DNA of 64,000 nt from Eucommia ulmoides. Lineage: Eukaryota; Streptophyta; Magnoliopsida; Garryales; Eucommiaceae. The position numbers and the translations under genes are program-made. Position 1 is the first letter of the stretch. Each line of letters begins with the position of its first letter. This document shows positions 1 through 64,000 of this stretch, in pieces. A model generated the notes under the pieces. It saw only the letters and a program-made list of their open reading frames with translations. It was not told the origin of the DNA and did not search any database. Location of the stretch: NCBI GenBank assembly GCA_016647705.1, contig CM028333.1, positions 13,041,616-13,105,615 of the forward strand. Direction: 5' to 3'.

Positions 1-440
1 ATCATTTTTGTCCACAACACTTGATCTTTACGACTTACGATCTGGACTAACTCCTCAATGTATGTCAAATCTTCTTCCTATTTGATTGCTTGAGAAATCA
101 ACACATGCGAAGAATCTGATACATATTTTTTGAACATCGACACGTGGAAAACATCGTGTAATCTAGACAATCTTGGCAGTAAGGTAAGTCGATAAGCTGT
201 CGCACCAACCCATTTTAAAATTTCGTATGACCCGATATATCTCGGACTTAATTTTCCTTTCCTCTCGAACCTCATTATGCCCTTCCATGGGGATATACGC
301 AAAAAATACACAATCACTCACTTTAAATTCCAACTCCCGCCTACGCTTGTCAGCATAACTCTTCTGTCGATTCTGGGCAATCTTCAATCTTTCCTAAATC
401 ACCTTCACTTTGTCTACCATCATTTGGGCTATACTCGGCA

Positions 441-1295
441 TCAGTAATTTCCTTTATCCCACTTCAGTTCAGTCTGTTGGACTGGAGTCCTACATTTTCT
501 GTCATCTAACACTTCATACGATGCCATCTCGATTGCCGAATGGTAGCTATTATTGTAGGCAAATTCCATCAATATCAAATGATCATCCCAGCTACCAGGA
601 AATTCCAGAACACAACCCCTTAACATATCCTTCAATGTCTGAATCGTACGTTCTGATTGACCATCAGTCTGAGGATGAAAGGCGGTATTGAATTTCAGCT
701 TTGTACCTAAGGCAACTTGGAGACTTGGCCAAAACTTCGAAATAAATCCCGGATCTCTATCCGACATTATGAAAATCGGTGCATCATGTAATCGAACAAT
801 CTCGTCAATATGCAATTGGGCATACTTATCCAGAGAGTACGTCATATTTATGGCCATAAAATTAGCAGATTTAGTAAGCCAATCAACGACCACCCAGATG
901 AAAGTATGCCCCCTTTGAGAACGGGGTGAACCCGAAACGAAATCCATTGTGATCTGCTCTCATTTCCACTATGGAATAGGTAGAGGCTGTAATAACCCAC
1001 CTGGACGTTGGTGCTTGATCTTGACTTGCTGACAAACGAGACACGTGGCAACAATTTCAGAAATTTTCCATTTCATTCCATTCCACCAATAGTGTTCTCG
1101 CAGATCCCGATACATTTTGGTACTGCCTAGGTGCATTGCGTATGCTGAGCTATACGCTTCCTCCAAGATATCCTTATTTAGATTAGCATCATTAGGCACA
1201 CACAGTCTATTTCCAACCATCAAAACTTCATCGTTATCCCTGTCACGATAGTCAACTCTGTGACCAATTTTTACTTTATCTCTGATCTTCTCCAA
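441..1295 (-). mobile_element. chromovirus integrase region
   Basis: Minus-strand segments carry the HHCC zinc-binding neighbourhood (H-x-G-x-T-K-M-Y followed by C-x-x-C-Q) and the integrase core with its first catalytic Asp region (MDFVSG) and later Asp region (MSDRDPGF), then the final Glu region (NTAFHPQTDGQSERTIQ). These are standard for Ty3/gypsy integrase. The C-terminal part continues at about 387-78 (LSPRYIGSYEIL, LHDVFHVSMFKKY). Fossil, not an intact gene. Confidence 0.85.
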
Positions 1296-1310
1296 TTAGG
1301 CATCCGACTT

Positions 1311-2949
1311 CTACGCTTCTATAATACGGTCAATCAATGTTGGCCTCAAAGTCAAAGTCGCAAGCAACGCTGCCGTCTGACCAACCGCCAACTGAACTCG
1401 CAACAATCTCAACTCGGCATACAGATTAGTATAAACAACTTGAATGTGTGCAACCAAACTTGCTGATTTCTGACTCAAAACATCCACTACAATATTGGCT
1501 TTTCCAAGATGATAGTGGATAGTACAATCATAGTTCTTAAATAATTCTATCAAACGTCTCTGCCTCAAATTTAGTTCTTTCTGAGTAAACAAGTATTTCA
1601 AACTCTAGTGGTCGGTGTATATTTCACAAGTCTCGCCATACAGGTAATGTCTCTAGATCTTCAGGGCAAACACAATTATTGCCAATTTCAAATCATGCGT
1701 CGGGTAATTACGCTCATGATTCTTTAATTGCCGGGAGGTATATGCAATCATGTGACCATGTTGCATCAGTACACACCTTAATCCCTAATGTGACGCGTCA
1801 CTGTAGATCACAAAGCCACCACATTCAGTCGGAAGGGAGAGTATTAGCGCATATATCAGTCTATTCTTCAGCTCTTGAAAACTCTGCTCATATTTGTCAA
1901 TCCACTCGAATTTGGATTCCTTGCTGGTCAACTGGGCAGCTATAACAGAGAATTCTTGCACGAACCGGCAATAATAACCCGCCAATCCCAAAAAACTTCG
2001 AACTTCGGTCACACTTTTTGGCCTCTCCCATTGTACCACGGCTTCGACTTCCTTCGGATCCACTTGAATACCATCCCCCACAATAACATACCCCAAGAAC
2101 ACGACTCTATCTAACCAAAACTCATGTTTACTGAATTTCGCATACAACTGTTTCTCTCGCAAAGTCTATAACACCATCTTGAGATGCTCTGCATACTCTT
2201 CTTTATTTTGAGAATAGATCAGTATATCATTAATGAACATGATAATAAACTGATCTAGATAAAGTTAGAAGTACTGATTCATCAAATTCATAAAAGCAGT
2301 AGGGGCATTCGTCAACCCGAATGGCATAACTAGGAATTCACAATGTCCATACCTCGTATGGAACACCATTTTTGCCACGTCACTATCTCTGACTTTCAAC
2401 TGATAGTATCCCGATCGAAGATCTATTTTGGAAAACACCCTAGCCTTCTGCAACTGGTCGAACCGATCATCAATCCTAGGCAACGGGTATTTATTACGAA
2501 CCGTCACCCTATTCAATTACCGATAATCGATACACATTCTCAACGTGTTATCCTTTTTTTTTTTTTTTTTTTTTTACGAACATCGCCGGGGCTCCCCATG
2601 GAGAAATATTGGGTCTGATAAACCCACAGTTTAACAAATCTTGCAACCGAATTTTCAATTCCTTCAACTCAGTAGGCGCCATACGATGGGGTGGAATTGA
2701 TATAGAAGTAGTTCCTGGAAGTAACTCGATAGTGAATTCCATCTCCCTATCCACTGGCAAACCTGGCAATCTTTTTAGAAACACATCGGGAAAATCCCTA
2801 ATCACTGGAATATCCGCCACCTGAACTTCATTCTGACTGGTGTCAATCACATACGTGAGGTATCCCTGATATCCCTTCTTTAGTAACTTCCTGGCCTCCA
2901 TGACTGAAATCAAACTAACTGGGGTAATGATTTTGTCCCCCGAAAACAC
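1311..2949 (-). mobile_element. chromovirus reverse transcriptase and RNase H region
   Basis: Minus-strand blocks show reverse transcriptase landmarks ([28 protein letters not shown]) and the connection stretch ([29 protein letters not shown]), then an RNase H piece (YSDASH and later [11 protein letters not shown]). A T-rich run at about 2551-2575 lies inside. Part of a decayed polyprotein. Confidence 0.85.
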
Positions 2950-2952
2950 AAA

Positions 2953-3204
2953 CTATGGCCCGCCTGAGACCCAAAAAGTAACTTCCTTTTTAAAACTATT
3001 CACCATGACATGATAACCAGATAGAAAATCCATACCTAATATCACATCAAAATCGTGAATACTCAAAGGTAATAGATCCACCCACAACTCTCTATCACCC
3101 ATACGAAGCGGACTATATTTATATACACTCACTATCAACACGGACTCATAGTTCTCGGCGGCTTCCTGCACATCATTCTCTATTAATTTCGTTGTGTTCA
3201 CCAA
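2953..3204 (-). mobile_element. chromovirus aspartic protease remnant
   Basis: The minus-strand stretch ends in LLPLSIHDFDVILGMDFL, which is the typical C-terminal half of a Ty3/gypsy protease just before reverse transcriptase. Upstream of it, toward the primer site, about 0.85 kb (3205-4045) shows no recognisable gag. Confidence 0.7.
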
Positions 3205-4045
3205 TTTCGCTTAACTTTTGATCTGCCTACCCATCCACCTGGAACGTATTTCTAAATCAAACCCTTTCTGGAATCGTCTACATCTTGTCTTTTCCGTTTT
3301 TACCAAATTAGGAGCAAATCAGGACTAGACATCGAATTTAATTCCATACTACATAACAGTTATCTTTTTCTGTTTCAGTAATATGAACTCTTCCTCCAAT
3401 GGAATTACAAGGTTTCTTTAGTATTGCCTAGAAGGCAGTTTTATGCACACTCTTGGATGTTGTACGCAAAGATAGAATCCACGTATAATAAATAGTAGCA
3501 CAATGCGTTGTGTAGTCCTATGATACCAATAAGGTGTTGTCTAATAATCCAACTTAAGTGTGCTCTATCACACTATTGGTTTAACAACTAAAATATTAAG
3601 TGCTACCGATAGTGAATCCCAACGCCAAGTAATACGAATATGATTACTTATCAGTTATAGTTTAACATTTAGAACCACTAGCACCCCCACAATTATAATC
3701 CATCCATTCACTACTACCAACAACACCACCCAATTCCGCCAACGAGAAGTATCACAATTTAATCACACAACTAATCACCAACTTATAGGTATTCCTGTTA
3801 ATGAAAAACGAGTCTATGAAAATAATGCAACAACTTCAGTCAGTGGTCAGGCTCTCCGCTTATTTATCACTAATTTACTATATATTAAGGGAGGACTAAC
3901 TAGGTAACAACAATGCACGACGCCAATGTATGATCTAATGCAATGCATTAACTACCACTAGCGTGCTGAACCTACCTAACGACACTCTATCTCATGGTCC
4001 ACCACTGGCTCAACAAGCTGACATGTCTACAGAACCTATAACCTA

Positions 4046-4058
4046 GGCTCTGATACCA
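4046..4058 (-). other. primer-binding site of the chromovirus
   Basis: The minus-strand sequence TGGTATCAGAGCC is the standard plant primer site complementary to initiator methionine tRNA. It sits four bases inside the LTR edge at 4063, which fixes both the orientation and the LTR boundary. Confidence 0.9.
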
Positions 4059-4062
4059 CAAA

Positions 4063-6865
4063 TGTCACACCCCACCCCAGCACCTGGTACCGGAGGCCGG
4101 ACGTGACGTCGACCTGACGCTACCTGACCAATCCACGAATATCCATCCATATATATATATTTGTACATACACATTCGCGCTACTGTAATTTTTTTTTCCC
4201 AAAAGTATATATATGAATATCCGTTTAAAAAATTTAGGCATATACCGGTCCCAAATATTCACAACCAAAAACACAAAAGTACTTGAACCTTCCACGGTTC
4301 ACATTCGACTGGCTCACATCCGACATGACACTACCTCCGAACTCTACCTAGTGTCAGTAGTGGACCAACTCCTAGCCGCGGTACCTGAAACCAAATATTT
4401 TTATCAGTGTATTGTCTTCATAATAAAAATATTTAATGGATCAAGTATAATTGTTAAATACCAACTTTCAAAATATAATATTTTATAATTACATACCAGG
4501 TTGAAAATTCAGTCCCACTGTCACCAATGTAATAGGTTAATATATTTAAAATAAGCAGAAGTGTTAACCACCCTATTTCAAAATATAATAATATACCCGC
4601 ATACTATGTTAGAAATCCAGTTCCACTACCCCTAATGAAATAAAGAAATATAATTAACCCCCAACTCAAATATTTTAAGTAAACGTTTCCAAACATTTTA
4701 AATAAACCATACCCAAACATTCTAAATCCACCAATACAAATATTTTAAACCAACCAGACCAAATATCTTAACGTATAATAAAATACACCACACCTCATCA
4801 CCTATTAGTCATAGGATCGTTTTTACCTCACGATTGGGAGTTACAACGGTACCGTAACCTGTACAACTGTGCCATCTAAAGTGACTATCAGTGTCAGTGC
4901 CATTTATTATCCCCAACGGTAGGGGTACCACCCGCAGGATTTGCACTCCTGATGAGTCCATCAAACTACCTTCCGGACATGTCATAATAATTAACCACCT
5001 GCAGGACTACCCTCCCGACATGTCATAATGTAATCAACCACCTGCAGGATTAATCCTCCTGACAGGTCATAATAATCAACCACCTGTAGGACTAATCTTC
5101 CTAACAGGTCAAAATATCATCAGCCACCTGCAAGACATGCCCTCCTGACAGGTCATAATAATCAACCACCTGTAGGACTAATCCTCCTAATAGGTTAAAA
5201 CCATCCCGCGGGATATGCCTTCCTGACGGGATCAAAACTATGGCATAGTCGGATGAAAATCACTTTCCACCTTTACAACCCACTTGATCCAAAAATTATT
5301 TTTCATCTTTAAAGCCAACTTGATCCAAATAAGTCGCAAAATCATTCATTTTAAATAAACACACTTTCCACAATTTATATGAAAATAAAATTTGTAAATT
5401 TACATAGAAGACAATACACTCACCTCGTTTCCCACACTGCAAAAATACCGACGTCAGAAACTACCGGGACACTGGCGCCTGCGAACCTAATAACGATAGG
5501 CCTAAATTAATATTTTATTTAAAATAACCTAATATACAATGCAGGCCCTAAATTTTATATTTCCCATTTCCTCAATTTTTTTATTATGAAAAATTATTAT
5601 TTTGTCCGTTTTACTACATTAATATTTACTGTACCAATTTATTTAAGATTATCGATTATAAAAATATTATTACGATCACGAGAATTATTATTACAATTGC
5701 GAATATTTCAATACTTAACAATTTAATTTAATCGATAATAATACTCGATTAAGATTTTACCTATTCCGAATCGTTTGCAGGCTGAGAAATTGGATTTTTC
5801 AAATTTTTTATTTTTATTTGATTTCCTTCCTTTGTTTTTTTTTTTTTTTTCATTTTTCTTCTTTTTTTTTTTTCTTCCCTTCCTCTTTTCTTTTTCTTCT
5901 TCTGCCTATTCCTGCTTTCTATTCGTTGAGCCTCACCGCCGCGGCGAACGCTCCCCTTTTTCTGTTCTGTTTCTTGGTTTCAGCAGCCGGCGGTCTCTTT
6001 CTCTCTCCTCACCAGCTCCGGTGACTCCCACACCACCATAGCAATTAAACACACATACACACAGAACACACAAACACACACACACCCCATCGACGATCAT
6101 ACACACCCACCGGACTGACGACCTTACCCACGACGACCACTCCCACTGGATGAGCAAAACAACGCCGACGACTGCAAAAATCACGAAACACACCCACACA
6201 TACACAGTCGTCACACACACACATTCACCCATACACACGCACAGTCACACGATCGTCGACGTACACGCATACACACGTACACATTCGATCATCGTCGGCG
6301 ATGCATTGACCGATGAACAAAACACACACACCCATATGTACACATACAACGGACCAAACTCGACAACCCACCTAACGACAACACCCCCAGGCCACCGGAC
6401 GAACAGTGACACCCTCTGGCGACGATCGGAACACATATCCTCCCCATTCAGTCGTTGCCCGAACTCTCTCTCTCCTTTTCTCTTTCTGTTTTCTTCTTCT
6501 TTTAAGGCTCTATCCCCCAAAATGTATGCGTGTAGGTTGCATGTATATATATATATGCATGATAGAAGTGGTGTTTCTTTGACCCTAAATGCTGCCACGT
6601 TGATCCCCATTTCCTCACAATTGTATGACTATATGTGTGTGTGTGTATATATATATAATCTTTTTTTCCAAATTACATTAACCTCCCCTAAATTTCCTTT
6701 AGGTTATTATCTAAATCCCAAAATTTAAAATAAATATTTCTAAAATTGCTAATTAACCCCTAAACTTTTAATTTAAATTAGAAAGAACACATTTCACCCT
6801 GTTATTTTCTAAATGTTCTAAAATGCGACTAATGAATATGCACGTGCATAAGTTAGGGTCTTACA
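4063..6865 (-). repeat. 5' LTR (2.8 kb) of the chromovirus
   Basis: On the minus strand the LTR begins TGTAAGACCC at 6865 and ends GGGTGTGACA at 4063, next to the primer site. It contains hairpin-type tandem units at about 4925-5225, a T/CT-rich block at 5775-5930, and a CA-rich microsatellite block at about 6040-6350. The base 5 outside is ACTTT (6866-6870); its partner lies beyond the window. It is related to the solo LTR at 60558-63179. Confidence 0.85.
4925..5230. repeat. tandem units with internal dyad inside the chromovirus LTR
   Basis: About five units of roughly 55-60 bp repeat the pattern AATCAACCACCTGCAGGA ... CCTCCTGACAGGTCATAAT. Each unit pairs CCTG(C/T)AGG with CCTGACAGG, so each can fold. 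A weaker version with CCGGACCACC ... GGACAGACC is present in the solo LTR at about 61240-61450. Confidence 0.75.
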
Positions 6866-7264
6866 ACTTTACATTTTATAAAAACCATATTAGGACCTTG
6901 AACTTATCACTTCTTACTAAGGTACATAAGAATTATTATTTTAAAGTGTCGTGTGTGATCCTAATTTGAGATGCATTAAGTGTATAAAGGTAATGAGTTG
7001 TTTTAACCTAATTGTCTTCAACGTTTTCAATGCTCTGAAAATATTAATTATCTTCATCCTACACCCATCTTGAATTCATTTGATTCTTCAATAATTGCTT
7101 TATGAATTATTCACTAATTAATCGTTTTCCACCTATTCTTTTTCTCAATTCAACCTATGGAACTTTTAATCAGAAACCACTCAATAAAAGTATTTGTTCC
7201 ATAAATATCAACGGTCAATTGTCCATCAAAACATTAGGTTCATCAGAGTATAACTAGGTAAAGG
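6866..7264. other. AT-rich spacer
   Basis: No gene, RNA or clear repeat recognised between the chromovirus LTR and the decayed coding remnant. Confidence 0.5.
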
Positions 7265-8000
7265 TCAACTCCCAAGGGGACAGTCATTTGCCCCTGATTG
7301 GGAATATTGGACTGTATAGACTTTCCAATCAAGATGGGTGTCCTGAATACTCCAAGAGGGAGATTGAGGGCTCATTGGCGAGCTCGCCCTCGAGTCTTCA
7401 AAATGAAAGACGGTATTCAAGAGTCGAAGAGTGCACGTTCTTGCTTGCACCCACCACCGGGGTCCTGTTGTCATTTGATTCTCCATCAGAAAACTCAATC
7501 TGCAATGCTGAAATGTCGAAAGAAGGATCAAGGGATATAATAGATCTCTTGTAGGCCTTGAAGCCATCCAAGGCCTCTCCAATGATGTCCTTCTCCAACT
7601 GTCGATGTTCTACCCGAAATATCTCTAACAACTGTTGAGGTCGCTTTAACTCTTCCCAAACGCAAAGTTCAATCATATTTCATTTTGTTTTTCCTCGGTT
7701 AAGTTCTAATTCGTGGCATAGGTGGTTTTAATTTTCTTCCAAATGTTATTCTCTCTCTCCTAGGAAGCATGGGTCTCTCTCATATAGGTCGCTCTTAGCT
7801 CCAAAAAATCTTATTTCAAGGTTCGCATGTGTACATCTGTATCCACCCGATGTTTCTCAGCCTGTGACCTCGCTTTGGCCTCCGTATCCGGTCGAGAACA
7901 GATGAATGTGACCTCATGAAAAAGTTGGATCGTATGGATAACAATCAGTCTATGAACAATTCTAGGGTTGATGTTCTGCAATATTCAAGATCATGGGCAT
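7265..8000 (-). pseudogene. decayed minus-strand coding remnant, unidentified
   Basis: Several frames stay open here, and the most protein-like reading is on the minus strand. From about 7910 leftward it shows charged, coiled-coil-like text (RSQAEKHRVDTDVHM, then ERENNIWKKIK) broken by stops. After a frame change near 7676 it continues as a 92-residue stretch rich in Glu, Lys and Leu (CVWEELKRPQQLLEIFRVEH, IIGEALDGFKAYKR). I do not recognise the family. The composition suggests a remnant of a plant coiled-coil protein or a transposon gag-like protein. Nothing in the flanks identifies it. Confidence 0.3.
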
Positions 8001-9193
8001 GAGTACGAATTAGGAAAACGTTAGCGCATTGTTCTCACTCCTACAAACAGTAAAGGTTGTGGTCAGTCGTGTTCCATACTTTTAGATTTCATTTGATTTC
8101 TTCAATTTTTTTATTGTTTTTCTAGATTTAAGTAGTTCTTCCTGTTAGGGATCCGATGCAGCCACTAAAATTCGTTGGATTTCAAATACTTTTATTTTAG
8201 ATTTCAATAGATTTGTAATCATGTATTTTTATATTTCAATAGTTTTTTTTTTTCCTTCGGTAGTTTATAAAATAACACAAAACACTAAAGTCAAATAAAA
8301 AACAAACAAAATAAAATCACTTTGGGCATAAATCAAAAGCCCTTTTATCCATTTTCTCGAAGACGATGTCTTCCAAGTTTGACGTCGGGGTCTCAAGGAT
8401 TTTGAGCATACAATCTCCCTCAGCTCCTTTTTTGGCCAGTAATTCTACACATCTATTGGTCTCTTTTGGAGAAAATTAAAAAATTTAGTTATTTAGGATG
8501 AGTCTCTTGCATTTATCAATCCAATATTTGAAGCGGTGGTTCTCAGGACATAGATTCAATAATTAATTAATAATTCTCTAGTTTATAGAGATAATCACAT
8601 GTTTAGAGCATTTCCATTGATTAATTTGAGTGAAATTTCACTTAACTAATTATGTGGTTTTCTATTTATTTTTCAATTATATCTCAACTATAAGTTTGAG
8701 ATTCTTTTCAATTTGAAAGTATTTCAGTGGATTTTTAGTTGATTGAGTGTCAGTAAAATATTGTTGGATTATTACTTTTGAAATTTATATTTTCTTCAGT
8801 AAAATATATCTGAAAATAAAATTTAAAATATAAATTTGAATATGTAGTGAATTTTTACTTTAGTGGTTTGAATTGTTTTATGAATATTTCATTTTTGAAT
8901 TTTTAGATTTATGTAGAGAATGATATATGAGTTTTTTTTTATAGCATAATTCTTTTTTTTTTTTCTATATTCAGTCGAATTGTTAATATTCAGTGAAATT
9001 ATAAAAACTCAGTGGAACAACGTTTATTAATTTTTGGTAATTAACTTATTTATAAATATAATTTTTGTATAAAAAAATTATATATTATGAATAAAAAATA
9101 AAATGGAGTGAAATTTTTATTGAAAATTAAAATTCAATGGATATTGTAAAATAAAATTAAATGAAACGTACCTCAGCGTATTTATAAAATTTA
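8001..9193. other. AT-rich spacer
   Basis: No gene recognised. From about 8600 the text is very AT-rich with short poly-T runs. A repeated phrase (GTGAAATTT, TCAGTGGA/TCAGTGAAA) occurs several times between 8620 and 9170, perhaps a decayed MITE, but no ends could be defined. Confidence 0.4.
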
Positions 9194-9515
9194 GGGCAAA
9201 TTACAATTTTGTTCCTCGTATTTGCACGCGTTTCTCCATTTGGCCTCTAATTTTATTTTATTTTTTGTCAAAGTGGTTCTCGTATTTGCAACCGTTTTTT
9301 AAGTGGCCATTCCGTAAAAAATAGGCATTAATTGTGACGGATTTGAGGCATGTGATTTGCATATGCAAACTTCAACAGTAAAAAAGTAATTTTTTTGGCA
9401 AATCACAGTTTTGGTCTTTGCATTTGCACGCGTTTTTCAATTTGGCCTTCCGATTTTTTATTTTTTTTGCCAAAGTGGTATTCGTATTTGCAGCCATTTT
9501 TTTAAGTGGCCTTCC
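9194..9515. repeat. left terminal inverted repeat of the Pack-MULE
   Basis: Two tandem, diverged copies (about 9194-9398 and 9399-9515) of the block that reads GCAAATYACARTTTTG ... ATTTGCACGCGT ... CAAAGTGGT ... AAGTGGCC. It is inverted relative to 11185-11560. Confidence 0.8.
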
Positions 9516-9517
9516 AA

Positions 9518-10737
9518 CAACTTCTTCGTCGCGTATTCCTCTACCTCCACGTTGTTATGGGTTTTACATGCGCTCAAAAGAGCCACCCATAACACCGGTG
9601 TTGGATCCATCGGCATCTCTCAAATCAATCTTATCACTTCTTCCAGCCGACCGACACGACCCAACAAATCCACCATGGAAGCATAATGCTCAACACCGGG
9701 AACAACTCCAAACAACCCACCTCGCATCTTCTTGAAAAACTCAATCCATTTATCCACCATACTCAAATAACTACAAGCATAAAGCAAAACAAGAAACGTC
9801 ACGCAGTCAATTTTTAAATCAAAATTCCTCATCTGGTCAAATATTCCAACAGCCTCATATCCCCTTCCATGAATGTCGTACCCTGCCATTAACGATGTCT
9901 ACGACACCTCATTCCTTTGACCCATCAAATCAAACACCATCTTTGTCGCATCAACATTGTCGGACTTCGCATACATATCGATTAGACAATTGGCAACAAA
10001 CAAAAACCCATTTCTATAACGGTTAACCAAAACAAACCCATGAATCTATTTCCCAAACCTTAATGATGCAAGACGAGCACATGCCATTAACGCACAACAC
10101 ACAATGAATACATTCGATTTTACATAGCCGTTATGATTCACGATCGCCGAGAAAAGCTCCAAAGTATCATTGGTGCCACTGTGTTGTGCGTATTCACCAA
10201 TCATAACAGTCCATGTCACCACATTTCAACCATGAGCTCCCATGTCATCAAACATTGTCCAAGCAATCTCGTCCTTTTTACACTTTGCATTCATGTCTAT
10301 AAGCCCTTTAACCACCATTACATCGTCCCCTTTATCATTCTCATCGATATTTTGAACCAGTTTCAGAGCATAACAATGGGTTTCTCTCCCTTGATTCAAT
10401 GTTGAACAGAGGTACAAGCTGATAACAGAAAGAGACAAGGTTGACAGCGTTTGGTTCAGACCCAAAAATCCTCAACTGTCTAAACATGTCTCGAGCTTCA
10501 TAGTCTTGTTGCCTTTGAGCATACCTGGAAATTACAGCACTCCATGTTATTATATTCAATTTGATGTTTTGTTCCTTCATTTTCTCGAACAAATCAATGG
10601 TGTCTTCACATTGATCGATCTATGAGTAACCAGTCACCATTGAATTCCATGAAATAACGTCTTTTACCTTCATTTGTCCAAAGAATTTGTTGACTTCATC
10701 CATTAATTTACACTTTGCATACATGTCAACAATGGCG
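9518..10737 (-). pseudogene. captured PLS-class pentatricopeptide repeat gene fragment
   Basis: Minus-strand reading runs from about 10737 to 9518 and resembles the middle and end of a plant PLS-type PPR protein of the Arabidopsis At5g16860 (PCMP-H92) kind, as I remember it. Recognisable pieces in order: VDMYAKCKLMDEVNKFFGQM, DVISWNSMVTGYS, LFEKMKEQNIKLNIITWSAV, GLIDMNAKCKKDE, GRGYEAVGIFDQMRNF, CVTFLVLLYACSYLSMVD, EHYASMVDLLGRVGRLEE, MPMDPTPVLWVALLSACK. PPR proteins bind organellar RNA. Here the N-terminal targeting region and the start are absent, and there are several frame changes and stops (for example before DMPMDP near 9620). It has no promoter of its own and lies inside a MULE. It is a transduplicated fragment, not a working PPR gene. 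Confidence 0.82.
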
Positions 10738-11133
10738 AATATGAAATATTGTCGGAGACCGAAGAAAACATCCCAGGGAGATGGATTTGGGAAAAACGAT
10801 GGTGGCGATGATGACAATAAGATTGCAGACGTGGTGTTCGACAGAATCATCACGAGGATATTGTTCTCCGTTGGGGTCCCACTGTTCACCAGTGTGGTTT
10901 TTCTATTCGCAATGGATGCAGTGAAGGAACAACAGCTTTGGAATCCACCGGCGTGGCTAGTTTTCTTGATGGTCTTTATCACGTTCGATGGTTCAGTGCT
11001 TGGATTGGCGTACGGCACGGTGTCGACTAGTTGGGATCCGACGAAAACGGGGTCATTTACAGGGTTTGAAGAAGTCCAGTAGAATTGGGTTGAGCTCGTG
11101 AGAGAAGAAGATGAAGGTGGCCGGCGACGGTAA
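10732..11133 (+). pseudogene. captured PAM68-like (chloroplast membrane assembly factor) fragment
   Basis: Plus-strand reading starts around ATG 10732 and gives a PAM68-family domain: ADVVFDRIITRILFSVGVPL, two hydrophobic segments (about FTSVVFLFAM and WLVFLMVFITFDGSVLGLA), then YGTVSTSWDPTKTGSFTGFE. PAM68 and PAM68L are thylakoid membrane proteins that help assemble photosystem II and the NDH complex; the text is closer to the PAM68L type. A TAG at 11080-11082 replaces an expected Lys codon, and the frame then continues NWVELVREEDEGGRRR to TAA at 11131, so it is interrupted near its natural end. The transit peptide is missing. The fragment abuts the PPR fragment at about 10732-10740. Confidence 0.78.
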
Positions 11134-11184
11134 GTGATAAATAATGCTGACATCGTCCGAAAACAAAAAGAAAATGGAAAAAAA

Positions 11185-11560
11185 TTACTTTTCAATCCCT
11201 AAAGTTTCATGTGCAAGTCACATGCCTCAAATTCATCATAATTAACGCCTATTTTTTATAGAAGGGCCACTTAAAAAATGGTTACAAATACGAGAACAAA
11301 TTGGAGGGCCAAATGGAAAAACACATGCAAATACGAGGACCAAAATGGTAATTTGCCCAAACAAAAATTACTTTTCTACCCCTGAAATTTGCATGTGCAA
11401 GTCACATGTCTTAAATCCGTCATAATTAATGCTTATTTTTTACAGAAGGTCCACTTAAAAAAAGGGCTGCATATACGAGGGCCACTTTGATAGAAAAAAA
11501 AATTGGAGGGCCAAATGAAAAAACGCGTGCAAATACGAGGACCAAAATTGTAATTTGCCC
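11185..11560. repeat. right terminal inverted repeat of the Pack-MULE
   Basis: Two tandem diverged copies (about 11185-11360 and 11361-11560) of the block seen inverted at 9194-9515. It includes the phrases AAGTCACATG, CATAATTAA and AAATACGAGG, and ends at GTAATTTGCCC. Confidence 0.8.
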
Positions 11561-11569
11561 TAAAATTTA

Positions 11570-12083
11570 AAAGAAATTGTATATTTCTAAGGAAAATAAA
11601 ATTAAGCAAAGTATTTACTTAAAAAATAAAATTTAAGTGGAACTTGTGTAAAATAATAATTTTGGAATGATAATTATTTTTATACTTTTGACACAGGTCC
11701 AATTTTAAGGCTCTTAAAGATGTCGTCCTTAAAAATATGTTGTTTTTTTTAAATTTTATGAGCAAGCCCTAGAAAGAAAACCCATAATAAAAGTGCCTTC
11801 TCAGAAGTCGGACTTGGTGGCAAAATCGTTGGTGTCTTTTCGTTGTCGACGGTTGCCGAGTTCTGAAACCGATTGGCTGATGTATCAAACCTAGATCGAG
11901 TTCTCATTAATCTCTTGTTTCTTGGTTTGGGGTTGTCATCCTCTATGCTTTAGACAGAGAGAGAGATGAAAAATCTTGAGAGAGCGACGAGAGAGAGCAC
12001 TCCCGAAATCTAGAGAGATAATCATTGAAGATGATGAGTTTTTTCGGAAAGCTAGAGATAGATTTTTCCGGCAATATAGAGCG
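11570..12083. other. spacer between MULE and hAT candidate
   Basis: No gene recognised. The segment 11940-12060 is purine-rich (GAGAGAG motifs) and could be a decayed 5' leader of something, but no coding text follows. Confidence 0.4.
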
Positions 12084-12091
12084 GGTTGTTG

Positions 12092-12346
12092 GGGATGCCA
12101 CAAAAAACTGAACTGATGGGTAACCTAGAGGAACCGAACCAAATGGTCCGATTTTAAAACCGACTAAATGATTTTGTCGCGGTTTTGGTTTTGAAATTAG
12201 AAACCGAAGTGATTTTGGTTTTGGTTTTGGTTTTGGTTTTGGGAAAGAAACCATGAAATCGAACTGCGAAACCGTAAAACCGATATTTTAAAAATATTTT
12301 TATTACATATATACCCTTATTTTTTATATATATTTATATTTTAACC

Positions 12347-12405
<59 letters not shown>

Positions 12406-13397
12406 TTTTACCCACTCTTATATATATGTGGGTAAAGGGTGTTAGAGTTTCATCATATTCATTTCACAAATCATCGCAGCCGTTCGATTATTTTCTCTCA
12501 GAGTCTCGTTCCTCCCTCAGTCTCTCTCTTCTAAGTCTTCTATTTCTCTAATCAGCGTCACAGGCTCGTAACCAGCCAACTACTAGATCTGGACCTCAGC
12601 CGCCACTAGCCCGCCACCGTCATTGGCGAATTAGCGTTAGAACCACACCGACCAGATTTGGACCTCAGCCACCAAATCTTTACCTCACCACCATTCAGCT
12701 CATTGTTTGCATGGAAGTGGATAACAGGTTAGTTGTTACTTCCTGTCTGTGGATCTTATAAGCACTCGTTATGCTGAGTTTTAGTTGATGCCTAGATGGT
12801 AGTCTGTTGAAACTTTTCTTTTGTTACTTGTTAAAAATAGATCCGTTTTGGCCCGATACATTTTCTTGCCGATAGTTATATAGCTGGACTGAACATTTTG
12901 TTGAATCCTCATTTGGGTGTTCATGAATCTACCTCTGCCCTCTTTTCTCTTTTTTCTTCTTTTGCTCTCTTTTGCAATTTTCATTGTTGTGTTCGTTACT
13001 TTCTGTTTAATTAGTTTGTTTCTTAAGCATCTTTGAGAGATGACACGTTCAGCAGAGCATGACCTCCCTCATCAAGTAAGCACTCGTGGTTCTGGAAATT
13101 TAAACACTGGTTTATGTTATTTTGGAATAGATTTAGAATATTTGAGTTTTGGTTTTGATTTTGATTTGGTTTAGATTTTGAGTTTGTTTTTTATTTGGTA
13201 TAGGTTACGATGTCTTCTAAAGCATTTGCGATTTTAGTTTTGGTTTTGATTTTGATTTTTATAAAATTGAAAAATCTTAAATGATTTCGCGATTCGCGGT
13301 TTTGGTTTTGGTTTTCTGTAAATTTCAATGGTTTGGTTTTAAAATCATTTAAAAAAATCGGCGATTTTCGTTGCGCCGAACCAATGGCATCCGTACA
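12092..13397. mobile_element. internally deleted hAT element (candidate)
   Basis: Flanked by the perfect 8-bp direct repeat GGTTGTTG (12084-12091 and 13398-13405), the size expected for hAT. The ends are imperfect inverses around GGATGCCA, and both subtermini are rich in CCGAACC and GGTTTT-type motifs, typical of hAT subterminal repeats. A TA/CA microsatellite lies at about 12350-12405. A CT-rich leader-like stretch (12480-12560) is followed by a short reading from ATG 13039 (MTRSAEHDLPHQ) that stops at a GTAAG donor-like site. That could be the first exon of a lost transposase, but this is only inference. Confidence 0.55.
12350..12405. repeat. compound TA/CA microsatellite
   Basis: An uninterrupted run of TA repeats passes into CA repeats inside the hAT candidate. 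Confidence 0.95.
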
Positions 13398-13405
13398 GGT
13401 TGTTG

Positions 13406-14396
13406 TTCCTACGAGTTGGGGGTGAGGAAGAGGTAGGATTATTATTTTTTTTAAGTTTGTTAATGAAAGGTGAAATTATTATTATTTTTTAATTTGTTAA
13501 AAATAATGGGTTAAAAATATAGGAGTAAAATCTATATTTTTTTAAAAAATAGGGGCATTTGTGAAATTTAAAAAAAAAAATTAAAAATTAAAAAAAATAC
13601 ATTTTTTAAATAAGAGAAAGGTATTTATGTCTTTATATTAAAAATAAGGGAAAATTATTGTTTACTCCAAAAAAAAAAAACTTATTGTTCATCGTTTACA
13701 CCCATCCGCCTTTTCTTGCACCGAAAACTTCCATTGTTAGCCTTTTCTTGCACCAAAAAACTTTCATCGTGGCCTTTTCTTGCACCGAAAACTCTTGTTT
13801 CCAAAAACGGCGAGAGACGAGATTACCTAAATGCCCTCCCTCAGACGTCTTCGATCGATTTGCAGACGTCTTCCTTGCCGCCGTCGCCAATGCCTTCGCA
13901 ACGACGCACTCCCACCGTCGCCGACGCCTTCCCCACCGTTGCTCCGGTTTCTCCACCCTCATTGCCGTCCAGATCTAACTCGTTCACCAAATCTGAGAGA
14001 GAGAAAGAGAGAGAGAAAAAATAGTGAAGTGCCAAATCTGAGCGAGAATGGCGTCAGAGTCGGCGCAAGAGTCGAACAATTGTTAGAGGAAATTGATAGG
14101 GCTTGTATCCTTGGTTAGGATTTGGAGCTCGAGTAATTGTTGATTGGTTATTAGCTCGAAAACTCTCAATTTGTCGAATGTATATGATGATGGGATTGAA
14201 TTATGTGGGTAATCTAATACAAATTTCTGGGATGATGAACATGTAGATTAGAGAGAGAATTGATGAAAGGAAGAAGACAGAAATGCGTGACAGCTAGAGA
14301 TATTTTCTCATCTTAATTTTGATTATTTACACTTTGCACCCTACAATTTGCAGTTTATTTGTGACAAAATCAATGGTGTTTTGATTGTTTGTGTTT
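13406..14396. other. spacer with a C-rich coding-like patch
   Basis: Contains A/T runs (13440-13680) and a patch at about 13700-14020 with three near-copies of CCTTTTCTTGCACC followed by CCGTCGCC-type text. Several frames stay open there only because of composition. No known protein is recognised. Confidence 0.4.
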
Positions 14397-14792
14397 AAAA
14401 CAAGATAACAGTTGATATTACATTCAATATCTACAGATGTTGAATATAACATCATATGATTTTTAACTGTGGATACATAAAACAAGAGAACAGTTGATGT
14501 TACATTCAACATCTACAGCTGTTGAATGTAACATCCACGCATAATACGATCCATAAAAATATGAGAACAATTGATGTTACATTTAACATCCATAAGTGTT
14601 GAATGTAACATCATATGGTTTTTACTCTGCATGCATAAAACAAGAGAACAATTGATGTTACATTCAATATGTACAGGTGTTGAATATAATATCATGTGGA
14701 TTTTACTCTACACACATAAAACAAGAGAATAATTGATATTACATTCAACATCCATAGGTGTTGAATATAACATCCATGCATAATACGATCCA
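14397..14792. repeat. tandem repeat with a palindrome in every unit
   Basis: Five units of about 75-82 bp start near 14397, 14479, 14554, 14636 and 14717. Each begins around AAACAAGAGAACA and contains GATGTTACATTCAACATC facing TGTTGAATGTAACATC, so each can form a hairpin. Two unit types alternate by their tails: one ends ATCATATGG...TTTTACT, the other CATAATACGATCCAT, in the order A B A A B. The core TGTTGAATGTAACA recurs in a second array at 33.9-37.0 kb. Confidence 0.85.
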
Positions 14793-15644
14793 TACGTTCA
14801 AAAAATATGATTAGCATAAGGTAAAAAAGAAAAAAAAATATTTTACTAATTAATACAATGTAAAAATATTAATTTTATAATATCAAGAATTACGAAAGAC
14901 ATTCATGAGTTTTGATATTAGCGTTGAAAGTTACATATGAGTGTATTTTGGTCAGAAAAAGACAAAAGGAGTTAATGGTACAAAAAAGGTAAATAAGCTT
15001 GATCGGTAATTTCTTTCGCATTTTGGGAGTTGGTGGTGTATGCCCATAATAATAATAATAATAAATTCAATACATCTATGTATTGATATATTCCTTGAGG
15101 AATGGTATGAACTTGCAACTTCTTTGGGAAGAACTTGTAACGAGAGATGTATCATTGTAGTCTATCCTAAAAAAAATTAGTCAAAAAAAGTGATTCGTAT
15201 TTTTGAAATGATAAGATTGGTGGTTTTGTGCAAGATCACACGGTGGTAAATAGCATAAATCTTACTATAGACCTTGTCTGATTGGATGAAGCAATCATGC
15301 CCCCACAACAACTTCGTCTGCGATTTCATTGTTTTTGTAGTGAGAGAGTGAGGATGAAAATGCGACTTTCTATTTTAGAGAGAGAGAAGAGAAGGACGAC
15401 TAGGGATTGACGAAGCACATTTTCATGGAGATATACTGCGTAATTTAGTTGCTTATATTAATTAATCTTCACTGGTGCTGCTTCTTCAACTTGTGTAGTG
15501 GTAGCAGCTTAAGTCACTCTTTCTCTCTCTCTCTCATGTATCAATCCCTTCTCTCTCCTCTTCTTCCGATGTATATACAAATGTGATTTTATTTACATGC
15601 TTTTTTTTTTTTTTTTTTTAATCTCTTCTTTTGTTTCTTATATT
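14793..15644. other. spacer
   Basis: No gene seen. About 15060-15165 contains CTTGCAACTTCTTTGGGAAG and AACTTGTAACG, which recur near 31830-31940, so a dispersed repeat is likely. CT-rich and T-rich runs lie at 15515-15620. Confidence 0.4.
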
Positions 15645-15780
15645 CGGTTCAGTTTGTGAAAATAGCCTCTTGCAAAAAAAACAAGTAAAGCTGCGTACAA
15701 TAGACCTAAGTGGTCCGACTCTTTTCCGAACCTTATGCATAGCGGGAGCTTTGTAGCACCGGACTGTCTTTGTATTTGTT
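15645..15780 (+). mobile_element. tRNA-derived SINE, 5'-truncated copy
   Basis: Starts at a B-box-like GGTTCAG and continues through AGCCTCTTGCAAAAA, GCTGCGTACAATAGACC and GCATAGCGGGAGCTTTGTAG. This is the body of a dicot SINE family also present, complete and inverted, at 21294-21477. The tRNA-like head upstream of the B box is missing or too decayed. Confidence 0.7.
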
Positions 15781-16110
15781 ATGGTTTGATCATAGTAAAT
15801 GAAGATTATTTTCGTACAGTGCGATTAGTAGAGATTCTACATGTGTTTTATGTTAGTAAGAAAGTGAAAAGGTAAATAAGAAATTTAAAATGTTGTTTTC
15901 AGTTCTAAAAATGCATGTTCCCATGCACGGTTTCTTTAATTTGGCTGAGGATCAGTGTGATGATCATCTCTTTTCTTTCGGAGAATTTTCAAATTCGAGA
16001 TGGATAAGAATATATATATATATATATATAAAAGTTGGTGTTATGGCCATTCAATTAATAGATTTCATCTGGTTTGTTTGACTTGAAGTAATTTTGTTTG
16101 TGAAGAATTA

Positions 16111-16588
16111 TGGCCCGTTCGGTTGTCTAAATTATTCTTTTTAATGAATTATCTTACTTTTGATAAATTGATTTATATACTTCTCCATTTCAGTATTGTA
16201 AATTATTCTTTTTAATGAATTATCTTACTTTTGATGAATTGATTTATATACTTCTCCATTTCAGTATTGTAAAAGGCGGTGGCGTTGAACGGAGCGTTTA
16301 GACCTGTTCAGGGCAAAGCCCTAGGAAATAAGGCATAAATCCCACGATATATGAATTTTAATATTTTAAAAATATTATATATAATTAAAAAAATATTGAA
16401 AAATAATTAAAAAAGATAATATGAAAATCAATATAGATAAAATCAGAAATAGAATAAAAAGGGCACTTAAAGCTAATTTATTTAAATGTTTTTAATTCTT
16501 ACGGCCAAATACTAAACCATAATAATTCATGAGTTGACTAATTGAAAAATAGTAAAATTTGTGAATGGAAGGACAACCAAACAGGAAG
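16111..16588. mobile_element. MITE candidate upstream of RDR1
   Basis: The left end GGCCCGTTCGGTTGTC and right end GACAACCAAACAGGAAG are imperfect inverses and fit the G(N)5GTT style of Harbinger/Tourist ends. No exact target duplication was confirmed. It contains the 71-bp duplication at 16129-16270 and ends about 160 bp before the RDR1 start codon. Confidence 0.4.
16129..16270. repeat. 71-bp direct tandem duplication
   Basis: Two copies (16129-16199 and 16200-16270) beginning AAATTATTCTTTTTAATG differ by one base (GATAAATTG versus GATGAATTG). Confidence 0.92.
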
Positions 16589-16745
16589 TAATTTTAGAAA
16601 AGACCGATGAGGCTTTTTAATCAACCGTTAAAGAAACTAATGTGTTGGTGTTGGTGTTGGTTTTTTGCATGTATATTTTCAAGTGTTCATATTGTTGAAA
16701 CTGCTAACCATTCATCACAACTACAGTTTATATTACTCGGATTCG

Positions 16746-17240
16746 ATGGGTAAGACGATTCAGATATATGGATTCCCTCATCTATTGCCGACAGAAACAG
16801 TTGAGGAATTTTTAGAGCCATATATTGGCAAAGGTACCGCCAATGCTTTGGAGGTCAAGGTTGGTGCACGAGGGGTGAGAGCAGTAGCCAAAATCCAATT
16901 TACGAGCAGCGAAAGTGCTGATTATATCATCGCCTTGGCGGAGAATAAATGGCTATATTATGGCTCTTCATATTTAAAAGCTTGGGCAATCCACGAGGCA
17001 TATATGCATGCTATGGAAGGTGTGACCCTGAATTTTGGATGTCAAATCTCAAAAGAGAAGTTCTTGGTGCTCTGGGAAAACTCGTGTGTTAATGTCAAGT
17101 TCGGGTTTGGAATGAGAAAGATTTATTTCTTCCTATCGCAAATTTTTCACCAATACAAGCTTGAGCTTTTGTACGATAACATCTGGCAGGTTGAGCTGCA
17201 CTGCCCACGGGGTAGAACTTCAAAATTTCTCCTTACTCAG
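16746..17240 (+). CDS. RDR1: RDR1 coding exon 1
   Basis: 165 whole codons with an RRM-like N-terminal fold and the conserved phrases FGCQISKEKF and GMRKIYFF, ending at the donor CAG|GTTTGT. An upstream in-frame Met at 16665 is possible but lacks family support. A 5'-UTR intron acceptor (CTACAG near 16726) is plausible. Confidence 0.9.
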
Positions 17241-17347
17241 GTTTGTTTGATTCAATTATTATCCTAGTACTGATCCTACGTACATTGTTGTCTTACTTTC
17301 TTATATATTTCTTTTAACATGTGGTTCCTTCTCTTCTCTCAATGTAG

Positions 17348-19177
17348 TTAGTCGGTGCTCCTCGAATCTTTGAGAAAAATGAAGACTCTGCTAGCCATGA
17401 AGATCAATGGGTCAGGACAACTGATTTCACTCCATCCTTCTCCATTGGCCAATCTTCAGCTCTTCATTTGAAACTTCCATATGACACTCAGCTTCCAAAC
17501 TTCTGTGCAAACTTCTTTTACTACACAGAAAGCGAAAGCCAATTCATCCTGGAGAGTGGTTCCACGTTTTCCCGAAATTTGAATCTTGTCCCAATTGTTG
17601 GCCCTCCCCCAGGACTTGATTTGCCTTACAAAATATTGTTCAAGGTTTGTGCGTTGATTCAGCACGGGTGTGTTCCAGGGCCAGCACTTGATGACAAATT
17701 TTTCTGGTTGGTTGATCCCCAGAGGGTAAACCTTTTCATGCATTGAACATGCCCTGGAAAGGCTGTCTCATAGAAAGGATTGGTGCTACCAACTAGTAAG
17801 GTGGCTGACTGAGCAATACACAAAATATGGAGCGGCCAGGAATCTTCCTAACTCACCTGCCATTACTTTAGATGCTGGATTGGTTTACGTTCACAGGGTT
17901 CAAGTCACCCCATCCAAAGTGTACTTTTGTGGTCCGGAGGTCAATGTGTCCAATCGTGTACTACGTAACTATCCTGAAGATATTGACAATTTTCTTCGCG
18001 TTTCTTTTGTTGACGAGGAGCTGGATAAAATGTATTCCGCGAATTTGTGCCCACGCGCAGCCAACAGAAATGAAGAAAGAAGAACGAGCATTTATAAGAG
18101 GATAATTTGGTATGTCATTAGTAATAAAAGGTTCGAATTTCTTGCATTTTCCCCGAGTCAATTGAAGGAAAATTCTGTGTGGATGTTTGCTTCCAGACTT
18201 GGGCTCACCTCTGGCGATATAAGAAAGTGGATGGGTGATTTCCGTCCAATAAGAAACGTGGCAAAATACGCTGCCAGACTGGGTCAATCTTTCAGCTCGT
18301 CCACGGAAACGTTGAATGTTGCGAGGCACGAAATCGAAATTATTCCTGACGTAGAGGCCATCAGAGGTAAAACCAAATATGTTTTTTCGGATGGAATTGG
18401 GAAAATATCCAAGGATTTTGCAGACAGTATTGCTATGAAATGTGGCCTCAGAAGTTTTACTTCGTCTGCTTTTCAAATTCGTTATGGTGGGTACAAAGGT
18501 GTGGTCGCGATTGATCCCTACTCGTCGGCTAAGTTGTCGCTTAGGAAGAGCATGTCGAAGCATGACTCAAACAACACGAAATTAGACGTTCTAGCATGGG
18601 CAAAATATCAACCTTGTTATCTAAATCGTCAGTTCATCACTCTTTTGTCTACTCTCGGGATTAAAGATCACGTCTTTGAGAAAAAACAGATGGAAGAATT
18701 GAATAGTATCTTGACAGATCCTTTGAGGGCACGGGAGGCATTAGAGTTGATGTCTCCAGGCGAAAACGCCAACATTCTCAAGGAAATGTTGTTATGTGGT
18801 TACAAGCCTAATGCTGAACCGTTTCTCTCAATGATGCTGCAGACGTTTCGGGCACCAAAATTGATTGAATTGCGGACTAAAGCAAGGATATTCGTCCCAA
18901 GTGGAAGAGCAATGATAGGTTGTTTGGATGAAACCAGGACCTTGGAATATGGGCAGGTATTTGTGCAATTCTCTGGTACTGGACGTCGAGCATTTTATGA
19001 TGACAGCATTCTGTTCAATGATCGTGGCTCAGGCCAGCCTGAAATTGTCGAGGGCATAGTAGTTGTTGCGAAAAACCCGCGCCTGCATCCCGGTGATGTT
19101 CGTGTTTTGAGGGCTGTTAATGTGCCGACTTTGCACCATATGGTGGATTGTGTTGTTTTTCCACAGAAAGGAATGAG
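17348..19177 (+). CDS. RDR1: RDR1 coding exon 2 (large exon, one +1 shift)
   Basis: Runs from LVGAPRIFEKNED to VDCVVFPQKGM. The frame changes between VDPQRVN (about 17730) and IEHALERLSHRKDWCY (from about 17743) by one extra base. Downstream the frame is clean for more than 430 codons. Near 18085-18125 it is several residues shorter than remembered relatives (YKRIIWYVISNKRFEFLAFS), an in-frame difference. Confidence 0.88.
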
Positions 19178-19327
19178 GTAATTAATTTAAATGAATTTAT
19201 TCCACGATTTTGTATTAAAGTTGTTAAATCCCACGTCGTTTGTGTTTTCTAATCCTAAGCTATATATAAAGTTTAAGACAATCCTTAAAGCGTTTTTTGA
19301 GAGTGAGTCTTTTAATTTCATTGACAG

Positions 19328-19475
19328 ACCACATCCCAATGAATGTTTGGGAAGTGATTTGGATGGAGACAACTTCGTCTGCTGGGACCCTGATCTTATT
19401 CCAAGGATGCAAATTTCTGGTATGGATTATGATCCTACGCCAACTAAGCGGTTGGATCGTGATGTTACAATTGAG
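19328..19475 (+). CDS. RDR1: RDR1 coding exon 3 with the catalytic loop
   Basis: Completes Arg across the splice (AG|A), then PHPNECLGSDLDGD and NFVCWDPDLIP. The three Asp residues of DLDGD, which bind the catalytic metal, are all present. Ends VTIE|GTATTC and continues as EVEEYFANY in the next exon. Confidence 0.9.
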
Positions 19476-19566
19476 GTATTCCAATATCTAATTTCAATTA
19501 TGTTCTAACAAATTGTCTGGTTTATCTCACATCGAATGTGAAAGAAGATAATGGTCAAATTATAAG

Positions 19567-19803
19567 TGTGAAGAAAAATTTTACCTCATGAACTAGTTTT
19601 TGGCGTTGAAAGAGACTTAAAATCACCCTACATTGATATCAGACAACTCTAACCCAACAACCACAAAGGGAGAGACTAATTGATGATTCGCCGGCCAAAG
19701 GCCTGATGTGTGAGGGTTAGACTGCTTTGATACCAGTATAAGGTGATTTTGGGACCTCTTTCAACTCCAAAATTAGCTCATGAGGTAAGGTTTTCCTTCA
19801 CAT
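19567..19803. repeat. foldback repeat in RDR1 intron 3
   Basis: Two arms of about 66 bp (19567-19632 and 19738-19803) are imperfect inverses: TTACCTCATGAACTAGTTTT faces AAAATTAGCTCATGAGGTAA, and AAAATCACC faces GGTGATTTT. The loop contains GATATCAG and TTTGATACCAG, LTR/primer-site-like phrases, so it may derive from a TRIM. Confidence 0.75.
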
Positions 19804-20406
19804 TTAGCTCGGTTACTTTTAAGTAAAGGATTTGATAAATTCATGGCATTTGTAATTAATTGATGGGCGGTTGGTGGTGGGCGGTGGCAATTGGTGGTGG
19901 TAATGGCGGTGAGATGGGGGGTAGGATGGGATATAAATATAACTATTTAAAAAAATTAAGGGTAAAATATATAATTCTAAAAATAAAGGGGTACAGAGTG
20001 TAATTAATCTATATAGACTGAATAGTAGGAATTGAATTTGAATGCGAAATTACCAAAATACCCTTTAACCATTACCATTGATCTTAATAGAATAGTAATT
20101 GGAGCAAAATTGAAACAAAATTGAAATGTCAAAGCTTAATGTGTCTATTTTTAAATACAAAATCCAATTAAACACAGACTGTATTTGTAAGGAATCAAAA
20201 GTGTCATTTTGCCAACATATATCTATAACTTACCAATACAATTTTAATAATATAACTTTAATTATACATTATTATTTTAATAATATAATTTTTATATACA
20301 ATTTTAATATATAATATATAAGGAAAAGAGAAAATTTTGAAATTTATATAATTATAAAATAAAAAATAGGATTGAAGTGAAATAAATGGTGAATTGAAAA
20401 ACTAAC

Positions 20407-21202
20407 TGTTGGTGCATAAAACTGGTACACACCTCGAGTATGGTCCAGTCGGATGACAGGTGGGTCCTCTTGCTGAGGTGGAGTCGTCGATTGAAAAATC
20501 CTAGAGCGAGCTATGCTGGGTCCTGGGAGTACTGACCTGCTGTGTCCAGAGTCTTGCTCCTCAGGGAGTGTACCTGCAGAAGGCTCAGACCGGGGTTTAT
20601 CCCGGTGAAGCCCCTTCGGCGTGGTAATCAATCTCAGGGAGAAAAAGTACAGAATATAGTAAGGAAACAAATGAACTCGCACGTAATGTAAGTCATTCAA
20701 ACGTACCTCGGGCTTACATAGCCCCCGATATATATAGGCGTTGGAGATGATTAGTCGGGTCTAAACACGATTAATTAGTCGAAACCTGGTGTTTAGTTGA
20801 TAATCCAGGGCGTTTAGGAGATAATCGTTGGGCTTGGGCTTTTGGGCCCATTTGGCGAAGCCCGTGGGCCTTTGTTAGGCTTGCGGTAGTGAGCAGGTGG
20901 AAGAGAGCGGAAATCCGTGGAGTCCTGGAGAAGAAACAGGGTGAAAAGGGGAGTCGGTCGAGGTGAACGGCTGAGTCCCTAAAACTGATCGCCGAGGGTA
21001 CGGTGCAGAGCTCAGAGCGATACGTCCCTGCGGGGCTCCTCGCTCCTCTCTGGGTGCAAATGAGATTCCAGGGAGGAGCCGTAGTCGATGTATGCTCCAG
21101 CGTGGCGTTGTGGATTCTGGGATTCGTCCCTGTCATTGCGAATGTTGACACGTGGCTGGGTCTCAAGTGCCGACTCAGAAGTGTCCAAAAATACCCTCAT
21201 CA
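20407..21202 (-). mobile_element. solo LTR in RDR1 intron 3
   Basis: On the minus strand it begins TGATGAGGGTATTTTTGG and ends GCACCAACA, a TG...CA LTR of 796 bp. The flanking 5-mers are CTAAC (20402-20406) and GTAAC (21203-21207), a target duplication with one mismatch. A minus-strand TATATATA lies near 20730. No internal region is present. The retroelement lineage cannot be set from the LTR alone. Confidence 0.75.
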
Positions 21203-21293
21203 GTAACAAATTTTCTCTTGGAAAGATTTAGAAATAACATGTGTTTTGATAAGATTTCCAAATCCTCTTATTCTCTTATTTTACAAATAAATA

Positions 21294-21477
21294 AAAGGGC
21301 AGTTCAATGCTACAAAACTTTCATTATGCGCAGGATCCGGAGAAAGGTTGGACCACTTAGGTCTATTGTACGCTACCTTATCTTACTTTTTTTTGCAATA
21401 AGCTGTTTTTATGACTCGAACCTTGACCTCCAAGTCACATAACGAGAACTTCTACTGTTGTGCCAAGATTCTTCTTT
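21294..21477 (-). mobile_element. full-length tRNA-derived SINE
   Basis: On the minus strand it has an A-box-like TGGCACAACAGTAG and a B box GGTTCGAGTCA, then the family body GCGTACAATAGACCTAAGTG. It is flanked by the 17-bp direct repeat TTATTTTACAAATAAAT (21277-21293) and TTATTTTACAAATGAAT (21478-21494), one mismatch. It lies antisense in RDR1 intron 3. Confidence 0.85.
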
Positions 21478-21691
21478 TTATTTTACAAATGAATGAATTT
21501 TAGAATTCTTTTTTAATCGTAACCAAACCAAAAATTTGTTAAAACAAAAAATTGTGAAATCTTTTGAACAAATGAAATCACTCTCCCAAATTTCTTACCC
21601 AAACACAAAAATTAACCTTTTGTTTTTAAAAAACAGAAAATTATTTTCAAAAACGAAACCAAACGTGCCCTTAACGGTTAAATAAATGCAG

Positions 21692-22529
21692 GAAGTCGAG
21701 GAATATTTCGCCAACTATATAGTTAACGACAATCTAGGAATCATTGCACATGCTCACACCAGCTTTGCCGATCGAGAGCCAGACTTGGCGATGAGCCAGC
21801 CATGCCTTGGGCTCGCGGAACTCCACTCCATCTCTGTGGACTTTGCTAAAACCGGAGTTCCCGGCGGAAATACCGGCCGACCTCCGCCCAAAAGAGTACC
21901 CCGACTTCATGGAAAAGCCCGACAAGACCACCTACGAATCCAAACGCGTGATCGGAAAACTCTTCCGGATGGTCAAAGACATTTCGCCGAGCACGAGCTC
22001 CATCAGGTCCTTCACGAGGGAAGTCTCCCTTCAATCATACGACCCCGACATGCAAGTCGACGGCTATGAGGATTACCTCGACGACGCCTTCGAGTGCAAG
22101 TCCGAGTACGACGGTAAATTGGGCGACCTAAAGGATTATTATGGCATCAAGACGGAGGCAGAGATACTGAGCGGCGGCATCATGAAGGCGTCGAGATCTT
22201 TCGACCGGCGACGGGATGCGGAATCTGTCGGCGCTGCCGTGAGATCGTTGAGGAAAGAGGCCCGGATTTGGTTCAACAAGAAGGGGAGCAACACGGACGC
22301 GGAGGCGCACAACGTGTACGCGAAGGCATCGGCGTGGTATCACGTGACGTATCATCATAGCTATTGGGGTAGCTACAACGAAGGTACGGATCGCGACCAT
22401 TTCCTTAGCTTTCCGTGGTGCGTGTATGACAAGTTGATGATGATTAAGAAGGATAAAGCGAGTCTTAGGTGGTCTCTGCAGTTGTCTTCGCTGGAACGAC
22501 GGTTTGGTTATGAGTTTAGTTTGGATTGA
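21692..22529 (+). CDS. RDR1: RDR1 coding exon 4 (one +1 shift)
   Basis: Starts EVEEYFANYIVNDNLGIIAH. Near 21860 the text CCCGGCGG has one base more than the family frame needs; thereafter the frame reads AEIPADLRPKEYPDFMEKPD and runs through DYYGIKTEAEILSGGIM and SAWYHVTYHHSYWG to TGA 22527-22529. The C-terminal domain looks complete. Confidence 0.88.
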
Positions 22530-23299
22530 GGGGGTTGGTTTGTTTGTTTTCCCCTTGGTGAGGAGTAGTTAATATATATTTGGCGTTAAGGGTTAATGGA
22601 TGTAAGTAAGTCGTGTTAGTCCGGTTGGTAAGGTATGTGTCATTTTCTTTTGTCAATGAGAATTTAACTCTCCGTGAGTACTTCAGAAATTAAATCTTGA
22701 ATTTGATCCTGAATGTATTAGGCCAATATAAAAAAATGCACTCTTAAAATCGTCTAATAAGTTGATTAGTCGAGATTTTCATAAACTGATCAAATGTTGT
22801 GATATTATGTTAATGAGATATGTATGGTTTTCTTCATCTCGTGATTTTTATTTATTGAGGCAAAAAGGTTGGGCACATCACCAAGCATGAAAATGGGGAA
22901 AATGTGTATTATTTATGTTTAGTAATTTCCAATTTTAATTTCTCAATTTAGTGGGTGATTTGGTAGTGTCTAAAAAACCCATTGTTTATTAGAGTAGAAT
23001 CACTTATTATTTTTTTGAATTAACTATTAAATTACAAAAAAAAAAAAAAAAAATTGTCACAAATAAAAATTGTAGAAAATTAACTATTAAATTACAAAAA
23101 AAATTAAAAATTAAAGAAAATTAATCTATAGAAAATTGGAGGGCGAGGCATAGTATAATTAAAAAAAAAAAAATTAAAGTTCAAAAGTTATTTGTATTAA
23201 GGGTCAAAAAGTCATGACCATAATTATTTTATATATTTATTACTAAAAAAGAGTTGAGGGTAATATAGTCAATTTTATATTATAAAGGGGAGTATTTGG
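22530..23299. other. RDR1 3' flank
   Basis: Probable 3' UTR followed by AT-rich spacer with poly-A runs (23037-23055 and 23160-23175). TTAACTATTAAATTACAAAAA occurs twice (about 23022 and 23080). No gene seen. Confidence 0.5.
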
Positions 23300-23835
23300 T
23301 AAGGTTGGTCATGGGTCGGGCTGGGCCATGCTCGGGACGGACTTTAAATAAGAATTTTCAAACCCTAACCCGGCCTTTTTTTTAATAATATAAAAAATAG
23401 TCATTAAAATAACAAATTAAAATTATAAAATGCATTTGTACATAGTAATGAGTACTTACCAATATTAATTTTCATCAAAAAAATAAAAGACATTCATCCA
23501 CATTCCACACTAAAATAAAATGCATTTATCCATACCGACATAAAATAAATACATTCATAATTCAATATTAATTAACTATAATTCAACAGAAAGAATACAT
23601 CAAAACAATTCGAACAAGTTATTACTTGACATTATATATATATATAATTGAATAAATGGTCAGACCAGGTCGGGCCGAGCTAACAAATATGACGCCCAAG
23701 CTCGACCCAAAAATGAATAAGCATAAATTTTGGGATCCTAACTTTGCCAATGGGCTCAAAAATTAAACTCAAGTTTAAGAAATAGATAGTGGATTGGACA
23801 AGTTGGACAGTCTCTCAAACCCATATGCACCCCTA
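23300..23835. mobile_element. hAT-type MITE
   Basis: 536 bp flanked by the perfect 8-bp repeat GTATTTGG (23292-23299 and 23836-23843). Ends TAAGGTTGGTCATGGGTCGG and, inverted, TAGGGGTGCATATGGG are imperfect inverses. GGTCGGGC-type subterminal text on both sides matches the family style of the element at 42327-43664. Confidence 0.75.
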
Positions 23836-23843
23836 GTATTTGG

Positions 23844-24860
23844 TAGTTTTTAGATGTGAAGGGGTGTGAGTGGTTTTATAAATATTGAACACTAATCGAC
23901 CGTGTCTGCGACATGTCTGTGAGCTGCCGAGGTGTATCAGATTTGAAATTTAAATTTTTAATTCTCCTCGAAACTTCAATAAGTGTCCCGCAGTATACAG
24001 TGTCCATGTCAATATGTGTCTAATCATAAACAAGAAATAAAAAATACATTCCAAATAAGTTAATAAGGACTATAAACTAAATTGCTCCAAAAATAGGATA
24101 AAAAGTTGGAGTTCTTAGAATATAATCCTCAACCTCTGGATTTTGAGTATTTTTATCTCAAGCAACTTATTTTTTTACTTTTTACCAATTTATTTTTAAC
24201 TTATATTTTACTCCTTAGTTAACATTAACTATCTCACCTATTTAATCAACGTTAACTATGACACCCATTGTTGCTGCCTATTACCGATTTTTTGCTGCCG
24301 GTCACCAGACCTCCACCACCAGCCACGAGATTTAGGCCCTGTTCACTAGATTCTGGACGCTAGTCATTGAATTCTAACCTTAGTCGCCAAAACTCTGTAT
24401 GCCGGTGGTCGGTCGGTTGATCGTCAGGCTTCTAACCTTCGTTGCCAATGACCAGGCTTCCACCTCCCATCGTCGATGGACGAATTATCATCAACCACCA
24501 CCAACAATATTCACACCAAAATATAAATTTTATATCTACTTAACATTGACTCAATAGATTAAATTTAGCTAACGTCAATTGAAAGATTAAAAACTATTCA
24601 AAAAATTGAAAAAATATTGAAGTTAAAATTATGATTAACTAATTTTAAGAACAATCTATTATGTTTCTTCAAAAAAATTCAAACGAAAAATAAAAACCCC
24701 TTTATATTTCACAAAATATTTTTAAAAATAAGAAGGAAAAAGTAATTTTTTTGAAAAGAAAAAAAATATTTTTTTAAAAGATTGATGGGTTAGAATCTCT
24801 CAACTCCGTCAAATTAGAGATTGTTTATTGATATAACTGAGATGCGGATGCCATCTTTAC
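23844..24860. other. AT-rich spacer
   Basis: No gene recognised. Between about 24210 and 24560 the phrase TTAACTAT/TTAACTATG recurs with short C-rich text (CACCAGACCTCCACCACC), perhaps a decayed non-autonomous element. Confidence 0.4.
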
Positions 24861-24864
24861 ACTC

Positions 24865-25060
24865 GGTGGTGGAGCCACATTAAACTGAGGAAGACTCAAG
24901 TTTTCCCTCAACTTTTGGAAATTTTTACTTTTAACCTTATATATTCGTATAAATTCAATTAAAATTCTTAAAATTGTACAAAAACTTCCCCGATTTACAT
25001 AAATATCTAATAAACACCTAAAAAAAATTGTCCCTCAATCAATTTTCTAGATCCGTGGTG
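24865..25060. mobile_element. short MITE candidate
   Basis: The left end GGTGGTGGAGCCAC and the right end ATCCGTGGTG resemble the inverted ends of plant elements beginning CAGTGGCGGAGCCAC. The interior is about 170 bp and AT-rich. No target duplication could be confirmed. Confidence 0.4.
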
Positions 25061-25064
25061 CAGA

Positions 25065-25360
25065 GTGCAGACATTATCAAAGACAATTATAATTGAAATA
25101 GACTCTACTACATTAGTGTCCCTCATCCTTGGAGATTGTCCGGTTACTCACATGCTTAAACTGTTGGTGGAAGATTGTAGGAGATTTCTTACAGTCAACA
25201 ACGACAACCTGCAATACTCTCCAAGGGAAACTAACCAATGTGCAGATCACCTTGCTTGAAAAAGGCATGGAACTAAAGATTTTAGATTTGCCACTGGAAT
25301 TCATGTCGAGCATGCTCTTCGCAGAAATGGTGTCGAGCGCTTTTGATCATGTGTCTCGTA
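25065..25360 (+). pseudogene. RNase H-like (RVT_3-type) C-terminal remnant
   Basis: The plus-strand reading IIIEIDSTTLVSLILGDCP ... LLVEDCRRFL ... QYSPRETNQCADHLA matches the C-terminal half of the plant RNase H-like domain found at the end of LINE polyproteins and in small RVT_3 genes: the IEIDS catalytic-Asp strand, and the N-x-x-A-D-x-L-A motif holding the last Asp. An in-frame stop follows HLA, and further family-like text (FRFATGIHVEH) lies beyond. The upstream half of the domain is absent or replaced by the MITE. A LINE 3' end is the likelier source. Confidence 0.55.
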
Positions 25361-25806
25361 GTTGTTTTCTTTTATGCATGTATACCCCCCAAAAAAATTA
25401 CAATTTTGATTTTCTTTTTTCTTTTTATTTTTTATTTTACAGTAAGATGTGTCCGGATCAGTTTACGTGCACCTCGACTAATCACCTCATCGGGCGATCT
25501 TAAAGACACATTCTCCTATATCGACCTGGTGCATTCAGGATTAATATCAAGATTTAATTCTTGGAGTGCTCCACAGAAAAGTCAACCCCTGGTTGATAAA
25601 GAAAGGGAGTACCTCCTTTTCCCAATCGGACTAACACCTCTCGGTAGTTTTGATTTTCACTTACAAAGTGATGCTATTAAATAAAAATATTTTTTATTCT
25701 TTTTTATAAAAATTGTGTTTACCAAAAAGCCCCGTAATTTTGAAATTATATCCAAAAAATGGGAAGTCTATGTACCAAAATGTAATTTTGTAAATCTTAG
25801 CGATTG
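25361..25806. other. spacer upstream of HSFA8
   Basis: A C run followed by A and T-rich text near 25384-25440 could be the tail of the RNase H-bearing element. Nothing else recognised. Confidence 0.4.
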
Positions 25807-25814
25807 TATATATA
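25807..25814 (+). promoter_or_regulatory. candidate TATA box of HSFA8
   Basis: TATATATA about 305 bp upstream of the start codon, followed by pyrimidine-rich TCTCTCTT text typical of plant 5' leaders. Position and composition are the only support. Confidence 0.4.
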
Positions 25815-26118
25815 CAACACAAGATATTTCTTTCGGCAACGATCTTTTCCCCAGTTGTTCCTCCTCTCTCTTTTCACACAGCGATACGACCATTCATATT
25901 CGAAACAAGACTTGCATGTCTCCTTCAACCCCCTTTCTCTTTTCTCTCTGGCTTTGATCAAAACCTCATTCTCTTTCTCACATATACCCACGTACACGCA
26001 TATGCATAAGTAATTGTTTGCGTATATCGTTTAATCGCTAGACGTTTGAATTTCTTGGAGTTCGGTTCATTTTCTTGGGATCGATTTTGGGTTTGCTGTC
26101 CCATTTATTGGGTCAATT

Positions 26119-29100
26119 ATGGTCAAATCGACTGAAAATGGGTCGGCGGTGCCGCCTTTTCTGTTGAAGTGCTATCAGATGGTGGATGATCAGTCGACGG
26201 ACGCGTTGATTTCGTGGAGTAAGACCGGCGATAGCTTCGTGATATGGAAGGAAGCGGAGTTTTCGACCGTATTGCTCCCGCAATACTTCAAACACAGCAA
26301 TTTTTCGAGCTTCGTTAGGCAACTCAACATCTATGTGAGCTTTTTTTGTTCCTCGTTTGCCTATCTAAATCAATTGTGCTGTTTAATTGTCGAGATTCTC
26401 AGTTTCTGATTGCCCAATTCGGCTTTGATGAAAGTCTTAGGGCTTGATGGCTGTCTGAATTGTCCTATTTTTTTATTTATCTGGTTTTTGATGAATTAAT
26501 TCATATGTTTCTCCCTTAATCAAATCTACATGTTCTTTGTTTGAAGTTGAACTAAGAAATATGAAATTGTTTTATTATGTTTTACTAGCTAATTTAAGTG
26601 TTCTTCAATTCTTGCTACCAAACACTAAACTATAAAAATTCGTAAATAAAATTTGTTAAATTCATGTCCCAACATCGATCTGTCTGAATATCGATCACTT
26701 TCAAGTTCCCAAACCACTATATAAGTCAATGGAGTTACTCTACTTAGCATATATGGTTTTAAGTTGGAATCTCTTAATATCAGAGCCAAGGTTATGAGAA
26801 TTTATTTGTCATTCTCTCGTAGTCAAATCGTTTGTGCAAGTTGGTGTTGTACATTTTTTATCATTTTGTAGTCAAGTCATCCCTGCCAATTGGGGGTTGC
26901 ATTTAAGAGCGGGTGCTAAATTCTTGTGTCGCATCGATCACTCAAGAGTTTTCAAACCAATATATAAGACAAAGGAGTTAATCCACTTGACACCATATGG
27001 TTTTAAGTCGGAACATAGTTGTCAAAGGCGTGCCTAAACTCGCGCCTAGGCTCAAGGCTCAGACAGGCTCACCTGGCGTGCCTCGCCCAGAGAAAGGCTT
27101 GCGCCTTCTGAGCTTGGGCGCTAGGCGCACCTTGCTCGAGATACTGGGTCTTAATTGAAAAATAAAAGACTTTGCCCTAGGTCTGTTACATTCACTTGCT
27201 TCGCGGCAGTTCTTCCTCTTCGCAACACTGTTTGGACTTCGCATGTAAGTCGTCTTCTCCTTCTTCTTCTTTGAATCTCCTTCTCCTTCTCCTTCAAATC
27301 TTCTTCTCCTTCTTCTAGACTTCGTTATGCCCTTGTTCTTCTTTTTCTTGCCATGTTTCTTCTTCCCCTGTTCAACGTCTTCTTCCCCTGCTTCGCCCTT
27401 CCCCTGGTCTTCGTTCTTCAGTCTTCCCTTCCACTTTGAGTATGTTTATTTATTTTTTCTTGTTTCTACTGTTATTGTTTATCTGTTTATTATTTATTTG
27501 TTTAATTAATTATTTATTTAAGCAGCTTCGGCCCCGTTTGGTTAGTGTTTCCATTCCATTCCAACCCAACCCAATCCAAAAATTCTAGGTTTGATTTTTG
27601 GGAACGCATTCGGCAAACACAAAACTCAACCCAACCTAACCCAAAAAATGAGAATTGATTCTCAAAATCCTAAAGAAATTAGAAACAAAAAAAAAAATTG
27701 TGCCCAAAAAACTCAACTCAAGTAAGGACACACTTGATATTTACAAAATTATTAATGAGCCAAATTCATCCCACTTCATTCCAACTTCTCACGATCAGGC
27801 TTCGTTCTTCCATCTTCACTGTTCTTCCTCTTCGGCATCATCCTCGTCGGCGTCGTCCTCTTCCTTGTCGGCGTTGTCCTCCTCCTTCTCATCATCTTCT
27901 CTTTCGTCGTCCTCTTCCTCGTCGTCGTCGTCGTCCTCCTTCTTTCCATCGTCTTCTCTGCTGTCGTCCTCACCATCGTTGTCTTCTCCAGCCACCGCCA
28001 TCGTTGTCTTCTCCATCGCCATCATCGTCGCCGTCTCCAACGTAAGCTCTCTCTCTCTCGAGATTTCGATTTCCTTGCTGAAATTGATTTCGATTTCGAT
28101 TTCCTCGCAATCGTCTTCACAAAATCGAAATCGTTCGTTCTTCTTTCACGAAATCGAAATCGATTTCGTTGCTCGTTGACGAAATCAATTTCGATTTCAT
28201 TGTTAGCAGTGATGTTTGTTCGTCGTTCGTCTTTAGATCGTCATTGGTGGGAGGCCAATCGTTCTTCTTCTTGAAATCAATTTAGGGTTTCGAACACGAA
28301 ATCGATTTCGATTTCGTTATTGAAATCGATTTCGGTTCTTCGTTCGTCTTCGTCCGTCGCCTGGGTTTAGGATGTTGTGCGTGTGTGTTCTTCAAATTTG
28401 TTGAGGAAAATTTGTTCTGAAAAATTTGTTGAGGAAAACTTCTTGGATTACATGTTGCATGTTCTACAAGCTTTCTTGGATTTCATGTTGCAGGTTCTGA
28501 AAATTGTTGAGGTTATGAAAAAATTGTTGAGGAAAATTTCTCATTCTTAGGTTCTGAAAATTTCTCAGAAAAAATTCTCATTCTTAGATTTTAAATAAAT
28601 AAAGAATAATTGTTGAAGAAACAATTCCAGAATTATGCGTTACCAAACACGATTCTGTTCTCAGTACAAAACAAAAATTGTCGTTACCAAATGTAATTCT
28701 GTTCTGAGTAGGAGACAGAATTCTCAACTCAATTCAACCCAACCCATCGCAGTTGGGTTGAGAAAAGTGGAAACACTAACCAAACGCCACCTTCAATTCC
28801 CTATTTTTTGTCTTTTTAGATTATTGATTGATTGAATTTATTTGAAAATTTTATTAGTTAATTTTTTTTATTTATTAGCTCACATGTGACTTGTGAGTGT
28901 GTTTTATTTTTTATAGTTGAAATATAGTTCATAGTTTTATTTGTTGATTCTAGATTTGCAACATTTTAATGTTATAAATTATATTTATTTATTTTAATGT
29001 CATGTGCTTGGCTTCACTCAGGCTATCGCCTAGCCTTGTGCCTTGCACCTAGGCTCCGGGACCCCTCGTGTACCTCGGTGTGCTTAGAGCCTTTAACAAC

Positions 29101-30363
29101 TATGAGTTGATATAAAATTTTCATTCTTAATCTGTTTTTTTATAGTAGATATATTTTTCTAATCCTGCCAAGTTTATGGATAGTGTGCTGTTAACATGAT
29201 AAGTTGGCATTTGTTTAATCTGTTTTTTTATAGTAGATATATTTTTCTAATCCTGCCAAGTTTATGGATAGTGTGCTGTTAACATGATAAGTTGGCATTT
29301 GTTTACTTTTTTTTTTAATTGAATCCCTAAAACTTAGAAGCCATATGTCTTAACATACTACATAGTACTTCTATTACCTTGTAATTTGTATAAATCTTTT
29401 TTTTTTTTTCAAACATGGAACCTTATGTCTCTTATCATAATCATCTACATCCTTATGTTATTTCAGGGCTTCCGTAAAATCGATACAGATCGCTGGGAAT
29501 TCGCAAATGATGAATTTATTAAAGGACAAAGTCATTTGTTAAAGAATATCAGCAGAAGAAAACACTCCCAGAACCAGGCTCAACGTAGATCCTCTGAGCA
29601 GCAGGAAAAAGACGTGGGAGCATGTAACGAAGATAGAAATGTCAAGCTGTGGAAGGAGGTTGAGTGTCTTAAGACAGACAAAAACGATCTGATGCAAGAG
29701 CTGATAACACTGAGAAACCACCAACAAACCTCTCATAGTAAGCTGTTACTCCTCAGGGAACAATTGAAGGGTATGGAGAAAAATCAGCAGCAAATGCTCT
29801 CGTTCATAGTTATGGCAATGCAAAGCCCCGGTTTTTTGGTTCAGTTATTGCAGCCAAAGGAGAACAGTTGGCGTATGTCTGAAACCAGTAAAAACATCCT
29901 CAAAGAAGTTTCAGATGAGCCCGAATCATTGAATAACGATGGGGCCATAGTGAGATATCACCCACTTAACAAAGAATCTGCTGAGGAATTACAAACCCAG
30001 AATTTGAATTCTGATGATTTGCTGGAGCTGGATCTTTCTTCAGACGAAGTGAGGGATCTTCTTATGAATATTGATATCATGCCAGGGCCAGTGGAACAAA
30101 AATTCATTTCTGTTGAAAATCAAGGCCCGCTAGTGCTTCCAGATCTACCTGATGGTGATGGCTTGTTGGAAAAAATGCTTTTGTGCAGTCCGTTTGCGGA
30201 GAATGATGATGATTCTGAAGATCGAAGAGATGGATTGATGGAGATGGAAGCAACGTTGTTTTATTCTGAAACGAAAGAATCTCATGATTTTGAACTTCCA
30301 AGGGAGGGATCGAAGAAGTACGAGAATATGAAATTGGAAGCAGAGGCAAAGGAAGACAACTGA
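26119..30363 (+). CDS. HSFA8: heat stress transcription factor A-8, exons 26119-26334 and 29467-30363
   Basis: Heat stress factors trimerise and bind heat shock elements to activate chaperone and stress genes. The two exons give 370 residues and join at the intron site conserved in plant HSF DNA-binding domains (QLNIY|GFRK). Domains: winged-helix DNA-binding domain about 14-105 ([41 protein letters not shown]); a basic ISRRKH cluster that may be the nuclear signal; HR-A/B coiled coil about 132-192 with the class-A insertion; then [21 protein letters not shown]-terminal acidic-hydrophobic stretches ([32 protein letters not shown]) look like activator motifs. The MVKSTENG start and overall text match HSFA8 as I remember it. 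No frame damage; it looks functional despite the 3.1-kb repeat-filled intron. Confidence 0.92.
26665..27013 (+). mobile_element. TRIM-like element (candidate)
   Basis: Two direct repeats, about 26665-26780 (TGTCCCAACATCGATC...) and about 26925-27013 (TGTGTCGCATCGATC...), share CACTATATAAG/CAATATATAAG and CATATGGTTTTAAGT. Just after the first is ATATCAGAGCCAAGG, close to the initiator tRNA primer site, and before the second is a G-rich tract (TTGGGGGTTGC). Short direct terminal repeats with primer site and purine tract and no coding fit a terminal-repeat retrotransposon in miniature. The second repeat is cut by the element starting at 27014. Confidence 0.5.
27530..28791. mobile_element. PIF/Harbinger (Tourist-like) non-autonomous element, nested
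   Basis: The ends GGCCCCGTTTGGTTAGTG and, inverted, GGTGGCGTTTGGTTAGTG fit the G(N)5GTT rule. A 3-bp TTC lies on both sides (27527-27529 and 28792-28794); Harbinger elements usually take TTA/TAA, so this is a variant. The interior has a long CTC/GTC trinucleotide tract (about 27820-27980) and repeated GAAATCGATTTCG palindromes (28070-28340). No transposase. Confidence 0.65.
27820..27985. repeat. CTC/GTC/CAT trinucleotide-rich tract
   Basis: Low-complexity run of TCCTCGTCGTCG-type triplets within the Harbinger-type element. It keeps several frames open on both strands without coding meaning. Confidence 0.9.
29129..29304. repeat. identical 88-bp tandem duplication in the HSFA8 intron
   Basis: Copies 29129-29216 and 29217-29304 begin AATCTGTTTTTTTATAG and read the same throughout, so the duplication is recent or an assembly artefact. 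Confidence 0.95.
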
Positions 30364-31200
30364 ATGAACTCCCGAAGTATGGAGTATGGACAATGTATAT
30401 GAACAAATGGAACTTAGGTAATGTTTGGCAGCAGGGGATTCAATGTGTAGATTTGGAATTGGTCTAATTCCGAATCAGAGGCTTCAATTCCATGAAACCA
30501 AACCTAACAGGTTCTGAAAAGCAGTCCTAGGATCTTGAATACCATGATATTTCTTTGAGGTTTAGTATTTTTTTTTTTTTTTTTGGGCTCTTTCTCCTGT
30601 TTTGTGTTTTACATTACAGTAGAAATGCTTTTCTCTTGCATATTTTGCTGCTTTGTCGGCTCAATGCATCTTCGATATATGTAAACAGCCTATTAAAAAG
30701 GTTGTCTGCACTCCTGATAATACAATTTTTCGTGAAATAGATGTCGGAACTAGTTCTCAATTGGCATGGTTCATTGGTGGTTTCTGTAATTTTCTGTCCT
30801 AATTTATGCTTTCAGCGCCACCCCACCCCCCACCCCTTCCCAGTTTCGAAAGTCGACGTAGACTCGAACCTGGTCTGGCCATTCTTTTTTTCAACTACCA
30901 CTGTGTTAGCTAGCCACGAAGAAGAATTGGATTCTTCAATGAACTCGGCTACAACGAATAGCAACATCTAATGTTTAATGGGCTCAATGAGATCAGGCTG
31001 AAGTCGGCGCCTTGCCTACTTGACCGGCTTGGCCTTCGGATCAATAATCGATGAATTGCTACTTTTTGATCAAGACTTGGCATCACATCGCAGGTCCACC
31101 CCCACAATGTTGTAGGAATACTCTCTGTGAAACTGCAAGAGGTTGCTACAATTCTACTTCTACCAGAGGCTTTCCAATCCAATGAGAAAAGGTAAATGAA
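30364..31200. other. HSFA8 3' flank
   Basis: Probable 3' UTR to about 30740, then unidentified text to 31200. No convincing reading frame. Confidence 0.45.
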
Positions 31201-33870
31201 GGCATTTTATCATGGGCACTAGGCCATGCCCAAATTAACTATTTGTCATGGAAGCACCAACAATTTTAGTAAGGCAAATATCTGTGATACATATATGACA
31301 CGCTTAAATTTGTCTTCTAATATTTTATGTTATATTCATTGTTTGGACACTTCTGGGGCGTGTGGAATTAAAGGGTTGAATTTGACAAGATATATAAAAA
31401 GATGAGGTGGCCCCTCATTCAATTTTTTTCCCTTTTTTTAGGAAAAAACGCATAGCTCTCCGTTTGGTAACACATTTCTGATCTCATCTCAAAATTTTAG
31501 GATTCATATCAAAATTCTTGAGAATTGATGGGAAAAAAATTGATTTTTTTTTTTTTTATTTTAAAAAACTTTCTTCCATATTCATTTGGTTTTGGTAAAT
31601 TGTGGTAACGTTGGTGTTGAATTAACAGATTTATCAACCTCGGTACTTACATGATGTTATCCATGGCTTTAGAGACTCGAATACTGAGTTAAGAATAGGG
31701 TTGGTGAATCAAGTTTCCAAGCTTTACATACAACAATTTTTTTACGGATTTTACTTCAATACATTTGATGTATTGATACATTCACTCTTAGTTGCAGATC
31801 TGTATTGAAGAAGTTGCATGTTTTTTAGATGGACATGCAAACTTCTTTGGAATGAACTTGTAACGTGTGGTGCTAAGTCAATGTGCGATTTCTTAGATGG
31901 ATATGCAATTTCTTTGGAATGAACCTCCAACTTCTTTAGATATATCTAAAAAAAAAAAAAAAATGTGTTGTAGCCAATCCGTTTTTTCATATTTAATTAT
32001 TAACGTCAATGAAGATTCCTTTGTTTTCATGATTTGAACCAAGTTCTTCATACCATGAAAAAATGATTTTTCAGCTTCTCATAAATAGAGTCGAGGTATA
32101 ATTGACTCTCATTATATAATATTGGACACATTTAGTTTCTCATAATTAAAATTGGGTTTAATATGACCTAAATTACAAATATGTTTGTCAAAACTGATGA
32201 TCAATTGTTAATGTAATGATATTTTGTCCGAAGTCAAATTTTCTCTCTATTCAGTCTATATAGATTAATTATATTTTGCACCCCTATGTTTTAAATTCAC
32301 ATTTTTATTTTTAGCCTGAATTTGGTATTTTGGTTACGAAAGTAAAATTTTATTTTCAAATGCCTTTGATAATAGTTTTTAAGGATTAATATAAGATAAT
32401 TAAAACAAAAAGGATTTAAATAATATATGATCAAAATTTTTAGGATCCAAACTGTAATTTTTAGGATTCAAATTATAATTTTTAGGATTCATGTTCCTGT
32501 TTCTCTTTCCTTGCACAACCACCACCACTCTACCACCGGTGGCATGGCCAACATCACTCCTTCCTTGCAGGACCACCAACCAGCCACCCATCCACTACCA
32601 CATACGCCCCTCCTCATTTTTCCCCCATTCTCTCTCTCTCCCATCAAATCGGTCGCGACGACAGATTTGTTGCAGATCCATCGTTGTTATTTGTTTTTTG
32701 TTTTTTTGTTTTTTTTCTTTGGTCCAATGTTGTTGGTAAGGTCTTTTGTTAAATCTGAACAGTAAACAGACATATTGGCTGAGAAGGATGAACATAGGCC
32801 TGCATCTAGGCAACTTATGGGAGATTTGAAATAGTCAAAGAAAAACACAAATATTCAAATGGTTGATCTAGACATTAAATATGAGATACATTTGAGAGAG
32901 ACATTAATCAGTTAAGATATGACGAGAATACAGAGATAGTCGTTCATAGATTACAAGGTATTAAGTTCCTATATCTTTAAAAACATGGTTAACTTATTTT
33001 CATGTTGGAGTGTATTTAGGCGATACTACACTGGTATCACAAGTATTTATCCTAAATTTTATAGATATTAATATAACTGGGCTAACCTTCCAAACCCACT
33101 TCATTGTCTCCAAAAATTACGTCAAAAGTCACGCTCCACATCTCTATCACAAAGTACAAATTATAATCATTAAGAAATAATTTGGCTAATGAAAAAATGT
33201 GGCATGTATCAAGAGGTCCCTTTTTGCAATTTCATTGACCGATCAAGCCCAAATGTTTTTTTTTTTTGCTCCAAGAACTCCTTTTGCCATTTCCTAACCA
33301 AAATACCCCTCATCTAATCTTAACGCCTAAATCCATGTTCATTTCACAGCCGCGCCTCTGCTCCATCCATAGTCGCATCATCTGCTACGTCGCTATTCAC
33401 CGTCGTCGTTGCCAGTCGCTTCGTCATTGCCGTCGCCATCGCCGATCATATTCATCATCCCTGTTCATCTTCGTTGTCATTGTCGTCGTCGCTGCTTGCC
33501 ATCGACGTCGCCATTTGCCCTGCCGTTCATCGTTGCCATTTATTCTTCGATTCAACACTGTGGTTATTCATCGTTGATAGAAATCCATGTCACAAGCCTA
33601 CAAAATTCACGATTCCATAGATGCACAGTTAGGGTTCCTATTAAAAAATATTAATTACACTTTCGCCCCATATTTAATTTTAGTTTCAATTTTTTCCTTT
33701 TTTTTTTTTTTGAACACTTTCATCCCTAAACTTTGTTGATAGAATTCCAATTAAAAAAGTATTAATTATATTTTCGCCCTCATTAATTTTAGTTTCAGGT
33801 TTTTTTTTCAACACTTTCATCCTTGAAGCTTCACAACAGTTTAAAATAGCTGCAATTTATTAGGCAATGC
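31201..33870. other. repeat-rich spacer
   Basis: No gene. About 31830-31945 repeats AACTTCTTTGGAATGAACTT and GATGGATATGCAA and is related to 15060-15165. About 32240-32350 carries AGTCTATATAGATTAATTA, whose inverted relative is at 19995-20040. About 33350-33560 is a GTCGTC/GCCATC-rich patch. About 33640-33830 holds a diverged direct repeat (ATTAATTACACTTTCGCCC and ATTAATTATATTTTCGCCC). Confidence 0.45.
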
Positions 33871-33879
33871 TACATTCAA

Positions 33880-36800
33880 CATGCACGTTATATGAGTATT
33901 CCGAAAACAATTGGGTTCAATCGAAGTAGTAGTCGATGTTACATTCAACACGCATATTGAATGTAACACTGACTACTCTTGCCAATATTCAAAAAATAAT
34001 ATGCGTGTTGAATATAACATTGCCTACTATTCTCAAAATCAATTTTTAGAATGTTGTTGGATGTAATCTGATTGAATCAATTTGTTCGGAATATTATCAA
34101 CACATGCATGTTGAATGTAACCTTGTCTAAAGTAAAAAATATGAGATACTTCTAAATCAATCCAAACATTGGAGATAACTTCTCATGTTAAATGTAAGTG
34201 TCGATGTTCGCAAACAATATACGTGTTGAATGTAACACTGTCTAATCTTACCAAATATTAAAAAACAATATGCATGTTGAATGTAACATTGTCTATTATT
34301 CTCAAAATTAGTTTTTGGAATGTTGTTGAATATAATCTGATTGAAACAATTTGTTTCGGAATAATATCAACATGCATGTTAAATGTAACATTGTCTGAAT
34401 TAAAACATAGGAGATAATGAACACTCATTCCAAACATATGGGGATGTAACCCTAATATTGTCAAAATTCAAAGTGAGTGTTAAATGTAACACTATCTAAT
34501 CGTATCGAATGTAACATTGTCTAGTATTCTCATAAATCAATTTTTACAATTCACCAATCGAAACCCACTATTTCCAGTGTGTGTTGAATGCAACACTTTC
34601 TAATATTGCCAAAAATTTAAATTTCAAAAGTACAATATCCAAGATGTAAAATGCAAAAACCTCTAAACCAAAAACAAAGCACCTGAAGCCAAAACAGAAC
34701 TTGTAGTTGGATTGGAGAGTTATATAAGCTCAATATCGTGTCAGCTAAATGAATTAAACTATCATATACAATATATAATTGCGTGAAAGCCCATATCATG
34801 TCGTCAGTGTGTGTGTTGAATGTAACACTTCCTAATATTGTCAAAATTCAAAGTGCGTGTTGAATGTAACACTATCTAATCGTGTTGTGGTGGCGGAATA
34901 TTACGTTGTCACTTTCACCGCAATTGTACGGATCAAATTTTAGTATAGATGGAAAGGAGTAGGGGTTGTCGTATCCACAAGGATTGGTTGAGACTATTAT
35001 CGAGTACCGCGATTGTCATAACCTAACTTTATCTAGGCGATAAAAATTGAGTTTATAATTAATTAATACTAATACTAAGTTCATTAATCTAACCATACTA
35101 ATATTTTATTGAGATGTTTAGGGAAAAGATTGTCTACGGATTAACTTCGTTTACAAAAACGTGTTTGGTCTCGTTTAGTTTACAATAACGGCATTTGACT
35201 TATCCGACAATCTCTATATTATAAACTCATTCGCCACCTCTCACAAGTGTAAGACGAGTGAATATGCCACTTCGCATCAACAAAGAAGTCCCCCTCAACT
35301 TCTTAACGACACTAGGTCACATGAGTCTTGCCCCAACGTTATTGATTGCACACTTTCTAACTCTCTCCCGAGTTATTAGATCGTCGCGTTGTGTTTATCC
35401 TAATCCGAATTCGGGGTTACCTCTCCCGAGTGTTAAACACCATATTCTCTAATTATCTAAACAAGCATAATATCAAAGAATAACGGTATACACAATCGAA
35501 ATAGCGAATAACAACCATTAACAAAACACAAACTCAAACAAACAACGATTTCATAAAATATATTAATCCCTAGATAAAATCCGTTTAACTCATGGTTATA
35601 ACCATTTATACAATGAAAATTGAGCTAAACATGCTCAACAAACTACCAAAGTTAAGAAAATAAAGGGAGAAACAAAAGCAACTTATCCATAGTCCGAAGA
35701 TTTGCTGCTAAAACCATCCAATGATCACTTCTCCTTCTTCGCAACGTGTTCTTCTCCTTCGGATTTGGTTGAGCACACCCCAAAACACTCTTAAAATATT
35801 AGGAACCCTAAGGGGTCTTCTATGGCCGGGTCTTTTTAGAAGAAAATAGGAGAAAGGATTAAATAGGGAGCAAAATATCTAAATAAATATTTAACAGTTG
35901 TGTAGAGTGACCTCCGCGACGGTGGGCTCACTGTCGCGGCGGTGGATATGTCGATTTGGGTTACGGCCTTAGTAGTGGACTCAGCGGTGGGATCAGAGCC
36001 TTTCTGTTGTTTCACCGTCTCGACGGTGGGCTTCCAGCAAGTTTTAAACCCTCTCTGCATATTGACCACCACGGCGGTGGTCTGCATTTCAGAATTTTGC
36101 CCTCATGCTTGTTTTTCCACCGTTCTTCTACTATTCTTGATCCAATTTTATCATTTATGATCCGTTTTTATACCTTTTCACCTCCACACACCTGATTTAT
36201 ACAAAAATACATTAAAACGTAATAAAATATAATAAACGTACTAAAAAACTAACAAGTTCAGTTTAGAAATAGATAGATAAATTACACCTATCATGTTGAA
36301 TGTAACATTGTCTAATATTCTCAAAAAATCAAATTTCAGAATTCAACAAATGAACTTCATTGTTTCCAGTGTGTGTTAAATGTAACACTATCTAATATTA
36401 CCAAAAATTCAAAAATCAAAGTGCAATACAAAGATAATTTTTTATTTTTTAAAAAATAAAAGTAAAATACAAGTATAGAATTCGACAATTGACCTCCCTA
36501 ATTTGTTTTTAGTGTGTGTTGAATGCAAAACTTCCTAATATTACCAAAAATTAAAATTCAAAGTGCGTGTTGAATGTAGCACTGTTTTAAAAATAAAAAA
36601 GGTTAATAAAACTTTATCCCATGTGATTTAGTGGATTTACACTTAAACCTCTATGGTTTTTGACTTGGCACTTATCCCCCTGTGGTTTTGGAATCAAGTG
36701 CAAATCACAGGGGTAGAAGTGCCAACACAGGGGAGTAATTGCAAATCAGCTAAACCACAGGGGGTAAAGTGCTATTAACCAAAAAAAAGGGTAAAGATAG

Positions 36801-37030
36801 AAGTGAAAACAAATGTTCACGAAAATTCTAGGGCTTCGGCAGCAAAATTATTGAATAAACACAAAAATTCATGCTCAAAACTGATAAATTCAACCGAAGA
36901 CAAATAGGAAAGTGTTGATTTACACAAACAAGAAGGTGTTGATTCTCATAAATCGGTTTAGGGTTAGGAATGAATGTGACGCTTCCTAATATTGCCAAAA
37001 TTCAAAGTGCGCATTGAATGTAACACTATC
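33880..37030. repeat. dispersed-tandem array of TGTTGAATGTAACA-type units, interrupted by an LTR
   Basis: The phrase GTGTTGAATGTAACACT and variants with CATT, followed by GTCTAATATT and ACCAAAAATTCAAA, recurs about 15 times in 33880-34880 and 36294-37030. Units are irregular. Many are palindromic or lie near an inverse copy. The 34888-36293 LTR has landed inside one unit, so the two halves were one array. The core is shared with 14397-14792. Confidence 0.75.
34888..36293 (-). mobile_element. solo LTR inside the hairpin array
   Basis: 1,406 bp, TG...CA on either strand, flanked by the perfect 5-bp repeat TGTTG (34883-34887 and 36294-36298). On the minus strand it starts TGATAGGTGTAATTTATC and near its end carries CCTTGTGGATACGACA, a phrase common near the 3' end of plant Ty3/gypsy LTRs of the Athila/Tat group. 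It contains GGCGGTGG-type palindromes at about 35905-36085. No internal coding. Confidence 0.75.
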
Positions 37031-38583
37031 TAAACTCAACCAAATTCCACACGAATTAACATTCGATCAAAAACGGGAAAATGATAGAAAGTGAAAACAT
37101 ATGTTCACCAAAATTCTAGGGCTTTGGTAAATGATTGAAGGCAATGATCGAAGCTAACAATTCTTCAATAGATCATTGATGGAACAGACCAAAAATCATC
37201 GTTGATAGGGGAGATCTAACTGAAATAATTTCATCAATTATTTCATCCCTAAACCCTAAAATCAATTTCTGCAAATGAAATCGAAATCGAAATCAACAAA
37301 ATCAAAAATCAAAAGTTGAAATCGACAGAGAGATATAGACAGGGAGCTTACACAGATGGTTGATGGAGGAAACCAAAACTCATCGTTGATGGAGGAGATC
37401 TGGTTGAAATAACTTCATCAATTATTTCATACCCTAAAACCCTAAATCGATTTCTGCAAAATGAAATAAATTGAAATCAACAAATCGAAAAAATTGAAAA
37501 AGGCATCCACTAGGAGGTCAACGAAATAGAAATTTGGAACAATAATAAGCAATGAATATAAATATGTAAACAGATATCAATGAAATCGACGAAAGATATC
37601 AAACCTCAATTTGTAAATATGATTCAGCGACCTACGAAACGATGATATCAAGCGGCGACAGACGACGATTAATTAGGGGACAAATGATCGGCGATGGATA
37701 ACGATACCGATTGGCAATGGCAGTGACGGTTGAACAGTGAGACAAAGAAGAGAATGGAAGAGTACGGCAGCGAAAAACGACGATGAATCATAGGACAATC
37801 GAACAGTAACAAATTACAGCGAAAAACAACGATGAATCATGGGCGGATACGACGGCGATGGGGGTGGAGATGATTATGACAGTGGAGAATCGATACGATG
37901 ATGGAAAAGAGTAACTAAGAAGACGCACGAAGGAGAAAAAGAGTATGGTTAAATGAGTAAGGGCAAAACAGTAATCCGACATTTGAGATTTTTTTAAAAT
38001 ATGACTAATCAGTTCAAAAAATTATTCGGATGGAAGTTTTGGTTCAATTTTAACTAATTAGTATTTATTGGTAAATGGAAAGTGAAAACAATAGTGATTG
38101 GTAATTTATCCTAAAAAAATAATAATTATAAACCTCCAATGGAAACTGGTTTAATGCCTACCCTCTATTAAAGAACACACAATCTCTGGTGAGAGAGATT
38201 TAAAGAAATATATTGATGTATGGTGATACGGTAAGAGAGAGTGCAGAGAGAAAATAGGTGGGTAGGTGTGAGTGGTGGAGAATCAGAAGGCACGGAGGAG
38301 ATAACATAAAGACGTTGCAGATCCGCGATTTGTTTTATTTATTTTTTTCCTGAAGTTGTTGGGTTGAACAAAATGACGCATTTATCTCTGGTTCTAAGAT
38401 CATGTGTGTCCAAATTAACTAACACCGTTATCAATTGGATTAAATTGAATCCAATTTCAATTATGAGAAACCAAATGTGTTCAATATTAAATAATGGAGA
38501 CCAATTAAACACCACTTCATTTATGAGTAGTCAAAAAATTATTTTCCATTGAGTTGTTCAGATTTGTGCCCTTTTAATTGACT
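37031..38583. other. spacer, possibly the rest of the array-bearing element
   Basis: Holds two similar blocks (AAAATTCTAGGGCTTTGG ... GATCTAACTGAAATAA and GATCTGGTTGAAATAA with CATCGTTGAT) at about 37110-37450, and GACGATGAATCA repeats at 37770-37840. No gene recognised. Confidence 0.4.
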
Positions 38584-38788
38584 TATTGGAGTTAATAGGG
38601 TTTATTAGTATTTAGTGAGGGCATAATAGCCTTTTACTTATTTTCTAGGTTCTCCATTGTATGCTTATATAAGTATCTATTTTTTATGTTTTCTATTGTA
38701 TTCTTGTATTCATTATTCAGAGATAATAAACTCTAACCGTTGTTTCTCTTTGCTCTCTAGACTTTCATGTTATTCATTGATCTTCACA
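38584..38788 (+). repeat. 5' LTR of the copia element
   Basis: Starts TATTGGAGTTAATAGGG, carries GCTTATATAAGTATCT (TATA region) and AATAAACTCT, and ends TTCACA immediately before the primer site. Closely similar to 42102-42307. Confidence 0.88.
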
Positions 38789-40433
38789 TGGTATCAAGAG
38801 CCTAATCTTTGTACAACTATGATTGTTGATGTTCGTACAGTTTTGGCTTTCGCACAACTCTGATTTGATTTTTTCTGCAGCGAATCATTGATTTGTTTTT
38901 GGTATTTGATTTTCTTTCTCTGACGCATTAGATTTGTGCTTTCGTTTGTTGGTATTTGTAATGATTTCTGAAAATGATGATTCGCTTCAGTCTATTACTG
39001 TGAGATTGAATGGGGAAAAAATTCATATTGGAATTATGTAATGAAAAAGTTTCTCAAAGGCAAAAAGATGTGGGGCTATATTAGTGGTACATTAGTTAAA
39101 CCAAAAGATGAAAGGGTTGAAGACTATATAATTTCGTTAGACACTTGGGAGACAAATAATTCGAAAATCAATATTTGGATTAATAACTCTGTTGATCATT
39201 CAATTGATATGCAATTGGCGAAGTATGAGTATGCCAAAAAGGTCTGGAATCCTCTATCAGAATTGTACACACAGTCTAACTTTACAAAACAATATCAATT
39301 GAAATCTGATATTCGAGCACTGAAGCAGAATGATATGAGTATCCAAGAATTCTACTCCGCTATAACAGATCTTTGGGATCAATTAGCTCTCACAGAATCA
39401 ATAGAGTTACAAGCAAGTATTCCGTACATTGCTCGTAGAGAATAACAACGTTTGGTCCAATTTTTTATGGCGTTACGTGATGATTTTGAGAGACTTTGTG
39501 GGACAATTTTGTACCGTAATCCACTTCTTTCTGTTGACTCAATGGTTAGTGAATTATTGGCCAACGAGATATGCTTCAAATCTCAATCAGATACAAGGGT
39601 TCTCCAATCACCCAATCCATTTGTTTTGACGATTCCTTCTAAACGACCTCCTAATCATCAAAACAAGCCCTATATGAGGACTGCCTTTGATGAATGTAGC
39701 TTTTGTAAGTAGAAAGGTCACTGTAAAACTCAATGCCTTAAATTGAGTAGAACACAGGAACAACAGCAACAGTCGCCTCCCTAGTAGAAATCTGACGATC
39801 GATTTCAAAAACGTCCTTACAGGCCTCCACAACCTAACACTGCAGCAATTGTACCATCATCATCAAATTCATTTAGTTTTGGAGACCCAACATCTTCTAA
39901 TCCCACAATAGAGCCCGCCCTTACTAAACAATTTCAGAAGTTCTTTACCATACAGCCGCATGTCATGTCTGTTGCGTCTTCAGTAAGTTTATCACCTTCT
40001 AGTTCTTCAGATATGTCTTCCTTCATGTGGATTCTAGATTCTAAAGCCTCTAACCATATGTCACCTGATTTGTCATCATTCGCTTCTTTAAATCCTGCAT
40101 CATTTGTATCTGTTATGACTATTGATGGTACTCCAATGCCATTAGTAGGCATTGGTTCTGTTGTCAAATCATGGTTATCTCTTTCAAGTGTTTATCATAT
40201 TCCCAATATTGCATTGAATCTTTTTTCTGTTGGCCAATTATGTGATTCTGGTTACTCAGTTTCTTTCTCTTCTACCTCTTGTCATGTACAGGATCCACAA
40301 TCCCAAAAGCTGATTGGGACAAGCCGTAAGTAGGAGGGACTATATATATTAGATAAGCTACGAGTACCAAATGTTGTAACTTCCAGTGTTGACTTGTCGT
40401 CTTTTCATTTGACTTCTTCATCTTCTAGTTTTT

Positions 40434-41160
40434 ATTTATCGCGTTCTCGTCTTGGTCACGTTTCAACATCTTGTTTAAAATACTTAGTATCTAAAGGATC
40501 CTTAGAGAAATTGTCAGCTTGTGATATTTCTGATTGTAATGCTTGTAAACTTGCAAAATTCTCTGTTTTACCTTGTAATCGAAGTATTTCTTCTTCTCTT
40601 ACACCATTTGATCTAGTTCACTCTGATATGTGGGGACCTTCCTCGATTGCTACAAAATGGGGGTCCAGATATTATGTTTTCTTTATTAATGATTACACTC
40701 GATATTGTTGGATTTATCTTATGAAATGTCATTCTGAATTCTTTGATATTTTTCAAAAGTTTCGAGCTCTTGTTAAGACCCAACATTCTGCTATTATCAA
40801 GTGCTTTAGATGTGATTTGGGTGGGGAGTACATTTTTTAATCCTTTCACTAACTTGTTTGCTTTAGATGGAACAATTCACCAAATCTCATGTACTAACAC
40901 TCTTGAGAAAAATGGTGTCGCTGAAAGGAAACATAGGCACATTGTTAAAATCACTCGTTCTCTCTTACTGTTTGCCTCTATTTCTAGTGTATTTTGGAGA
41001 GAAGCAATACTTACTACAGTGAACTTAATTAATAAGATCTCATCCTCTCATTCTTCAGGTTTGTCTCCATTTGAAAAGTTGTATGGTCATGCTTCCAAAT
41101 ATTCTTACTTAAGAGTATTTGGGTGCACTTCTTTTGTTCTTCGATCAAAAGTATAGTGTA
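40434..41160 (+). mobile_element. copia integrase region
   Basis: SRLGHVSTSCLKYLVSKG followed by the CNACKLAK zinc ligands is the GAG-pre-integrase domain. FDLVHSDMWGPSS and FINDYTRYCWIYLMK are the integrase core around the first Asp, and later text (ENGVAERKHRHIVKIT) is the Glu region. The order shows integrase before reverse transcriptase, hence Ty1/copia. Confidence 0.88.
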
Positions 41161-42101
41161 CTAAGTTATCATCTCGCTCTGCCATTTGTGTCTTCCTAGG
41201 CTATGGTAAGGGACAAAAGGGATATTGTTGTTTTGATCCAGTTGCACAAAAACTATATGTGTCCCGTCATGTTGTGTTTCTTGAACATATACTTTTTTTC
41301 TCTATCCCTGCTAGTATACACAACTTGACTAAATCTGATCTCATTTCCATTGATCATTTCTCTGATGACACAAATAATTTATCTTCTCAAAACCCATGCA
41401 CTACATATATTGACCCATCTCATTCGTCTCGAGCTCATGTTCACACTGGTAGTTCTGCAGGTATTGATACTTCTAGCTTTCTCTCCCTTCCGACGGCCTA
41501 CCAAGAATTTTCTTAGATTATGGATCCTCCTCTTCGTTATCCTTAGCACATTTGTAAGTCCACTCATATACCACATTTTGTTTATTCTTGCTATTCAAAT
41601 TCTTTTGCTTCATTTTTAGCCTCTATTCAATGTCTTTTTGAGCCTTTATCCTATAAAGAGGTAGCACTTGATCCTCTTTGGCAACAGGCTATGGTTGAGG
41701 AACTCTTTGGTACCTTTACCTCCTGGTAAAAGTCCAATTGGTTCTCATTGGGCCTACAAAATTAAAACCAAGTCTGATGGTTCAGTTGAGCGTTACAAAG
41801 TTCGCTTGGTTGCCAAGGGATTTTCTCAGTAATATGGTATGGATAATGAGAAGACTTTTGCTCCAGTTGGGAAAATGACGATTATCCACACTCTTATTGT
41901 TGTTGCATATGTTTTCAGTGGCATATTTCTCAGATGGGTGTTAAAAATGCCTTCTTGAATGGACTATTACTTTACCTTTTGTGTTATCATCCGTGAAAAT
42001 TGCCGACTTGTTCACCAAGTCGCATTTTATTTCATGTTTCCGATTTTTGGTTGGTAAACTCCCGATTCTACTTGCAGCAATATCGTGAGTTTGAAGGGGG
42101 A

Positions 42102-42307
42102 TATTAGAGTTAATAGGGTTTATTATTATTTAATAAGGGTAGAATAATCTTTTATTTGTTTTCTAAGTTTTCTATTGTACGCTTATATAAGTATCTCTTT
42201 CTTATGTTTTCTATTGTATTCTTGTATTCATTATTCAGAGATAATAAACTCTACCCGTCGTTTTTTTTTTTCTCTTTAAACTTTCATGTTATTCATTAAT
42301 TTTCACA
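42102..42307 (+). repeat. 3' LTR of the copia element
   Basis: Starts TATTAGAGTTAATAGGG after the purine tract and ends TTCACA. It differs from the 5' LTR by a modest number of substitutions and a longer T run, indicating an insertion some millions of years old. Confidence 0.88.
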
Positions 42308-42326
42308 TGACTCACACAGATGTAAG

Positions 42327-43664
42327 TAGGGGTGGTCATGAGCCCGGGGGCCTGCCCAGCCTGACTATTCTGGCCCTAATTTTTTAGGGCTTGGGCCTAA
42401 ACTTTGAACCTATGGGCAAAGCCTAGGTTGCAATGTTTAGGCCGGAGTAAAATTAGGGTCAGGCTTGAGCATGGCCAATATTTTATAGGCCTGGCCGAGC
42501 CCAAGGATTAAATAATAAAATACACACACATACATACACATTACTCACAATTTTTAACCCTTTCTGTCGCTCATATCTCGATCCCTTTTTTCCTTGGTCC
42601 CACTCATCCCCCTTCTTTGCTCCTCCTAGATCTCGAATCGATCAACCGTTCCTCCTCATCTTCACAGTCCATTCATCTCCATTTTCCATCCATTTTCTAT
42701 CTTCATTCATCTCTTCCTCAACGACATCAACCTCCATCTCTTCCTATCTTTCATCGCCACTGTCATCCATCACATTCGTTTGCCTTGGATCGCTTCTATT
42801 CACCGTAGATTGCTTTGTCGAGTTGTCGTTGATTGTCGATTTCAAGTATAGTCCATATTATTGTCTCTGTTATTTACAGTGATTGTACTATTGCCATCGT
42901 TCTTTATCTTAATTGTGCTAATTTTCTCTTTTGTTGTGGTTTTGCCTTGTACCATTCTTTACAAGTAAAATGTTGAACTAAAATTTTCTCTTCCCATTTT
43001 TCTAGTGGAGAATGGAACTAAACTAAATTTTTTTGTTCCCATTTTTCTGTTTATGTTTCAAGCTTTGTTGGAATAGAAACAAAAACTAGGTACAGAAATA
43101 TGACTGCCACTAAACATGGTTTTGAAACTTCCAAGATTTGAATTTTGTTCTTCAAATTGTGTTAAGAAATCACCAGCCTACTTGTTATTAGTTTCATATG
43201 CAAAACCCAAAAAAAATGATTTCCAGATTTTTTACATGATTGTGAGTAGTATCTGAAGAAAAATGATTTTTTTTCTCTCGGCAGCCTATGTTCTTAAGCA
43301 TAAAAGTATACATCAGCTTAATCAAGCCTGATCAGGCAATGTGGTATCGCGATTGCAAAACATGTAACAAAAAAGTAACTAAAGTTGTTGGATCAGGCAA
43401 TGTGGTTTGGTGTTGCAATTTTAGTATTTATTTTTTAAATTAAAAAAAAAAATTGTAGGGCCAGGGGCCCTAAGGCTGAGCTTTGGGCTTAGGTTTTTTT
43501 ATGGGGTCGGGGGTCCTAGGGCCGAGCTTTGAGCTTAGGTTTTTTTGTAGAACCGGGTTTGAGAATGAAATTGAGGCCCGACCATAGGAGCCGGGTCGAG
43601 GTCGGGCCTAGCAAATTCTTATAATACCCTAATCTAAGCCCGACCCGGGCCATGACCACCCCTA
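42327..43664. mobile_element. hAT non-autonomous element upstream of the NLR
   Basis: The ends TAGGGGTGGTCATG and, inverted from the right, TAGGGGTGGTCATGG are nearly perfect inverses. Both sides carry GGGCCTGG/GGCCCGAC-type subterminal repeats. The flanking 8-mers GATGTAAG (42319-42326) and TAGGTAAG (43665-43672) agree at 6 of 8. The interior has a CT-rich leader-like stretch (42550-42800) and AT-rich text, with no transposase. It ends about 115 bp before the NLR start codon. Confidence 0.72.
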
Positions 43665-43778
43665 TAGGTAAGTTGAGGGGGATGAACCCATTGTATTTGG
43701 CGTTTCCATCATTGGAAAGGGAAATTAGAAAGAACATTGATAAACTTTTGCATCTTTGCAAAACCATTAGGGAGAGAG

Positions 43779-45938
43779 ATGGCCGACTCTGCAGTCTTTT
43801 TTCTCTTGGATAAACTGAAGCTGCTATTGGATTGTGCAGGGAAGGAATAGATCAAATACGTCTATGAAAAGATGAGATTCTTCATGACCTTCCTCAACGA
43901 TTCAGAAGCGAGACGGTACAAGCATGATGAAGTAAAGAATCTTGCTGAACAAATCATAGACGTGACTCAACAGGTTGAAGATATCATTGACTTGACTCTT
44001 GATAACAAAAGTGAGGTGACAGAAGTTCTTTCCAAGTTGCATATAATTCATCCGGTGAATCCGTTTTCTCAAGTAATTGGACAGATTAACTCTATCATGG
44101 CCAATTTGGACAATGTTTATGGCAACAAATTATATAGCATAGGAGTCCAACCGTCTAAGGTCATGTCCACTAATGGAAGTTTGCTTAGTGTCACCGTCCC
44201 TGTTTTAGAGGGAGAAACCATTGCAGGGCTCGACGATGAGGTGATGAAGATCGTGGATCGACACTTTGGAATGCGGAAGCAACTTGAAATTGTCTCGATT
44301 GTGGGGATGCCCGGGCTCAGTAAGACTACACTTGCTAGAAAAGTTTATAGTGATCCTTTTGTGGTCTACCACTTCTATATTCGTGCCTGGACCTACGCAT
44401 CTCAATCACATTGCAAACGGAGAATGTTGTTGTCCATTTTGAGCTCAATTGTTCCCCAAAAAATAAATTGCATGAAATTAGCGATGAGGAGCTTTGTGAA
44501 AAGGTATACAGTGTTTGAAAGGTAAGAGATACCTTGTTGTGATAGATGACATGTGGAATATTTAGGCTTAGAACCACTTAAAGATATGGTTTCCAAATGA
44601 CAACAATGGAAGTAGAATTATGTTCACCACTCGCCTCGTCGATGTGGCTACGAATGCTAAACCCGAAAGTCATCCCCACTATTTGCGTCCTTTGAGTGAA
44701 GTCGAAAGTTGGAATTTATTCCAGAATAAGGTGTTCTATAAAGAAGTTTGCCCTCCAGAATTGAAAGAAATCGGTGAGAAAATCTCTAAAAAATGTGGTG
44801 GACTACCACTTGCAATTGTTGTAGTTGTTGGACTGCTAATAGAGAAAGAGAAGACAAAACAATGGTGGAATCAAGTAGCCAAAAGTGTAAGTTCTCGCAT
44901 TGTTGATGACACTGAACAATGCAGGAATATACTTTCATTGAGCTATAACCATTTGCCTTTTCAATTGAAGGCATGCTTTCTCTATCTTAGAGCGTTCCAA
45001 GAGGATTGTGAAATCCCGGTGCGTAATTTGATTTGGTTATGGATAGCTGAGGGATTCATAGAACCAAGTGGAGAGAAGACTCTGGAGGACATAGCCATGG
45101 ATTGCTTGAGGGAACTAATCAATAAAAATCTAGTAATGGTCGCTAAAAGATATTTTGGTGGCGGAATCAAATCGTGTCATATCCATGACCTTTTTTACGA
45201 ACTGTGCATAAGAAAAACTAAGGAAGACAATTTTCCACAACTACTTCATGGGTATAGATCTTCTTCTTTTTGTTCTTCGTCTTCAATGATGAATAATTAT
45301 TGTTGTATGTGTGTCCACCCGCTTATTTTTTAGAACTTTTCTTTTCGTCCTTGTGCTCCATATGTTCGATCGGTTCTGTGTTTATCCTTGGGATCGAGTG
45401 GTGGGTTAACATTGGACCATGCACCTATCCCTAGTAATGCTTTCAAGCTACTTAAGGTGCTTGATATAAGGTCCATCAGAATACTGACCATTCTGGTTGG
45501 CTTAGAGAGCCTAGGGTTCTTGAGGTACCTAACACTCCAGGCAGGTAATGAGAAACTCCCAGGATCAATACCCGACCTGCCAAACCTAGAAACATTATTA
45601 TTGAAGGAATATTCTATGGATTTGATTTGTCATATAATATAAAAAAAAAATATGAAAAGATTGCAGCATTTGTCTATTCATGATTTCATTCAGGTCCGAA
45701 ATCCTGATTCCATGTCCAAGTAGAATGACTGAAAATGACTCACAGAAGTAGTACACCTTCAAGTGAGGTGATTCGCACCGTTTGTGGATTTTCCTCGAAT
45801 CTCAAACACTTTAGCATATCGAATTTCTTTCTAGATTGGACCCAAATTTCAACTTTTACTACCTTACCAAATCTTGAAGTTCTACAATTGTCAGATCATG
45901 CCTTCTTCGGAGATCTATGGGAGATAAGAGATGGGGAG
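43779..45938 (+). pseudogene. CC-NBS-LRR immune receptor (R1/late-blight type), 5' part
   Basis: NLR receptors detect pathogen effectors in the cytosol and trigger cell death. From ATG 43779 (MADSAVFFLLDKLKLLL) the order is coiled coil (an in-frame TAG near 43848), P-loop GMPGLSKTTLARKVY near 44303, then a frame change near 44520 before kinase-2 KRYLVVIDDMW, two stops near 44567-44575, RNBS-B GSRIMFTTR, CGGLPLAIVVV, LSYNHLPFQLKACFLYL, an MHD-position IHDL, and leucine-rich repeats (LLKVLDIRSIRI, LPGSIPDLPNLETLLL, TTLPNLEVLQLSD). In the P-loop the Gly before the Lys is Ser. At least five breaks lie before the insertion at 45939. Text resembles the R1A/R1B group. A non-functional gene. Confidence 0.9.
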
Positions 45939-46728
45939 TGAACGCGCCCCAATTTTCCAAAGAAAATCAAAAAAAAATATAGATATATTTGTTTGTTGAC
46001 AAAATGAGAAGGGTTTTTTAAAAACGTCGATTTTCTTATTAAAATATACTTAAGCCTGTTTTAGAAAAAGGAATCGCCACCTAGCATTGGGTTTAAATGA
46101 TATGCTAGGTCACCATATTTTTCTTTTTTGAAAACAATTTTAAAAAAATGGCTTAAGTAAAAATTTGACTCCAAAATAACATGGTCTGACCAGAGATTCG
46201 TTTAAAGAGTTCGAGGGTCAGTTACGCTCGGGGAAGGTGTCAACCACCCCGAGACACCCGTCCAAAGACGGTACCTTATCCGATTAAGTCTAATTAAAAT
46301 TTAAATCCGAATATTTTTATTTTATTTTGAAATCCTCCTCATATACACACACATACACATACACACATATCGAGGGAAGTAATCTCCCTTCTAAACCTAG
46401 ACCGTTCTAATGGAAGGCTGGGAATTTTTCACCTCATCTTGTTAGCATATTATATTTAACACAAGTTAAAGAAACACACGCACGCACACACTCACACGCA
46501 TCGAGGGGAGTAATTCCCTTCTAAACCTAAACCGTTCCAATGGAAGGTTAGAAATTTTTCACCTTATCTTGTCAATACATTATATTTAATACGAGTTAAA
46601 GAAACACACGCACGCACACATCGAGGGGAGTAATTCCCTTCTAAATTTAAACCGTTCAAATGGAAGGTTGGAAATTTTCTACCTTATCTTGTCAGCACAT
46701 TATATTTAATACGAGTTAAAGAAACACA

Positions 46729-46777
<49 letters not shown>

Positions 46778-48108
46778 GCACACTCCTCAAGGGGAGTAAT
46801 TTCATTCTAAACTTAAACCGTTCCAATAGAAGGTCAGAAATTTTTCACCTCGTATTGTTAGCACATTATATTTAATACAAATTAAATAAAACACACGCAC
46901 ACACACGCACACATGCACACACACACACACTCCTCAAGGGGAGTAATTTCATTCTAAACTTAAACCGTTCCAATGGAAGGTCAGAAGTTTTTCACCTCGT
47001 ATTGTTAGCACATTATATTTAATACAAATTAAATAAAACACACGCACACGCACACACGCACGCACACTCCTCAAGGAGAGTAATTTCATTCTAAACTTAA
47101 ACCGTTCCAATGGAAGGTCAGAAGTTTTTCACCTCGTATTATTAGCACATTATATTTAATACAAATTAAATAAAACACACGCGCCCACACACTCACACGC
47201 ATCGAGGGGAGTAATTCCCTTCTAAACTTAAACCGTTCCAATGGAAGATTGAAAATTTTCCACCTCGTTTTATTTACTCAAAAAAAAAAATTAAAAAATA
47301 AATAAATAAATAATAATAAAAAGAGAAAAAAAAATCTAATTTACAAAAAAAAAAATTAGTATAATAACAACTTATTTAAAAATAAGAGTAAGATTTACAA
47401 CAGATGAAAATTTACAACCTTCTTGGAGATTTTTTTTTCTTCTTCAAAATTACAATAAAATGAAAATAATATTATTTTCTTCAAAATTTCTCTCCAGATT
47501 TCACCTCTCCCTTCCCAAAAAAATTCTCCTCTGGTATTGTGAGCCTTCATTCTATTTATAGGAATGAAGGTGCAAAATTCGTTCGGCAAAAAGCGAAGCA
47601 AAAAGTAAGAAAAAGGGGTGGGTGCACCAAAATTCGGTGCACCCACCCCCTTTGGGTGCACCGAAATCAGTGCACCCAAAGGTGCACTAGGCAGAGAGCA
47701 AAGCTCTCTGCCCAGCTGGCGGCATATGCGGCCAGAGCACTGGTCGCACAGCGATCAGTGCATCTGGTCGCACGTGCAACCAATTTTTGGTGGCACGTGC
47801 GACCTTTATACAGCCCCCTCCCACCCCTTTCAAATGTGATCTGTCCAGGCTTCTCTCGTTCTCGTCTGTTTCTTGTCCATTTTGTTCCGAATTAACGCGT
47901 TTTTATTCCACTTCGAAAAATCTACAATAATAAAAAAAAATAGAAAAATAAATCAATCAATTACCAATATTTAATTTATTTAAGATATTAACAAAACTTA
48001 ATTTAGCGGTATTAAACCGTACAAATACGGTACAATCAAAATAAAATAAAGGTAACTATAAAATAAATTATAATTTTTTTGCGAGGCGGTCAAAATGTCG
48101 TGTCTACA
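45939..48108 (-). repeat. 3' LTR of the Tat element
   Basis: Plus-strand TGAACGCGCCCC to GTGTCTACA, 2,170 bp. It contains the CA-rich minisatellite (about 46340-47270), the hairpin cluster (about 47620-47770) and a minus-strand CTATAAATAG near 47551. Confidence 0.92.
46340..47270. repeat. minisatellite inside the Tat 3' LTR
   Basis: About seven units of roughly 115-140 bp repeat GAGGGGAGTAATTCCCTTCT, ACCGTTCCAATGGAAGG and CACATTATATTTAATAC, joined by CA/CGCA microsatellites of variable length. The same array is at about 58060-58910 in the other LTR, with a different microsatellite length. Confidence 0.9.
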
Positions 48109-48123
48109 GCTGCCCCTCTTTGT
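48109..48123 (-). other. polypurine tract of the Tat element
   Basis: Minus-strand AAAGAGGGGCAGC lies directly against the 3' LTR edge, as expected for the plus-strand primer of reverse transcription. Confidence 0.8.
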
Positions 48124-48249
48124 CATGCAAGTTCCATTTGCTTGACAAAGATAAAAGATCACGTCATTTTGATCGTCCCATTTTTTATTTATATATATAT
48201 ATATATATATTTAGTGAATTTTGCAATAATAGAACAATAAAGTAAGATG

Positions 48250-48803
48250 ACTCATGACGATACTCATGATGAACAAGTGTACGTTTAGAGTAATAAAAGA
48301 AGACTCATGACGAACAAGTGTCCGTTTAGAGAAATAAAAGAATGACTCATGACGATGTTCATGACAAACAAATGTCCGTTTAGAGGATCGTTTAGAGTGA
48401 CAAAAAATTAACTCGTGATGATACTCATGACAAACAAGTGTCGGTTAAGATGATTGTTTAGAGTAATAAAATAATTCATGACGGTACTCATGACGAACAT
48501 GTGTCCGTTTAGAGGATCGTTTAGAGTAATAAAAAAATTAACTTATGATGATACTCATGACGAACAAGTGTCTGTTAAGATGATTGTTTTAGAGTAATAA
48601 AATAATTCATGACGGTACTCATGACGAACATGTGTCCATTTAGAGGATCATTTAGAGTAATAAAAAAATGACTCATGACGATACTCATGACAAACGCGTG
48701 TCTGTTTAGAGGATCATTTAGAGTAATAAAAAAATGACTCCTGACGATACTCATAATGAACACGTGTCCGTTTAGAGGATCGTTTAGAGTAATAAAAATT
48801 ATT
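48250..48803. repeat. about 65-bp tandem array in the Tat 3' untranslated region
   Basis: About nine units carry ACTCATGACGATACTCATGA, GAACAAGTGTCCGTTTAGAG and TTTAGAGTAATAAAA. One early unit is shorter. Two unit variants alternate in part (GAGGATCGTTTAGAG and AAGATGATTGTTTAGAG). Such arrays between pol and 3' LTR are known for Tat-type elements and can seed satellite DNA. Confidence 0.9.
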
Positions 48804-49843
48804 CATGCCCCAGCCCTCTTGGCTAGGGGCCTAAAGAAAGTTCAAGAGTATAAAATATGCCCCAACTTGTGACTGAGCCAAAATGAGAGAGCAAAGATAT
48901 AAATGTGCTCCAGCCGAACTCTCAGATGACCGAACATTTATAGATTGCCTGCGTACCTTAGTATTATGCCGAGGATCAAGTTTAGTGTAGTTCACTTTTC
49001 GCCCTTTTTAGGGCAAAAGGCATACCTGGACGCTCATTTAGAGCTTCTGAACTTTCAGCAATAAAAGTTTCTAATTTGAGCCGGAAGGTAAGAAGTCTTT
49101 GTGATAGAGAAATCTATACTTCCATGCCCTTCGAAATCCCTGTAATTGGACAAAAAACACATGCAACACGAAAATTTAGTTTGAAAAACTTGTCACCCTT
49201 GATGACTCGCAATTTCATTCCCCATTTTTCCGTCGCAATCCCTCGTTTGATGGCGCTTGACTTTCTCGGGATAGTATCGGGAGATTTTTTTTCGTCTCGT
49301 CCTTCTGTCAATCTTAGAAATGTACTTTCTGGAGGTTTTCTCCGGGTTGTTGGCGGGGTCTGGTTTTTGGACAACATCCCTATCAGCCTTTATTTCTCTG
49401 CACCCTCCGATTCTCACTTTCTCTTTTTTACTAGGTATCCTCAGTGTTTAGGAGAATCATATACTCCTGCTTGCTTTATATTTTTCAAATCCTGCAAAAC
49501 TGATTTAACAAATATGGGAAAAACGTGTAAAACCTTACCCCAAACAGGTATCTTTATCACCAGATATGTTGACTGCAAGATTTCAAGCCGGATTGTCTGA
49601 CAAGTATGATTTAAATGCAAATTTGAGCCATATTTGATGTTCCTTTTCACAGATTCCAACTCTTGCTCGAATCCATCAAGTTCCGAACACGAAAGAGTCT
49701 TACGGTCAATGGAAGTCAGCCGTAGTGGAAATTCCAAAATGTCCCTAGGAGTGATCTAACTGTTTTTTTTTTTTTTTTTTGTGACACGGTCTCTACATTT
49801 TTCTCATAGCGCTCTTTCGAGTTTTCACCATATTCGAGCCGTA

Positions 49844-49886
<43 letters not shown>

Positions 49887-50247
49887 CAGATAATCACAAA
49901 TTGAAATAAACTTACTTAGAAAATAAGGACATTTATTAGGCAAAGTATTTCTCTACAGAATCCGAGTTTAGGGGCTCGAAAAATACATCATCATCCATTT
50001 CCTAGAGAATCAACGCTCCACCGCTCAAAGCCTTATGAACAACAAAAGGACCTTCTCAATTTAGCGCGAACTTACCCTTAGCTTCATCTTAGAAAGGGAA
50101 GATTTTCTTCAATACTAACTCACCGACCTTGAAGACTCTAGGGTATACCCGTTTATCATGGGCTCTGGCAATCCTCTGTCTGTAACACTGTCCGTGGCAT
50201 ATCGCTGTTAGCCGCTTTTCATCGATCAAACAAAGTTGGTCCAACCG
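48804..50247 (-). mobile_element. rest of the Tat 3' untranslated region
   Basis: Includes the long open frame on the plus strand at 49076-49600 (separate entry), T18 at 49763-49780 and T36 at 49847-49882 (A runs on the element's strand), and the integrase tail text near 49950-50240. No other gene seen. Confidence 0.7.
49076..49600 (+). CDS. antisense ORF in the Tat 3' region (candidate)
   Basis: A 174-residue frame runs opposite to gag-pol between the integrase end and the 3' LTR. Text begins MSRKVRSLCDREIYTSMPFE and is rich in Phe, Ser and Leu in the middle (DFLGIVSGDFFSS). I recognise no domain. Several Tat-group elements are known to carry an additional, often antisense, ORF in this place, which is the reason for listing it. 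It may equally be a chance frame: minus-strand frames of 60-100 residues overlap it. Confidence 0.3.
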   Translation: MSRKVRSLCDREIYTSMPFEIPVIGQKTHATRKFSLKNLSPLMTRNFIPHFSVAIPRLMALDFLGIVSGDFFSSRPSVNLRNVLSGGFLRVVGGVWFLDNIPISLYFSAPSDSHFLFFTRYPQCLGESYTPACFIFFKSCKTDLTNMGKTCKTLPQTGIFITRYVDCKISSRIV

Positions 50248-53200
50248 TTATTGTACCCATTCAGTTTCATCAAGCTCGGCCTCTATGAGCACTCGTAGAG
50301 ATGGAATTTCCACCTCAGCCGGTATCACTGCTTCTGTGCCATAGACCAAAGAATAGGGGGTTGCCCCTGTCGAGGTCCGAACCGAAGTCCGGTAAGCCAT
50401 CAAAGCATATGGCAGCATATCATCCCACTCTTTATAATTATCAATCATCTTTCGGAGAATTTTCTTTATATTTTTGTTGGCGGCCTCCACTGCTCCATTC
50501 ATTTTTGGACGGTAAGGCGCTGAGTTTTTGTGCTTGATCTTGAACTACTGACATATTTTCTGTATTTCTGAACCCTTCAGGTTTTTAGCATTGTCGGTTA
50601 TCAATGTTTGCGGCAAACCGTATCTTGACACAATATTTTCTTTGATGAACCGAGCTACTGTCTTTTGAGTCACTCGGGCTAAGGAAATAGCTTCTACCCA
50701 CTTGGAAAAATAATCAATTGCCACCAGGATAAAGCGATGACCACTCGGCGCCTTAGTAGTAACTTCCCCAATAACGTCCATACCCCACATTGAGAAGGGC
50801 CATGGGGCCGCCAAACAATGAAGGTGCGAAGGTGGGACATGGATTTGATCACCATGAATCTGACACTTATGGCATCTTCGGACAAACTGCACGTAGTCGC
50901 TTTCCATCGTTAGCCAAAAATGACCGATCCTCAGGATTTTCTTGGCGAGCATAAAGCCGCTCATGTGAGGTCCACATATGCCACCATGGACCTCTTTCAT
51001 CAACTGGATGGCCTCTTCGACTCCAACACATCTCAACAGGCCCATGTCAGGGGAGCGTTTGTACAGTGTCTCCCCGCTTAGGAAGAATTGGCCTGCTAGC
51101 CTCCGGAGAGTTTTCCGATCAACACCTAATGCCCCTTCTGGATACTCCCGATCTTTCAGAAAGTTCTTTATGTCATGGTACCACGGGTCTTTGGCTAGTT
51201 CAGATTCAAGCTGGCAACAGTGGGCCGGTCGGCGCTGAACTCGGATTGCCACCGGAATGATATCATCATCCTCCCGAGTGATAGAGATCATAGACGCCAA
51301 GGTAGCTAAGGCATCGGCGAAGTTATTTTTTAGCCTCGATATGCTTTCAAATTCTATCATCGTAAATCGCTCGCATAACTCCAGGAGGTGATTGTTATAG
51401 GCTATTAAGGTCGGATCTCTTGTGGCATACTTATCCGTCACCTGATTGATTATCAGCTCAAAATCTCCGAACACTAGTAATTCTTTGATTTTCATGTCGA
51501 CAGCCAGCTGGAGTTCCAGAATACAGGCTTCGTACTCAGCTCGATTATTTGTGCTCTGGAACTTCAATTTGGAAGCCACTGGATAATGCTGCTTGCCTGG
51601 AGAAACCAGAACGACTCCGATTCCAGCCCCTCGAGAGTTCACTGCTCCATCAAAATACATTTTCCAAACTGTTTCTTCGTTTTCTTCATCTAACGCATGA
51701 ATCGACTCGTCAGGGAATAGTGTCTCAAGAGGCTGGTTATCCGTTTGAGCTGGACAACTAGCCAACTGATCTTCTATTGCCTGACCCTTCACTGACTTTT
51801 GGGTCTTGTAGATGATATCGAACTCTGTCGGCAGCATCTGCCATTTTGCAACTTTTCCTAACAGAATCGACTTCTCGAAGATGTACTTTAAGAGATCCAT
51901 CCTGGCTATCAAGTAGGTAGTCAGTGGGAGCATATAATGGCGCAGTCTTTGAGCAGACCAAGCTAATGCACAATAGGTCCTCTCCAGCAAGGTATAATTT
52001 TTCTCATACTTCGTGAAGCGCTTGCTGAGGTAGTAGATGGCTTGCTCCTTCTTTCCAGATTTATCGAGTTGCCCAAGAATAGCTCCCATGGAGGAGTCGA
52101 GAACTGACAAATATAGTAATAACGGAACCTTCTCCCGAGGCGGCACTAGAACGGGAGGGTTCGTTCGATAGACTTTAATTTTCTCCAAGGCATTCTGGCA
52201 ATCTGCATTCCATTGCCCGTCACTTTCTTTTCGAAGTAGCTTGAAGATTGGCTCACAAGCGGCAGTGAGTTGGAAGATGAATCGGGCTATGAAATTTAAT
52301 CGCCCCAAAAAACCTCGGATCTCTTTCTCATTTCTCGGTGGTGGCATCTCACGAATGGCCTTCGTCTTTGCAGGATCAATCTCGATTCCATGGCGATTTA
52401 CCATGAAACCAAGAAGTTTTCCGGAAGTCACCCCAAACGCGCATTTTGTTGGATTGAGCTTGAGCTGGTACTTTCGAAGTCTGTCGAACATCTTTTTCAA
52501 ATGGCAGAGATGATCCTCGTTCTCCTGAGATTTAACAATCATGTCATCTACATATACCTCCATCTCCTTGTGCATCATATCATGAAAGAGGGTCGTCATT
52601 GCTCTTTGGTATGTTGCCCCGGCATTTTTGAGACCGAAAGGCATCGCCCTATAACAAAAGACTCCCCATGGTGTAGTGAAGGCTATCTTTTCTCGATCTT
52701 TCTCATCCATCAGAATCTGATTATAGCCAGAGAATCCATCGGCGAAAGAATAGAGCTTTTGCCCCGCAGTATTGTCGATGATGATGTGAATGTTTGGCAG
52801 TGAAAAATCATCTTTTGGACTTGCCCGGTTGAGATCACGATAATCCACGCAGACTCTGATTTTTCCTGAGGACTTTAGCACGGGAACGACATTTGAGAGC
52901 CATTCACTGTAGTTACAGACTTCAATAATTCGGGCATTGAATTGCTTCACGATCTCCTCCTTGACCTCGAGGCTGACAGCGGGCCTCAACTTTCTCAACT
53001 TTTGTTTGACAGGTACACTCCCCGGTTTTAGCGGCAGCTTATGGGCCACGATACTCTTGTCCACTCCTACTATGTCATCGTAGAACCAGGAAAAGATATC
53101 TTGGTAGGAAATTAAGAGCGTTGTCAACTCTTTTTTTTCCAGAGTCATGAAGGCTGATCCAATCTTTACTTCCTTCAACTCTTCCGAGGTCCCTAAGTTT

Positions 53201-53427
53201 ATCAACTCGGTCTCATCGTTACTGGGAATCAGCTTGTTCTCGAACTCCGTGAAAGCTTTTCGGATCTCACCATCATTTGGCTGGAAAGAGTCATCTTCTG
53301 TTTCCACTCCCATCAGGTTATGGTATGGTTCTGCATTAAAATCATACTTATCGCACTCTAGCTCAGTTATATCACATGCATCATACACTGGTAATTTAGG
53401 CATCCTAAAAGCATAAAATTTAAACAT
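50248..53427 (-). mobile_element. Tat pol: reverse transcriptase, RNase H, second RNase H, integrase
   Basis: A long minus-strand frame of 960 residues (53427-50545) plus a further integrase piece (50502-50248). Approximate order: reverse transcriptase with VDYRDLNRASPKDDFSLP and YVDDMIVKS near residue 290; RNase H around 430-540 (PLLLYLSVLDSSMGAILGQL); second, archaeal-type RNase H around 590-720 (MYFDGAVNSRGAGIGVVLV, NNRAEYEACILELQLA, FGDFELIINQV); zinc-binding HGGICGPH ... CHKCQ; integrase core WGMDVIGEVTTKAPSGH near 875; and NGAVEAANKNIKKILRKMI in the last piece. The double RNase H is diagnostic for the Tat lineage. Confidence 0.92.
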
Positions 53428-53809
53428 TTAAACCATATGTTGGATAAAATAGAATTGCATTCATTAAATATAAAAAACCATTACAAAGCAAAATCCTTTT
53501 CCATCCAGAAGGTTAGGTGGATGGCGGGATGACCAACAGAAAATCTCCCTAAGCTTACCGAAACGCCTGGCGAATTGGGAGAAAACAAGAATCCCAATTC
53601 TGCAGCCTCTCTTTTCCCTTGGTTCGAATACCAGACCCATGACTTGGCCCTGCCTCATCTCCCATAATTACATTCACAGCTTCTTTGATCATCACTCTCT
53701 CAGGGTGCAACTCGAATCTTGCAGTCTCTTTCCCTTTGTTGATGGTTTCTGCTGGATAGGGGAAAGTGACCCGGATATGCGGAATTTTCATTGGCTGGTT
53801 GTCTGGGGA

Positions 53810-55187
53810 TCAATCCTTCTTCTTCCGGAAGAACTTCGCCCTGTCTGCTTTTGTCGACTTGTATCCTAATCCGAATCTCCCCATCTTCTCCTTGACTTCT
53901 ATCGGTTCTGTAATTTCGTCTAGATTCTTGCCCAAACCTTTCCCGGGAATGCAACCCCGGGACTTCATTTTTTTAGCAACGAAGGCCACAGTATTAGACA
54001 GTGATGGTGTCATCTCGTGTCCTCCTTCCTTCACAAAGGTAGTATTCGCGACGTCGAACACATGATAGGAGGCTTCAATCTTCTCCTTCTCCTTTCCGTC
54101 GTCTGTTAACGGGACATGCCGACTTATCGCTTGATGGAAAGGTATGATATCTGAATCAGTCCTGATCACGTACAATGTGTCATCAATGATAAACTTGATC
54201 TTCTGATGTAGAGATGAAGGCACTGCCCTAGCATTATGGATCCACGGCCTCCCCAACAACAGGTTGTACGAAGCAGGTATGTCGAGCACTTGGAACTTCG
54301 CATTGAACTGTATTGGACCAATTTCAATTGGTAGGTCAATCTCTCCAACGCTATCTCTCCTTGCCCCCATTGAATGCTCTGATAACCGTCTTAGACGATC
54401 GAACCTGTGATAGATCTATCCCCATTTCTTCCAGGGTCAACAAAGGACAGATATTTAGTGTCGATCCATTGTCAATCAGCACCCGAGCTATGAACATTCC
54501 ATGGCTTTCGACCGTGATATTCAAAGGCTTGTTGTGACCTGTTCCATCATCGTCCATCTCGTCATCTGTGAAAGTGATGGTGTTAGATCCTAGGACCTGC
54601 TCAACCAGAGTGACAAACTTCTCCGGAGAGATCGTGATAGGCAAGTGGGCTTCATTTAGGACTTTTAGCAGTGTCTGTCTGTGTGCTTCTGAGGATAGGA
54701 GTAGTGAGAGCATCGAGATTTGTGCCGGTGCTTTGCTGAGTTGCTCCACTATCTTGTATTCTGAATTCTTCATTGCCTTTAGGAAGTCGTGAGCCTCCGG
54801 TTCTGACACCGGCTTTTTCAGAGCCCCTTTTGGTTCCCTCACAGGAATCCTGATCAAATCTTGTGGCGTATACACCCTTCCAGACCGAGTGATTCCATTG
54901 GTTTCTCCTACTGAGATTGGCAATTCTTCTCCTTCTCCTGTTTTAGTGAGGATCTCATAATTCCATGGAATCTTATTGAGATTTTCCACTAGCTTTTGGA
55001 TTAGGAAAGACAGAACTAGAGATTTCTCCAGTTTTTCGGCTACCCTTTCTAGATGTATTTCGAATCCTCCGTAGAGAACCTCCGGGTGTAAACAAACACC
55101 ACCGATATCGATCACATCAACTTCTTCCTCGACCTCCTCTGTGAAAATTAGATTGACGCCACTTCTTGAGGAGGTGTGTTCAGGCAA
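53810..55187 (-). mobile_element. Tat protease and G-patch region
   Basis: Minus-strand text shows the aspartic protease active-site strand ARVLIDNGSTLNICPL, then VLDIPASYNLLLGRPWIHNA, the protease C-terminal half. Downstream at about 53855-53985 is SRGCIPGKGLGKN and then GRFGLGYKST, which fits a G-patch, an RNA-binding glycine motif also found beside some retroviral proteases. Confidence 0.8.
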
Positions 55188-55400
55188 CGGATTTTGCTGA
55201 CAGTTTGGCGTACCGGCCTCAGGTTTTTTAGGAAACGTGATGGCTCATGTCCGTATAAACTCCTGAATTTTTTCTTTCAGCTGAAAGCAATGCTCGGTCG
55301 CATGTCCTCTGGTTCCCGAGTGGTATTCACAGAAAGTATTTGAAGAAACTGCTTTACTCCCAGGTTTAACTTCGTAGAATGGAAGGGGTGTCAGCATCCC

Positions 55401-56921
55401 CTACTTCAAACAATTCCGGTACAACTCGATGATCGAGACCAGAAAGTCTTGTAGCTCTCTGTTGTCGTTCTGGAAATTTCCCCCAGTAGCATGAGGTAGA
55501 AGGCCTTGGTGGTATTGGGTTCCTGACCTTGGAGTGCGGTTAGGAATTTGAGATGGGGTGTTCGGGTGTGGTTGATAGGTATGGTAAGGGGGTGCTGGGT
55601 AGGCTTGAGGATAATATTGGGGAATATGGTTTTGATAAGCGGGAGGTATATTTTGGTAATAGCGGGGGCGGCTTTGGGAATAGGGTTGGTTTTGAGGATA
55701 ATTTTGGTTTTGGCGATTTTGAGGAGGGTAGTTGTGATATTGGTTGTTCTGGTTCGGGTAGTTTTGGGAACAGGAAGTTTGGGGGTAGTTCTGGTAATGG
55801 GTTTGTCGAGGGGAAACGACAACAGCTACTTCATTTTCTTTCATCTTTGGCGGGGCTGACCTTTTCGTCAGATTGGATTGGGCCCCTTCAATTTTTTCGC
55901 TCCTTATTCCTTCTTCCGTCACCTCAGCCTGTTTGATCGCATCGCCGAAAGAAACCACTGCTATGCTCGAGAGATCTCGATAGAACGGTGGTGACTGAAT
56001 TGACTTGAATATCTCTAACTTAGCCTCCTCGCTCAGCTTAGGGACAACTTTGGCAGCCTCTTCCCTCCAACGGGAAGTATACCTCCGGAAACTTTCGTCT
56101 TTATTTTTCAGTATCTGGTAGAGGGTATTGCGGTCTGGCGCGGCATCCCTATTGTACACATATTGCTCACAGAAGGCCTCTACCAGATCTTCAAATGTTT
56201 TAATCTGTGATAGCTCCAGGGTTATGTACCAGTTGAGAGCCGGTCCTTTCAACGATCTCCGAAACATCTTTAGGCAAAGGTCTTCGTTCCGAGCATGAAT
56301 TCCTAACTCCTCTTTGTAAACGCTGACATGCCATTCTGGAGGGCCAGTGCCATCATATTTTGTGAACTCTGGAACCACGAAATTTTCCGGGTACACAACC
56401 CCGGGTGGTGCTGACAACTCCTTGTATGTCGCTTTCCTGGATGGCTTCTCCTTTTGCCATTCTTCCATAGTTTTTTCTAATTTCTCCATTTTCAGAAGCC
56501 AAGCCGGTGGAGGGTCATTCTCTTCTTTGTTTTCAGTTTCAATGGCCGGGGCCGGTTGGCTATCATTTGAATTATTTGGTGGAGCAACGACCCTCTCCGG
56601 GTGAATGAGGATCTGCGGTGCGGCGGGGGCCGAGCCCTCTGGCGAGGCCTGATAGACATGCCCCTGGATGGGATATGCTGGATCTCCATAGGCGAAAGGA
56701 TGAGGGCCCATCTGAGGTCCATAGTAGACCGGTACTGCAAAGTTCGGGCCGACGTGGTTCGGATTCGGCCCTGAGTTCTCCATCCCAATACTTGCAGGGT
56801 TTCCATTTGGGGATTCAGTCACAAGAGTCCCGTTGGATGGAGGAATAGGCACCTCTTGAGGTCGGCTAAGTTCGTTGATCCTTTCCATCAACCTGTCAAT
56901 AGTTTCCTGCATCTGAGCCAT
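55401..56921 (-). CDS. Tat gag
   Basis: Open frame of 506 residues. Residues about 185-320 hold the Ty3-type gag core: PPEWHVSVYKEELGIHARN, MFRRSLKGPALNWYITLE and FRRYTSRWREEAAKV. The C-terminal third is a Pro/Gln/Asn/Tyr-rich repeat (QNYPQ, PPAYQNH). The N terminus has a short helix (MAQMQETIDRLMERINEL). It lies directly after the leader (56922-57625). Confidence 0.9.
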   Translation of the reverse strand: MAQMQETIDRLMERINELSRPQEVPIPPSNGTLVTESPNGNPASIGMENSGPNPNHVGPNFAVPVYYGPQMGPHPFAYGDPAYPIQGHVYQASPEGSAPAAPQILIHPERVVAPPNNSNDSQPAPAIETENKEENDPPPAWLLKMEKLEKTMEEWQKEKPSRKATYKELSAPPGVVYPENFVVPEFTKYDGTGPPEWHVSVYKEELGIHARNEDLCLKMFRRSLKGPALNWYITLELSQIKTFEDLVEAFCEQYVYNRDAAPDRNTLYQILKNKDESFRRYTSRWREEAAKVVPKLSEEAKLEIFKSIQSPPFYRDLSSIAVVSFGDAIKQAEVTEEGIRSEKIEGAQSNLTKRSAPPKMKENEVAVVVSPRQTHYQNYPQTSCSQNYPNQNNQYHNYPPQNRQNQNYPQNQPYSQSRPRYYQNIPPAYQNHIPQYYPQAYPAPPYHTYQPHPNTPSQIPNRTPRSGTQYHQGLLPHATGGNFQNDNRELQDFLVSIIELYRNCLK

Positions 56922-57625
56922 CTGGGTCGTTCGGGGAGATTCGGGATTGCTTTCTGATGTTATCCTAGAATGAGTCAGTGCTCGACTGCGTGTAAAGATC
57001 GGACTTCGAAAGGGGGGAACTGGATTTGCTTTTCTGGGACCAATTTTCTTTGTCTTGCCCTTTTCTACAACAAAAATAAAAAATTAAAAAAAATAAAAAA
57101 TCCTTTTATTAGTTCATGTGGGTCTTACGTGGTCTTAAAGCCCATTCTAGTTCGAAGATTTCAATTTCGATAACGACCAATTAAAACAAATGATGGTTCA
57201 TAAAAAATCCCTTTTTTTTTTGTCGTTCCCTACTGATATTGAAAACTTTGAACTTGTTTGGTGTGCTTTTTTTTCTCATTTTTTTTTTTTTTTTTTTTTT
57301 TTTTTAGGACTTCCCAAGACGTCATCAATCCATTAAGTACCAAAACCCCTTTCTCGTCTTGTATCATAGAATCCTAAGGGGATAATATGGATACAAGACA
57401 ACTTTACTTTTGTCAGAGGATTTACAACGATATAAGAGCCTTAGAGGAAAAAAGGAAAAGAAGAAGAAAATATATAAAAAAATAATAAGAAAAAAAATAA
57501 AAAAATAAAAAATCACAACTTATTTACCGAATTGAGGGAAAAGAAAATAAAATAAAATTTAACATTCGGACTTTAGATTAGTTGGACTTATTCAGACATA
57601 TTAGGCTCGATCTTCTAAAATCTTC

Positions 57626-57643
57626 CCCAGTGGAGTCGCCAGC
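57626..57643 (-). other. primer-binding site of the Tat element
   Basis: Minus-strand GCTGGCGACTCCACTGGGG follows the LTR edge at 57644. The TGG start matches the tRNA CCA end. In Tat/Ogre relatives an arginine tRNA is the usual primer, which is an inference here. Confidence 0.75.
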
Positions 57644-59745
57644 TGAACGCGCCCTAATTTTCCAAAGAAAATCAAAAAAAAAATATAGATATATTTGTTT
57701 GTTGACAAAATGAGAAGGGTTTTTTAAAAACGTCTATTTTCTCATTAAAATATACTTAAGCCTGTTTTAGAAAAAGGAGTCGCCACCTAATATTGGGTTT
57801 TAATGATGTGCTAGGTCACCATATTGTTCTTTTTTGAAAACAATTTAAAAAAATGGCTTAAGTAAAAATTTGACTCCAAAATAACATGGTCTGACCAGAG
57901 ATTCGTTTAAAGAGTTCGGGGGTCAGTTATGCTCGGGGAAGGTGTCAAGCACCCCGAGACGCCCGTCCAAAGACGGTACCTTATCCGATTAAGTCCAATC
58001 AAAATTTAAATCCAAATGTTTTTATTTTATTTTGAAATCCTCCTCATATACACACACATACACATACACACACATCGAGGGAAGTAATCTCCCTTCTAAA
58101 CCTAGACCGTTCTAATGGAAGGCTGAGAATTTTTCACCTCATCTTGTTAGCATATTATATTTAACACAAGTTAAAGAAACACACGCACGCACGCACTCAC
58201 ACGCATCGGGGAGAGTAATTTCCTTCTAAACCTAAACCGTTCCAATGGAAGGTTGGGAATTTTCCACCTTATCTTGTCAGCACATTATATTTAATACGAG
58301 TTAAAGAAACACACGCACGCACACATCGAGGGGAGTAATTCCCTTCTAAATTTAAACCGTTCAAATGGAAGGTTGAGAATTTTCCACCTTATCTTGTCAG
58401 TACATTATATTTAATACGAGTTAAAGAAACACACGCACACTCCTCAAGGGGAGTAATTTCATTCTAAACTTAAACCGTTTCAATGGAATGTCAGAAGTTT
58501 TTCACCTCGTATTGTTAGCACATTATATTTAATACAAATTAAATAAAACACACGCACACACACACACACACACGCACACTCCTCAAGGGGAGTAATTTTA
58601 TTCTAAATTTAAACCGTTCCAATGGAAGGTCAGAAGTTTTCCACCTCGTATTGTTAGCACATTATATTTAATACAAATTAAATAAAACACACGCACACAC
58701 ACACACACGCGCACACTCCTCAAGGGGAGTAATTTCATTCTAAACTTAAACCGTTCCAATGGAAGGTCAGAAGTTTTCCACCTCGTATTGTTAACACATT
58801 ATATTTAATACAAATTAAATAAAACACACGCGCCCACACACTCACACGCATCGAGGCGAGTAATTCCCTTCTAAACTTAAACCGTTCCAATGGAAGGTTG
58901 GGAATTTTCCACCTCGTTTTATTTACTCAAAAAAAATTAAAAAATAAATAAATAAATAAATAAATAATAAAAAGAGAAAAAAAATCTAATTTACAAAAAA
59001 AAAATTAGTATAATAACAACTTATTTAAAAATAAGAGTAAGATTTACAACAGATGAAAATTTACAACCTTCTTGGAGATTTTTTTTCTTCTTCAAAATTA
59101 TAATAAAATAAAAATAATATTATTTTCTTCAAAATTTCTCTCCAGATTTTACCTCTCCCTTCCCAAAAAAATTCCCCTCTGGTATTGTGAGCCTTCATTC
59201 TATTTATAGGAATGAAGGTGCAAAATTCGTCCGACAAAAAGCGAAGCAAAAAGTAAGAAAAAGGGGTGGGTGCACTGAAATTCGGTGCACCCACCCCCTT
59301 TGGGTGCACCGAAATCGGTGCACCCAAAGGTGCACTGGGCAGAAAAAGCTCTCTGCCCAGCTGGCGGCATATGCGGCCAGAGCACTGGTCGCACAGCAAC
59401 CAGTGCATCTGGTCGCGACCAGTTTTTGGTCGTACGTGCGATCTTTATATAGCCCCTTCCCACCCCTTTCGAATGTGATCTGTCCAGGCTTCTCTCATTC
59501 TCGTCTGTTTCTTGTCCATTTTGTTCCGAATTAACGCGTTTTTATTCCACTTCGAAAGATCTAAAAAAAAAATAAAATAATTACCAATATTTAATTTACT
59601 TAAGATATTAACAAAACTTAATTTAGCGGTATTAAACCGTACAAACGCGGTACAATCAAAACAAAATAAATAGGAAAATAAAATAAAGGTAACTATAAAA
59701 TAAATTATAATTTTTTTGCGAGGCGGTCAAAATGTCGTGTCTACA
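57644..59745 (-). repeat. 5' LTR of the Tat element
   Basis: 2,102 bp, closely similar to 45939-48108. It holds the minisatellite (about 58060-58910), a minus-strand CTATAAATAG TATA box near 59200, and four hairpins at 59263-59406, which lie upstream of the TATA in the element's sense. The length difference from the other LTR is mainly in microsatellite and repeat-unit number. Confidence 0.92.
59263..59406. promoter_or_regulatory. cluster of four hairpins upstream of the Tat LTR TATA box
   Basis: Perfect arms: GGGGTGGGTGCAC/GTGCACCCACCCC (59263-59297); TTTGGGTGCACCGA with its inverse and a 2-base loop (59299-59328); CTGGGCAGA/TCTGCCCAG (59334-59360); GCACTGGT/ACCAGTGC (59382-59406). The other LTR has the same cluster at about 47620-47770. 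The promoter-proximal placement suggests a regulatory role, by inference. Confidence 0.7.
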
Positions 59746-60029
59746 GGGAGTTTGGAAAACTCGAGTTTTTAAGACTCAAGAATTTGGATTTCAAGAGGTG
59801 GGTAACCTTTAGTAGTCACTTTCCGAGGCTTAAGTATTTGGTGTTGAACAAGTGCAGAGATCTGAGAGAGATCCCATTTTGTCTAGGGGATGTATGTACA
59901 CTGGAGATTATTGAGGTGAAGTTCTGTAATGGCTCAGCAGCAAGATCGGCACGAGATATTGAAGTATATCAAGATAGTATTGGCAATGATGGGCTGAAAA
60001 TCGAGGTTTACCCTCAAATCAGAAATTGA
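59746..60029 (+). pseudogene. CC-NBS-LRR immune receptor, 3' end of the leucine-rich repeats
   Basis: Directly after the GGGAG target repeat the NLR text resumes: LDFKRWVTFSSHFPRLKYLV, CRDLREIPFCLGDVCTLEII, then a hydrophilic tail ending EVYPQIRN and TGA at 60027-60029. Its frame agrees with the frame leaving the left part at GATGGGGAG, so the retrotransposon split one reading frame. The stop looks natural for this family. Confidence 0.88.
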
Positions 60030-60557
60030 AGGTGTTGCCTTTTGTGCTTGAAATGAGGGTATTGATGTGAAGTTCTATTGTATAGAGAAATAGATGAACG
60101 GAAAAAAGAAATACGTGTAAGGTTGTGTTTAGGTATGATAACTTAAGGAAGGATTTCATTTGGGCAATGAATTTCACAAATTCTATTTAGAAAATTACTT
60201 GTGTTATTTGGGTAATATAAAGAAGGATTTATAAAATTTATTAATTTATAAAATAGGAGAACAAAAGGAATTTGCAAATCCCTCCCTTCAAAACACATTA
60301 TTTCTAATTTTTTGCGAGAAAAAATGTTATTTTTTCAATTCCTCGTTTATTTCACTTCAAACTCCTACCAACCCACTCATTCTTGGTTGTCGCCAAATTT
60401 GTTCGCAAAATTGTTGTCGCTGCTAGACGGTTATCGCTGCTCCTCATCGAAAATCATCGCTCACTGCTCTCCTACGCTCTAAAGATTTGTGAAACTCAAA
60501 AAAGTTGCGAAGCTATCACCGTCATCTTTGCTTGTCATTGAAGACAACGATCAGTTT
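60030..60557. other. NLR 3' flank
   Basis: AT-rich spacer with GTTTAGGTATGATAACTTAAG-type text near 60125. No gene recognised. Confidence 0.45.
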
Positions 60558-63179
60558 TGTCACGACCCGACCCGGACATCCGACATCCCGGGCTGACGTG
60601 AAGACACCACGACATCACCCAAAACAACCAACCATCTTTTATTTATTTTTTCTCGACAATATGCAAACATTACTAACAATAAGTTATACATAATTCTGTT
60701 ATGGGGACACACCCGTCCCCCAAATATAATAACAACAAAATATAAAACCCTGAACCCCTCACAGGTTCGCCTCAGACAGTTCATCTCAAACTTCCCCACG
60801 ACTCCACCCTAGGACTCTACCTAGCGCCAGTAGGGGACCGACCGTCTCCTAGCTATTTCACCTGCGAGTATACTGCCTTCTTAGTAAAAATATTTTATAA
60901 TAATAATAATTCATTCTATAACATCTAAATGGATCAAGCGGAAGTATATAAACATAACATAGTTAATAAAAATCTCCATAATATAAACAGTGGAAATAAA
61001 TCAATATATATTATATAAGTTTCATTCAAACCCATCCAGTATAAAATAATACCAATCACCATATATAAGTCAATCACCAAATATAAGTAAAACACCACAT
61101 CTCAAAACACCACACCATCACACCACTCACTGGCCAGCCATAGTGATCGTTTAACTTCACGATCGGGAGTTGCAACGGTACCATAATCATCTGTAGGATA
61201 TGCCTTCCTAGCGAACCTAATTGCGCAGATCACCACCTACCGGACGTCTCCGAAGGCCATAATATAAATCACTACGTAATATCAATCACCACCTACTAGA
61301 CCATCCTTCGGACAGGACATAATATGAATCACAACTTGCCGGACCACCCTCCGGATAGGACATACACTATGGCATAGTCATCTCAATAATATTATCATCA
61401 AATCACAAATCAATATCCATCTGCCGGACCACCCTCTGGACAGACCATAATATAAATCACCACCTCATCAATACCGTCAAAATCACCAACGTCCACTTCC
61501 TTTTTCTCAAAACCAACTTTTAAATCTGAAAATCATATTTTTTCACTTTTGATTGAAAACCGTCTAATTTTAACAAAACTATTTTTTCCCTTTATATTTT
61601 TAGAAAAACAGATATTTTCCACACTCTTTTAAAATCACCTAAATCCAACTAATCATTTTTAATCTTTCTTTCTTTTTTTAAAACAACATAATTCAACGAA
61701 AATCCATGTTTACCAACTCACCCAAAATCGAGTTGATCCATATCATTTATAAAATCGTACAGTCTAAAATAAACACATTTTTCATCATATATATAAAAAT
61801 AATTTTGGCAAGAAGACAGCATACTCACCTGATAACTCGCTCTTAAAACTCCACCAACTTCCCGCTACTGAACTTCCAGTACTGCAAACCTATGTATGCC
61901 AGAACCTAAATTAATGTTTTAGAGTTAGACAACCCAATCACGTTATACGAATCCTACGTTCCTTAGTTTCCCACTCTCCGCGTTTTGATATATAAAAATA
62001 TCATTCAACGAGTTCTATTTAGTTACTATTAATTGTATAAACTCTATTCGCATGAACGATCCTATTGATAATTACTTATAGAATTTTAAAGTAAAACAAA
62101 CCAAGTTTAGAAATCATAATTGTAATTTTGAAGTTTTACCCGATCCGAACTACTTGTCGATCTCTTTCAAAACCTTGCCATTATGCACAGTATCCACCGT
62201 CGTGGCGCCAAACCCACCTCTGCGGCGAACCAACACCTCTCTTTCATAATAAAAAAAAAAAAACCACAGCAGTCTCACCACTTAGGAGGACTTCCCACCG
62301 CCTAAGCGGTGGATCACCCTGATGCACACTGACCACCCACCGCCTAGGCAGACGCTCCCCTGCTCTATTTTCTGATGTTCCACCGCCTAGGCGGATGCTC
62401 AACAGTTTCTTTCTTTCCAGCTACACTGACTTCTCACCGCCGCGGCGAAGGATCGCACCACTGCGGCGATAGCCATTCCCCCATTTCTGCTCTGTTTTGA
62501 ACTCCAAGTTTCTCTCTCTCTCTCTCTCTTCTCCCCAACTCCAGCAACCACCACAAGTAACGGCTCACACAACCAACACCCACAATCCTCACAACCGGCC
62601 TACAACCGATTACCACCCACACCCGAAACAGAAACGGAACGGAAACAGACACAAAACAGAAGCAGGAACATAATGGAAACAAAAACACAGAACACACACA
62701 CACCTACTTACCGGAGACGAGGTATCCACACCGCAAGCCCATCGCCGGCGACTCTTTTCCCTCTTCCTTCTCTTCATTTCTCTCTCTTCCTTCTCTCTCT
62801 TTGGTTCCGGACCCCTCTTCCCGTTTTATCTTTGTGTGTGTGTATATATATATATATATATAAGAATGTGTATATGCTCATCGGCCGGACAATGACCATG
62901 CCTCCCCTTATCATTTTCACCAACTCCCTTCTCTATATATATATATATATAAAAAATGAAGATATTTTTTTGTAATAATACACAAACCTGCCCTTATATT
63001 ATGTTGGGGTAGCAATTAAACCCAATCTATGTTTTAATGTTTATACAAAATTTCAATACAACCCCTTAAAATTTTAATTCATATAATAAATATCGAAATC
63101 TATCCCGGTATTTTTGAAATATTTAAAACGCAGCTTGAATTTTATATAGGTCAAAAGTTGGGGTCTTACAAGTTTAGGC
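60558..63179 (-). mobile_element. solo LTR related to the 1-6865 chromovirus
   Basis: 2,622 bp. On the minus strand it begins TGTAAGACCCCAAC and ends GGGTCGTGACA. The perfect 5-bp repeat AGTTT flanks it (60553-60557 and 63180-63184), with no internal region, so it is a solo LTR left by LTR-LTR recombination. It shares ends and internal phrases with 4063-6865 (for example CACGATCGGGAGTTGCAACGG versus CACGATTGGGAGTTACAACGG) and has the same orientation. It carries CACCGCC(T/G)(A/C)GGCGG palindromes near 62280-62460. Confidence 0.88.
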
Positions 63180-63184
63180 TTAGC

Positions 63185-63719
63185 GTTGTGTGTGTTGGTG
63201 TGCATGTTGAGGCATTTGGAAGGGCTCAAATCAAGAGGGTGTGAATCTGAGAAAAAAGAAAATGAGTAATAATAATAAAATTACGCGAAAAACTTCAATT
63301 TTATTCTGTAATTATATTCTCTCTTTTTTTATTTCATAATTGTATAAATTTTAAAATTTTCTTTATATTATATAATAAAATTATATTTTTAAAATAGGTA
63401 TAAAAATCATATTATTAGAATAGTGATGTATAATTAAAATTATATTATTGAAATAAATAGAAAAATTATATTATTAAATAATTAAAATAAAAATTTATAT
63501 TGTCAAATATATTTCATATATTTTTATTATTTAATAAATTTAAAAATTCTTCATACAAATATTTATTTGTCTATAGAACAAGAAAATTATAAAAGAGGTT
63601 TTTATTATTTAGTCCTGACTTAAGAGATAATGTAGAAAAAAGACCTCTAGTACATTTAATTAAGGTTTTAGTCTATTAGACAGACAAAATAGAAGGTAAA
63701 AAGACATATATAGCCTTTA
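63185..63719. other. AT-rich spacer
   Basis: No gene seen. AATAAAATTATATT-type text repeats several times between 63360 and 63500. Confidence 0.5.
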
Positions 63720-64000
63720 ACAACTATCACCCCTCTATTGTCTCTCTCTCATTCTGAACTCTCACACTCTCTCTCTCTCTAAACCTAAGGCTAAAATCAC
63801 GTGAAAGACCCATATCTCTCTAACATCTCTAGAAACCCGATTCCGTGTATTCAACCATTACCAAGAATACAATCGCTCATCGGAACGTTTTCGTCGTGTT
63901 TTTGCCTCTGTGGTTCACCCGATTCGAGCGGAGTTTCCTCAAACATTCGATAGCGGCAAACTCTTTTGCGACGGTGGAGCTGATGGGGGCCAGTGGAAGA
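63720..64000 (+). CDS. possible 5' end of a gene running off the window
   Basis: CT-rich leader-like text (CTCTCTCTCTCTAAACC) precedes an ATG at 63980 reading MGASGR to the window edge. MGASG(K/R)W is the start of some IQ-domain (IQD) calmodulin-binding proteins, but six codons cannot decide it. No TATA box is obvious. Confidence 0.25.

Follow-up and report, generated by a model that had tools for sequence, protein, structure and literature searches.

The segment at positions 9194 to 11560 of the window (the window being the whole 64-kb, that is 64,000-nucleotide, stretch of Eucommia ulmoides DNA that was analysed) is, with a probability of roughly 0.92, a dead non-autonomous Mutator-like Pack-MULE with tandem TIRs, and a member of a family with PPR cargo at no fewer than 37 loci, the window included. 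The copy in the window and its target duplications are made up as follows.

9185 to 9193, no strand: left target site duplication, TAAAATTTA (from sequence comparison of both flanks)
9194 to 9395, plus strand: left outer TIR unit, with 84.8% identity to the right outer unit
9396 to 9515, plus strand: left inner TIR unit, of which about 120 bp of a roughly 200-bp unit is present in this copy
9516 to 10735, minus strand: PPR gene fragment, reading leftward (Pfam PF01535 and PF13041; its boundary with PAM68 taken from the donor alignment)
10736 to 11161, plus strand: PAM68 (PF11947) gene fragment (from Pfam, frames and alignment to the donor on C12)
11162 to 11177, no strand: short spacer that separates the PAM68 fragment from the right inner TIR
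11178 to 11358, minus strand: right inner TIR unit, 87.7% identical to the right outer unit
11359 to 11560, minus strand: right outer TIR unit
11561 to 11569, no strand: right target site duplication, TAAAATTTA (from sequence comparison of both flanks)

The two flanks agree at 9 of 9 bases, which is a target duplication of the approximately 9 bp typical of a MULE (the range given in the available part of PMC9168764 is 7-12 bp), and base composition gives a perfect 9-mer match a chance probability of about 8e-6. The outermost 18 bases, GGGCAAATTACAATTTTG, are identical at both ends, and as inverted repeats the ends have 82% identity over 271 aligned bases (blastn, E 1e-70), so that the long TIRs of a MULE are present. 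The perfect 9-bp repeat and the matching ends reported in an earlier note, which was made from the letters of this DNA, are both borne out, as is its claim that no transposase is encoded: among the frames scanned inside the element, Pfam returned the PPR and PAM68 families, weak sub-threshold matches and no transposase. Host gene fragments within such ends and no transposase is the make-up of a Pack-MULE, and the two fragments together with the TIRs account for all of the copy except 16 bp. A tRNA scan was empty.

Elsewhere in the window there is an RNA-dependent RNA polymerase exon (17730-19178, PF05183, E 1.4e-127), a heat-shock-factor DNA-binding exon (26050-26406, PF00447, E 1.2e-21) and a Copia-type gag-pre-integrase fragment (40334-40837, PF13976). 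An NB-ARC disease-resistance-like gene (PF00931; 43851-45639 and 59682-60026) is seemingly split by an LTR retrotransposon with direct repeats at 45939-48109 and 57644-59746 (92-96% identity) and, from Pfam, a reverse transcriptase and integrase frame on the minus strand at 50548-53427. The distal piece, 59682-60026, has no Pfam match and its tie to the gene was judged by eye.

Searches of the assembly (946,670,599 bases in 391 contigs) place the window copy in its family. With up to 2 mismatches the TIR 18-mer occurs at 677 + 694 = 1371 sites, against 20 + 24 = 44 for the reversed pattern. The PPR fragment, searched as DNA, has at least 52 matches, lying at the window and at least 36 other loci (40 of 49 candidates scored). 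All 36 of these other loci were retrieved and their parts mapped. Within the stretch fetched for each, TIR matches flank the PPR sequence on both sides at 20, on one side at 13 and on neither at 3; elements sharing these inverted repeats, for which the earlier note had suggested looking, do exist. PAM68 in forward orientation lies to the right of PPR at 29 of the 36, and at 23 a single alignment runs across the same PPR/PAM68 junction, covering 40 bp or more to either side. The identical junction at these 23 loci shows that the PPR/PAM68 chimera arose once and was then spread. Because the junction is common to many loci, the capture is one made in an ancestor of the family and not in the window copy. 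Thus the earlier reading of a Pack-MULE with two unrelated gene fragments head to head stands as to element type and cargo, with that qualification. The sharing of cargo with at least 36 other loci, the tandem same-facing TIRs and the loss of a part from the window copy are all points beyond that note.

A pair of end motifs suited to a test for target duplications was present at 18 of the 36 loci (the other 18 being without such a pair). Perfect 9-mer duplications occur without any shift at 3 of the 18 (L053, L056 and L070); perfect duplications of 8 bases or longer, the ends being allowed to shift by up to 2 bases, at 5 (adding L055 and L067); and duplications with at most one mismatch at 9 (adding L045, L047, L052 and L079). 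When the ends were displaced outward by 20-210 bp as a control, the mean numbers of loci in these three classes were 0.0, 0.25 and 1.5, the last figure making the class with a mismatch the weakest of the three. One might suppose instead that the two fragments are ordinary neighbouring pseudogenes that happen to lie between chance inverted repeats, and both fragments are indeed decayed. However, an identical junction at 23 of 36 other loci, target duplications in excess of the control and an 18-mer that, allowing up to 2 mismatches, occurs 1371 times versus 44 when reversed make that supposition so improbable as to be nearly negligible.

In eight 3-kb loci chosen for the TIR, pieces of the TIR were present but neither PPR nor PAM68 was matched. 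At three of the PPR loci (L051, L070 and L077) the PPR part is split, with some 2.2-3.2 kb of other DNA in between, which probably inserted later. No published record of this element family was found in the open-licence literature, a scope that makes the absence weak evidence, and in the available portion of the main text of the Eucommia genome paper (PMC7603500) neither 'mutator' nor 'mule' occurs.

The arrangement of the TIRs bears on how the element was assembled. At each end of the window copy there are two units in tandem, in the overall order left outer, left inner, right inner, right outer, with inner and outer facing the same way. At both ends external and internal TIRs are alike over at least 100 bp, which is what tandem TIRs are taken to be. 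At 8 of the 36 other loci each end has at least two TIR unit starts, and in the mapped copies too the inner and outer TIRs of an end share one orientation. Fusion of neighbours, as set out by Gisby and Catoni 2022, in which a pair of elements lying near each other moves as one unit together with the intervening DNA and keeps the inner ends, is a published route to uptake of new DNA (PMC8903248, in the text available). It would, however, leave inner TIRs opposite in orientation to the adjacent outer ones, a deduction of our own (the available text of that paper contains no orientation test), and opposite-facing pairs are seen neither in the window copy nor in the mapped copies. The same-facing orientation therefore speaks against fusion of two neighbouring elements, which we regard as quite unlikely. 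Same-facing tandem TIRs at both ends are just what would result if a Pack-MULE with single TIRs had landed inside a short element of two related TIRs and so come to mimic the tandem condition. Such nesting is unlikely, given that the inner pair in the window copy has no flanking target duplication at any length from 7 to 11; the tandem-TIR elements of tomato are likewise without a recognisable internal one (Ferguson and Jiang, PMC3310237).

Turning to the cargo of this tandem-TIR Pack-MULE, the PAM68 fragment of the window, which the earlier note had correctly put on the plus strand, matches PF11947 at E 1.3e-27. It corresponds to the 3' part of a coding region, and a premature TAG is present at 11080-11082. 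Compared with solved structures, it gave no match up to E 1. Its donor is at C12:1601351-1601740, where an open frame of 196 codons without stops has 94% amino acid identity to the family majority (73 of 73 candidates scored). In 1.6 kb retrieved around it (L080) a frame runs unbroken for 188 codons from its ATG to the stop, with no intron seen in it. The captured part is bases 644-1071 of that stretch (428 bp), the last 27 bp being past the donor's stop codon, and the family majority differs from it at 27 of the 428 sites. The donor's N-terminal coding part and its flanks are absent from the element. This accords with one half of an expectation in the earlier note, that the donors would have introns or flanks that the element lacks; the other half, a difference in introns, is inapplicable because the PAM68 donor frame has none. 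The 1.6 kb contains no PPR match of any consequence, and it does not show the configuration that would have told against capture, in which PPR and PAM68 are neighbours at an ordinary locus that lacks the inverted ends. Outside the captured part, the matches of this stretch to parts of the element are all short, the best being one of 18 A/T-rich bases to the TIR; there are also some repeat-like matches to the flanks of L059, L066 and L071.

A second PAM68-like frame without stops, at C8:64249270-64249638, is not the donor; its identity to the majority is 37%. There are also PAM68-like pieces with no PPR match nearby at C14:21947688-21948064, C16:26455464-26455815 and C5:23497542-23497637, which might be intermediates that preceded capture of PPR.

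The PPR fragment is on the minus strand, as had been claimed, and with stops read through as X it matches PF01535 at E 2e-29 and PF13041 at 1.1e-26. In the window it has 5 in-frame stops and one frameshift near 10400-10440, the latter placed by eye. It presumably resembles Arabidopsis At5g16860. A protein search of the assembly gave at least 193 matches (101 of 899 candidates scored). Among the matches listed, all those of at least 53% identity sit at loci of the PPR DNA search, nearly all with stops (two shorter pieces are without), and the long intact PPR frames elsewhere have 42% identity or less. Hence, of the two parental loci that the earlier note proposed to seek, an uninterrupted PAM68 gene was found on C12, but an intact PPR donor was not among the matches listed from either the DNA search (40 of 49 candidates scored) or the protein search (101 of 899). 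Since such a donor would be expected to rank near the top of the matches, it is probably absent from the assembly. A bolder and doubtful version would have the intact PPR parent gene lost from the genome (or the fragment of outside origin), surviving only as dozens of broken copies in a transposon family whose TIR grew by absorbing coding sequence of a second gene. If true, the disappearance of the donor would be tied to its capture by an element that was methylated and silenced.

At 23 of the 36 other loci the last 100 bp or so of PAM68 is present on the left in inverted orientation. Among the 23 that keep the left end of PPR, 22 have this inverted tail, the exception being L062. The longest inverted match in each of 10 copies examined spans 275-581 aligned bases at 70-85% identity, PAM68 tail included, and exceeds 400 bases in 8 of them (it is 376 in L044 and 275 in L058). 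With the PAM68 tail inverted at the left, the inverted repeat therefore includes captured coding sequence. Missing from the window copy are the inverted tail, the inner part of the left inner TIR and a stretch of about 12 bp that separates tail from PPR in the others; the 12 bp is probably PPR sequence, and the absence of all three is most simply due to deletion. Two deletion forms recur in the family: ten loci are without PPR positions ~837-1165, and in L059, L061 and L062 PPR 825 is fused to PAM68 211-213.

In the majority sequence built from 22 copies, not counting L062, the PPR frame continues in frame into the last residues of PAM68 and its stop. The majority sequence built from 34 sequences has 332 open codons, the PPR part upstream giving no single frame. 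A working chimeric gene, whose PPR-PAM68 frame is or was kept by selection, might be thought to follow from these two observations, and its case would gain from the positions of the coding differences between donor and majority, of which 16 of 23 are at third positions. The last bias has little force, since selection acting only on the donor gene would be expected to produce it. Moreover, the longest open stretch in any single one of the 34 sequences is 237 codons, and the window copy has the stops and frameshift already mentioned.

The pattern of decay also bears on such a gene. Changes from the majority were counted in 22 rows for PAM68, 27 for the long PPR part and 16 for the upstream PPR part, and C>T and G>A together account for 69.6%, 72.3% and 62.8% of them, respectively. 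The C>T rate is 0.21-0.23 at CG, 0.23 at CHG and 0.07-0.08 at CHH. By codon position it is 0.172/0.176/0.160 in PAM68, 0.138/0.141/0.146 in the long PPR part and 0.101/0.130/0.131 in the upstream part, decay of this type thus being alike over positions in all three, contrary to what a maintained frame would lead one to expect. For the remaining types of change, the three positions differ little in PAM68 (0.036/0.041/0.044), and the long PPR part has its lowest rate at third positions (0.029/0.030/0.023) and not, as selection would have it, at the first and second. The upstream PPR part is the one on the side of a selected frame, its other changes being higher at third positions (0.021/0.026/0.038, from 32, 40 and 58 changes in 16 rows). 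This excess is unpredicted by neutral decay alone, and is the single sign against it. A selected chimeric gene is, on balance, very unlikely, and a function of the PPR or PAM68 fragments is without support. The pattern reads as the trace of CG and CHG methylation together with mostly neutral decay, with little sign of selection. The FastTree tree of the 25 rows with enough of the PPR left part is star-like, with long tips and short inner branches, and their pairwise identity has a median of 0.838 (minimum 0.797, maximum 0.878). All copies compared are old and decaying.

For the Pack-MULE family favoured here, the following course of events is proposed. The fragments may have been acquired via template switching during repair or replication, and the inverted PAM68 tail may have arisen when one end was copied onto the other. 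Cutting at the outer TIRs, and insertion with duplication of 9 bp of the target, would have been the work of a MULE transposase supplied in trans. CG and CHG methylation would afterwards have silenced the family.

Several of the separate ingredients have precedents. Multi-source Pack-MULEs of rice go back to Jiang 2004 (as given in the available parts of papers citing it). Multi-source Pack-TYPE elements of maize and rice, and Arabidopsis Pack-CACTA, are dealt with in PMC8903248, whose available text has no account of elements that combine tandem TIRs with several sources; multi-locus capture is also covered in the parts available of PMC9168764 and PMC3544724. As in Eucommia, host gene fragments are carried by DNA transposons in another dicot, grapevine, where transduplicated fragments include a PPR fragment in a CACTA family (PMC2528002), though that is a different superfamily and the available text mentions no second source. 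Multicopy Pack-TIRs and the FoSTeST model of template switching were described in animals (PMC8277862, available part), and models of this type are reviewed in PMC13317346 (likewise in part). By analogy, capture by template switching followed by amplification, as put forward in the accessible text of PMC8277862, would fit the pattern of the Eucommia family.

Of the kinds already known, the one that comes closest is the type 1 described by Ferguson and Jiang 2012 (PMC3310237), the tandem-TIR Pack-MULE. Among 61 multi-TIR MULEs of tomato, 48 have tandem TIRs at both ends, and in Arabidopsis there are eleven tandem-TIR elements of this sort, one of them a Pack-MULE (PMC3310237). The likeness extends to being non-autonomous, to long tandem TIRs at both ends with target duplications outside only, to a captured gene fragment and to amplification. 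The tomato type-1 family PM-ZIBP (13 tandem-TIR copies; PMC3310237) has a fragment of one gene, whereas the Eucommia family has fragments of two host genes, with cargo at 37 loci or more, and differs from tomato type 1 in that part of one captured gene is repeated, inverted, at the other end. Captured sequence in a TIR is not new by itself, since acquired sequence was noted to form part of extended TIRs in some elements (PMC3310237). The same authors found no evidence that tandem-TIR elements acquire sequence (PMC3310237), and whether they can is a matter on which the present family bears. It holds together several steps, namely a known PAM68 donor, a common junction, an inverted repeat that includes a captured exon, an in-frame join in the majority and two recurring deletion forms, and is therefore a good test case for gene uptake by MULEs. 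Each trait is known from other plants; their combination in Eucommia makes for an unusually clear record of gene shuffling by such elements.
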